The notes below the pieces were generated by a model. That model did not search any database. It was given only the letters and a program-made list of their open reading frames with translations, and had not been told where the DNA came from. A stretch of 36,555 nucleotides of DNA from a virus, in the IMG/VR virus record IMGVR_UViG_3300044998_000785, positions 1-36,555 of that record; one strand, given 5' to 3'. The first letter of the stretch is position 1, and each line of letters opens with the position of its first letter. Of the stretch, positions 1 through 36,555 are shown piece after piece. The position numbers and the translations under genes are program-made.

Positions 1-21
1 TGCAATAAATTCATTTAGGGC

Positions 22-29
22 TATATTTG
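22..29 (+). promoter_or_regulatory. -7 box of the tRNA-Arg promoter
   Basis: TATATTTG matches the Bacteroidetes -7 consensus TAnnTTTG and lies 18 bases before the tRNA. With the usual 19-base spacer the -33 TTG would fall at positions 0-2; the visible bases 1-2 are TG, so the box is cut by the window edge but consistent. Confidence 0.6.
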
Positions 30-47
30 CAGCCCGTTCTACGGAAT

Positions 48-121
48 GGTTCCGTAGCTCAACTGAATAGAGCATCTGACTACGGATCAGAAGGTTACAG
101 GTTTGAATCCTGTCGGGACCA
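48..121 (+). tRNA. tRNA-Arg, anticodon ACG
   Basis: A full cloverleaf can be drawn. The acceptor arms are 48-54 and 114-120 (one U-G wobble), the D stem is GCTC/GAGC, the anticodon stem is TCTGA/TCAGA around the loop CTACGGA (anticodon ACG, read as ICG), and the T stem is ACAGG/CCTGT. The discriminator is A121 and CCA is not encoded, as is common in Bacteroidetes. The D loop has A where G19 is expected, and the T loop has T where C56 is expected, so the elbow pair G19-C56 is replaced by A19-U56. The phage-type integrase gene starts 140 bases downstream, making this tRNA the likely attachment gene. Confidence 0.93.
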
Positions 122-123
122 CT

Positions 124-157
124 AAAAAGCTGTTAATTACTATTAACAGCTTTTTTT
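124..157 (+). terminator. Intrinsic terminator of the tRNA gene
   Basis: An A-rich 5' arm with AGCTGTTAAT pairs with ATTAACAGCT followed by a run of T, directly after the tRNA 3' end. Its symmetry means it may also stop minus-strand transcription. Confidence 0.85.
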
Positions 158-190
158 ATTCTAATAGTCAGATATTTACGATAGAAGTAT

Positions 191-260
191 AACTACACCC
201 AACCAAATAAAATGATTAATAAAAATACATAACTACACCCAAAATACACCCACTACACCC
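191..260 (+). repeat. Short repeats with core TACACCC before the integrase (possible arm-type sites)
   Basis: AACTACACCC occurs at 191-200 and 231-240, TACACCC at 245-251 and ACTACACCC at 252-260, so four copies of TACACCC lie in 70 bases, the last ending at the integrase start codon. Tyrosine integrases of temperate phages bind short arm-type repeats next to the core attachment site. The position between tRNA and integrase fits that role, or self-repression of the gene. This is inference; no matching copies were noticed elsewhere in the window. Confidence 0.45.
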
Positions 261-1469
261 ATGAGTAAAAACAAGTGTACAGCCACAGTAATACTGAGAA
301 AAGATAAGTTCAACCCCAAAAATGGCATGGCACCGGTGGCCATTCAGTTTTTTATAAACGGAACCAGAAAGGTTGTTTCACTAAACATATACATACAGCC
401 TAAGTACTGGGATGAACAAAAAAGAAGAGTAACAGCCGGAGCTGAATCGATGAAAGACTATAATTTAATCATTGAACAGGCATTGGCAAAAGCCAACAAA
501 ATATTTGTTGACTACCATTTAATGGAGAAAGAACTATCAACAAAACAATTTCTAGATGAGTACTCAGGGCAGGCAAACAGAAATGACTTTATTAACTTTA
601 TGGAAACTGAACTGGAAAGGAGGTTAAAGTACGATGTTATTTCAAAGGGAACATATAAAGGTCAGAAGTCCACTCTTACCAAGCTTAAGAAATATAAACG
701 CACGATACTTTTTTCTGAACTAACTCCTGACTTTATTGAAAAGTTTGATGGCTGGCATAAAAGATACTTAGCTGGTAGCTGCGGTAAAAGAGGACGTAAT
801 CAGGTTAATGATTCATTTAATACGCGACAAAAAGCAAAATCACATATACGTACGTACATCAATCTGGCTATACAACGTAATAATGTAAGGATAGACAACC
901 CTTTTAAGGTCATTAAAGTTAAGTCAATTAAGGGCAGTCGTACATTCCTGGAAGTGGATGAATTATTAAAGTTAAACGAATTGTTTGATAATGGTAATAT
1001 AACAATGACAGATAAAGTAACACTTGCAAAATTTCTGTTTGCATGCTTTACAAGTATTCGTGTAAGCGACAGCCAAAGGTTACATGAAATGAGATACTCA
1101 GATGGTTGTATTACATTCATTCCTGTAAAAACACAACGCCTTGGTAAACGTGTAACAATACACTTAAACGAAACTGCCCGTAAATACTATCAGTGGCTAA
1201 AAAAATGTGACTTTGTAAACTACAGCGCAGAGGAAATGAACAGATCTTTAAAACGTATTGCTAAATCCGCTATTATTAATAAAGATATAACTTTTCATGT
1301 TGCCCGGCACACTTTTGCTACCCAATTCATTAGTAATGGTGGTGATGTTGTGGTATTACAGGAAATACTTGGACATAGCGATATAAGGGCAACAATGATT
1401 TATGTGCACATGGCGCGGAATGCTGCAAAGAAACAGATTATGAATATGGATAAGATTTTTAATATATAG
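261..1469 (+). CDS. int: Phage-type tyrosine recombinase (integrase)
   Basis: This 402-residue protein has the layout of Bacteroidetes phage and conjugative-element integrases: an N-terminal arm-binding domain (about 1-90, with the pattern QPKYWDEQKRRV), a SAM-like core-binding domain (about 105-205) and a C-terminal catalytic domain. The expected catalytic residues are R267, K290, H346, R349, H372 and nucleophile Y381 (motifs HVARH and GHSDIRATMIYVH). It would catalyse integration and, with a directionality factor, excision, probably at the adjacent tRNA-Arg. It is the only large gene on the plus strand and faces the last minus-strand phage gene, whose stop lies 6 bases away. No excisionase was recognised. 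Family assignment is firm; the target site is inferred from position. Confidence 0.93.
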   Translation: MSKNKCTATVILRKDKFNPKNGMAPVAIQFFINGTRKVVSLNIYIQPKYWDEQKRRVTAGAESMKDYNLIIEQALAKANKIFVDYHLMEKELSTKQFLDEYSGQANRNDFINFMETELERRLKYDVISKGTYKGQKSTLTKLKKYKRTILFSELTPDFIEKFDGWHKRYLAGSCGKRGRNQVNDSFNTRQKAKSHIRTYINLAIQRNNVRIDNPFKVIKVKSIKGSRTFLEVDELLKLNELFDNGNITMTDKVTLAKFLFACFTSIRVSDSQRLHEMRYSDGCITFIPVKTQRLGKRVTIHLNETARKYYQWLKKCDFVNYSAEEMNRSLKRIAKSAIINKDITFHVARHTFATQFISNGGDVVVLQEILGHSDIRATMIYVHMARNAAKKQIMNMDKIFNI

Positions 1470-1474
1470 TAGAG

Positions 1475-2011
1475 CTAAGGCTTTATTGCAGCATCTGCCA
1501 AAAGCTTAGCAAACTTATAATCATTTGATATGACATAAGCATAAACTATAACTAACCCAACACCAACAACAGGATACAAAACACTAAAACCACTTAGAGC
1601 CGCTACAGTAATTAATGCTGATCCTGATAATGCAGCAACTAATCGAATGTTCAAATTCTTTTTGTAGACATCGGCCGCTTCAGCAAGTTTGTTACGGGCA
1701 TTATAATTATAACTCTTTGTTAGTGGGATACTATCAGCATCATTTATAGACCAACCAATATTTGATTTTATAAATGTTGAATCAGCGTAACTAAGCGTAT
1801 CATTATATTTAAAATAATCTATCGCAAATTTGGGTGCAACTCTGATTTTATTGTTTGTGTCACCATAAATTATAAAGTACAACTCATTCTTGTTTTCTGA
1901 AAGAATTTTAACACGTTCAGGCACGTTATCCTTCAACTTAAGAACGTCTTGCGCATAAATGAATGCGCTAAGACATGACAGGATTATTGTAGCAACTGAT
2001 TTTACTCTCAT
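1475..2011 (-). CDS. Putative exported or membrane protein, possible lysogenic-conversion gene
   Basis: This 178-residue protein is of no recognised family. It starts with a typical signal peptide (about 1-20, ending IYAQD), has a polar middle with several Tyr and Asp residues, and carries two hydrophobic stretches near 124-162 that could form a membrane hairpin. Its start overlaps the end of the upstream lipoprotein gene by four bases (ATGA), so the two are probably translated together. They lie at the end of the phage block beside the integrase, where temperate phages often carry genes that change the host rather than build the particle. That role is inferred from position only. Confidence 0.7.
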   Translation of the reverse strand: MRVKSVATIILSCLSAFIYAQDVLKLKDNVPERVKILSENKNELYFIIYGDTNNKIRVAPKFAIDYFKYNDTLSYADSTFIKSNIGWSINDADSIPLTKSYNYNARNKLAEAADVYKKNLNIRLVAALSGSALITVAALSGFSVLYPVVGVGLVIVYAYVISNDYKFAKLLADAAIKP

Positions 2012-2259
2012 TTACACTCCCACACTACAGTTTCTGTGTACTCAATTGTGTCGCCAACATTGGTAACTTTTTTTACCGATGTATTGTGAATTTCATCGGC
2101 TTTTTCGCACTCCTGATACTCTTTTGTAATTTTAACCGGATATCCTGGTATCGGCCTGTTTGTGATAATTTGTGTATGTTCTTTACAGTTTTTACACTTA
2201 TCGCACGAAGTTGTTGCTAGTGATAATATTACGGCTGTTATTATGATGATGTATTTCAT
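2008..2259 (-). CDS. Small putative lipoprotein
   Basis: This 83-residue protein has a short charged start, a hydrophobic run and the lipobox-like sequence LATTSC, so Cys19 is the likely lipidated residue. The mature part is small and cysteine-rich near its start (CDKCKNCKE) with one Cys close to the end (VVWECK). It lies 34 bases behind the tape measure gene and overlaps the next exported protein. A part in superinfection exclusion or lysis would fit a phage lipoprotein, but nothing in the sequence decides this. Confidence 0.7.
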   Translation of the reverse strand: MKYIIIITAVILSLATTSCDKCKNCKEHTQIITNRPIPGYPVKITKEYQECEKADEIHNTSVKKVTNVGDTIEYTETVVWECK

Positions 2260-2293
2260 GCGGCTAATATATAAAAATCATAATAATTGGAAA

Positions 2294-5200
2294 TTAAGCT
2301 TTAGACTTTATAGAGTTCATCCTCTCTAGCACATCTTCCAACTGATCGTATATGATGGTGCCGTAAAATGGTGTATTAAGTCGTTCTAACAATAACATCA
2401 TCACTGAGTTATTCTGATTGATTAAAGCACTTATACGTTCATCGTTATTTGATGAAGCAGGCAAAGTAACTGGGGCTGTGCTGCCACCATCTTCAAATTG
2501 CCTTGCGCTTATCATAGCTTGAAGTGCACCCATCGTGTTTACCATTTTGGGGTGAGTAAAGAGCCAGTTGGGAATGATAAGCTCAGGGCCCTTTTCACCA
2601 ATTATGCCTAATTGTGGCTTATCAGCTACACCACCACCTGCTATACTACCTACGTAAGTAGTATTGTAAACTTTGCCTGATTGCTGACCCATTGCTTTTA
2701 CTGTGGTACCACCATGAACAAATTCTGGAATAGGCATTGCTGATAACAATCCGAACTTAAAAGTGGCTGCTGCAAGTTTGAAATTGGTGAGTGGGTTTAA
2801 AAAGCCTTGTGCAGCTGCTTTGAATGCCAGAACAGCTAAGTCTATCCCAGCATCAGTAACTGCAGCAATTTTTTGCATGATTGCCATTCTGCGTCTAGAT
2901 TCACGCTCTCTCCTGTTCTGCTCTTCTTGTATTCTGAATTTTTCATTTTCAAAGCGCTGCATCTCACGCAACTCTTTATCATTCTTTTCAGTAGTAAGGC
3001 GGTTTATTTCAGAATTGTACTCAGCTTCTGTCATTTTACCACGTTCTTTTTTAGAATTCAACATGGATATTTCCTGAGCATGAGTGTTTTTTATATTGTT
3101 TAAAGATTGAGAATGAGTACGCTGCTCTGTTTCAAGTCTTAGTCGGCTTGACATTTGCAGAGCAGCCAAATCGTTACTTAATACTGCCTGATAAAATTGT
3201 GATATTGTGGATAATACAGACATCACTTCTGAAGAATAGCTCTGCATGTCAGATATTCTTCTCAACTGTGCATTTTGTTCTATGGCAGCTATATCGGTAT
3301 CATATTTTTCCCAAATTAATCTTCGCTCTTCAGCCGTTAGTTTATCATTTTCGAGCAGCCTGGTGGTTTGTGCCAACAATTTGTCTTTTTCGGCCTGAAT
3401 GCGCTGGTCATCGGTTTTTGCACGTGCCAAGTCCAAATCAGCCTGCAGCATCATTCTGTTAATCTCGGCATCAATACGGTCCTTATGTTCTTTTTTTAAC
3501 GCATCTGTTTTTTCACGCTCCTTGCGTATAAAATCTTTGGCCTCTTTGTCGAGGTTTTTGCTGTTTTCGGCAATCCACTGATCAAGTAAATGGGCTTGTT
3601 CTTTGTATAGCAGCTCCTGCAGCTGCCGCAATTCTTTTGTATGGCCCACTGCTCTGGCCATGAGCTTTTGATACTTAACCTCAACCGCACGTAATTCTTT
3701 TTCATGCTTATCTAATCCATCCTGATAGGTTTTCTCTTGTAAATCTGCAATTTCCTGTTGTAGCTTTTTAAAGTCATCAGCCATTTTTTGAGCGGCTTTT
3801 GCTGCTTTCTTCGCTGCCTCTTCATCTTTTACTGCTCTATCGGCTAGCAGCCCATTCTGTTTATCTTTAAGGAGTTTATCAATATCCTTCATCTTAGCAG
3901 ATAGATCTTGGTATGCCTGTTTTGCTTCTTTTATTTTATCAATATCTCCTGATCTTATAGCCGAATCCATAGTAACTCTCCATCCGCTTCGAATGGTTTT
4001 TTGAATCATAAGTTCTTTTTCCAATTGCTCAACACTCAATTTCTGAATGCTCATCATATACTTAGTTCGTATATTAGCTTTTTCTTCCTCCTTTGCCTTA
4101 AAGTCATCGAAAGCTTTTTGCGCCCTGGCATCTACTTCATCCATAACTTGACTAAAGCCCCCTGACATAAGTAGTTTTACCCCATCAACCATGCCGTTTA
4201 CAGTGGCTAAAAACATTTCACCCAATTTGGCACCAGGACCAGATGTAAACTTAACCCATTGTTTATTTAATTTATCGAGTTCGCCAGCAAGGTTGTTTGA
4301 TTTTATTGCGACTTCATCGTTAATGCTGGCTGTGTCACTGAGTGTTTTATTGGCCAAATCAACACGCTTTTGGAGCAAATCTGTATTGTTTCCCAATTTT
4401 GCAAAAACTTCACTAGCTCCGGCACCGTTTACTTCCAAATCTTCAATCAACTTCGCCAACACAGTGCTTTTTCCGCTGAATTTGCCTGCCCCTTCCATAA
4501 CCTTAACAAAAGCTGCATATAAATCTCTATTGAGAAGGTCGGTGAAATCTTCAATTTTCATACCGGCTACTTCTGCAAAAGTTTCGGTATTGGTGAGCAT
4601 CTTTTTCAGAATTTTACCAATGGCAGTACCACCTCTTTCTGTACTAACGTTTAACTCTTGTAAAGTAGCGGAAAGCCCTAACACTTCTGCAGATGTTAAA
4701 CCAAGCGGTATACCTACGCCACCTATTCGGTTTGCAAAATCGGAGATAACAGGGCTAGTGGCCACACCACTGGCTCCTAGCTCATTTAATGCATTGGCAA
4801 TATGAGCTATGTCAATACCTACATTATCTGATTTTATGTCTGAAAAAACATTTCTCAGCTTACTCATTTCAGCTGCGATGGCTTCTGCATTGCCACCAAA
4901 TTCATCACCGAGCGCTACATTTACTTTATCTACAGCTTGCACAAATCCCAGTATCTGATCCTGAGCGATGCCGAACTGGCCCGCAACTTTAGCCATTTCA
5001 CGAAGTTCGCTTGCGCTGGTGCGTGTATCTATCATGCCTAATGCGCTATTTAGCCTGTCCACTTCATCGGCTGTCATACCGGTGGTTTTGCGCACATCTG
5101 CTAATTGATCGGCTACTTTAGCAGCTGCAGCTACACTGCCAGTAATGTAATCTTTCACACCACCTAGTGCAGAGTTAACAAGGTTGCCGCCAACAACACC

Positions 5201-5617
5201 TGCGGCACCAGCCGCCATTGCGCCTTTCCACTGGCTAAACCATCCACCGGTTTGTTTGGCCTCATTATTAACCCTTCGTATGGCCGCTTCTACTTGCCGT
5301 AAGCGTTGCGATTCATTGCTAGCTGCACGTAGTTCTATTGGCATTTTGTTCAATTCTCTATTAAGCATTTTTTGCTCTTCTTTCAGCTGTTTAAGTGTTG
5401 GACCTAATCTACCGGCCATTTGCCCCTCAAGTTGAACAATTTCCTTCTCTACGCGGCCAAGATCTTCCATGCCCTTCACCCATTCATCAGAACCCTGCTT
5501 TAGTTTAGCTGTAGATGTGGCTAATTTGGTTTGCCTTGCATATAGCTTTTCAAGAGCGGCTTCGCCCTGGGCTGAGTCAATAAAAATAGAAATTCTGCGA
5601 TTAACAGTTTGCGACAT
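2294..5617 (-). CDS. Phage tail tape measure protein
   Basis: At 1107 residues this is the longest protein of the window. It begins with a helical region rich in Lys and Glu (about 1-120), then a Gly/Ala-rich hydrophobic stretch (about 130-155, GAMAAGAAGVVGG), then a region typical of phage tape measure proteins (DVRKTTGMTADEVDRLNSA). A very long coiled-coil segment follows (about 500-900, Lys/Glu/Gln/Arg-rich). The C-terminal part has Gly-rich turns (GIIGEKGPELIIPN). Such proteins set tail length and take part in DNA ejection, which indicates a long-tailed, most likely siphovirus-type, particle. It is the first gene of its own unit, behind the late-promoter motif at 5637-5672. Confidence 0.9.
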   Translation of the reverse strand: MSQTVNRRISIFIDSAQGEAALEKLYARQTKLATSTAKLKQGSDEWVKGMEDLGRVEKEIVQLEGQMAGRLGPTLKQLKEEQKMLNRELNKMPIELRAASNESQRLRQVEAAIRRVNNEAKQTGGWFSQWKGAMAAGAAGVVGGNLVNSALGGVKDYITGSVAAAAKVADQLADVRKTTGMTADEVDRLNSALGMIDTRTSASELREMAKVAGQFGIAQDQILGFVQAVDKVNVALGDEFGGNAEAIAAEMSKLRNVFSDIKSDNVGIDIAHIANALNELGASGVATSPVISDFANRIGGVGIPLGLTSAEVLGLSATLQELNVSTERGGTAIGKILKKMLTNTETFAEVAGMKIEDFTDLLNRDLYAAFVKVMEGAGKFSGKSTVLAKLIEDLEVNGAGASEVFAKLGNNTDLLQKRVDLANKTLSDTASINDEVAIKSNNLAGELDKLNKQWVKFTSGPGAKLGEMFLATVNGMVDGVKLLMSGGFSQVMDEVDARAQKAFDDFKAKEEEKANIRTKYMMSIQKLSVEQLEKELMIQKTIRSGWRVTMDSAIRSGDIDKIKEAKQAYQDLSAKMKDIDKLLKDKQNGLLADRAVKDEEAAKKAAKAAQKMADDFKKLQQEIADLQEKTYQDGLDKHEKELRAVEVKYQKLMARAVGHTKELRQLQELLYKEQAHLLDQWIAENSKNLDKEAKDFIRKEREKTDALKKEHKDRIDAEINRMMLQADLDLARAKTDDQRIQAEKDKLLAQTTRLLENDKLTAEERRLIWEKYDTDIAAIEQNAQLRRISDMQSYSSEVMSVLSTISQFYQAVLSNDLAALQMSSRLRLETEQRTHSQSLNNIKNTHAQEISMLNSKKERGKMTEAEYNSEINRLTTEKNDKELREMQRFENEKFRIQEEQNRRERESRRRMAIMQKIAAVTDAGIDLAVLAFKAAAQGFLNPLTNFKLAAATFKFGLLSAMPIPEFVHGGTTVKAMGQQSGKVYNTTYVGSIAGGGVADKPQLGIIGEKGPELIIPNWLFTHPKMVNTMGALQAMISARQFEDGGSTAPVTLPASSNNDERISALINQNNSVMMLLLERLNTPFYGTIIYDQLEDVLERMNSIKSKA

Positions 5618-5636
5618 TGGGCATATAAATTATACC

Positions 5637-5672
5637 CAAATTTTGCCATAAAAATCAGTGTTATAAAGGACA
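5637..5672 (-). promoter_or_regulatory. Phage late-type promoter before the tape measure gene
   Basis: Read on the minus strand: TGTCCTTTA (5672-5664), 19 bases, then AAAATTTG (5644-5637). The same arrangement precedes four other phage units. The -7 half resembles the host box TAnnTTTG, while the upstream half replaces the host TTG. The start codon of the tape measure gene is 20 bases beyond the -7 box. Confidence 0.65.
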
Positions 5673-5673
5673 G

Positions 5674-5979
5674 TTATAACAACATAACTATGCCACCCGG
5701 TTTATATTCCGCCATTGGATTATTATCTGTATCCATCACTCGAAAAGGCAAATCATTGCCGTTGTTTTTTAGAATAAAGTATTGGGATAAGCTATGCACA
5801 TAGTTTCTACGAAAAGTAGCATCTTTTTCATGCCAACAGAATGTATGCAGATAAAATGTATCAGCATCTAGTTTTATCATATTAGCAGCCATTAGTGTAT
5901 CTATATTCCTAACATTATCAACCAGCTTATTAACTGCGGGCTCTGTAAGTAATTGTTTTTGGCTTTTGCTAAATATCAT
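5674..5979 (-). CDS. Unknown small phage protein, tail region
   Basis: This 101-residue protein is not assigned to a family. It is mixed alpha/beta by composition, with a stretch LHTFCWHEKDATFRRNY in the middle and a C-terminal GGIVMLL. It lies between a virion-morphogenesis-like gene and the tape measure gene and is the last gene of the unit that starts at 15789. By position it could be a tail assembly factor. Its stop is directly followed by the promoter of the tape measure gene. Confidence 0.65.
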   Translation of the reverse strand: MIFSKSQKQLLTEPAVNKLVDNVRNIDTLMAANMIKLDADTFYLHTFCWHEKDATFRRNYVHSLSQYFILKNNGNDLPFRVMDTDNNPMAEYKPGGIVMLL

Positions 5980-5988
5980 ATTTCAAAA

Positions 5989-6372
5989 CTAACGAATGTG
6001 AATATTTTTTACAATCATATCTGCTTTTGTTTTTGCGACATGCTCTGCCAGTGCGTTTATGTTTTTATCAATAACCGGGTTAAAAAATGGCTTAGGTATT
6101 CTGCCAAAGTTGGATGACTGACCTGCTCGGCTAATTGGCCATCCACGGCCTACACCTTTATGCACATATACCAGCACACGGCTTATGTGAAATGATGCTC
6201 TGTTTATCTCACCTAATTTATCTTTACCAAATCCCGAGCGTAATGTGCGTGTGTGCTCGCCCTGGTTAATTTGCATGCGTTGCATCTCCTGACGCATATT
6301 TTTAGATGTACTTCTGCCCCACTTTACAATACCGGCATTGTATTCTTCTAATAGTTTGTAATTGTTGCTCAT
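5989..6372 (-). CDS. Putative phage virion morphogenesis (gp10-like) protein
   Basis: This 127-residue basic protein begins with a helical segment with many Met, Gln and Arg residues. It has a central GVGRGWPISRAGQ loop and a C-terminal pattern (PFFNPVIDKNINALAEHV) like that of head-tail joining or tail-completion proteins of the HK97 gp10 type, where a proline-rich 'PFxxPA' motif precedes the last helix. It overlaps the upstream tail gene by four bases (ATGA). The family call rests on this motif and on position among tail genes, so it is tentative. Confidence 0.5.
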   Translation of the reverse strand: MSNNYKLLEEYNAGIVKWGRSTSKNMRQEMQRMQINQGEHTRTLRSGFGKDKLGEINRASFHISRVLVYVHKGVGRGWPISRAGQSSNFGRIPKPFFNPVIDKNINALAEHVAKTKADMIVKNIHIR

Positions 6373-8477
6373 AGTTTATAGATGTCCATGGTTACTTTAA
6401 CCAGCTCTGCTGCTGTTTTATTACTTACACTAAAATCAAGGGTATGTGTTATATAATTAATACTTTCTATGCGTACCGGACGATTATCATCGAAACTTAA
6501 TACATCTTCGGGCTTCATTAATGTTTCAAACTGGAATGGTCTTGTATTTTTCAGAAAATCAAGATAGGGTTGTGCATACCTTGAATGTATACCTATATCT
6601 GTGTCATATTTTAGTGTATTATCGCCTATCTCATTGTTTTGTGCATCACGATTGTGATAGCTGGCAAATGGGTATTTTCGGTTGGTTGTGTCGTTTTGCA
6701 GTCCGTACCAAAACGCAAGCCTACCCTTAAATGTGTGTTCATCCTGAGATTGCTCTTTAACTTTTGCCGCCTGTTTAAGTTCCGGAAGCAATATCTCACT
6801 TTCACCATCGGTTTCGCGGCTCATGAGGATAGGTGATAGTGCCGGTTTTATAGTGACAGCTGCATTGCCTTTTCTAAAATTTAACTGACCATCGCAAAAA
6901 TATACCCATGTGGTTGTTAGCGTTTGAGGATTAACCATTGCAGTATAGTAGCTATCAATTTCCTGAACATAACGTATATCAGCTTGTTCATTATCTGTAG
7001 CCGGAAGTGCTCCAATATTTGATACAGGGGGTTTTAACTTTTGCTTGACGTACGTTTTTATTCTTTCATTTACCAACTGATCGTTTGTGTCATATTGATA
7101 ATGCAGGTCAAAACCTTCACTGTATTTTTGATTTGTTTCATAACCATATTTTTTAATTACTGAGCCGGTTAAATCAAGCGGATTATTGTGTTGTATGATT
7201 TCGGCAAATGGTTTGGTTATTATTTTATTATATCGATAATCAATAGTGTAATTCTGATAGAATAACTGTTTAATACCCATTAAAAACTCCTCTATGGTCA
7301 TATCAGGCATACTGCACCTCAAATCGATATAATTTGGCGATTGCTGCCATTCTGTATAATCTTTAGGAGTGAGCATGCCATTTGTAATGAGCAGCAAATC
7401 GGCCAGTGTTGTTTTAAACAGATCGTACTCGATTGAATATTTAGTTGTACGTTGAATTGCTGCAAATATTTCACTGATAAACGGGCAAACAGATATTGCA
7501 AAATATCTGTAACCGAACCATTCCACCAGTCCATAAGTTGTAGTGTCCTGGAATGAATATTCTTGTGCAGCAAAGTCCCAACGGTTGTATTTATTTTCAA
7601 GCGGATTGGTAGACTCAACACCGGTGTGCATTGTGTTCTTTATGAGTGGAAAGCGGTACGGAATTTTCCCAAAAGTATCTTCATACCAGCTCCCATACTC
7701 CTCATTAACCAATGCATTGGCGTGTTCTTGCGTCAGATAATCAAAGGTATTGTTAAGACATTTGATAATTAATCGCTCTTTAGTAAGCTGGTCGGCAATA
7801 CTTTGCGGACCAACCATGCTGTTTGTAGTACCAATCGCCAAAAATGTGAAAACCCACTCACCAGACAGATTGGGTGTAGGACCGCTTAGTACGCTTAACT
7901 GCATACCTGTTATTGAAGTTTTACTATTGGCATCGTCTATAAAATTCTGAATGGTATCAGCAACATTACCTGCCCATGCTGCAAACCAGGTAGTGCTGTA
8001 TGATGCGGAAACGCCATCTACATTATAACTAATACCACCAGGGTTGTCTATTGTATATTCAGCAATGTAGTAAGGCCTAATTTCATCGAACAAACTGAAT
8101 GAATTCCACTTGCCAAAATCAAGCTCACGCATAGGTGTGCTTAGTATTTGGCGAATGGTTTTATCGATGCCTGAGTATAAATTGCAATCGAATGCTCCTG
8201 TATAGTATTTTTTCACTTCAATAATTCCGTTCATCCAGAAGTTGCCAAACAAATAAAATTCACAGCTGAACTCTATGTTTAATGATGTGCTTACTTCAGG
8301 CAAGTTGATAAAGCCTAACGTTTTTATGTTTTTAGGTGTATCTGGCAGCCGAAAGGGGAAGCTGTATAATACCGGTACAACCGAGCTGCTAAATAATGTG
8401 GTTTCTTTTTTAAACCTTATTGTTACATCATCGAGTTCAAGGAATGTTCCGTTAATTTTAATAGCAATGTTATTCAT
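6369..8477 (-). CDS. Large putative tail-tip or baseplate protein
   Basis: This 702-residue protein is rich in aromatic residues and beta-strand patterns, with no signal peptide or coiled coil. The N-terminal 120 residues (INGTFLELDDVTIRF, then PFRLPDTPKNIKTLG) recall the first domain of tail-tip/hub proteins in Bacteroidetes siphophages; the middle part is long and without recognised motifs. It overlaps both neighbours (8 bases with the upstream 531-residue gene, 4 with the downstream gene). It lies before the tape measure gene, whereas in lambda-like phages the tip proteins follow it. A tail structural role is likely; the exact position in the tail is inference. Confidence 0.55.
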   Translation of the reverse strand: MNNIAIKINGTFLELDDVTIRFKKETTLFSSSVVPVLYSFPFRLPDTPKNIKTLGFINLPEVSTSLNIEFSCEFYLFGNFWMNGIIEVKKYYTGAFDCNLYSGIDKTIRQILSTPMRELDFGKWNSFSLFDEIRPYYIAEYTIDNPGGISYNVDGVSASYSTTWFAAWAGNVADTIQNFIDDANSKTSITGMQLSVLSGPTPNLSGEWVFTFLAIGTTNSMVGPQSIADQLTKERLIIKCLNNTFDYLTQEHANALVNEEYGSWYEDTFGKIPYRFPLIKNTMHTGVESTNPLENKYNRWDFAAQEYSFQDTTTYGLVEWFGYRYFAISVCPFISEIFAAIQRTTKYSIEYDLFKTTLADLLLITNGMLTPKDYTEWQQSPNYIDLRCSMPDMTIEEFLMGIKQLFYQNYTIDYRYNKIITKPFAEIIQHNNPLDLTGSVIKKYGYETNQKYSEGFDLHYQYDTNDQLVNERIKTYVKQKLKPPVSNIGALPATDNEQADIRYVQEIDSYYTAMVNPQTLTTTWVYFCDGQLNFRKGNAAVTIKPALSPILMSRETDGESEILLPELKQAAKVKEQSQDEHTFKGRLAFWYGLQNDTTNRKYPFASYHNRDAQNNEIGDNTLKYDTDIGIHSRYAQPYLDFLKNTRPFQFETLMKPEDVLSFDDNRPVRIESINYITHTLDFSVSNKTAAELVKVTMDIYKL

Positions 8478-10065
8478 ACAGCCATTTAGGGGTAAAAGAT
8501 GAGTGTGTATGTGCGTATTTATACTTTAGGTCGAAATTTACAATAGACTGTGCATCAGTAGGCAATTCAACAGCTTTATTTAATACAACTATGGGTAAAA
8601 GCTGATCACCAATAACTTCGAAAACATCATCACTATTCAGTAAATCGCTAAGGCATTGCGCCCACTGCTGTGGGTCAAAGCGTAAATCGCGTGAATTAAC
8701 GCCTACCGGCACATCAACGTCTTTTGAGTATGTTTTGTTGTAGTTTAATATTTCACGATCGGATGCTGTATAATTTGCCGGCAGCATAATTTTAGCTTCT
8801 TCAAATTCATGAATTGTTCGTGATTTAGCTTCACCGCTACACCATAGTGTATCGTAAGTACCAAGGCTGTTTTTGTATATAAAATAGCGATTAAATTCGT
8901 GTTGCACTTCGCTGATTATAAAAAGAAACGACTCACTACTTTGTGAATCAGTATTACGAGTAATCTTTACTGAGTAATGTGTTAATAGTGAAATCTCCAT
9001 GTTTTCGGATATCTGCGATGGCCCAACGGCAATGGCGGTAACTGTATGAGCACCTGCACTCCCGGCAGAAAAACTTACTAATTGTGGCGAAATTTCATCT
9101 TCATAATATGCTGTTATCTCAACTGACAACAAATCCTCATCTACCGAGGCAAGGAAATAATATAACCATATAGGGCAATGTTTGTTTATAACCATAATAC
9201 GAGGTAAGACATTAAGCAGCTTATGCCCTTCCCCGCTAAGTTGTTCGGTGTATATATCAATTAATTGAGGGAATACTTCGGTTGAAAATCCACCATTTAA
9301 TGCAATCTTATAATTGCTGCTACTACCGCTGCCGGTGGCATACCAAACAATATCCTCTCCATACTTTTCGCCCCACTGCAAATAATATCTGTATATGCAT
9401 GGATAATCGCTTACGACCTCATTAGATGGTGCATAGCTATTGTCAAACACAAACAATCTGTTTACCTGAAATTCAGCTATACCATTGATATCAACGTGCG
9501 CATCCTGTTCTTTCACAAATTTAAATATGGTGCTTCCGGGTTCTTCTTCTACGAATAATCTGCAAAACAGACGATAATTAGTTTTCTGAACACCTGCAGT
9601 ATAATTCAAAAGTAACAAGCTCCAGTTCGAAAGCTTTGTTACGTCTGAAGATGTTAGTGTTAAATTCCATTTTTCGGAACCTTCTTTAGCAAGTATTTTA
9701 ATTCCATGTACATCATCATCTGGATCATAAAAGTACTCTATAACATATTCGGTGATGATATTACTTATTCGCTCAGCCACATGTTCTAGGTAATCCACTA
9801 TGCTTTCTGATATGCCCTTAATTCGTATCCAATTAATGGGGTCGCTGCCTGTTACGGTTGTTTTGAAAACAAAAATAAAGCTGTTGTTATTGTATCCGAT
9901 CGTAATGGTATCATCATTAATCGGACCACTTAAATTATTTACTCTGAACCCCCAACGTGATTTTACGGGTGCTGTTTCCCAATGATTATCGGTTTCAAGC
10001 CTTAAAACCATAGGGTTTTTTATTGCCGCAAACTGCTGAGGTTGTGCCAATACTGTTACTGCCAT
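8470..10065 (-). CDS. Putative tail structural protein, Bacteroidetes phage type
   Basis: This 531-residue, beta-rich protein begins MAVTVLAQPQQFAAIKNP and ends with a pattern (KAVELPTDAQSIVNFDLKY) of the kind seen in virion proteins of Bacteroidetes phages. No enzyme motif is visible. Two adjacent tail genes, tight spacing (2 bases after the upstream gene, overlap with the downstream gene) and size fit a baseplate or distal-tail component. It could also be a receptor-contacting protein. The function is inferred from context. Confidence 0.5.
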   Translation of the reverse strand: MAVTVLAQPQQFAAIKNPMVLRLETDNHWETAPVKSRWGFRVNNLSGPINDDTITIGYNNNSFIFVFKTTVTGSDPINWIRIKGISESIVDYLEHVAERISNIITEYVIEYFYDPDDDVHGIKILAKEGSEKWNLTLTSSDVTKLSNWSLLLLNYTAGVQKTNYRLFCRLFVEEEPGSTIFKFVKEQDAHVDINGIAEFQVNRLFVFDNSYAPSNEVVSDYPCIYRYYLQWGEKYGEDIVWYATGSGSSSNYKIALNGGFSTEVFPQLIDIYTEQLSGEGHKLLNVLPRIMVINKHCPIWLYYFLASVDEDLLSVEITAYYEDEISPQLVSFSAGSAGAHTVTAIAVGPSQISENMEISLLTHYSVKITRNTDSQSSESFLFIISEVQHEFNRYFIYKNSLGTYDTLWCSGEAKSRTIHEFEEAKIMLPANYTASDREILNYNKTYSKDVDVPVGVNSRDLRFDPQQWAQCLSDLLNSDDVFEVIGDQLLPIVVLNKAVELPTDAQSIVNFDLKYKYAHTHSSFTPKWLYE

Positions 10066-10067
10066 AC

Positions 10068-10634
10068 TTATATAGGTGTATTAAATTTGGTGGGGTTATA
10101 AACCAATGCCTTTTCATGCGGCTGCCGGAAACTGAAATCAACTTTTGCGCCACACAGCCTTTGTACGGATGGTGGGATTGGGCCTATAGATAAATCATTG
10201 AAGTCAAGTAACAGCTTTTCTTCAATTAATCCGTCTTCAGTTTGAGCCACAAAATAGTCTTCATCAATATACCCTATGAGCTCCTGTGCAATACCCACGC
10301 ACTTATCAATACAATCTTGTACTGCATCAAGGTTGTTAGGGTCGGCTTTATCTAGTACAAAAAACATAGGCCGTTTTACCAGCATGCGGTTATCACCTCC
10401 ATCATCCTGTCCAAATGCATTGTAGGCAACTGCAACCAGTATAGTGCCTTTCATGTTTGTTTTAAGCTTATTAAAAAGTTCATTCACATTTACCCTACCA
10501 AATGGGTCGGTGGATTTATCATCAAGATACACACGCGCAAATCTCGGATTTGTGGGTGTGTGGTTAATATCAACATGGTTAGCAGCCAGTGCTTCCATGT
10601 AATCGAAGAATTGTTTAATTGATCGGATTGCCAT
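10068..10634 (-). CDS. Unknown phage protein, possible tail completion factor
   Basis: This 188-residue acidic protein is of no recognised family. The first residues (MAIRSIKQFFDYMEALA) look helical; the rest is mixed, with repeated Asp-rich turns (DDGGDNRM, DEDYFVAQTEDG). Its start lies inside the end of the upstream gene (20-base overlap). A programmed frameshift joining the two, as in many tail assembly chaperones, was considered, but the downstream frame is +1 and no classical -1 slippery heptamer is in place. Confidence 0.55.
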   Translation of the reverse strand: MAIRSIKQFFDYMEALAANHVDINHTPTNPRFARVYLDDKSTDPFGRVNVNELFNKLKTNMKGTILVAVAYNAFGQDDGGDNRMLVKRPMFFVLDKADPNNLDAVQDCIDKCVGIAQELIGYIDEDYFVAQTEDGLIEEKLLLDFNDLSIGPIPPSVQRLCGAKVDFSFRQPHEKALVYNPTKFNTPI

Positions 10635-11478
10635 TGTTCTTTTTCATTTTTTTGGATTCAAGTATAATCCGCTTAAGGTCGGATACAACCAACAATGCTG
10701 GCGATGTTCTTACAAGGTTAAAGTTTGCCAAACCTCCGGCAATGTGTAGTACAGTTTCGGCAGGTGGCATTTGTTCAGTAGTTTCCGCACCGGTAAAAAC
10801 AATATCATTATCGTTTATCATTACCTCACGCTGACACTCGTACCATATTAACGCTGCAATTTTTTCAGCTTGAGAAACTGATTTTATATCGGACAAACGA
10901 TACTCAATTGTGTGCATATTGAACGGCTCACGTATATCACCATCTGTATTCGGATCGGCTGGATTGTATTTATTTTTGGCCAAGCGATATAGTGCTGCAA
11001 AAAACAAGTTGAGGCTATCCTCGTTTGCCGTTTTTACAAAATCAATAAAATGAGTATCTGCAAATGAAAATTCATCCCAGGTAAGCAACTCAAAACTGGA
11101 TGGACCATAATATTTTTTTCCGTTCGTATCCACAGATGCAATAAGGTTTGGCTCTAAATCGTATTCCATAAAAATAAAATTAAGTACACGCATACCATAC
11201 AGCAGATCGTGTATAAACTCATCAGAAAGTAGAATAAATTGCTCGTGAGGTATATTAAGCAGAGCATACAGCATTCCTAAACTAACACGCTGATATACGT
11301 CTTCCCAACCATCATTCACTACAATATCGGTGTCATTTTCGATGCGAAACATTTTTTTTCGATATGGATAAACAATGGCAGCATACATAACGAGTTGCTC
11401 TCGACTAAGCTCATCCCAACATTCTGGAATGAAGTGTGATGTATAACCTTTGGTTGTGTGTATTTGTAATTCTATCAT
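10615..11478 (-). CDS. Unknown phage protein, possible tail assembly protein
   Basis: This 287-residue protein starts with a short beta-like stretch, then PECWDELSREQLVMYAA, a pattern common in Bacteroidetes phage proteins encoded just before tail genes. It is largely helical and acidic in the middle and ends in a basic tail (ILESKKMKKNNG). It overlaps the upstream membrane protein by four bases and the downstream gene by twenty. A chaperone-like or tail assembly role would fit its place; no motif proves it. Confidence 0.5.
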   Translation of the reverse strand: MIELQIHTTKGYTSHFIPECWDELSREQLVMYAAIVYPYRKKMFRIENDTDIVVNDGWEDVYQRVSLGMLYALLNIPHEQFILLSDEFIHDLLYGMRVLNFIFMEYDLEPNLIASVDTNGKKYYGPSSFELLTWDEFSFADTHFIDFVKTANEDSLNLFFAALYRLAKNKYNPADPNTDGDIREPFNMHTIEYRLSDIKSVSQAEKIAALIWYECQREVMINDNDIVFTGAETTEQMPPAETVLHIAGGLANFNLVRTSPALLVVSDLKRIILESKKMKKNNGNPIN

Positions 11479-12065
11479 TTACCCAACTTGAAATATATAC
11501 TAGCTGATACAGTGCCAGGTAGTTGAAACGCGGCACGGTATGCGGTTTTGTTTTTTGTGACAAAAAGTAATTCAGGACCAATTGTGGGAGAACTTCCCAA
11601 AACTCCCACACTGGCTCCGAAACCTGCGTACAGTTGATTACGTGCTTCTACCGGCTTAATGATGGTATTGGTGATGATGGCCGTTGGCCTAAGCAGGCGG
11701 TAAGAAAAGTTTCGCCAGGTAATATTGTTGTTGTAAACGCTGTCGCGTATGGTGGCTGTAATGTTTGAATCTTGGATGGTTTGCTCATAAAAATGCGCCA
11801 TAAAATACGCGTGTACGATGGCAGCGGTATCTACAGGAGTAAGCGGTTTGTCCGATGCAGCCGCAGGCGCGGGCAATCGGATTACAGATGAGCGTGGTGT
11901 TGGGGGTGGCACCTGTGGAGTGTATGTGTTGGTATCATACACATATACGACAGTGGTGCTGGTATCGGCATGTTGTGTAACGCTGCCACAGTGCCGCTGA
12001 CTCACATATATATATATGAGCAGTGCTATGGCTATGAGCCAACCTATGTAGTTATAATCTTTCAT
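11475..12065 (-). CDS. Single-pass membrane protein with proline-rich stalk (spanin-like or DUF6808-like)
   Basis: This 196-residue protein has one N-terminal membrane segment (about 7-22, IGWLIAIALLIYIYV), then a Thr/Val region and a proline-rich linker (PQVPPPTPRSSVIRLPAP). Its C-terminal domain has a Gly-rich beta pattern (YAGFGASVGVLGSSP), ending SASIYFKLGK. It directly follows the amidase (four-base overlap), and the two tiny membrane proteins come just before that. An inner-membrane protein with an extended periplasmic stalk next to a lysis cassette is the architecture of a spanin. Alternatively it is a member of the DUF6808-type phage membrane proteins common in Bacteroidetes. Confidence 0.5.
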   Translation of the reverse strand: MKDYNYIGWLIAIALLIYIYVSQRHCGSVTQHADTSTTVVYVYDTNTYTPQVPPPTPRSSVIRLPAPAAASDKPLTPVDTAAIVHAYFMAHFYEQTIQDSNITATIRDSVYNNNITWRNFSYRLLRPTAIITNTIIKPVEARNQLYAGFGASVGVLGSSPTIGPELLFVTKNKTAYRAAFQLPGTVSASIYFKLGK

Positions 12066-12724
12066 CCTATAAACTGATTAGATACCCAGCCAGTCAATTT
12101 ATCATTAGCTTGAACAAGCGAAAATTGTGAACCAACTTCGAGTAATATAAGTGCCGCACCATTGGGCACCGAACCTATAATACGGTGAGATACTGAAGGA
12201 CCTGACCTTATATTTAAACTGGCTCCTAAAGTTTTAACGGCTTTCATCACTTTAGGCTGCGGCACGGTACTCATAATACCCTGCTCTACAAGCCATGTTT
12301 TTACAGAGAATGATGGACAAGCTTTAATCCATTCATTGGAGCTGATGATGCCATCCCGGTTTTTGTCGGGTGAAAAATCACGGTGGCCAACATGCTGTGC
12401 TGCAGGAAATCTTTGTGCGTATGTTGCTGCCAGATTTTTCATGGCTAGTTTTTGCGCATCGGTGCGGTTATCAGCTATGCGGCTTCTGCTATCGATGCCA
12501 CCAACGTAGGCAATGTGAATACTATTAGCATTATACCCGGCAACACCGTTGGTTGGTTGTTCAATGGGCTGCAAGTTATGCACCGTGCCATTGGGCATGA
12601 TGAGGTGGTGATATCCGGGTCGATTCCATTTCATCACATCGCGCCAATGCTTTTGAATAGATTCAAGCGTTTGTGTTTGAGCGCCACCGGTGCAGTGATA
12701 TACAATGTACTTAATTGCTCTCAT
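12062..12724 (-). CDS. N-acetylmuramoyl-L-alanine amidase with C-terminal SH3 domain (endolysin)
   Basis: The N-terminal domain (about 1-140) is of the amidase_2/PGRP type. The zinc ligands are visible as the His of YHCTGG near the start, the His of GHRDFSP in the middle, and CPSF after it. It would cut the bond between N-acetylmuramate and L-alanine of the peptide stem. The C-terminal 60 residues (SLNIRSGPSVSHRIIGSVPNG, GWVSNQF) form a bacterial SH3 domain that probably binds the wall. The frame is open further upstream, but the start at 12724 is preferred because MRAIKYIVYHC begins the domain directly and the overlap with the holin-like gene is smaller. It is the phage lysis enzyme. Confidence 0.9.
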   Translation of the reverse strand: MRAIKYIVYHCTGGAQTQTLESIQKHWRDVMKWNRPGYHHLIMPNGTVHNLQPIEQPTNGVAGYNANSIHIAYVGGIDSRSRIADNRTDAQKLAMKNLAATYAQRFPAAQHVGHRDFSPDKNRDGIISSNEWIKACPSFSVKTWLVEQGIMSTVPQPKVMKAVKTLGASLNIRSGPSVSHRIIGSVPNGAALILLEVGSQFSLVQANDKLTGWVSNQFIG

Positions 12725-12908
12725 TGTTCTTTTTTTTAACGGGGTTCTCAATTTTGGTCATATAACCACCAAGTGCTATCAAGCCTGATACCACAAGAGG
12801 AGCTATGTGCTGTGTATTCCACATAAAATTATCCCAGTCTACATTAACCCATGCGTTTGCAATAGCAACTACAAGGCCTATTATCGTTGATAATGTGCTT
12901 TTATTCAT
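12711..12908 (-). CDS. Small membrane protein, holin candidate
   Basis: This 65-residue protein has two hydrophobic segments (about 5-20, STIIGLVVAIANAWV; about 34-50, APLVVSGLIALGGYM) and a highly basic C-terminus (VKKKNNESN), a typical holin layout. It starts on an ATGA overlap with another tiny membrane protein and overlaps the amidase start. It is therefore probably one part of a two-component pore-forming lysis pair. Function is inferred from size, topology and neighbours. Confidence 0.65.
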   Translation of the reverse strand: MNKSTLSTIIGLVVAIANAWVNVDWDNFMWNTQHIAPLVVSGLIALGGYMTKIENPVKKKNNESN

Positions 12909-13060
12909 TTTTTTGTGAAGTGTCTAATGATTGCTAAAATTGAAACGAAAATTGCCAGTGTTAAGCTTAGCACTTGCAATAGTGGGATAAGCTTCGCTGC
13001 CCAACCTATTATTGTGAATATCCAAATGCTAATTGCTGATAGTGTGTCTCCGTGTTTCAT
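12905..13060 (-). CDS. 51-residue membrane protein, second holin-like gene
   Basis: This short gene reads MKHGDTLSAISIWIF and ends IIRHFTKK. Hydrophobic stretches at about 9-22 and 27-45 make it almost wholly membrane-buried, with a basic end. It overlaps the connector gene upstream (ATGA at 13060) and the 65-residue gene downstream (ATGA at 12908), so it fills the gap exactly and is very likely translated. It may be a holin, an antiholin or a pinholin partner of the next gene. Confidence 0.65.
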   Translation of the reverse strand: MKHGDTLSAISIWIFTIIGWAAKLIPLLQVLSLTLAIFVSILAIIRHFTKK

Positions 13061-14067
13061 ACGCCAAAAAATGTTCCTCCTGATTTATTTTTAAATGTTG
13101 TGGTTTTGGTACTGTCGTTAGGATCTAGGTATAAATCCGATTCGAAGTATGCTGTATACTTATCAGCAGATGCATTTGCATTCAGGTAGTCACGCAATTG
13201 TTTCATAGCGGCATGCCCTTTTTTCAATGCTTCATCTTTGATGAATTGCAGGCTGCTAAAGTCGGCAGGGTTTTGCTTATCACCGGCACCGGTTTGCGCA
13301 CCTTCGAATGATATTAAACTGGCACCATTCTCATTGAATTCGATGATGTTTTCATCGATACAATTTGCAATGGATAAGTGAGCCATTGATTTGTAGATGT
13401 AAGGCAGTATTTTAAGATTATCCTCGCTGTATTCATCTTCAAAACATTCATCTAGCAGTTGCTCATACAAATCATGTCCAATATTTGCCTGTATCAAATC
13501 TTCCTGAATGTTTCTCAGCGATGGACGAATAGCATCCAGTGTACGCATGCCTTCAATTTTTCTGTACTTTCGGAATTGCTCTACATTCCATATGAACGAT
13601 TTCTTTAACTCGGCATATTCCTCACTGCCTGCCCAATCTTGAAATTCGCTCATATTACCATTAAGCAGCATAAGCATGTCGTGCATACCTTGCCACGCAT
13701 CACGCAACCTTGCACGTTTAAACCTACGCATCTGTGTCGCGTATGGTGTTTTCTCATCAGAGGTTTCAAACCTAGTAAAGCCTTTGTCCGATATGTTCAT
13801 GTCGCCATCATCGGCATAGAGGTAATAAGCATAGTGGACCAATGGGATACGTGCAGCTGAAAGCAGTTTATCAAAATACTCATTGGGAGTATCAGGAGTG
13901 TTGCCTTCATTGTAATACTCAACCAAAGCATCCCACTGATCACGGCTGATGTATGGCATAATAAACGACTCTGCCAGTTTTAAATAAGACTGAATACCCG
14001 TAACGTCATTATTTACGTTTGGAGCGCTAAATGCGGCCTTTAATTCTTCTATGGTAGTAATAATCAT
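13057..14067 (-). CDS. Putative head-tail connector protein (DUF6712-like)
   Basis: This 336-residue helical protein begins with TIEELKAAFSAPNVNNDV, then a stretch of the kind ESFIMPYISRDQWDAL. This pattern is typical of a family encoded right after the portal gene in Bacteroidetes phages (I recall it as DUF6712). Proteins in this place are usually adaptors of the head completion complex. It overlaps the portal gene by four bases. The family name is from memory; the connector role is inferred from the position. Confidence 0.6.
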   Translation of the reverse strand: MIITTIEELKAAFSAPNVNNDVTGIQSYLKLAESFIMPYISRDQWDALVEYYNEGNTPDTPNEYFDKLLSAARIPLVHYAYYLYADDGDMNISDKGFTRFETSDEKTPYATQMRRFKRARLRDAWQGMHDMLMLLNGNMSEFQDWAGSEEYAELKKSFIWNVEQFRKYRKIEGMRTLDAIRPSLRNIQEDLIQANIGHDLYEQLLDECFEDEYSEDNLKILPYIYKSMAHLSIANCIDENIIEFNENGASLISFEGAQTGAGDKQNPADFSSLQFIKDEALKKGHAAMKQLRDYLNANASADKYTAYFESDLYLDPNDSTKTTTFKNKSGGTFFGV

Positions 14068-15431
14068 TGCTTAATAGTTTGGCTGCCGGTTGGATTTTGA
14101 TCAAGAGTTTGTGATGTATCGCTGCTTAAGAAATCAGGGTATGCATCAGGTTCTATGGTATAATAACCGTTTAACTTCCCTATCATTTTAGCTATCTGCA
14201 GGGTTACCAGCCTCTCGCGTTTGAGGTTTGCGACCTTATTGCTTCTTGCTTGGCGTTTGTCGCTGCCACTGCCGCTCAAATCCTTTCCACCAGGAATACC
14301 AAAACCGAGCAACGAAGGATCGAGCGACATGGCGAATAAAATTTCGCTATTGGCAGCTGAGTTGTTTGGCAGCTCTGCAGTAGCTTCCAAATAATTCTTA
14401 ATTGGTTCAATTTCCCATCCGGGTATTTCATTGCCGTTCTCATCAATACCATAGATTGTGATAAAGGCTTTACCTGCATTTTCTTTCCCGGTTAGGAAAG
14501 TGTTCATTTTGATTTGTTCTTCCTCAAAAATTTCGATTTGTTGCTCCTCAGTTTTTTGCTCCCAATCTTTGTATTTACTGATGAAATACTCTTTAGGAAT
14601 GCGGATGTGGTATTTGAGGGTGGCAAAGTTTTCGTAAATGGCATTGATGAGTGCAGGTACACCAATGGCAATGTCAACCCACTTATTACGGAATACAGCG
14701 TAATAATCAGGCTCCGGATAAAAGAGTTTACCCCAGCTGCCGTATGTAATTGGCAATACAAATGTGTCAAACTCTTTGGGATCAACACCTTTATGGTAGA
14801 ATGAGTAAACATCAATATCCTGATATTCACCGGTGCCTGGTACAACAGGAAATTTTGCTGAATAGCGTATTTTTTTGATTGTGCCACTGGTATCTTGCTT
14901 GTGCAGTCGCACAAATGGTGTGTTGAGCGTGCGTACCCAGTTTATCCGGGTTTTGCCTTTATTCCACATAAACTGAACAAAGGCGATATAAAAATGCTCA
15001 CAGCTGTCAACTGCCTGAGCTATTTCCAATTCAATATTTTCATCGCGCTCCAGTCTTACCCAATCATCAAACTTTATAAGCTTCGATACCCGCTTACCGG
15101 TATCGGTGTATTCATCCTTCCACCATTTAACCCCTAACCCATAGTGTAGGTCAGCATTGGTTGAAAGGGCAGCACGGCCCACACCCAGCAACGATAGTTT
15201 GTTTAAAAGCAGGTCGGGAAAACTGTCATTATCGCCCCAGGGAATCCATTCATTAGTATTTGTAGCCTTATCAGGGTCAAGCAGATCCTTTATGGTTTTT
15301 GCATCGGTTTCTGCTGTTTTGGCTTTAGCCACTGCGCTGCTTTTTATTGCATGGGTGCTATATACTGCCGGAGCGCCTGCTGTGAAAAAGGTTGTTTTAT
15401 TGCCCTGTTTTACAATATTCTTCTTATCCAT
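14064..15431 (-). CDS. Phage portal protein
   Basis: This 455-residue protein has portal-like features: an early segment with EWIPWGDNDSFPDLLLN, a central beta-rich part, a long helical segment (DWEQKTEEQQIEIFEEEQ), and a later part with SLDPSLLGFGIPGGKDLSGSGSDKRQA, as in portals of Bacteroidetes siphophages where a G-S-rich loop precedes the last helices. It would form the dodecameric ring through which terminase packs DNA. It overlaps the 121-residue gene before it by 8 bases and the connector after it by 4. Unusually it is separated from the large terminase by about 7 kb of non-structural genes. Confidence 0.78.
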   Translation of the reverse strand: MDKKNIVKQGNKTTFFTAGAPAVYSTHAIKSSAVAKAKTAETDAKTIKDLLDPDKATNTNEWIPWGDNDSFPDLLLNKLSLLGVGRAALSTNADLHYGLGVKWWKDEYTDTGKRVSKLIKFDDWVRLERDENIELEIAQAVDSCEHFYIAFVQFMWNKGKTRINWVRTLNTPFVRLHKQDTSGTIKKIRYSAKFPVVPGTGEYQDIDVYSFYHKGVDPKEFDTFVLPITYGSWGKLFYPEPDYYAVFRNKWVDIAIGVPALINAIYENFATLKYHIRIPKEYFISKYKDWEQKTEEQQIEIFEEEQIKMNTFLTGKENAGKAFITIYGIDENGNEIPGWEIEPIKNYLEATAELPNNSAANSEILFAMSLDPSLLGFGIPGGKDLSGSGSDKRQARSNKVANLKRERLVTLQIAKMIGKLNGYYTIEPDAYPDFLSSDTSQTLDQNPTGSQTIKQ

Positions 15432-15789
15432 GTACGTGCCACTTTACTGTTTTACCATTAAATTCATCGATAAGCCAGATATGGCATTTTGTAATGTTTC
15501 CGGCTTCATCCACCATATTGATGGTGCCATTTTTCACATGTTGTGGCGCACGGCCTTGTTTCAGCATGGCCTCATTGCGGGCTATCATGTTTTTGGGGTT
15601 GAGCGTGCGGTTGCCAGTTTTGGTTACAAATGCCAGGCGTACCTGTTTTAGTGTGATGGTATCGCCACCGGTATTGAGTTTGTCATTGGCAGTTTTAAAA
15701 ACAATATCGAAAGGCACGGGCTTTCCGTACCTGTCGAGCCTTTCCATGTCGGACAGTACTTGCTTTAATTCCACTATTGGCTTAACCAT
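15424..15789 (-). CDS. Unknown protein, first gene of the portal unit
   Basis: This 121-residue basic protein has no recognised family. Pattern: IVELKQVLSDMERLDRYGKPVPF, then strands, then a Lys/Arg-rich middle (NPKNMIARNEAMLKQG) and an end rich in His and Trp (KTVKWHVHG). The ATG at 15789 is used; an in-frame TTG one codon upstream is less likely. The start lies only 6 bases past the -7 box at 15796-15803, so the message may have almost no leader. Since it is always the first product of the portal-tail unit, it might be a head or connector assembly factor. Confidence 0.6.
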   Translation of the reverse strand: MVKPIVELKQVLSDMERLDRYGKPVPFDIVFKTANDKLNTGGDTITLKQVRLAFVTKTGNRTLNPKNMIARNEAMLKQGRAPQHVKNGTINMVDEAGNITKCHIWLIDEFNGKTVKWHVHG

Positions 15790-15795
15790 CAATAG

Positions 15796-15831
15796 CGAAT
15801 TTCGGTATGGTAAGGTTCCTTATAAAGGACA
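15796..15831 (-). promoter_or_regulatory. Phage late-type promoter before the portal unit
   Basis: Minus strand: TGTCCTTTA (15831-15823), 19 bases, GAAATTCG (15803-15796). It starts four bases past the stem of the terminator of the upstream operon. The stretch GGGCTTTTTTGTTGTCCTTTA-like shared with the promoter at 27244-27279 is discussed in the findings. Confidence 0.65.
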
Positions 15832-15835
15832 ACAA

Positions 15836-15859
15836 AAAAGCCCGATTAATCGGGCTTTT
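15836..15859 (-). terminator. Terminator of the helicase-ParB operon
   Basis: A perfect 24-base palindrome with GCCCGATTAATCGGGC at its centre, followed on the minus strand by a T run. Its left half contains the last codons and stop codon of the ribbon-helix-helix gene, so ribosomes finishing that gene cover the hairpin. Confidence 0.88.
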
Positions 15860-16034
15860 GTAGTTTGGCTTCGAGAGCCTGTCTTATAAATTCGGTAACA
15901 TTACTAGTGCGTGAACGGACTCGCTCCATCAGGTCAACCGGTAGTCTTTTGCTGACCATTTCCGTTGGACCATGTTTTGACGGCTTGCCTTCCGGGTTAT
16001 TTACTTTGCCTTTCAATCCGTGTGGTTTATTCAT
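15846..16034 (-). CDS. Small ribbon-helix-helix-type DNA-binding protein
   Basis: This 62-residue basic protein has the pattern VSKRLPVDLMERVRSRTSN followed by VTEFIRQALEAKL. A short strand and two helices of this kind are characteristic of ribbon-helix-helix repressors of the Arc/CopG class. It would bind operator DNA as a dimer. It is the last gene of the early-type operon and its stop is inside the terminator. The late-type promoter starts just beyond, so it is a candidate for control of early or late genes; which operator it binds is unknown. Confidence 0.7.
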   Translation of the reverse strand: MNKPHGLKGKVNNPEGKPSKHGPTEMVSKRLPVDLMERVRSRTSNVTEFIRQALEAKLQKPD

Positions 16035-16383
16035 CTTGACTATCCTCCCAAATTAAATAGGCTTTATACCAGTCGGCCATTCTGCGAAGAGCACCCGTCA
16101 TTTTATCAGTTAGAATGCTAACATCTGTTTTTTGAAGTTCAATATCATCAAACCAGATAGGCACAAAAAAAATTGTTTCAGGATGGTAATCTAATCTTTG
16201 ATAAACAGCCCAATCCATCTGTATTGATAAAATTTGATTTTCGGATAAATCTTCAAAGTGGTGAACTTCTGCCAATAAACGAGGCTCACGGTTGTGTAGG
16301 ATAAACAATCTGCCATCAGATTTGTCAATCATTGGGTTCTCGCATAGGAGGAAAGCGGGTGGTTTATTGTTCTTCGTATTCAT
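16027..16383 (-). CDS. Unknown protein in the helicase-ParB operon
   Basis: This 118-residue acidic protein has no recognised domain. Visible patterns are PAFLLCENPMIDKSDGRLFILHNREPRLLAE near the N-terminus (described in parts: strand, turn, strand) and a C-terminal helix with ALRRMADWYKAYLIW. It overlaps both the ParB-like gene (20 bases) and the ribbon-helix-helix gene (8 bases), so it belongs to the same translationally coupled set. It may be a small partner of the ParB/PAPSR pair. Confidence 0.6.
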   Translation of the reverse strand: MNTKNNKPPAFLLCENPMIDKSDGRLFILHNREPRLLAEVHHFEDLSENQILSIQMDWAVYQRLDYHPETIFFVPIWFDDIELQKTDVSILTDKMTGALRRMADWYKAYLIWEDSQDE

Positions 16384-16909
16384 CGTATTTCTTTTTAGTG
16401 TATAAAATTTTATCGTCTGGATTACGCTCCCAACTGTTTGAATGTTTTAAATCTTTAAACTCATCTTTCAAAATGCCTCCTTTTCGGTAAATAACAACTT
16501 CTTCAGCTTCTGCACCTATTCCATCGGCAACATCGGCCATTTCTTTTTTTTCTAATAGCTTATTAAATATGTTGCTAACAAGCTTTAGCTGATGTGTGCC
16601 TTTTGCTTTGTTGTGCCGTATGGTGCTCATCATTCTCTCTTCAATAGGCTTTTCAATAACAGAAACAGGGATTTCTTGTATCTTCATTTTTAGCAATACT
16701 GAGTAACGATGAAACCCATCCACGATTTCATAAATATCATTTACAGCATCGTAATAAGTAACAATTGGCATGGTCAATCCATCTTCGGTAATACTTTTTT
16801 TTAGCAACCTAAACATTTTGGCTTCCATTTTATTAGGGTTATAGCCATTAGGTTGTACCTTAGCAATTGGCACTAACCTTACATTTAAACATGGGAATTC
16901 TATTTTCAT
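16364..16909 (-). CDS. ParB-like (ParB/sulfiredoxin fold) protein, IbrB-like
   Basis: This 181-residue protein carries the ParB N-terminal fold. VPIAKVQPNGYNPN is followed by a helix (RLLKKSITEDG), the box VDGFHRYSVL (64-73) and the box IRHNKAKGTH (97-106) that in this superfamily lines the nucleotide-binding site. It lacks the C-terminal dimerisation part of chromosomal ParB. Stand-alone ParB-fold proteins paired with a PAPS-reductase-like protein are known from E. coli as IbrA/IbrB (regulators of immunoglobulin-binding proteins) and are common in phages. The gene overlaps its PAPSR partner by four bases. CTP or ATP binding is plausible; the biochemical role here is unknown. Confidence 0.85.
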   Translation of the reverse strand: MKIEFPCLNVRLVPIAKVQPNGYNPNKMEAKMFRLLKKSITEDGLTMPIVTYYDAVNDIYEIVDGFHRYSVLLKMKIQEIPVSVIEKPIEERMMSTIRHNKAKGTHQLKLVSNIFNKLLEKKEMADVADGIGAEAEEVVIYRKGGILKDEFKDLKHSNSWERNPDDKILYTKKKYDEYEEQ

Positions 16910-17883
16910 AATTCGTTTGCTTTTAGTTCTTCTTTAAGCCTATTAAAATGTTTCATGTTATGATCTTTGCTGGCTCCTCTTTTTTTAATGGCCTTTGCCT
17001 TGGCAATTTTTTGAACACGAATTTCTTTATCTTCCATAATTGCTATATCAGCAATTTTGCGAATAATCATATCGTAATAGGCGATATCAACCTCTTTGAT
17101 AAGTTCAATCTTTTTAAGGGCATTCACATTTAGGATTGATGCCGTTCGCATCTCCTGCACGGGCATATTCTTTTGATAGTACATATCGTAAATTGGGTTA
17201 TATGGGATATTGTTGTCGGCAATAAATTTCCAATCATCCTTATCGTACCAATCATAAATAGGATAGAAGTTAAAGTTTCGAGAACCAGTGCCTTTACTAC
17301 TCCATGGTATTCCACTAATACCATCGCGAGATGTTACAGCAACATATCTACGCAGACTTTCTTGCGCTCTTAAACCAAGCAAAAACGCACAGCCATTTAG
17401 CTTTTGTTCGGCATAAAAAGATGCTGATATTTTCCGAATTAAGCTGCTTTTTTTCGGCATCTTCATAGTCATGTCATGATGAAAGCAATCCGCTGGCAAC
17501 GGCCTTACATTTTTACTCTCATCATTTGCCCATACTTCAATTACTTTATCATCCAAAAAGGTAACCTTACGCCACATACGTGGGCAAACCCAATAAAATT
17601 TAAGGTATTGCTCTTTATATTTTTCACGTATTGACTCAATGTAATGGATGGTGGTAATGTTTTCAATTTCCTGATCAATAAATATTATGTTGAATTTTCG
17701 GTTGTGTTTTTCAGCATATTTAAAACATAGGAATAAAACACAGGTAGAATCTTTCCCGCCTGAGAAATTAACAAATATCTTTTCGTCTGTATATCGGTCA
17801 AAAACCAATTTTATGCGCTCATAAGCTGCATCTAATACAGATTTGTCTTTATTATACAATTTAGCTGGTGGTTTGGCTCTCAT
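16906..17883 (-). CDS. PAPS-reductase-like (PP-loop ATPase) protein, IbrA/DndC-like
   Basis: This 325-residue protein has the PP-loop SGGKDSTCVL at 41-50, which binds ATP and activates a substrate by adenylation. Later GLRAQESLRRY (about 175) and the pattern YPIYDWYDKDDW (about 210) are typical of the phosphoadenosine phosphosulfate reductase family. The C-terminal tail is very basic (KAKAIKKRGASKDH), suggesting nucleic acid contact. Relatives include IbrA and DndC. It is coupled by four-base overlaps to the SNF2 gene before it and the ParB-like gene after it. Phage copies have been suspected to take part in nucleic acid modification or gene control, but a reaction is not established. Confidence 0.88.
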   Translation of the reverse strand: MRAKPPAKLYNKDKSVLDAAYERIKLVFDRYTDEKIFVNFSGGKDSTCVLFLCFKYAEKHNRKFNIIFIDQEIENITTIHYIESIREKYKEQYLKFYWVCPRMWRKVTFLDDKVIEVWANDESKNVRPLPADCFHHDMTMKMPKKSSLIRKISASFYAEQKLNGCAFLLGLRAQESLRRYVAVTSRDGISGIPWSSKGTGSRNFNFYPIYDWYDKDDWKFIADNNIPYNPIYDMYYQKNMPVQEMRTASILNVNALKKIELIKEVDIAYYDMIIRKIADIAIMEDKEIRVQKIAKAKAIKKRGASKDHNMKHFNRLKEELKANEL

Positions 17884-19082
17884 AATTCTTTTATTGCCTC
17901 CTTCAAAGCTTTGGTTTTAAAATACGTGAGTAGGTTTTGTTTTTTGTTGATGTTGTCAATAATAAGGCGTTCGAGGCCAACATTGCCATTCAGGTTTACA
18001 AATCGGCAATGTTCAGCCTGTTGCCCGATGCGCCATATACGGTGCTCCATTTGCTTTATGAGGGCGTAATCCCATACCTTATCCCAAATAATGATGGTAT
18101 CGTAGTCTTGTAGGTTCAAGCCAAGGCTTTCGGATTGGATAGATAAAACACGCACATCCGGGTAACGCTTTTTTAGTTCAGCTTCAGCGCTTAGGTATTT
18201 GCGGAATATGAGCACCTTGTTTCGATCGGTTTCTTTGAGGAATTTATCCAGTATCTCAAACTTCTCGCTGCTGTTGGTGTAAAGGTGTTGCATCTTTTGG
18301 GTTAGCTCCAAAAAGATGTTGTTGTTCATGTATTGCAGCTTCTCGTTGTCTAGGTACTCCTCTTTTAGCCGGTAATACTCCTCACTGGTTTCTTTATCCA
18401 GGTTAAAGTCAATGTCAATGTATTGTTTACCAACTTCAAGGCTAAGGTCGCACTCAAACACATAAGGCTGAATTAAGGAGTATAAATAATCTACATTGTG
18501 GTACTTGGTAATAAACTCCTTAGTGTACTGTTTATAGCTTCCAAATCGCTTGGTTATTCGGGTGTACTCGCAAAACGTGTTTTTAAACTCGGCAAAACCC
18601 ATGTTTAGAATTTTAGGCGAAAGAAACTCAAACTGTGCCCAGGCATCCAGTAGGTTTCTGCTTATAGGTGTGCCATTTAAAACGAGCCGATACTCGGTAA
18701 GCTTACCTAGCTCTATGATGCGTTTGGTTCGTTTGGCATCGTTGTTTTTAATCTTTAGGCTTTCATCCACTACAATAACACTGCAATTGCTTTCTTCGAG
18801 CTTCTTGTATAAGTTTAAATAGGTGCGGTCGCTGCTGCTTATGGTTTCTATACCAACAATATCCAAATCAATGTTTAGTGCACCATATTCAGCAAGCATT
18901 TGCGCCTGATTGGCTTTGTTTTGAAATGGGGTAAACCAAAGCACGTATTTTAAGCCGGGAATACTTTCGGCCAGCTTCCACGCAGTAAGTGTTTTACCCG
19001 TTCCAGGATCCATATACAAGGCTCCAACTTTTAGGTGTTGGAGCTTTGTAATGGCGTTTAGTTGGTTATCTAGTAAATTCAT
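17880..19082 (-). CDS. SNF2-type DEAD/DEAH-box helicase (phage form)
   Basis: This 400-residue protein has all main SF2 motifs: DPGTGKTLTAW (motif I, 25-35), VVDESLKIKN (motif II, with DES in place of DEAH), LNGTPIS (motif III, about 135), RSVLIF-like KVLIFRKY, and QMEHRIWRIGQ (motif VI) with the arginine finger. The short form without extra domains is typical of phages. It would move along or remodel double-stranded DNA using ATP. The start at 19082 is preferred over in-frame codons further upstream because the homologous region begins at MNLLDNQ and the overlap with the upstream gene shrinks to 17 bases. It may support replication, recombination or the action of the coupled PAPSR/ParB pair. 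Confidence 0.9.
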   Translation of the reverse strand: MNLLDNQLNAITKLQHLKVGALYMDPGTGKTLTAWKLAESIPGLKYVLWFTPFQNKANQAQMLAEYGALNIDLDIVGIETISSSDRTYLNLYKKLEESNCSVIVVDESLKIKNNDAKRTKRIIELGKLTEYRLVLNGTPISRNLLDAWAQFEFLSPKILNMGFAEFKNTFCEYTRITKRFGSYKQYTKEFITKYHNVDYLYSLIQPYVFECDLSLEVGKQYIDIDFNLDKETSEEYYRLKEEYLDNEKLQYMNNNIFLELTQKMQHLYTNSSEKFEILDKFLKETDRNKVLIFRKYLSAEAELKKRYPDVRVLSIQSESLGLNLQDYDTIIIWDKVWDYALIKQMEHRIWRIGQQAEHCRFVNLNGNVGLERLIIDNINKKQNLLTYFKTKALKEAIKEL

Positions 19083-19284
19083 AAGCGACCACCTTGTAAT
19101 TAACACCCAATGGAAATTCATTATTTACAGCAGTAAAATCTTCCTTGGTATCTATCACCAGTTCTGCAAAGTTGCTCTTTAGGCGTGCCAGTGTTTTTAC
19201 AGCTTCATTATAATACATACCATCGTAAACTGTTTTAACGCTTTCTGTTCCTATTACTCTTTTTTCAATTTTATATTCGGTCAT
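19066..19284 (-). CDS. Unknown 72-residue protein, early operon
   Basis: A small mixed-charge protein (MTEYKIEKRVIG) with a central helix (NEAVKTLARLKSNFAEL) and C-terminal strands ending VAYEFTR. No family recognised. It starts two bases after the preceding gene and overlaps the helicase gene, so it is part of the same operon. Confidence 0.6.
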   Translation of the reverse strand: MTEYKIEKRVIGTESVKTVYDGMYYNEAVKTLARLKSNFAELVIDTKEDFTAVNNEFPLGVNYKVVAYEFTR

Positions 19285-19286
19285 GA

Positions 19287-19619
19287 CTAGTCTCTTTTTA
19301 AATAATCGTTTGGCTGAACTTCAACGGCCTCAACCTTAGCCGGAACATGCTTCTCAACTGTGTAAGTAGGCAACATTTTACCGCTATCCCTATCAAACCA
19401 AGCCTCTTTTTTGGTACTGTATTGCAGTTCTTTTTGCTCCAATATCCAACAGCTAATCCAGTAAGCATCAGATTTCTGAACATCATAATCCTTACCCATT
19501 ACCATACTTTTAGGAATAATAGCTGTGCTGCCATCGAATGCAGTTGCCTTGTATGCCTTTTCGGAAATACTGGTGAGGCTATCCAGCCTCACCGAGTAAC
19601 ATTTGATTTTTGCGCCCAT
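19287..19619 (-). CDS. Unknown 110-residue protein, early operon
   Basis: The start at 19619 lies one base past the stop of the preceding gene; in-frame codons further upstream would use TTG and are not preferred. The protein looks beta-rich at the N-terminus (GAKIKCYSVRLDSL) and has a Trp/Tyr-rich middle (DAYWISCWILEQKELQY). No recognised motif. Confidence 0.6.
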   Translation of the reverse strand: MGAKIKCYSVRLDSLTSISEKAYKATAFDGSTAIIPKSMVMGKDYDVQKSDAYWISCWILEQKELQYSTKKEAWFDRDSGKMLPTYTVEKHVPAKVEAVEVQPNDYLKRD

Positions 19620-19620
19620 T

Positions 19621-19989
19621 TTATTCAGCAATCACAAATTGAACATAACGATCAGAATCGCTGCACCAGAATATACCTTCATCTGTATACGCATTAATGC
19701 AGGTGCGGTAATCTCCTTCTCCGATAATAGTAACCTTATTGTGATACTCACGAGGATTTTCCGCAGCTTTTTTCGCATGGTAGGCTTCATCCCGGTTAGC
19801 CCAAGTTGTGTGGCAAGGCACTACCTTGTCTACTACAAAAGAATCAACACCATTTTGGCCACGATAGCCAAAGTACTTAGTGATGATACGTTTACCTTTA
19901 AGATTTTCAATGTGATCAGTAGTAAGATACTGAGCTGTGCCATTGTCAATAGCAGCTTGAATAATTTGGTTTAATTTTTCTGTTGTCAT
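19621..19989 (-). CDS. Unknown 122-residue protein, first gene of the early operon
   Basis: The N-terminal helix (MTTEKLNQIIQAAIDNG) is followed by DHIENLKGKRIITKYFG and beta-like segments, ending SDRYVQFVIAE. No family recognised. It is the first gene behind the strong host-type promoter at 20047-20076 and is followed without gap by the small genes leading to the helicase. Confidence 0.65.
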   Translation of the reverse strand: MTTEKLNQIIQAAIDNGTAQYLTTDHIENLKGKRIITKYFGYRGQNGVDSFVVDKVVPCHTTWANRDEAYHAKKAAENPREYHNKVTIIGEGDYRTCINAYTDEGIFWCSDSDRYVQFVIAE

Positions 19990-20046
19990 GATTTTTCTGC
20001 CAGTTTTTAGGCCGGTGGCGCTCCGGTTTAATTGTTAATTGATATG

Positions 20047-20076
20047 CAAATATAATACTTTTTTTATTAATGTCAA
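20047..20076 (-). promoter_or_regulatory. Strong host-type promoter of the helicase-ParB operon
   Basis: Minus strand: TTG (20076-20074), exactly 19 bases, TATATTTG (20054-20047), a perfect match to the Bacteroidetes -33/-7 consensus. The transcript would start near 20042 and carry about 50 bases before the first start codon. It points to expression by host sigma factor, early or in the lysogen. Confidence 0.85.
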
Positions 20077-20143
20077 TACATTTATAAAATAAATCTGACA
20101 CCCGCGCCCCTGCGCTCAACAATGCCATAAACTTTCTTTGATG

Positions 20144-20168
20144 CCACTTTCTTTTCAAAAGAAAGTGG
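20144..20168. repeat. 25-base near-perfect palindrome
   Basis: CCACTTTCTTTT and its reverse complement are separated by a single C. It lies in the short gap between the DUF932 unit terminator and the early promoter. The size suggests a cruciform, regulatory dyad or REP-like sequence; a copy of part of it (ACTTTCTTTGATGCC-like) lies just to the left at 20131-20145. Confidence 0.6.
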
Positions 20169-20173
20169 CCGCG

Positions 20174-20209
20174 AAAAAAAAGGGCTACCCGTGTATAAAC
20201 GGATAGCCC
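20174..20209 (-). terminator. Terminator of the DUF932 gene
   Basis: On the minus strand GGGCTATCCGT pairs with ACGGGTAGCCC (one mismatch) and is followed by eight T. It lies 24 bases past the stop codon of the DUF932 gene. Confidence 0.88.
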
Positions 20210-20232
20210 TGCGATATGGTAGCCTATAAATA

Positions 20233-21084
20233 TTAGTAGGTTTCTACCAGTTGCAAAATTTTGGCGTCTGCTTTTCGCTGTGCTTCAAATGTCATTTTCA
20301 ACTTGCCGTGTATCAACTCATTGAACGCATTATATACAAGCCACTTGTTCGGCACTTCGTTAAGTAGTGCCTGCTCTCGCTCAATAACCTGCATCACAAG
20401 TTGAGCATTTAATGAAGGGTCGGGATTTAGGTCTGATTTCTCAAACTTAAAAAGTCCGCTCTGCTCTGCGATACCTTTCACAATTTCGGGGATGTCGTGT
20501 ATTTCGGTTTCACTCATTCTCTCAAATTTTCGGGTTATCGTATAAAATTCATTATCCATGAATTTATTAACCAGTGCCCGAATTTCAGGAATAACCACAC
20601 GCAACATATCGCCCCTGTGTTTAATAGAAAATCCGATTTGCGCATGTGCAACGTGTAAGCCATTACTGCAAACCTCACGATAAAAGCCAAATCTGCCCGA
20701 AGTTCGGCAGCTTCCATCATAGGAATTAGTAAAGCGCAACATCGGTTTTATTTTGTCTTTGCCATTCTTCACTGTTACCGTGTAGTTTTCATCATCCAGA
20801 ATATAATCAACGGCAAAACTGCGGTTTTCTCTGTTAATACTGCGGGTTTTATAGTTTATCTCCGCATTAATCAAAGCTTCTTCGGCATGAAGAAAGAAAT
20901 TTTCATTCGGCAAATGTGCGTATGATTTAGAAACTACATTTACCAAAGTACCGGCAGAAATAACGGCTTTTTCAAGTCCTTTCCTGGTCGGCATACCGGT
21001 AATTATTGCAAGTGGCTGCACCTCTGAACTGATGTATATATCATCATTTTGCAGCGGTTTGTTTAAAAATGCTCTGTTATTCAT
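20233..21084 (-). CDS. DUF932 family protein
   Basis: This 283-residue protein has the hallmark of the DUF932 family of phages and plasmids: the pattern RTSGRFGFYREVCSNGLHV in the middle (about 145-165), preceded by strands with NYTVTVKNGKDKIKP and followed by helices. The function of the family is unknown; genes are often near replication or defence functions on mobile DNA. The start at 21084 is chosen because AAGGGAGA, a good ribosome binding site, lies 8 bases upstream; the frame is open further up. It stands behind a terminator-like hairpin and shares a 14-base leader motif with the gene before it. Confidence 0.82.
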   Translation of the reverse strand: MNNRAFLNKPLQNDDIYISSEVQPLAIITGMPTRKGLEKAVISAGTLVNVVSKSYAHLPNENFFLHAEEALINAEINYKTRSINRENRSFAVDYILDDENYTVTVKNGKDKIKPMLRFTNSYDGSCRTSGRFGFYREVCSNGLHVAHAQIGFSIKHRGDMLRVVIPEIRALVNKFMDNEFYTITRKFERMSETEIHDIPEIVKGIAEQSGLFKFEKSDLNPDPSLNAQLVMQVIEREQALLNEVPNKWLVYNAFNELIHGKLKMTFEAQRKADAKILQLVETY

Positions 21085-21104
21085 ATTTTTGTCTCCCTTG
21101 TTAG

Positions 21105-21118
21105 TTTTTAACGGCATT
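21105..21118 (-). repeat. Leader motif AATGCCGTTAAAAA, copy before the DUF932 gene
   Basis: The minus-strand sequence AATGCCGTTAAAAA occurs here and again at 21606-21619, both times shortly before a start codon (20 to 35 bases). It could be a binding site of a shared regulator or a trace of duplication of the control region. Confidence 0.5.
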
Positions 21119-21121
21119 AAA

Positions 21122-21172
21122 AACAACACATATACAGCCCGATTGCGTATGCTTTCGGGCTGTTGTGTTGTT
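21122..21172 (-). terminator. Long hairpin between the 138-residue gene and the DUF932 gene
   Basis: AACAACACA/TGTGTTGTT and ACAGCCCG/CGGGCTGT form two stacked helices with a 3-base bulge, followed on the minus strand by a short T run. It could terminate or attenuate transcription into the DUF932 gene, giving it a lower level than the gene before it. Confidence 0.75.
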
Positions 21173-21179
21173 AGCCTGT

Positions 21180-21596
21180 TTAGATTACAAAATCAAGAAT
21201 TTCAGATTCGATAACTCCGACCTGTTGTTTAACCTGCTCACGAATTAAAGCCAGTACAGGCTTTAAAATAGCAGGGTGGGCGGTTGTGAATGTGTTGCCT
21301 TTGCTGTCTTTTAACTGCAAACTTTGGCTGTGTTCATCACTGCCAATGGCAAAGCTTTCAATTTTCTGTTGGGTTTCCTTGTAAGTAGCATGTTTGTCTA
21401 CAAGGCTGTTTAATTGCTCATTCCGTGCGATGCGGTCGGCAACTGTCAAAACTTGCGTTTTGCTTTTGTCAAGTTTTGCTTCAACTGCTCCACCATCAGG
21501 CGCAATGGTAGTTGTGCTTTTTTCAACTTGTGCAGTTTTTGTTTCTGTTTTGGTTGCCACTCCTTGAGTTGCAGAGCCATTGTTTTTTGTTGTCAT
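21180..21596 (-). CDS. Unknown 138-residue protein paired with DUF932
   Basis: The protein has a Thr/Lys/Ser-rich, low-complexity first third (about 1-45, with TKTETKTAQVEKS), which is probably unstructured. The rest is helical (VADRIARNEQLNSLVDKHATY and a C-terminal helix with REQVKQQVGVIESEIL). No family is recognised. It is the first gene after the promoter/operator at 21621-21652. It might be a partner of the DUF932 protein; this is inferred from adjacency alone. Confidence 0.65.
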   Translation of the reverse strand: MTTKNNGSATQGVATKTETKTAQVEKSTTTIAPDGGAVEAKLDKSKTQVLTVADRIARNEQLNSLVDKHATYKETQQKIESFAIGSDEHSQSLQLKDSKGNTFTTAHPAILKPVLALIREQVKQQVGVIESEILDFVI

Positions 21597-21620
21597 GTTG
21601 TTAAATTTTTAACGGCATTG

Positions 21621-21652
21621 TAAAGATAGTCAAACACCTTGTATTTACAAGG
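21621..21652 (-). promoter_or_regulatory. Promoter with an inverted repeat at the -33 box
   Basis: Minus strand: TTG (21650-21648), 19 bases, TATCTTTA (21628-21621), one base off the consensus. The -33 box sits inside the dyad CCTTGTAAATACAAGG (21637-21652), which looks like an operator: a bound repressor would block RNA polymerase. Confidence 0.7.
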
Positions 21653-21887
21653 CTTTACGCTGATTTTGTATTAAATTATTCAATTTTATTAATCTGATTA
21701 TCAAACATTTATAATATATTGATATCATGGCATTTACAGCTGCAAATGATTGAAATGCAATTATTTGTTTTTTAGGTTTTTGGCTGCACCTTTTTTGAAA
21801 AAGGTTGCAACCAAGTGTCAACTTCTCACCGCGTCGCCTATCCAAAAAAATGGAATTTCCGTTCCGTTTTTTTCGAAATCTGAAACG
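21653..21887. other. AT-rich gene-free stretch before the hairpin region
   Basis: Little is seen here apart from a local inverted repeat CCTTTTTTGAAAAAGG near 21790 and many short T and A runs. Open frames are short, lack a start context and are not conserved in style with neighbours. It may hold a promoter for a plus-strand RNA, but no TAnnTTTG box was found. Confidence 0.5.
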
Positions 21888-22233
21888 GCAGCCCTGCGGG
21901 CTGCGCCCCTATGTGTGGCTGGTTTGGCGTGGGATACACATAGGCCGCCCCTATATTGTGAACTCTTGGCACAAGTGTTCACGCCTATATCGGTGTGGCA
22001 TTGTGTCGCATGTGAACGAGTGAATGAGTGAGCTTTGCCTTAGGCGTGCGAACATATGAACGTAGAGAATAGGCGACTTAATGCCACACAAGGATGTGTG
22101 CATGAGTAACAATGCACTCATCCACATTATAGCTTACCTTTCAATGCATTGTATGCTTTGAATGGTAAGCGTGCGCAAGGGATTGAAGCTAGCTACCGTG
22201 TAGCGCGTAAAGCCCGGTACCGAAGGTATGCGC
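21888..22233 (+). ncRNA. Highly structured stretch behind the large terminase gene (possible RNA or packaging site)
   Basis: At least eight stems are visible within 346 bases: GCAGCCC/GGGCTGC (21888-21904); CCTATGTGT/ACACATAGG (21908-21944); GTGAAC-T-CTTG hairpin (21958-21982); a long-range stem GTGTGGCAT/ATGCCACAC (21993-22001 with 22081-22089) closing a multi-branch region; GATG-T-GTGCAT hairpin (22093-22122); GCTTACC-T-TTCAA-T-GCAT hairpin (22132-22170); GCGCA/TGCGC (22173-22233) enclosing GCTAC/GTAGC and TACC/GGTA. Mismatches in three hairpins are always T opposite T on the plus strand, which favours a plus-strand RNA. The last part resembles, from memory, a conserved Bacteroidetes intergenic motif (AGGGATTGAAGC...AAAGCCCGG). 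No coding frame fits. A pac/cos-like site is an alternative. Confidence 0.55.
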
Positions 22234-22234
22234 C

Positions 22235-23905
22235 CTAAAGATTAGTAAGGAATGGTAATGCTCGCTTATACTTCAACAGATTTGCATACTTACCAAATAC
22301 TATCTGGTCTGCTGCATCGCTTCCGTCAGTTGCTTCCTCTCGATTTTGTTTGAATAGTTTCTCTGATGATTTGTTCTTTCTTATACCTGCTCTACCATCA
22401 TCAATGGCTGGTGCTAACTCCATCGATACTATTAACTCTTTACAATTGATAAGATTAAATCCTACCTCAGGGAATATCTTATCTCGCCTAAGCAATAGCA
22501 ATGCCCATAGGAGATACTTATCGTTGTGGCTTGGGTTGCGCTTGCCCCTATTCTTCACATGCACTATCCATCCATTATCACGCAGTATCTTCACCACTTG
22601 GTCGGTTAATGCCTGCGTACTGTTTATCTGTTTCACATTTCCCTGTGCATCGGGCCAAAGGTTAACCTCTTTCTTTTTGTGATGCTTATAATATTCACAG
22701 AAATCCAACACAACATGGTCAACAATTTTCGGAGCTTTCACATAGAAATTCTTAATGAAGTTTATGCGGTTAATAGATTTTAGTTCCTGGGCTACTACTA
22801 ACCAATTTATGTGCACCCCGAAATCCATACCAATATCGAGCGGTAAGTTATCAATACAGTCTTTATCTTGTCGGCTATCTAAAGACTTTATTTTTGATAA
22901 ATCGAAATCGAGGCTATCAAGGAACGAATAATTGAATGAGCCTTTATAACCATGCTTAACCCGGTCAAGACTAGAGTAAAAACCACCGTCAATTTTATTA
23001 ATATGCTTATTTAAAACCTCAATCAGAAACATAGTTTCTGTCATGCCATCGTGCAGGTCGTGTATATATCTTAATGAAAGATTGGTGAGGTTATCAAATG
23101 CGTTTGCTTCAGAATAGTAGAAACCGTTTTTAGATGGAAAGCTCCTAAGCTTTTTATCTAGCTGAAGTATCAGTCCATATATTTCGAGCTTTGTTTTTTT
23201 ATCTCGTTCTTTTATAAACTGCAGCTGTAGATCTATCATGCGGTTACGCAATGCTCTAAAATCATAACCCTCATCTTCGTAGTAATGGGATGGCTTTAAC
23301 AACCATTGACCATCAGCACCGAATGGCATTGATGAAAAATGAAACTCAGCGTGATGCAGCGGATGCTTTTTGAAATACTCTTCATGACCCCGATTTGTAG
23401 CTTTGGTTTCACGGGCATAACGCTCGTAATCGATAGTTAATGATTCATCGGTTATATTGCCATCAAACGAAGGCCCACGTGCAGAGCCTTCCCTATCCTG
23501 ACTTAGCAAAGCAAAACCCACGCAATTTCTATCAGGCCTTACAAATGTGATGAAGTTATCAAACTTGAAAGGTGTCCAATAAGGCATATTCACACCATCA
23601 GGTCGTTTACGGATAAAGTAATTTACATCCTTTCGATAACCTAACTTTTCTAAACCCTCAAAAGTACCGGGAAGCGTTAAAGTAAGCAATTGTTGAAATG
23701 TGGCTCCTTGAATACTCCACGTAGCCCTTGGCATGGTTCGCACAATCATATCAATCAGTACAGCAATAACCGTACTCTTACCCGTAGCACGCCCCCAGAT
23801 GTTATTAGCTTTTTTTATCGCACCACGCCACAAATGCAGCATAAAGTTTTGTTGCGGTTTGTTGTACGTTATTTCAGATATGTCAATATCGTTTTCACTC
23901 ATCAT
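22235..23905 (-). CDS. terL: Phage terminase large subunit
   Basis: The 556-residue protein has an N-terminal ATPase with a Walker-A-like loop GRATGKST (38-45) and an acidic Walker-B-like stretch GNITDESL (about 150). Its C-terminal RNase H-like nuclease has the first acidic residue in LDIGMDFGV (about 360), the second in LWPDAQGN (about 420) and a later one in NPSHNDKYLLWALLL. It packs DNA into proheads through the portal. It overlaps the small-terminase candidate by 11 bases. The downstream neighbour is not a portal gene but a structured gene-free stretch, which is unusual. Confidence 0.88.
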   Translation of the reverse strand: MMSENDIDISEITYNKPQQNFMLHLWRGAIKKANNIWGRATGKSTVIAVLIDMIVRTMPRATWSIQGATFQQLLTLTLPGTFEGLEKLGYRKDVNYFIRKRPDGVNMPYWTPFKFDNFITFVRPDRNCVGFALLSQDREGSARGPSFDGNITDESLTIDYERYARETKATNRGHEEYFKKHPLHHAEFHFSSMPFGADGQWLLKPSHYYEDEGYDFRALRNRMIDLQLQFIKERDKKTKLEIYGLILQLDKKLRSFPSKNGFYYSEANAFDNLTNLSLRYIHDLHDGMTETMFLIEVLNKHINKIDGGFYSSLDRVKHGYKGSFNYSFLDSLDFDLSKIKSLDSRQDKDCIDNLPLDIGMDFGVHINWLVVAQELKSINRINFIKNFYVKAPKIVDHVVLDFCEYYKHHKKKEVNLWPDAQGNVKQINSTQALTDQVVKILRDNGWIVHVKNRGKRNPSHNDKYLLWALLLLRRDKIFPEVGFNLINCKELIVSMELAPAIDDGRAGIRKNKSSEKLFKQNREEATDGSDAADQIVFGKYANLLKYKRALPFLTNL

Positions 23906-24500
23906 CGCTCACATCAAGTTCATCCAACTGAGATTTTATTTGCTCCGGATCCGGCAGCGAGCTGCTATTATCATCAAGTATTTGTTCAAACTCTGATTCA
24001 GGAAGCTTTTGCAACGCATCCATATTCAAAGTTTTATTTGATTCGTTGCCCTTTATTACGATTTGAATGGTAGATGGAAGCACGATGCCACCAGTTTCAT
24101 CATCTTTTAATAAACCTAGCAACAAATCTATATGCTTACTGGCTGCTACAGCCGACATATAATCGCCATCTTGTTCAGCTATTGAACGAAGCTGCTTATA
24201 CCATTCCACCTGCACGGTTTTCATGTAATCCTTATCATCTTTAAACATGGTACCGTACAGTTTCTGCGTTTCCTTTATATCATAATACGCCTGGCGTTCA
24301 CTCACATTAAACCTGTCGCAGTAAATGGTAATGATCTGGCGTTTGCTTAACGCTGGCCTGTGTCTGCGAAACTGGTCATCAATAAATTTATACCGCACCA
24401 GTAAATCCTGATCGGTTGGCGATAAGTCAAGTTCGCCCCTGCGTTTTTCGGGTGTGCTCACCCATTTCAGCAGCTTATCAAATAGTGTATAATCACCCAT
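23895..24500 (-). CDS. Putative terminase small subunit
   Basis: This 201-residue protein has basic N-terminal helices with a helix-turn-helix-like pattern (ALSKRQIITIYCDRFNVSERQAYYD, in parts about 50-75), a helical middle that could oligomerise, and a very acidic C-terminal tail (SQLDELDVSDDE). This layout and the overlap with the large terminase fit the DNA-recognising small subunit. The 98-residue protein encoded just before it is an alternative or additional candidate. Confidence 0.65.
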   Translation of the reverse strand: MGDYTLFDKLLKWVSTPEKRRGELDLSPTDQDLLVRYKFIDDQFRRHRPALSKRQIITIYCDRFNVSERQAYYDIKETQKLYGTMFKDDKDYMKTVQVEWYKQLRSIAEQDGDYMSAVAASKHIDLLLGLLKDDETGGIVLPSTIQIVIKGNESNKTLNMDALQKLPESEFEQILDDNSSSLPDPEQIKSQLDELDVSDDE

Positions 24501-24789
24501 AAAAATCTAATAAATCATTCACTTTGGTTCTTCGCATAATGCGATAAGCCAAAGTTTGAGCCGGTCCGCTACCTTGTTTACTCAGCTGCATAAGTTTCTT
24601 TTCAAATTCAATATTAATCTCGCCACGGCCTGTGTAAAAAGCAATATGTATATCGCTTTCCTTATTCATCAGTTCCATTCGAAACTGCATGTAATCCAAC
24701 TGCATAATAGTAGCAATGTCTTTAACAGACTGACCGGGTAGCTTAGCCAGCTCTATTAGTTCTATTTTTTGCTCATCGGTTAGTTTCAT
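24493..24789 (-). CDS. Small helix-turn-helix protein, second small-terminase candidate
   Basis: 98 residues; EQKIELIELAKLPGQSVKDIATIM followed by DYMQFRMELM resembles a helix-turn-helix in which a short terminase-like domain scans for a site. The C-terminal half has Gly-Ser linker GSGPAQTLAYRIMRRT. It is coupled by an ATGA overlap to the PLD-like gene before it and overlaps the next gene by 8 bases. It may be a DNA-binding part of the packaging complex. Confidence 0.6.
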   Translation of the reverse strand: MKLTDEQKIELIELAKLPGQSVKDIATIMQLDYMQFRMELMNKESDIHIAFYTGRGEINIEFEKKLMQLSKQGSGPAQTLAYRIMRRTKVNDLLDFYG

Positions 24790-25379
24790 TCAAATAGTTC
24801 ACCTTTCTCAATCATGGCATTAAGCCATGTATCACGATGTTGCTCAGCAACACCATTGTTTATGGATATTACACCCGATTCTATCCGCTTTTTATTTGTA
24901 TAGTTGGCACTGCCATTTACTGCTATCTGCCACTTATCGTTAATAATCAGCGTAACCTTGGCATGACATGGATAAAGCCTTAACCTGCTCACACTTTGTT
25001 TTGCCAGATGAAAAGCTTCCGGATGCCGGTTCGTGCTTCTGAAATCAAAAAGACCATGCAGCTCGGTTATCAATCCCTTTTCAGTAAGGTCGGTTAAATA
25101 CCTGGCCCCTTCCTCGCTTATGCTCCAAGTAGCTATATACACAACAGCTGGTCCTGTTCGTTGCAAAATATAATCAAGCAGCTCATGCATGCTCCACTCA
25201 ACCATGCATGCGAAATGAATATTGCGCCCCGGCAATAAGTCGCCAATCACATCTTCAATACGTTCATAATGGCGCAACAGCGCAAATGCATTATCTGCAC
25301 TCCCATCTGCAAACGAAACCGATTGCTTTTCGCTGGGCAAATCATCTACCTTTATCTCCGATACTTTAAGCAGGCTCAT
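24786..25379 (-). CDS. PLD-like protein with a single HKD-type motif
   Basis: This 197-residue protein has the C-terminal part of a phospholipase D fold: HAKVTLIIND, then GSANYTNKKRIESG (about 140-170), in which His, Lys and the GS-N motif form half of an HKD active site. The N-terminal half has strands and VYIATWSISEEG. Proteins with one motif act as dimers and include nucleases and phosphodiesterases. The spacing of the acidic residue differs from the standard HxKx4D. Its location between head genes and terminase suggests a DNA-processing role during packaging, but this is inference. Confidence 0.7.
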   Translation of the reverse strand: MSLLKVSEIKVDDLPSEKQSVSFADGSADNAFALLRHYERIEDVIGDLLPGRNIHFACMVEWSMHELLDYILQRTGPAVVYIATWSISEEGARYLTDLTEKGLITELHGLFDFRSTNRHPEAFHLAKQSVSRLRLYPCHAKVTLIINDKWQIAVNGSANYTNKKRIESGVISINNGVAEQHRDTWLNAMIEKGELFE

Positions 25380-26065
25380 AATTCATTCAATCTTGCTTCT
25401 ACCTGAACCAGCACATGCCGCTGAGCATCATAATTCGACTGCCGTTGTGCCTTTTTTACTGGGTCGCTTTCCTGGTCAATCTTTTTTTTCTCTTTGCTAA
25501 GCCATGGGCGCAGGTTTTTCTGTTTCTGAATAAGCTCCGGCACACTCATCTGAGCAATATCTTCGCTTATGCCTACCATATTTGTTTCCGGCCACCGCCC
25601 GTGTTGCTCATAGTAGTTTATATCATCCCACAGCTCGCGGTTGCGTTTCATTGCGCGGATGATAAACAGGCAAGCCGTACGCCTCATTTCCGGGTCTGTG
25701 CTATTGGTAACAGCTCTGGCTGCACCTGCAGCCTTGTATAAGCTTGATGCAATCTGTTTTTTCTCGTGTAGTTCATTGCTGTCAAGGGATAGTAATGCCT
25801 CGTTTGGCAATTCTTTCTTTTCAACGACTTGTTTTGTCGTTTTGACCGGGGCAATAATCACCGGCTTATCTATATCATCAAGAATCACATCAATGCCATT
25901 TCTTAACAACCGGTGCAGGCATAGCTTGGCCTTATTGAGCAACACTGTTTCGTTTGAACGGTCATAACGAGTTTTACGCGACCAGGATCCTAATCCGTGG
26001 TATTTTTCGTAAAACAATACGGCATCTTTATAAGTAAGGCAATGTATTTTATCGCTTAATTTCAT
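25376..26065 (-). CDS. Unknown 229-residue protein in the terminase operon
   Basis: No recognised family. It begins MKLSDKIHCLTYKDAVLFYEK, has a basic first third (WSRKTRYDR), a Lys/Glu/Pro-rich linker around 75-90, and a C-terminal part with charged helices (KKKIDQESDPVKKAQRQSNY) suggesting a coiled coil. Coupled by ATGA overlaps to the glycosyltransferase gene before and the PLD-like gene after it. Confidence 0.65.
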   Translation of the reverse strand: MKLSDKIHCLTYKDAVLFYEKYHGLGSWSRKTRYDRSNETVLLNKAKLCLHRLLRNGIDVILDDIDKPVIIAPVKTTKQVVEKKELPNEALLSLDSNELHEKKQIASSLYKAAGAARAVTNSTDPEMRRTACLFIIRAMKRNRELWDDINYYEQHGRWPETNMVGISEDIAQMSVPELIQKQKNLRPWLSKEKKKIDQESDPVKKAQRQSNYDAQRHVLVQVEARLNEL

Positions 26066-26688
26066 CTAGTCTGTACATCAGAACGGTCTTTGAGTTGACC
26101 AACAGCACAGGGCTTAATAGCGTAAAATTTAATACACTTCTGTTTCAGCACTTTAAATGTGAGTTGAACATCTACCTGGTCATTTATTTTTTTCAGCCCA
26201 TCCAGTAATTTAATAATAGTATTTCGCCCATTTATAGCATAGCATTGCGTGCCCCAATTGTGACCGGGAATAACCCAATATTCATTAACAGGAATTTCTG
26301 TTTTACGATACTTCTCATACACATTTGCGTAGCTATAACCTAAGTAAAGGAATTCCCAATCATCAGGAACAATAGGCACTGCGTGGTTCATTAAGCCATT
26401 GAAACCAGTTATAAATGTAAGGTCATCCTCAAATATCAATATCCTTTCATACCCCATTCGTAAAGCTTCCTGCAGTATCATATAATGGCTCAAGTAGCAT
26501 CCTACCATACCATATGTCAATCTTTCGTTATCGCACTTTATGCCTAACTCACGTGCATCTATTGCCGGGAAAAAATCAACTTTTAGGTTTACTTTTTCAA
26601 ACTGTGCCTCCGCATGTTTACGCCTATCCAATCTGCGCGTAAGGTTAAGGCAATACACTTTATCGAAACCTAATTTTAGCAGGCTCAT
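26062..26688 (-). CDS. Glycosyltransferase family 25 protein
   Basis: This 208-residue protein has the GT25 signatures VYCLNLTRRLDRRK (11-24), GCYLSHYMIL (about 63-72) and LIFEDDLTF (about 84-92), the last with the acidic metal/nucleotide-sugar binding residues. Members move sugars (often galactose) to lipopolysaccharide or to proteins. In this late operon beside a methyltransferase, the target could be a capsid or tail protein, phage DNA, or the host envelope. Its start overlaps the methyltransferase stop (ATGA), and its first 13 bases are identical to those at the PLD-like gene start. Confidence 0.88.
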   Translation of the reverse strand: MSLLKLGFDKVYCLNLTRRLDRRKHAEAQFEKVNLKVDFFPAIDARELGIKCDNERLTYGMVGCYLSHYMILQEALRMGYERILIFEDDLTFITGFNGLMNHAVPIVPDDWEFLYLGYSYANVYEKYRKTEIPVNEYWVIPGHNWGTQCYAINGRNTIIKLLDGLKKINDQVDVQLTFKVLKQKCIKFYAIKPCAVGQLKDRSDVQTR

Positions 26689-27239
26689 AACTTATCAAAA
26701 ACGAATATTGATACCTTAAACCTCCAGCAATTATCATTATGATTACGTAGTTCTTGGGTTAAGGTTTCGTTTAGAGCGAAACCCCGTTTTTCCAGCTGCT
26801 GAATAATGTACTTATTCGGTTGTTCGTTCACATGACCTCTGCCACCCTGGCCCGGAACAGCCCAACTTATTACCAATCTTCCCTCGCATACAGCCGTAAT
26901 GTTATCAATAAACTGCTGTTCATTAGCCTTAGGGATATGCTCACCGACCTCCATACACAACACCTGCCCCTTAATACTGTCTGGTAGTGGCTCAGTCAAA
27001 TCATGTGTAATGATTTGCTTAAAAATGGAAATTTCGTGAATACCCTCCGTACCTTCATAGGCAGTAACACTAAAGCCCTTACTTGATAAGTGATGAGCAT
27101 AAAAACCCAAACCACAACCTAAATCGAGAACCGGCATACGCTTTGTAAAAACTCTTTCAAGCTTACGAGCCAGTTCTAATGAATGGAAATGACCTTTCTT
27201 GGCCTCTTCTACATCCCAAATGCCACTGTTATTAATCAT
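26685..27239 (-). CDS. Class I SAM-dependent methyltransferase
   Basis: This 184-residue protein contains the SAM-binding motif VLDLGCGLGFYAHHL (about 37-51), an acidic post-I residue in VTAYEGTEG, and strand IV region VLCMEVGEHIPK. The fold suits a small-molecule, sugar or protein methyltransferase rather than a DNA methylase, as no NPPY or PC motif is seen. The start at 27239 (ATG) is preferred to an in-frame TTG at 27263, because the promoter's -7 box at 27244-27251 would otherwise be inside the gene. First gene of the terminase operon. Confidence 0.82.
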   Translation of the reverse strand: MINNSGIWDVEEAKKGHFHSLELARKLERVFTKRMPVLDLGCGLGFYAHHLSSKGFSVTAYEGTEGIHEISIFKQIITHDLTEPLPDSIKGQVLCMEVGEHIPKANEQQFIDNITAVCEGRLVISWAVPGQGGRGHVNEQPNKYIIQQLEKRGFALNETLTQELRNHNDNCWRFKVSIFVFDKL

Positions 27240-27243
27240 ACCT

Positions 27244-27279
27244 GCAATTTCGCACTGTGGCAATTGCCATTAAAGGACA
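27244..27279 (-). promoter_or_regulatory. Phage late-type promoter before the methyltransferase-terminase operon
   Basis: Minus strand: TGTCCTTTA (27279-27271), 19 bases, GAAATTGC (27251-27244). It begins four bases past the terminator of the upstream gene. The ATG lies 5 bases past the -7 box, so the message would be almost leaderless. Confidence 0.6.
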
Positions 27280-27282
27280 ACA

Positions 27283-27308
27283 AAAAAGCCCCATTACTGG
27301 GGCTTTTT
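27283..27308 (-). terminator. Terminator of the secreted-protein gene
   Basis: AAAAAGCCCC and GGGGCTTTTT enclose a six-base loop, followed on the minus strand by a T run. Symmetric, so it could work on both strands. Confidence 0.88.
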
Positions 27309-27325
27309 ATTTACCTAAATAAAAA

Positions 27326-27697
27326 TTAGCATAATCGTTGATACACAAACACACCATGAGTAAGATTGTTAGGTGGCCTCGATTCATAACGAGAGTATTT
27401 CATACCATGCCTAGCAATGGGCTTACCCCACATGTAATGTTTAAATTCATTCGAAGGCAATTCGGCTGTAGTATCATTTTTAATCGCCAGTATGCCACAC
27501 CAGGAATCATCAATGGGTGATATAACATAATCAACCTGCGCGTTTACGCACGACAGTTTAATAATATCAACCATGTCCATTTTCGGTGCATCCAGCACGA
27601 TAACGTTACGTTCCGATTCAATTGGCACAGCAACCGGACAACTGTGTACCGCTACTACCCCTAGGGCAAAAGCAAGTAATGATAAAAATTTGCGCAT
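27326..27697 (-). CDS. Small secreted protein, own transcription unit
   Basis: 123 residues with a clear signal peptide (MRKFLSLLAFALGVVAVHS) and probable cleavage near HSC; the Cys at 20 would also allow lipidation. The mature part has four more Cys and a C-terminal YQRLC, suggesting disulfides in the periplasm. It is expressed alone between a late-type promoter and a terminator. As a late secreted phage protein it might act in lysis or in blocking superinfection; no family recognised. Confidence 0.68.
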   Translation of the reverse strand: MRKFLSLLAFALGVVAVHSCPVAVPIESERNVIVLDAPKMDMVDIIKLSCVNAQVDYVISPIDDSWCGILAIKNDTTAELPSNEFKHYMWGKPIARHGMKYSRYESRPPNNLTHGVFVYQRLC

Positions 27698-27726
27698 AAA
27701 TTTTCGCTTAGTGAATAAAAGGAAAT

Positions 27727-27762
27727 CAAAAATGCCAATAACCTCTTACCCTTTAAAGGACA
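27727..27762 (-). promoter_or_regulatory. Phage late-type promoter before the secreted-protein gene
   Basis: Minus strand: TGTCCTTTA (27762-27754), 19 bases, CATTTTTG (27734-27727). The upstream box overlaps the last codons of the preceding gene. The start codon is 30 bases past the -7 box. Confidence 0.6.
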
Positions 27763-28012
27763 CACTCGATTTGCGCAGCATCCACAAGCTCATGCCATCT
27801 TTGCTATACATTTCAAAACCGCCTTTCACCATTTCATTAAAAACAGCAGCATCGGTTATTTGCTCCGAATCCGGCACCATGTTCAAAAACATTTGCTTGA
27901 GCTGCTCAGTACTCAGCAGCTCATCACTATCCTTAATATCAAAACAAGGCATGAAATGTCTAGCAACTATGCGCTCATAGGCATATGTAACAGATTCCGG
28001 TGTTGTACTCAT
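27746..28012 (-). CDS. Unknown 88-residue protein behind a structured leader
   Basis: The frame is open for 52 more codons upstream, but these would run through the leader hairpins and look unlike protein (aromatic-rich, no pattern), so the ATG at 28012 (MSTTPESVTYAYERIV) is chosen. The protein is acidic, mainly helical (STEQLKQMFLNMVPDSEQITD) and ends LRKSSVSFKG. No family recognised. It follows its own promoter and leader and precedes the secreted-protein unit. Confidence 0.6.
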   Translation of the reverse strand: MSTTPESVTYAYERIVARHFMPCFDIKDSDELLSTEQLKQMFLNMVPDSEQITDAAVFNEMVKGGFEMYSKDGMSLWMLRKSSVSFKG

Positions 28013-28028
28013 ACACGTAAAATATGGT

Positions 28029-28133
28029 GTCAGGGTGTGCTGTATTTCCCAATGGGAGAATATGCCGAAGGTTACCCACACGGCCACCCTGACGTATGAT
28101 TTTAATACACCAGGATCATCGGGAAATACAGCA
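28029..28133 (-). promoter_or_regulatory. Structured 5' leader, pseudoknot-like
   Basis: Two inverted repeats interlock: GTCAGGGTG (28029-28037) with CACCCTGAC (28085-28093), and a 13-base arm TGCTGTATTTCCC (28038-28050) with its perfect complement at 28121-28133. The order a-b-a'-b' is that of a pseudoknot. On the minus strand the predicted transcript starts close to 28133, so the RNA would begin with one arm of the longer helix. The start codon of the gene follows 17 bases after the structure. It could be a cis-regulatory element or a stand-alone phage RNA. Confidence 0.55.
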
Positions 28134-28136
28134 ATG

Positions 28137-28144
28137 CAAACATA
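28137..28144 (-). promoter_or_regulatory. -7 box of the structured-leader unit
   Basis: TATGTTTG on the minus strand matches TAnnTTTG. No TTG is found at the 19-base distance (GCG instead), so an activator or weak expression is possible. Confidence 0.5.
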
Positions 28145-28150
28145 CCATAA

Positions 28151-28176
28151 AAAAGTAAAAGGCCGCATAAGCGGCC
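28151..28176 (-). terminator. Terminator of the capsid operon
   Basis: GGCCGC and GCGGCC enclose a four-base loop, followed on the minus strand by a T-rich run (TTTTACTTTTTT). It lies 39 bases past the stop codon of the 190-residue virion protein gene. Confidence 0.82.
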
Positions 28177-28214
28177 CCTTACCAACATTAACATATGAAA
28201 AAACCTAGCTACAA

Positions 28215-28787
28215 CTAGTCTACGTAAGTGCTTTCATCTTCAGCACCAGAGCTGCCATATTCAGGCGCTAGTTCAATGTCGCCCTCATAAAACTGCATAC
28301 CCAGTTGGTTAGCTTCTGCAGTAAATGCAAAACCTTTACGGCCAGATGCCGGTGTGGCACTATCATAGTTTGCACTTACAATAGCGGGATAATCTTCGCT
28401 ACCCAGCTGCAAACGTTTGCCAGTGTTAGGGTCTTTAAATAAAAAGATGAACTCATCATTTTGCGCCTGACGGTCAAACTCAGCAGCTGCCTTTGATGTA
28501 CCCGGGTAGAAAAATTCAGCTTTAGCTTTCTTGCTACGGCCGGCAATTTCGCCCTGGCTTTCCAGCATTTTCTTTACACTTTCAATAGTGGCGAATGCTT
28601 TATGAAAGCCATAGCCATCTTTAAAGGTGTGCGAACCATCAATAGTCACACTGTCGCCAGGTGCGGTTGTGGTTTTCAGTTTCTTAATTACAGCGAAATA
28701 ATCAAGCGGTGCAAACAGTACTTCTACTGCCATGCCACCCATGTTGTCCATTCCGCGCTTGCGTGGGAGTGAAAAATAGTTTCTCAT
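28215..28787 (-). CDS. Putative virion protein (tail tube or head component)
   Basis: This 190-residue protein is beta-rich in its second half (GRKGFAFTAEANQLGMQFYEGD) and ends in a Gly/Ser linker and the tail EDESTYVD, closely like the end of the capsid protein (DENETFVD). It is the last gene of the capsid unit. The pattern and position suit a tail tube, decoration or head-completion protein. No enzyme motif is seen. The start at 28787 follows the preceding gene by 19 bases. Confidence 0.6.
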   Translation of the reverse strand: MRNYFSLPRKRGMDNMGGMAVEVLFAPLDYFAVIKKLKTTTAPGDSVTIDGSHTFKDGYGFHKAFATIESVKKMLESQGEIAGRSKKAKAEFFYPGTSKAAAEFDRQAQNDEFIFLFKDPNTGKRLQLGSEDYPAIVSANYDSATPASGRKGFAFTAEANQLGMQFYEGDIELAPEYGSSGAEDESTYVD

Positions 28788-28806
28788 TGTATTGATCGAT
28801 TAATTG

Positions 28807-29118
28807 TTATTTGAATGAGAATTTGCTGAAAGTAAGCTCTACGCCTTCTTCCAGTTCGCCATCGTAATCAGCTATAGTGTTGCCACCATATACCGATACA
28901 GGCTTACCCATCAGAACAGATGTAGCCAACTCGTTGGCTACTATCAAACTGGCTTTGCCTTCGCCCTCATCTTTCACCAGCACCTTACCGGTGCCTTTGT
29001 TTTCACCCTCAATGATGAGATTGGCTTCAGCTTCGAAAACATCACCTGCAGCAGCTACAGGCTTTTTACCTTTTTTGGCCGACTTAACTTTCGGCCCAAG
29101 TATTACGTGCAATGGCAT
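28807..29118 (-). CDS. Small basic protein after the capsid gene, possible decoration protein
   Basis: 103 residues; the first 25 are very basic (GPKVKSAKKGKKPVAAAG), followed by strands with alternating charged residues (AEANLIIEGENKGTGKVLV). Genes right after the capsid gene often encode capsid-stabilising or decoration proteins of this size; the basic tail could touch packaged DNA. Unassigned by family. Confidence 0.6.
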   Translation of the reverse strand: MPLHVILGPKVKSAKKGKKPVAAAGDVFEAEANLIIEGENKGTGKVLVKDEGEGKASLIVANELATSVLMGKPVSVYGGNTIADYDGELEEGVELTFSKFSFK

Positions 29119-29138
29119 ATTTGTTTTGAGTATTAAAG

Positions 29139-29164
29139 CCCCGCAGTATTGCTACCGCGGGGCA
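29139..29164 (-). terminator. GC-rich hairpin between capsid and decoration-like genes
   Basis: GCCCCGC pairs with GCGGGGC around a 12-base loop; on the minus strand a weak T tract (TTTAATAC) follows. As it lies directly behind the capsid gene it probably lets only part of the transcripts go on, or protects the capsid message from 3' decay, favouring high capsid output. Confidence 0.65.
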
Positions 29165-29172
29165 TAGGTTAA

Positions 29173-30198
29173 TTAATCAACAAAGGTTTCATTTTCGTCT
29201 CCGCCACCCGATCCTGAGTTGCTCAGGTTATTTGTCCAAACAAGCTTGTTAAACTCAAAGCCGTAAGCTTCGTGGAAATCACCATAGATGGTAACTTCAT
29301 CAACATCGAACACAAACGTTTTCAAAGTACCAGCCTGATCAGTCTTTTTGTCAACGATACGCACCAAATTCATTTTCGGAGTAGCAAACGCACGCTTACT
29401 GCCAATCATGGATATTTCAGGAATGATACGAATGCTTGTGCCTGGCAAATACTGATTGCTCAAATCTTCAGTATTAACATGTGCACCGATTGCAGCCTCA
29501 CGACCTGCTTTATAAAACTCATAAATCTCTGGTGCGATGTATAAGTTCATCGGGCGGAAACGGAATTTAGGGTGTATGCCCAATTTAAAATCAACCGACA
29601 ACTGTTCGTAAACAGAAGGGTCTTCTACAAGTGCACCACTGATATTGATCCCGTTTATTTTTTTATCGTCATCAGATTCTTCCAAACCGGCTTCCAACAC
29701 TTCACCATAACCATTTACCGCATTTTCAGCAGGATTGGCCTGGTTGTTGGTTGGGGCAACATATTTGCCTTTATATAGCTGTTTGAATATGCGATCTTCT
29801 TGTGCCTGACGAGTTACCATATCAAGCATTAGTATTACGATATCCTGGTCGGTAATCGTTTTTTCTTCGTCAAACATTGCGCCCTCTATTGTACCCACCA
29901 ATTCATCAGGCTTGATGCCTGTATAAATCATATGCCTACGCTGAATGGTTTCTGCAGGTACTAAAGAAAGGTCGCCTTTCTTTACTTTATCACGCACCCA
30001 TCCTTGCAATACTTCCGTCATAAAAGCATTGCTACCGTAATACACCTGATCTTTCTGCACCCCGGACTGAACACGGCAATGACTTAGTAAGTCAGATTTT
30101 ACCTCAAACTGAGCCATCAGTTGAGAGTAGATGTTTTTGCGTTTTGCTGCTGCTATTTTATCAAATGCTTCAGCAATTTTGTTTGGATTAAGTCCCAT
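29173..30198 (-). CDS. Major capsid protein
   Basis: This 341-residue protein shows a P-type phage capsid pattern: an N-terminal helical arm (NKIAEAFDKIAAAKRKNIYSQ), a region with STIRIIPE-like strands (YLPGTSIRIIPEISMIGSKR), RPMNLYIAPEIYEFYKAGRE, and a C-terminal part with KTFVFDVDEVTIYGDFHE. It lies right behind the protease-scaffold gene, as expected for an HK97-type capsid operon. The last residues (SGSGGGDENETFVD) are a flexible acidic tail shared with the 190-residue virion protein. Confidence 0.8.
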   Translation of the reverse strand: MGLNPNKIAEAFDKIAAAKRKNIYSQLMAQFEVKSDLLSHCRVQSGVQKDQVYYGSNAFMTEVLQGWVRDKVKKGDLSLVPAETIQRRHMIYTGIKPDELVGTIEGAMFDEEKTITDQDIVILMLDMVTRQAQEDRIFKQLYKGKYVAPTNNQANPAENAVNGYGEVLEAGLEESDDDKKINGINISGALVEDPSVYEQLSVDFKLGIHPKFRFRPMNLYIAPEIYEFYKAGREAAIGAHVNTEDLSNQYLPGTSIRIIPEISMIGSKRAFATPKMNLVRIVDKKTDQAGTLKTFVFDVDEVTIYGDFHEAYGFEFNKLVWTNNLSNSGSGGGDENETFVD

Positions 30199-30230
30199 CT
30201 TATTAAATTTATTATTGGTTTACGATTGAA

Positions 30231-31640
30231 TTAGCGCTGCAGTTCGCTGATAGGCGTTGGAGTAAATCCGGGAATTTCGCTAGTCTCTGCAGCTTCTTTT
30301 TCCTTTTCAGCTTTCAGTTTAGCAGCCTCACCGGAATCACCTTTTTCAAGTTCAGTAATCTTATCGTTTGCCGCTTTCAAATCAGCCTGCGCTTTGGTAA
30401 GGTTTTCCTCGGCAGTAGTTTTAGCTGCGTTGGCAGCATCAAGATCAGCAATAAGCTTCACTACTTTATCAGCAGTTGCTTTGCCAGCATCGGCAGCAGC
30501 ATCAGCTACGCCCTGGTTGTACATGCTTTCCGTAACTATCATTACGTTCTCAATGCCATTGGCTTTGAGTTCTGCCTGAATGGCTTCCACCTCATCAGTG
30601 GTAATTTCTTCAGCAGCCTTTCCTTTAAGTGCTGAAAGTTTGGGGAACTTGTTTCCGAACATATTCGTTGTTGTTTTAGATGTTGCTTTATTTCGTTTGC
30701 CACGCACACGGCTATATGTACCTTCCACAGCATGTTCAATGCTGCCTATGCGGTCGGCCAGTCCTATTTCAATGGCCTGATCAGCGAAATACATTTTGCC
30801 GGTAAACGGATCACCTGCATCAGGGTTAAGCTGTGCAGCACGGTTAGATTTAATTGCATTAATAAACTCCTGTGCAATAAATGCCAGTTCGCCTTTCACG
30901 GCTTTATAATCACCTTTCAGTGCATCGCGATAGTCTTTGTTTTTATCGGTGCTTTGCGGGGCATATATCTCATGCAGCTTAATACCCTTTTGCTCAAAAA
31001 AACCGGTGTAATCCGCCAAAGTGGTAAGTACTCCAATGCTACCTAGCATATCTGTTTTCTGGCTCACCACTATTTCATCAGCAGCACTGGCTATCCACAT
31101 TGCTGCCGATGCGGCCATGCCATCATCAATATATGCAGTCACGGGCTTTTCGCTTTGCAGTATGGCATCAACCAAAGTTTGTGTGCCATCCACCATTCCA
31201 CCCGGTGAATCTATTTGCAAAATGATTCCCGCAATATTGGGAGCATCGTTTGCCTCTTTTACCCAACGGGCCATATCACTGGTGCCTGCTATGCCGCAAT
31301 CGTAGTATTTACTCACAGCACCTATCACGGGTATCAAAGCCAGTGAGTTTTTTGGTGCCTCATTGAATGAACGCCAAAATGAAGCACGCACAGTTGAGCC
31401 TTGCACCTGCAACACACGCGGGTTATACATATTGGCTTCAATGTATTGCTCGGCAGTCATGCGATCGGGCAACACATCAGGCACATCAATGCCATAGCTC
31501 ATTTGTGATTTGCCGCTTGGCATCACTGCGGCATCAGTTGTAAGCAGCTGATGCACCAGGGCTATATTGTTTTGCACCCATTGCGGGTCAATAAGCCATG
31601 GGCGGCTAAGAATGGACGATATAAGTTTGTAATTGCGCAT
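30231..31640 (-). CDS. S49-family prohead protease fused to a scaffold
   Basis: The 469-residue protein has a SppA/ClpP-like serine protease in the first 300 residues. IQLIDSPGGMVDGT-type sequence (IDSPGGMVDG) forms the oxyanion part, and the nucleophile Ser lies in DDGMAASAAMWIASAADEI. A LGSIGVLT segment follows. After about residue 310 comes a scaffold-like region of Ala/Lys/Glu-rich coiled coil (AAKTTAEENLTKAQADLKAAND) and a short end SELQR. It would organise the prohead and then cut itself and the capsid arms. Such fusions are common in tailed phages. First gene of the capsid unit. Confidence 0.88.
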   Translation of the reverse strand: MRNYKLISSILSRPWLIDPQWVQNNIALVHQLLTTDAAVMPSGKSQMSYGIDVPDVLPDRMTAEQYIEANMYNPRVLQVQGSTVRASFWRSFNEAPKNSLALIPVIGAVSKYYDCGIAGTSDMARWVKEANDAPNIAGIILQIDSPGGMVDGTQTLVDAILQSEKPVTAYIDDGMAASAAMWIASAADEIVVSQKTDMLGSIGVLTTLADYTGFFEQKGIKLHEIYAPQSTDKNKDYRDALKGDYKAVKGELAFIAQEFINAIKSNRAAQLNPDAGDPFTGKMYFADQAIEIGLADRIGSIEHAVEGTYSRVRGKRNKATSKTTTNMFGNKFPKLSALKGKAAEEITTDEVEAIQAELKANGIENVMIVTESMYNQGVADAAADAGKATADKVVKLIADLDAANAAKTTAEENLTKAQADLKAANDKITELEKGDSGEAAKLKAEKEKEAAETSEIPGFTPTPISELQR

Positions 31641-31650
31641 TATGGCAATA

Positions 31651-31686
31651 CAAATTTTTCACATCATTATAAAATGATAAAGGACA
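31651..31686 (-). promoter_or_regulatory. Phage late-type promoter before the capsid unit
   Basis: Minus strand: TGTCCTTTA (31686-31678), 19 bases, AAAATTTG (31658-31651), identical in both boxes to the tape measure promoter. The start codon is 11 bases past the -7 box. Confidence 0.68.
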
Positions 31687-31692
31687 GTGATA

Positions 31693-32037
31693 TTACTGCA
31701 GCGCTGCTATCAGCGCATCATACTTCGCCCTGATGGCTGCGCGTTGCTCTCGAATGTGCTCAGGTACTGGCACACCTGTATCCATTTGCCTGATGATGTA
31801 CCAATCAGTAGGTTGCAGCTCCGCAAACTGCTCTGCTTTTAGTAGGGCAATTTTGCCGGCAAGCCACTCGCTGTGCTGCTGCTCCGTTGCACCTTCAATC
31901 CATTGGCTTCCATTCCACTTTGGCTGAATGAATGTGCCGTTGTACGGCTCCACCATGTGCCATTCTTCTTTAATATGGTTCTCAGTATAATTACTGATAA
32001 AGTAGCCGTTCTCGTCTATCCGTGCTTTTATTATCAT
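31693..32037 (-). CDS. Putative tail fibre assembly or accessory protein
   Basis: 114 residues; the first half has NEXT-type sugar-fibre patterns (PYNGTFIQPKWNGSQWIEGAT) seen in tail fibre tip or assembly proteins; the second half is helical (EHIREQRAAIRAKYDALIAAL), typical of the tfaE-like accessory proteins that follow a fibre gene. It overlaps the fibre gene by four bases. Confidence 0.68.
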   Translation of the reverse strand: MIIKARIDENGYFISNYTENHIKEEWHMVEPYNGTFIQPKWNGSQWIEGATEQQHSEWLAGKIALLKAEQFAELQPTDWYIIRQMDTGVPVPEHIREQRAAIRAKYDALIAALQ

Positions 32038-33479
32038 ATTACCTCCTCAAAAATCATAATTAATTCCGGGTGACGCATTGCCGTAGAGTCAGGATTATTT
32101 GTGCAACGCATACTGAAGTATATTTTAGTGTGTGCTGGCAATGTGGGGAATGAGGATGGTGTGAATACCACATCTTGCTGTTGGTCATTAACAGTAGTAA
32201 AAGTATCCTGAAATAACTTTTGCGCGTTAAGAGCAGCGCCACGAGCTGAATCTTGTGGCTCTTCATTAGCGTAAAAGAACACTTCATAGGTTCGCGTACC
32301 TTCATTTACCTGATGTTTTACGGAGAATCTGGCTTGCTTAAAGCAGCATTGAAAGGGAAGCATAATACCGATAGTGTCAGCCCTCAATCTAGTGAGATTA
32401 GGCGTGGCACCAGTGCCAAGCATACTGCCGTTGCTTACTAAATTGAATGTGTGAACTACTGAGGTGTTGCTAATATTAGCCAACCAAACATTAAGTAATG
32501 ATGCAAACGATTGTTGACCACCCCCTCTGTAATGTATATAGGTGCGCAGTCCTGTGCCTGCCTGGCCTTGTGAGCCTCTTATGTCCACACCATTAGCAAT
32601 GTTTGCCACTAAGCCACTCGCGCCAACGTATAGCCCTGTGGTTGGTTTGCTTCCTGTGCTACCAGTCCAATCAACCACTTGCAGTACACGCCTTTCACCA
32701 TCATTTACAACAGCCAATATGGGTGTCCAGCCGTCTAACCCATCATCGCCATCATTACCTCTTATATCTACCGCGTCATCTATATTTTCAACAAATCCCT
32801 CCTCACCTATAAATACATTTACTGCAGGTTTAGAACTAACCCCACCTACCCAATCTATCACTTGCAATACTCGCCTCGCTCCGTCATTTACTACCGCCAA
32901 AATGGGTGTCCAACCGCTTTTTGCTTGTGGTATCGGAATTTGTGTTCCTGGTATTAGCACAGGTGGTTCATCATCTGGCTGTGCGTAAGTTATATTACCA
33001 AAATAATACAGCTCGGGCAAGCTGCAAGTTCCGTAAAATTCAATATCAAAACCTTTAAGCCCGGTAACGCGGTTGCGTGGTTGCTTTCGGTAAGTAAATT
33101 TTAGCGGCTCACGGATATTGCCAAGCAGGCACCAGTGCCCGTTACTATCTTTTCTCAATACCACAAACCGCTGATGTGTCATACTATCCAGTACAGCAGC
33201 CGTATTCATATCATCGCCAGAAATGAAACCGGCAGCTTTGTGGGTGTACATACTACCATTATCATCGCGGTTGTTTTCGCTGGGCGCATCTATACTTTCA
33301 CGCACACAGTCTATATAAAACCACGCTTTATCATCCAGCAGTATTATATCATCCTCTATATACATAGAACCTGCACCTCGCACCGGGAATAATGCTTTAT
33401 TAATGTGCTGATGTGGGATGAAGAGAAGGCGTGTACTGCCACCTATATTATCACCGTATATACGTTTAATACTTTGCAT
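32034..33479 (-). CDS. Tail fibre protein with two tandem repeats
   Basis: This 481-residue protein has an N-terminal domain of about 180 residues, then two repeats of about 61 residues (189-249 and 250-311), each with GWTPILAVVNDG, RRVLQV-DW, a Gly-rich turn, then VDIRG and a collagen-like Gly stretch (GNDGDDGLDG, GSQGQAGTG). The C-terminal 170 residues are beta-rich. Repeats with collagen-like joints are usual in receptor-binding fibres. A half-copy of the late-promoter motif lies 18 bases before the start. Confidence 0.78.
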   Translation of the reverse strand: MQSIKRIYGDNIGGSTRLLFIPHQHINKALFPVRGAGSMYIEDDIILLDDKAWFYIDCVRESIDAPSENNRDDNGSMYTHKAAGFISGDDMNTAAVLDSMTHQRFVVLRKDSNGHWCLLGNIREPLKFTYRKQPRNRVTGLKGFDIEFYGTCSLPELYYFGNITYAQPDDEPPVLIPGTQIPIPQAKSGWTPILAVVNDGARRVLQVIDWVGGVSSKPAVNVFIGEEGFVENIDDAVDIRGNDGDDGLDGWTPILAVVNDGERRVLQVVDWTGSTGSKPTTGLYVGASGLVANIANGVDIRGSQGQAGTGLRTYIHYRGGGQQSFASLLNVWLANISNTSVVHTFNLVSNGSMLGTGATPNLTRLRADTIGIMLPFQCCFKQARFSVKHQVNEGTRTYEVFFYANEEPQDSARGAALNAQKLFQDTFTTVNDQQQDVVFTPSSFPTLPAHTKIYFSMRCTNNPDSTAMRHPELIMIFEEVI

Positions 33480-33496
33480 TTTTTACTATTACAACC

Positions 33497-33505
33497 CAAA
33501 GGACA
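33497..33505 (-). promoter_or_regulatory. Half late-promoter motif before the tail fibre gene
   Basis: TGTCCTTTG on the minus strand, one base off the motif, 17 bases before the start codon. The 19-base distance would place the -7 box inside the gene (GCAAAGTA), so this copy is incomplete or has another partner. Confidence 0.4.
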
Positions 33506-33535
33506 ATCTGCACTAAAATTTATTTCCCTACAGTA

Positions 33536-34006
33536 TCAAGCCATATCGCCCATACGCCTCCGGTACTCAGCTTTTTTTAGTGTTTGATAAGGAAAATTTT
33601 CTTCATCAAAGCCAAGTTTCTCCATTGCCAGGTGTATAGCCTGTTTACGTTCAAGTGCAGCATTAACAGCCATTGCAGCATCTATCCAGTCAAACAACCG
33701 TTGCTTAATATGCCCTTCCAGGTATAGTTGAAAGATAGTCATGTTCGTATTGGTAAGGGAGGAACCGTATTTTGTTGCAAACCATTCGGTCAGACGGAGC
33801 TGAATACACTCAGTATCGCGTATAAATTGTATTTGGTGATCGCGCAATTTCGATTTACTAACCATCAGCCTGCTCAATACACGCATAATATCAGAATTAT
33901 CCGGTATTACTAATACGCCACCCTCGTTGGTATAATGATTAAACAAGTAGGCTTTAACATATGGCTTTACCTTTATGGGGCATGATTTATATACCAATTC
34001 TTGCAT
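33536..34006 (-). CDS. Unknown protein, possible phage regulator
   Basis: 156 residues from the ATG at 34006 (the frame is open by ten more codons with a TTG start, less likely). It has a basic N-terminal part (CPIKVKPYVKAYLFNHY), a middle with helices (SDIMRVLSRLMVSKSKLRDHQIQF in parts) and a long basic C-terminal helix (QTLKKAEYRRRM). No family recognised. It is the first minus-strand gene of the phage block, not preceded by the late motif, and of a size for a DNA-binding regulator. A late activator role would fit but is not shown by any motif. Confidence 0.6.
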   Translation of the reverse strand: MQELVYKSCPIKVKPYVKAYLFNHYTNEGGVLVIPDNSDIMRVLSRLMVSKSKLRDHQIQFIRDTECIQLRLTEWFATKYGSSLTNTNMTIFQLYLEGHIKQRLFDWIDAAMAVNAALERKQAIHLAMEKLGFDEENFPYQTLKKAEYRRRMGDMA

Positions 34007-34510
34007 GGCATAAATTTCGGCAAAGAGCGACCACAATAACTATTAACTTTCGTTTGAAAATATGTTGTTTTAATATTAGATATGAACAGGCTGTGAAGAC
34101 AAAATGTTAAAATAGATGCGGTGTGTATGCTCTAAGATTTTACCAAAAATGCGCAACTGAACCAAACATCAAAAACCTGAGGGCTTAAAATCACGCAAAA
34201 AATCTGAAACTTTGTAACTATGTATCTACTTACTGATTTTCAACAAATTGCAGTTGTAAACCGTTGCCCAAAATTTTGTAACCGGGCGTCCCCTTTTTTG
34301 TAACCGGGCGAAGCCAATACTTTGGTTTACAAATTTTTTGTATCCTTTATATTGAATATATACAAAAAAATGTAAACTAAACAAACCGAGGCGGGGCTTG
34401 CCTTTTAAGCGGTTGGAATAGTTTGGTTACAGAGTTACAAAATTTTTGCGCTAAAAAAGATTGAGCGGTTTGGGGGAAACCGTGTAAAACGGCTATGGAT
34501 GATTTTTTGC
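34007..34510. other. Gene-free control region with GTAAC repeats and a large dyad
   Basis: About 500 bases without a credible gene. TTTTGTAACCGGGCG occurs twice (34274-34288 and 34296-34310, 22 bases apart), with further GTAAC/GTAAAC elements at 34211, 34254, 34324, 34371, 34425 and 34434 in both orientations. A dyad pairs 34321-34342 with 34361-34381 around an AT-rich centre. The pattern suggests binding sites of a replication or control protein, an att arm region, or an origin. No promoter box could be fixed. Confidence 0.5.
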
Positions 34511-34540
34511 AAAAAAAAGGCTCGGCATTTTTGCCGAGCC
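34511..34540 (-). terminator. Terminator downstream of the integron-type integrase
   Basis: GGCTCGGC and GCCGAGCC enclose a short loop, followed on the minus strand by eight T. It marks the end of the recombinase transcript and separates it from the phage block. Confidence 0.88.
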
Positions 34541-34558
34541 ACCAGGAATTAATTAGGC

Positions 34559-34576
34559 GCCCTATCGGGCTTTTTT
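34559..34576 (+). terminator. Weak plus-strand terminator-like hairpin
   Basis: GCCC-tatc-GGGC followed by six T on the plus strand. The stem is only four pairs; no gene on the plus strand ends here, so its role is open. Confidence 0.35.
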
Positions 34577-34670
34577 ATGGCGCTTACGCGCAGCTGTGCG
34601 CAACGGATGCTCAGTGAGCAGCCTTATAATATACACGAGAATTTTACGCAGCATTTAGCAAAGTTAGCCA

Positions 34671-35501
34671 TTATGCCGAAAGTAATGCCAGTGGCGAAGG
34701 CGTGTTGGCTATATGCATCTGGCTAATGTGCTGGTATCGCATGGTGGTTTTGATATTACTGTGCCCCATGAGCTGTTGTATCATCCTCTCGTTGATGTTG
34801 TGCTCCATCAGGTGAGTGGCAAAGCAATGCCGAAGGGTATGTGCGTGTATGGATTTATTGATACCTGCAATAGCTGCATACTTTTTTAAGAACTGATTGA
34901 TGCTGCGCTCACTGTACTGTGGTTCAAACTGCCCGTTAAATAAATACTTCACCGGCCGGTAGGCTTTGTAGTAGGATCGCAGAGCCGATAAAATTGATTC
35001 GTCAAGCATGACATTGCGGTCTTTCTTCCCTTTAGCTTCGCGGATATGTATCACCATGGCTGAGCTGTTGATATCGGCAATTTGCAGATTGATTACTTCG
35101 CTTACCCTCATTCCGCATCCGTAAAGAAGCATAATAATGCATTGATGTTTTGTGTTGGTGCATGCCGCTATAAGTCTTTTTATTTCATCTTGTGTTAGCA
35201 CTACCGGAAGTTTGTTCCCTTTTTTGGCGTAGGGGATATATCTCAATTTCATGGGCTGCTTAACGGTTAGTTTATAGAACTTTTTAAGAGCGCTGTGCAT
35301 GCTACGTTGATACTCTGCACTGGGTAGTTGTAACAAGTAATTTTTGATTGCATCTTCATTAATGGCCTTTGGCTCTGTCATTTGTTCAAAGTGTTTCAGG
35401 TATGTGCCTACGTGATCAGCATAGGTCTTTATGGTTGACTGCGCCAGCCTCTCTACTCGCATATCGCGAATAAATGTTTCAATGTACTTTCGAATATTCA
35501 T
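34671..35501 (-). CDS. IntI/Xer-type tyrosine recombinase next to attC-like sites
   Basis: The 276-residue protein has a SAM-like N-terminal domain (1-95) and a catalytic domain with R132 (GCGMRVSEV), Lys in AKGKKDR (157-160), H221 and R224 (HTLRH), H247 (MGHSNI) and Y256. The end TPSPLALL resembles the end of integron integrases (SPLD). It is 60 residues shorter than IntI1 and has no insert between the box-I arginine and the HxxR region where IntI proteins carry their extra domain. It reads away from an attI-like site and two attC-like sites, so a cassette-integrating role is likely. A plain Xer resolvase is the alternative. Confidence 0.85.
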   Translation of the reverse strand: MNIRKYIETFIRDMRVERLAQSTIKTYADHVGTYLKHFEQMTEPKAINEDAIKNYLLQLPSAEYQRSMHSALKKFYKLTVKQPMKLRYIPYAKKGNKLPVVLTQDEIKRLIAACTNTKHQCIIMLLYGCGMRVSEVINLQIADINSSAMVIHIREAKGKKDRNVMLDESILSALRSYYKAYRPVKYLFNGQFEPQYSERSINQFLKKYAAIAGINKSIHAHTLRHCFATHLMEHNINERMIQQLMGHSNIKTTMRYQHISQMHIANTPSPLALLSA

Positions 35502-35553
35502 AGTGTATTTGTTTGATTTTAATTAGATTATAGGTAGTTTCTCAAAAACGCAC

Positions 35554-35560
35554 GTTAGCA
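35554..35560 (+). promoter_or_regulatory. attI-like core site
   Basis: GTTAGCA, with recombination expected between G35554 and T35555, lies 52 bases before the recombinase start codon. Its first six bases are complementary to R'' of the first attC-like site (GCTAAC, 35922-35927), as expected if cassette 1 was inserted here from a circle. Confidence 0.55.
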
Positions 35561-35575
35561 GTCATGGCTACCATC

Positions 35576-35884
35576 CTACTCCGTTTGAGCAATTAACGAT
35601 AAATCCTGACCGTAATATTGATTAAGGTTACAAATCTGCGGATGGCTATCAATGTATTTCATCAACGCACAATCTTTAGAATGAAACCAGCTTACTCCAT
35701 ACCAAGGCTGATAATGTTCTTCACAAAATTTGCAATCACATTCAACCTTTCCGATTTTGTGCCGCCACTTGAAATTAAAAGGCACAATAATTTTGTAACC
35801 TTTATCAATCCAGTTTTTTGGCTTTCGCTTCGTCAATTTGTTGAAGTTTCCGATTATGTGTATTCCGTTAAAATATGCTCCCAT
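35576..35884 (-). CDS. Cassette 1 protein, Cys/His-rich, unknown
   Basis: This 102-residue protein has a cysteine/histidine cluster (CDCKFCEEHYQPW, then WFHSKDCALM and later a Cys in PQICNL) which suggests metal binding, and a basic N-terminal half (KLTKRKPKNWIDKG). No family recognised. It reads toward the recombinase, against the array direction, so it probably needs its own promoter. The cassette spans about 35555-35997 (443 bases). Confidence 0.62.
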   Translation of the reverse strand: MGAYFNGIHIIGNFNKLTKRKPKNWIDKGYKIIVPFNFKWRHKIGKVECDCKFCEEHYQPWYGVSWFHSKDCALMKYIDSHPQICNLNQYYGQDLSLIAQTE

Positions 35885-35921
35885 ACTATTTAATTTTATC
35901 GTTAATTAATCGCCACGAACC

Positions 35922-36005
35922 GCTAACAGCGGTTTTGTGCAAGCTGCCCGACCGCTCAATGCCAACGCTTCGCAGCCTGACACAAAGCCGCAAAACGTTA
36001 TAGGC
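35922..36005 (+). repeat. attC-like site 1
   Basis: R'' GCTAAC (35922-35927) and R' GTTATAGGC (35997-36005) flank arms GCGGTTTTGTGCAAGCTGC (35929-35947) and its imperfect complement at 35972-35991. One base is left unpaired, as the extrahelical bases of attC sites. At 84 bases it is within the usual size range. Expected cut between G35997 and T35998. Confidence 0.75.
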
Positions 36006-36030
36006 AATATTAAAAACTGCCAACGCACTA

Positions 36031-36282
36031 CTAATTAATAACAATTTCTTCTATATTTATTTCAGCACCATACGAACAGAAATCTAATGCTCTTAAAACA
36101 ACTTTTCCTTGTCCTTTTGTCAATTGTGTATCTTTCCTGAAAAACCTTTTTTGGATATATTCATTTGCTACTTTAATAGCATCTTCTAAGTTGTTTTTAT
36201 ACCCCAATTGTTCATAAACATATTTATCGGGGTCTCTACTTGTGTCTGCAAGATTTCTTTTTGTATAAATTTTGTAAGCCAT
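36031..36282 (-). CDS. Cassette 2 protein, unknown
   Basis: 83 residues: YKIYTKRNLADTSRDPDKYV, a helix with EDAIKVANEYIQKRFF, then KGQGKVVLRALDF and a short acidic end (EINIEEIVIN). No family recognised. It also reads against the array direction. The cassette runs from about 35998 to 36431 (434 bases). Confidence 0.62.
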   Translation of the reverse strand: MAYKIYTKRNLADTSRDPDKYVYEQLGYKNNLEDAIKVANEYIQKRFFRKDTQLTKGQGKVVLRALDFCSYGAEINIEEIVIN

Positions 36283-36301
36283 CGCTAAAGTTTTTAATAC
36301 A

Positions 36302-36439
36302 GCCTATAACATACGCTATACAAAAGTGGGGCTGTGTGCCAAATTTGAATAGTTGTGCATCTAATTTGCTTTATCAGGTAAGCGGAGGGTTGTGCATCTT
36401 AATCCCCACCTTCGTATAAGCGCGTCAGCCGTTATAGCC
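36302..36439 (+). repeat. attC-like site 2
   Basis: R'' GCCTATAAC (36302-36310) and R' GTTATAGCC (36431-36439) flank arms at 36313-36331 (ACGCTATAC...GTGGGG) and 36404-36423 (CCCCACCTTCGTATAAGCGC), which pair with two or three mismatches. The centre of about 70 bases contains two near-copies of GTTGTGCATCT. Length 138 bases, at the upper end of the attC range. Confidence 0.72.
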
Positions 36440-36446
36440 AAGTTTA

Positions 36447-36555
36447 ATGACGACCAAAGACCTTAATATCATTGACGACTTACTGACAAGAACTATTAAC
36501 TTGCCAGACATCTTGCATTTAAGAGCATCTGACATTGGGTATGAATTGACAGAAG
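36447..36555 (+). CDS. Start of cassette 3 gene (cut by window end)
   Basis: ATG at 36447, open to the window end: MTTKDLNIIDDLLTRT then INLPDILHLRASDIGYEL. It starts 16 bases past the expected recombination point of attC 2 and reads in the array direction, the classical cassette orientation. Too short to name. Confidence 0.6.
   Translation, partial: MTTKDLNIIDDLLTRTINLPDILHLRASDIGYELTE

Follow-up and report, generated by a model that had tools for sequence, protein, structure and literature searches.

The Flavo-1 RNA motif (RF01705) was reportedly described by Weinberg in 2010, and is said to have been held in Rfam since that year as a presumed sRNA without a function. REP sequences are dispersed palindromes near gene 3′ ends, mobilised by Y1 (RAYT) transposases. 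In phages, GOLLD and ROOL provide examples of many-stemmed, gene-free RNAs. Phages also have cos and pac sites, where non-coding hairpins and repeats adjoin the terminase genes.

Here, we describe a hairpin-rich segment behind the large terminase gene (terL) of a 36,555-base virus record, the whole of which we call the window. The terL-proximal part of the segment shares with Flavo-1 the junction GAT-N-GnA-GC...GC-GnA-N-AGC and an outer stem that occurs in both polarities; both are intergenic and multi-copy in Flavobacteria, and the canonical form occupies the same terL site in two relatives (L193 and L195). The element differs in having a compact hairpin, AGCTACCGTGTAGCGCG, where Flavo-1 has its long GGAAATCC...GATTGnA arm. 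Like REP sequences, Flavo-1-type elements are dispersed, palindromic and near gene 3′ ends in either orientation, but their conserved internal loops are more elaborate. Only two of 37 loci with a Y1 transposase (PF01797) had an element within their 1.5-kb flanks (L138 and L140), on which count we rejected mobilisation of the RAYT/REP kind. The segment resembles GOLLD and ROOL in its phage setting, many stems and lack of a gene, yet it is shorter, composite rather than a single fold, and without an Rfam match at the thresholds used. A first-pass annotation had raised GOLLD and ROOL as candidates: neither matched 21600–22300 up to E 10, and a wider Rfam search at gathering score returned no family in the window except a tRNA, so these and other Rfam families were set aside for the segment. 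With cos and pac sites it has in common non-coding repeats and hairpins beside terminase genes, but it lies downstream of terL and its last 60 bases come from a repeat family abundant in bacteria.

The hairpin segment and its neighbours

The segment fills the gap between two minus-strand genes. One is terL, at 22235–23905. The window protein alone matched no Pfam or PHROG family; among 11 aligned members of its family, five hit PHROG 2, a terminase large subunit family (best E 3e-23), and four hit Pfam Terminase_6N. The family profile matches the phage terminase 4zni (E 1.6e-5), and a model predicted with a mean pLDDT of 82.5 matches the large terminase of D6E (E 1e-14). Judged by family profile and predicted structure, this is a genuine terminase large subunit. 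The protein at 23895–24500 matched no family, and is probably the small terminase, given its position and a helix-turn-helix-like stretch. On the far side of the gap, relatives of 21180–21596 (g21180) occur in the same position in L006, L193, L194, L195, L196, L199, L133 and L170. Elsewhere, the window carries a tRNA-Arg gene and a tyrosine integrase at its left end, and a phage-borne phosphoadenosine phosphosulfate reductase-like gene (phrog_2302) at 16906–17883. The features below are annotated in part by comparison with L005 (identical to L008), a relative whose TerL is 98% identical to that of the window and whose segment is alignable but diverged.

21180–21596, minus strand: next gene beyond the gap (g21180), phrog_19224, function not known
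21827–21887, plus strand: weak counterpart of the family's left block, here CACCGCGTCGCCTAT...AAATCTGAAACGG and in relatives CTGCCGCCCGCACTAT...ATATATGA; the alignment is weak for the window
21888–22233, no strand assigned: non-coding hairpin cluster between terL and the next gene, from folding, GC and comparison with L005
21888–21904, plus strand: hairpin GCAGCCC/GGGCTGC, identical in L005
21904–21912 and 21946–21954, plus strand: direct repeat CGCCCCTAT, flanking the inverted repeat 21908–21916/21936–21944
21958–21982, plus strand: hairpin GTGAAC.CTTG/CAAG.GTTCAC
21993–22089, plus strand: long-range helix around a branched region; one T:A to G:C double change in L005
22092–22123, plus strand: hairpin; two double changes in L005 (G:C to A:T and C:G to T:A)
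22132–22170, plus strand: hairpin GCTTACC/GGTAAGC; one T:A to C:G double change in L005
22172–22234, plus strand: compact Flavo-1-type element; G-type outer stem 22173–22177/22229–22233, third hairpin 22218–22228
22178–22216, plus strand: covariance-model core of the element; inner hairpin GCTAC-CGT-GTAGC at 22192–22204
22235–23905, minus strand: terL, terminase large subunit; its TAG stop adjoins the end of the Flavo-1-type element (22234)
23895–24500, minus strand: putative small terminase, by position and helix-turn-helix-like stretch

The predicted fold of 21860–22240 reaches −144.5 kcal/mol on the plus strand (z −4.95) and −123.1 kcal/mol on the minus strand (z −3.74), with none of 100 shuffles as stable in either case. 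Sixteen helices of at least 3 bp, spanning 21865–22233, are common to the folds of both strands computed without G-U, among them a long-range pairing (21993–22009/22073–22089) that encloses about 63 nt. In 200-base windows, GC is 0.51 inside the segment, against 0.26–0.37 just to its left and 0.35–0.44 to its right. The only open reading frames through it are mechanical, TTG-start ones on the plus strand, and the nearest frames called in L005 differ from those of the window. The first-pass claims of at least eight stems, a long-range stem closing a branched region, raised GC and a gene-free stretch were thus all borne out: the cluster is a real, fast-changing non-coding segment. It is also composite rather than one RNA, because its last 60 or so bases belong to another, widely distributed element. 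In the remainder, 21888–22170, hairpins and CCCCTAT-type repeats make up a phage cassette of a kind that swaps quickly among relatives; CCCCTAT/CCCTAT units resembling the CGCCCCTAT repeat are present in L193–L200. An earlier suggestion of an integrated small element holds in part, for the terL-proximal third, a Flavo-1-type repeat with tens of copies in some flavobacterial genomes.

Covariation, named at first pass as a check on the segment, was sought in the comparison with L005. The Watson-Crick-only helices comprise 88 pairs, of which 11 differ between the two phages: four were compensated on both sides, two became G-T and five were broken. RNAalifold kept 107 pairs, seven with both sides changed, and gave a consensus of −125 for the plus strand versus −105 for the minus strand. 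The compensated pairs indicate that structure, beyond composition, is under selection in this pair at least. One-sided changes in the Watson-Crick helices of the hairpin part (two G-T and no A-C on the plus strand) lean slightly toward RNA.

The fold common to the window and L005 is absent from other relatives. Segments behind terL are strongly structured in several of these, such as L195, L199, L272 and L170 (z −4 to −10). L198 and L199, whose TerL proteins are 93% identical, resemble each other in the left block (77% over 90 nt), after which they are mostly unrelated up to terL. The unrelated segments occupy 4635–5122 in L198 and 4635–5104 in L199, and L198 has a long, near-perfect hairpin in place of Flavo-1. 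Over the N-terminal 60% of the small-terminase-like protein, L198 and L199 are 55% identical, versus 95% for the window and L005; that this divergence tracks the segment fits a packaging role, without proving one. A conserved CTGCCGCCCGCACTAT...AGGCATATATGA block marks the left end of the gap in L193 (4900–5290), L195 and L197–L201; in L193 and L195, repeats of CTCCCTAT...CAAGCGCAGCTTACC come next. Cassettes behind terL, then, turn over. When presence of the element is mapped onto a 42-row TerL tree, about 10 gains or losses are required. As few suffice in 70 of 500 shuffles, and the label is not significantly clustered.

Flavo-1-type repeats in bacteria and behind terL

A covariance model (R1) found a single match in the window, 22178–22216, at 62.8 bits (E 1.3e-16). 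R1 was built from 78 copies in bacterial genome assemblies only; one of these copies (L087) may itself derive from a phage, since a TerL-like protein is encoded on the same 29,943-base contig, G008:C14. RF01705, whose gathering cut-off is 42 bits, did not match the window copy in 21600–22300 up to E 10. Going by sequence and covariation, 22172–22234 is very probably a compact Flavo-1-type element: it combines a G-type outer stem, the Flavo-1 junction and a short hairpin in place of the long arm.

The bacterial distribution of the repeat is broad. The element word occurs in at least 120 places in a collection of 84,980 genomes, nearly all in Bacteroidota and mostly Flavobacteriia; a second draw of Bacteroidota genomes mostly repeated the first. 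Among the matches listed, L024, L090 and L094 look like chance word matches and were left out of R1. Copies in MAGs labelled Dehalococcoidia and Nitrotoga (L046 and L047) possibly reflect Bacteroidota contamination in binning. Alignment of the 78 distinct copies reveals a common frame, with at least three standard forms at each of the column pairs 2/38, 3/37 and 7/33. In alignment A5, 122 cells have both sides changed, against 45.1 ± 4.6 in shuffles (0 of 500 as high), and the covariation score is 0.289 versus 0.012–0.077 for slid partners. The covarying junction and N1:N2 pair are shared with Flavo-1, a structure named by hand and counted on the 78 copies; the window fits R1.

Reciprocal searches connect the compact and canonical forms. 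RF01705 matches all eight C-type compact copies tested, at 26.9–36.1 bits and so under the cut-off, as it does the compact copy of L012. In reverse, of 25 sources whose copies are canonical-type, R1 matches three at E < 0.001. True Flavo-1 copies from five genomes have the same junction, most with the long arm rather than the compact hairpin. Across 12 genomes (E up to 1), RF01705 gave 2–141 matches each and exceeded its cut-off in 10; the counts include 141 (G006), 92 (G003), 75 (G011) and 50 (G001). Gene 3′ ends are closer to the compact bacterial copies (median distances of 57 and 66.5 nt) than gene starts are (110 and 87.5 nt), and the orientation of these copies relative to tandem neighbours is weakly biased (38 vs 25, or 41 vs 21 under a looser ORF rule), all of these counts resting on mechanical ORF calls.

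Among annotated phages and plasmids, homology beyond low-complexity or weak matches was confined to 46 nt in two Microcystis phage records, a blastn match that led to a word recurring in unrelated flanks. These records, MZ447863 and MZ570427, share a stretch with a RadC-like gene and a Flavo-1-type element with a Sphingobacteriaceae MAG contig (L002 1700–2570, and L087), so their stated cyanobacterial host may be wrong.

In phages, Flavo-1-type elements recur at the 3′ end of terL. Lying 17–34 nt after the stop and invariably antisense to the gene, they occur in 13 lineages (window/L005, L006, L170, L193, L194, L195, L197, L199, L200, L203, L204, L215 and L226). Some lineages were found via the motif itself (the window, L006 and L193) and others via TerL; the elements were located with descriptors, both strict and relaxed, by inspection and with R1, and their cores are of at least six kinds. 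Canonical Flavo-1 occupies the site in L193 (identical to L182; 53.7 bits, over the cut-off) and L195, and other cores do so in L170, L194, L197, L199, L200, L203, L204, L215 and L226. The strict descriptor, which was tuned on known copies, finds 11 places in 627,645 bases versus 0.2 in shuffles; L196 has its copy about 0.8 kb beyond terL, and that of L206 is not near the terL stop. L206 is also the only locus chosen by TerL alone with an R1 match away from that stop, while motif-chosen viral loci with an element elsewhere comprise L002/L003, L007, L175, L186 and L187. L007, a 70-kb viral contig, has three compact elements within 4 kb (at 3040, 6036 and 6758). An A4 scan for TerL relatives found three, one being L006 itself. 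The circular genome G573, with g21180 split over its ends, has a single RF01705 match, at terL. A provirus with an element so placed is present in the Bacteroidota genome G138. In the wider family, 10 of 66 records have an element after the terL stop, eight by descriptor and L197 and L199 by inspection and R1; the 66 are the 68 loci examined, of 80 kept, minus two without sequence after the stop.

Candidate roles of the repeat

How might such an element act? Pairs left free to vary by the search pattern (columns 2/38, 3/37, 7/33 and 17/25) contain two G-U in 312 cells, compared with eight in 91 pairs of tRNA acceptor stems at the same loci, and the outer stem of compact copies is symmetric, with five G-T and four A-C. 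Because G-U is scarce relative to the tRNA control and the outer stem symmetric, the sequences suggest a requirement for Watson-Crick pairing whichever strand is considered, as in a DNA hairpin or a both-strand site. Our preferred reading, held tentatively and at somewhat less than an even chance, is a protein-recognised, REP-like structured repeat that marks the 3′ end of terL. A host or phage protein would read the element in strictly Watson-Crick form, from either strand; the element would be recruited repeatedly to the terL 3′ end, and would mark the end of the packaging operon there, as bacterial copies lie near gene ends. We infer all three parts of this mechanism: action at the DNA level or from either strand, a recognising protein, and a boundary role. 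A simple strong-hairpin boundary drew no support from 110-nt windows after terL, whose median folds were −17.7 with the element (n = 13) and −19.1 without it (n = 46), against −16.9 in windows after other genes of the same loci (n = 144). Folds after terL being no better than those after other genes, plain hairpin strength at the operon end is not the point. Counting against the preferred reading are the want of an association with the Y1 transposases that mobilise REPs, the small share of family records with a terL-adjacent element, the weak orientation bias, and the slight lean of the hairpin part toward RNA.

That lean belongs to a different account, in which the segment encodes a structured phage ncRNA of about 350 nt, on the plus strand and antisense to terL, with the Flavo-1-type element as its 3′ domain. 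The better fold of the plus strand, the seven doubly compensated pairs and the G-T-only one-sided changes between the window and L005, and the strongly structured segments of several relatives all point that way. We nevertheless regard it as unlikely, since the fold is common to the window and L005 only, bacterial copies avoid G-U, and the Bacteroidetes-type promoter motif, TTTG-N16-21-TAnnTTTG, is absent anywhere in the window. Flavo-1 matches in Flavobacterium psychrophilum also speak against it: they are sense or antisense to transcripts, with many outside any, and the transcriptome paper, in the parts available, offers no clue to their role (PMC9723704). The portions available of the literature on Flavo-1, flavobacterial intergenic palindromes and terL-adjacent intergenic structure name no function for Flavo-1. 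Unlikely, too, is a pac or cos site, at which the small terminase would read the repeats and hairpins and the terminase would cut, with the Flavo-1-type element as part or passenger. The segment does adjoin a verified terminase, much of the close family has a gap after terL, and segment and small-terminase N-part diverge together in L198/L199 and are both conserved in the window and L005; but the informative pairs number just two, most family members are without the element, and the G573 circle closes inside g21180 rather than in the gap.

Alternatively, Flavo-1 may be a mobile Bacteroidota repeat without any function in these phages, inserting into the one large gap that their compact genomes offer. 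Its copy number in some bacterial genomes and its repeated gain or loss on the TerL tree accord with this, but we judge it improbable: chance insertion into a gap several hundred bases wide would not produce a placement and antisense orientation as regular as those seen in 13 of 13 lineages, and the cores differ while the covarying frame is kept. More speculatively, and in our estimation a long way from likely, the space between terL and the next gene may be, in a family of Bacteroidota phages, a dedicated non-coding slot in which structured cassettes are swapped between close relatives, with the Flavo-1-type element a fixed dock bearing an exchangeable core; the small terminase or a host nucleic-acid-binding protein would start packaging there, and Flavo-1 would be a DNA-level docking site copied by phages from their hosts.

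Whichever role applies, a fixed phage site beside a gene of known function provides a tractable place to probe what Flavo-1 does. It may act in DNA form, a possibility raised by its compact subtype and by the near-total lack of G-U pairs.

Follow-up and report, generated by a model that had tools for sequence, protein, structure and literature searches.

An integron-like gene-cassette array headed by a tyrosine recombinase without the IntI insert, most likely carried by a phage of Bacteroidota

The window analyzed here, i.e. the whole stretch of 36,555 bases, is a linear IMG/VR virus record whose end at position 36555 cuts through an array of small genes and hairpin-forming sites. The array is accompanied by a tyrosine recombinase and located at the opposite end from a tRNA gene and a phage integrase:

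48-122, plus strand: tRNA-Arg, probable attL of the prophage (context)
261-1469, plus strand: phage integrase with arm-binding domain (PF17293, PF13102, PF00589), different from the array recombinase
34671-35501, minus strand: tyrosine recombinase of 276 aa, XerA/IntI-like, without IntI insert (PF00589, 1.3e-42)
35553-35559, plus strand: attI-like junction (CGTTAGC), separated from the recombinase start by about 50 nt; predicted cut between G35554 and T35555
35555-35997, plus strand: cassette 1, 443 bp, delimited by the cut points
35576-35884, minus strand: gene of cassette 1 (102 aa), pointing against the array; an ORF of phage record G436 shares 93% aa identity
35918-36006, plus strand: attC-like site 1; 45.1 bits and E 3e-8 with model R2, 41 bits with model R1, absent from the training of both
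35998-36431, plus strand: cassette 2, 434 bp, delimited by the cut points and by pairing of R'' with its own R'
36031-36282, minus strand: cassette 2 gene (ORF), 83 aa, reversed relative to the array
36301-36440, plus strand: attC-like site 2; 67.0 bits and E 4e-13 with model R2, window outside training
36447-36555, plus strand: start of a third cassette, 109-base open start of an ORF cut by the contig end

The main phage genes, among them those for a head protease, a tail tape measure protein, an endolysin, a helicase, and a ParB-like protein, are located on the minus strand up to position 34036. A noncoding gap of about 0.6 kb (34040-34670), containing a terminator-like hairpin, separates the last of these genes from the array recombinase. 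An arm-binding domain, as expected of the phage integrase of a prophage of this type, was found only in the protein encoded at 261-1469 and is lacking in the array recombinase. The ParB-like protein (16364-16909) is adjoined by a phosphoadenosine phosphosulfate reductase-like gene (16906-17883, minus strand). An Rfam search of the window returned the tRNA as its single match, a distant blastn comparison of the window with phages gave no matches, and no relatives of the MCP were found in IMG/VR. The search of the window for an attR of the tRNA-Arg integrase revealed no repeat of at least 14. An exact 12-mer of the tRNA-Arg anticodon arm (69-80) at 36522-36533 was considered as an attR candidate and rejected; since no tRNA sequence follows, this match probably is due to chance.

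The attI-like site was recognized by its position and short core alone; other recombinases likewise have GTTR junctions, at 38-131 nt from their start. The two attC-like sites are located on the same strand, one per cassette, with the R' cores CGTTATAGGC (site 1, GTT at 35997) and CGTTATAGCC (site 2, GTT at 36431). Cuts at the GTT of the attI-like site and of these cores would thus release cassettes of 443 bp (35555-35997) and 434 bp (35998-36431). The attI-like core, the two hairpins, and both cassettes had been described in the first-pass annotation with coordinates and lengths that proved exact. It had further counted three small genes, one per interval, of which two are complete, whereas the third is a 109-base open start running from 36447 on the plus strand into the contig end. 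The array reads along the plus strand, divergent from the recombinase, with the genes of both complete cassettes on the minus strand. Compared to GTTRRRY, the core GTTATAG keeps the GTTR and departs at positions 5 and 7. Neither cassette gene matched a family in Pfam, PHROG, or PADLOC, and no close relative of the cassette 2 gene was present in IMG/VR.

The best PDB match of the recombinase is the XerA-like 4a8e (7e-38), and its R...K..H-x-x-R..H..Y residues align with those of 4a8e and 5hxy. With 208.5 bits for NCBIfam NF040815 (cut-off 220) and 185.5 bits for TIGR02249 (cut-off 265) it stays below both thresholds. The segment from LF to HTLRH comprises 35 residues in the window protein, 35-36 in its relatives (41 in two; 30-36 in viral ones), 35 in XerC/XerD, and 46 in IntI. 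This short segment indicates that the IntI insert is absent from the window protein, as had been noticed at first reading, and from its relatives. The alignment with IntI4 (PDB 2a3v) breaks at the insert, and that with 4a8e extends throughout. In an IQ-TREE phylogeny XerC/D formed one clade (100/100) and IntI one side of a branch (92/62). The window recombinase, whose placement in such a tree the first-pass annotation had suggested as a check, belongs to neither and is thus not nested within XerC/XerD; it groups as sister to the recombinase of phage record G418 (91/95). One IntI sequence (L058) was mis-extracted and gave a long branch, of which these conclusions are independent. Separate XerC and XerD were encoded in 6 out of 6 array genomes examined and fell into their own 100/100 clade. 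Short peptide patterns yielded no close relatives of the recombinase in IMG/VR and one 20% match among the genome contigs, which served only as a handle. At loci L043 (genome G315) as well as L037 and L039 (genome G003), a second, different insert-less recombinase was found at a distance of a few kb from the first one, either inside the array or close to it.

Around relatives of the recombinase, a crude stem detector first revealed hairpins of one design, whose orientation was fixed from gene positions in bacterial genomes. The order of elements is gene, R'' (..YAAC), 1 nt, stem, loop, stem, about 5 nt, and R' (GTTR..). The stem of these sites is long, pairing over about 18 bp, and includes A.C mismatches that are conserved; the alignment A3 contains no conserved extrahelical base or bulge. 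Covariation in A3 was 0.614 versus 0.169+-0.022 in shuffles, with double changes in 17 out of 18 inner-stem pairs. The bottom strand folds better in 42 of 50 viral sites (p 1e-8) and 31 of 47 bacterial sites (p 0.011); here, the conserved A.C mismatches of the top strand turn into G.T pairs.

Model R2, a covariance model of 17 genomic sites from which the window was excluded, recovered the two window sites and no further one over 36.5 kb in a permissive search, site 1 being missed under default filters; E-values of covariance models are rough. Folded as single sequences, the window sites outperformed shuffles only to a moderate extent (z -2.1 and -1.6). Hence, it is the family model and not single-sequence folding that lifts these hairpins above chance, and the attC-like hairpins reported in the first-pass annotation can be regarded as real. 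The low folding scores would agree with a Xer or phage recombinase that happens to lie beside unrelated palindromes. Such a coincidence is hardly credible, since it is contradicted by the two matches of a model built without the window and by cassette 1, which recurs in another phage at the same position.

Our bacterial sample consisted of 395 genomes, possibly MAGs, from the phylum to which GTDB assigns a Melioribacteraceae MAG. This phylum is taken to be Bacteroidota in the broad sense, with no finer taxonomy claimed, because SusD genes number 18 to 50 in some array genomes, in support of Bacteroidia. Recombinase relatives, scored at E<=1e-40, were present in 108 genomes (best identity 39-45%) and R2 sites in 180. 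Sites were found in 95 out of 108 recombinase genomes versus 85 out of 287 others (OR 17, p 1e-26). Without the 9 recombinase genomes that supplied training sites these numbers changed to 86 out of 99 versus 85 out of 287 (OR about 16), and in genomes without IntI the OR was 13.7. In contrast, classical IntI did not co-occur with the sites (OR 0.62). Classical IntI above the TIGR02249 cut-off was detected in 106 of the 395 genomes, which is above what would be expected from published surveys of Bacteroidetes.

From the 150 best sites, 43 were located within 30 kb of a recombinase, and in 42 of these R' points away from it, which corresponds to integron polarity. Recombinase and array share their direction at 18 bacterial loci and diverge at 8. 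No close recombinase was present in 85 of the 180 genomes with sites. In G060 (L097, L098) and G191 (L102), there was no recombinase within 11 kb (upstream of one G060 array), or truncated recombinase pieces were found at the array head (L098 4286-4630, L102 10711-11219); these arrays are decayed heads and CALIN-like. The divergent cassette system of Bacteroidetes proposed in the first-pass annotation is borne out by same-strand hairpin arrays in phages and in many genomes of the Bacteroidota group, with insert-less recombinases at their heads; relatives of the window recombinase carry long arrays.

These associations also bear on the idea that the window contains ordinary integron cassettes (CALIN) moved by a classical IntI elsewhere, the neighboring recombinase being a bystander. 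An attC site of Polaribacter phage P12002L is used by class 1 IntI1 (PMC9892861), and the intergenic sites of this phage share the present design, although the tested ones may differ. The co-occurrence of sites with the insert-less recombinase instead of IntI, also where IntI is missing, together with the adjacency and constant polarity of this recombinase, makes such an origin quite improbable.

In viral sequences, one exact consensus pattern matched 69 IMG/VR contigs. R2 gave 172 matches over 71 viral sources, which form same-strand arrays with a median spacing of 424 bp. Neighboring sites shared the strand in 113 out of 113 viral and 32 out of 32 bacterial cases. A recombinase was identified in 5 out of 40 checked viral records (G418, G411, G398, G421, and, truncated, G424) and in G436 as a sixth; all six share the layout of the window. 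The G418 record also contains a terminase gene, and its array lies next to a helicase gene; in G436 the array is located between terminase and replication-initiation/RecT genes. Sites of this design are also carried by phages P12002S and P12002L, NC_028763 being P12002S, not P12002L. The median length of ORFs in phage cassettes is 79 aa, and several of them encode DNA methylases.

The gene preceding a site shares its strand in bacterial arrays (53 out of 55), where sites lie 2-30 bp past stop codons. In viral arrays this gene is on the opposite strand (110 out of 113). Judged by this opposite orientation, phages and bacteria harbor two nearly separate cassette pools. Both complete cassettes of the window have the viral orientation, and their spacing of 443 and 434 bp is near the viral median.

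A host chromosomal cassette array next to a prophage, on a contig running past attR, would explain the linear record with a host tRNA-Arg at its start and the noncoding gap with a terminator-like hairpin before the recombinase. However, the window contains no attR, its reversed genes and spacing are viral and unlike those of bacterial arrays, and the nearest recombinase and a homologous cassette reside inside phages G418 and G436. We therefore consider a host array unlikely and phage ownership the better reading. The window array probably is of phage type, an ownership that had been missed in the first-pass annotation, and, judged from these sequence features, it is most likely phage-borne in this contig, which ends inside the array and in which no attR was found.

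If excision occurs between G and TT and the released cassette circularizes, R'' is expected to be complementary to the R' at the far end of its own cassette and not to the R' that it meets in the array. In the viral set including the window (n=105), R'' formed 5.13 out of 6 pairs with the R' of its own cassette and 3.10 with that of the same site (p 2e-14). The corresponding values for bacterial arrays were 4.63 and 2.50 (p 1e-4). In cassette 2 of the window, the R'' GCCTATAAC is fully complementary to the R' at the left end of the cassette (GTTATAGGC) and shows one mismatch to the same-site R' GTTATAGCC. This comparative evidence indicates that the cassettes are cut between G and TT and were formerly closed into circles.

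Exchange of cassettes is illustrated by the xVYLTRKKW cassette, named here after a peptide of its gene product. It comprises about one R'-to-R' unit with 86-95% DNA identity and unrelated flanks in five phage contigs:

L118, 5058-5579
L136, 10575-11101
L164, 4823-5328
L129, 7132-7569
L227, 7070-7502

The gene encodes 120 aa, and the five viral contigs are of very different size. Cassette 1 of the window has a counterpart with 85% identical DNA over 35564-35914 in IMGVR_UViG_3300015171_000006. Its relative in G436 (93% aa identity) occupies the first position beside a 36%-identical insert-less recombinase, and the homology between window and G436 starts 10 nt past the GTT of each attI. Thus, cassettes occur in differing contexts and not at fixed places in all relatives, the arrangement that the first-pass annotation had named as speaking against a cassette system.

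Good folding and, in bacteria, the positions of sites 2-30 bp after stop codons might suggest a role of the hairpins as RNA elements or terminators, the arrays then being operons with repeats. But the hairpins are oriented opposite to the genes in phages, the bottom strand is the more stable one, R'' pairs with the distant R' of its own cassette and not within the hairpin, and cassette sharing ends at the cut points. This renders such a function in RNA very improbable.

Altogether, a temperate Bacteroidota phage very probably carries an array of mobile gene cassettes that operates in the manner of an integron and of which the locus is the end next to the recombinase. This enzyme (34671-35501) would act on the attI-like site before its own gene and on the attC-like hairpins ending each cassette. 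Cassettes would be cut between G and TT, circularize, and be reinserted at attI or another hairpin, probably as folded bottom strand. Architecture, site family, association, circularization signature, and cassette transfer between phages were established by comparison. Our results combined with integron biology suggest that catalysis is mediated by the window recombinase, and the folded bottom strand probably is the strand chosen. The cassettes presumably benefit the phage, and the arrays may provide a route for phages to trade small early genes, e.g. DNA methylases.

A survey with the standard tool listed Salinibacter as the one case of a complete integron in Bacteroidetes proper (PMC9024848), compared to 180 out of 395 genomes with the present site family. 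In a literature search excluding preprints and including few subscription papers, we encountered no earlier account of such arrays with an insert-less recombinase at their head; priority is uncertain. The I2/patch III insert has been described as IntI-specific (PMC4792948; PMC9668308). It has also been stated that I2 occurs in integron integrases alone and that its origin poses a chicken-and-egg paradox, and a viral origin of integrons was speculated (PMC4792948). A cassette system that is common in phages, lacks I2, and has hairpins in which no extrahelical base is conserved makes the question of I2 origin directly testable. Tentatively, this I2-less system of phages and Bacteroidota might be a sister or ancestral branch of integrons, a missing intermediate with hairpin cassettes preceding I2 and phages as a main reservoir, a possibility that we rate as somewhat less likely than its opposite.

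Like integrons, the system combines a recombinase, an attI-like junction, same-strand attC-like hairpins, a cut between G and TT, complementarity of R'' to its own R', and cassettes in various contexts. In contrast to integrons, the window recombinase has no I2/patch III insert, the stem is long without a conserved extrahelical base, and phage cassettes hold reversed genes. IntI holds extrahelical bases via the I2 domain (PMC4792948). The missing I2 domain and the missing conserved extrahelical base fit together, which is not proof. This is a divergent, insert-less, integron-like system: by a strict IntI-based test it is not an integron, yet it works like one. With XerA, XerC, and XerD the window recombinase shares a catalytic domain without insert, but array genomes carry XerC and XerD separately and in a clade of their own. 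In pdif modules, gene modules are moved by Xer-like enzymes at double-stranded sites of 28 bp, whereas sites of the window type are hairpins of about 90-140 nt. Phage attC sites, including those of Polaribacter phage P12002L, of which one works with IntI1, have been reported as CALINs (PMC9892861). These share with our arrays the attC sites and the small genes and methylases in phage genomes, and the sites of P12002S and P12002L belong to the present family. The phage CALINs were reported without an integrase, whereas the window array is headed by an insert-less recombinase.
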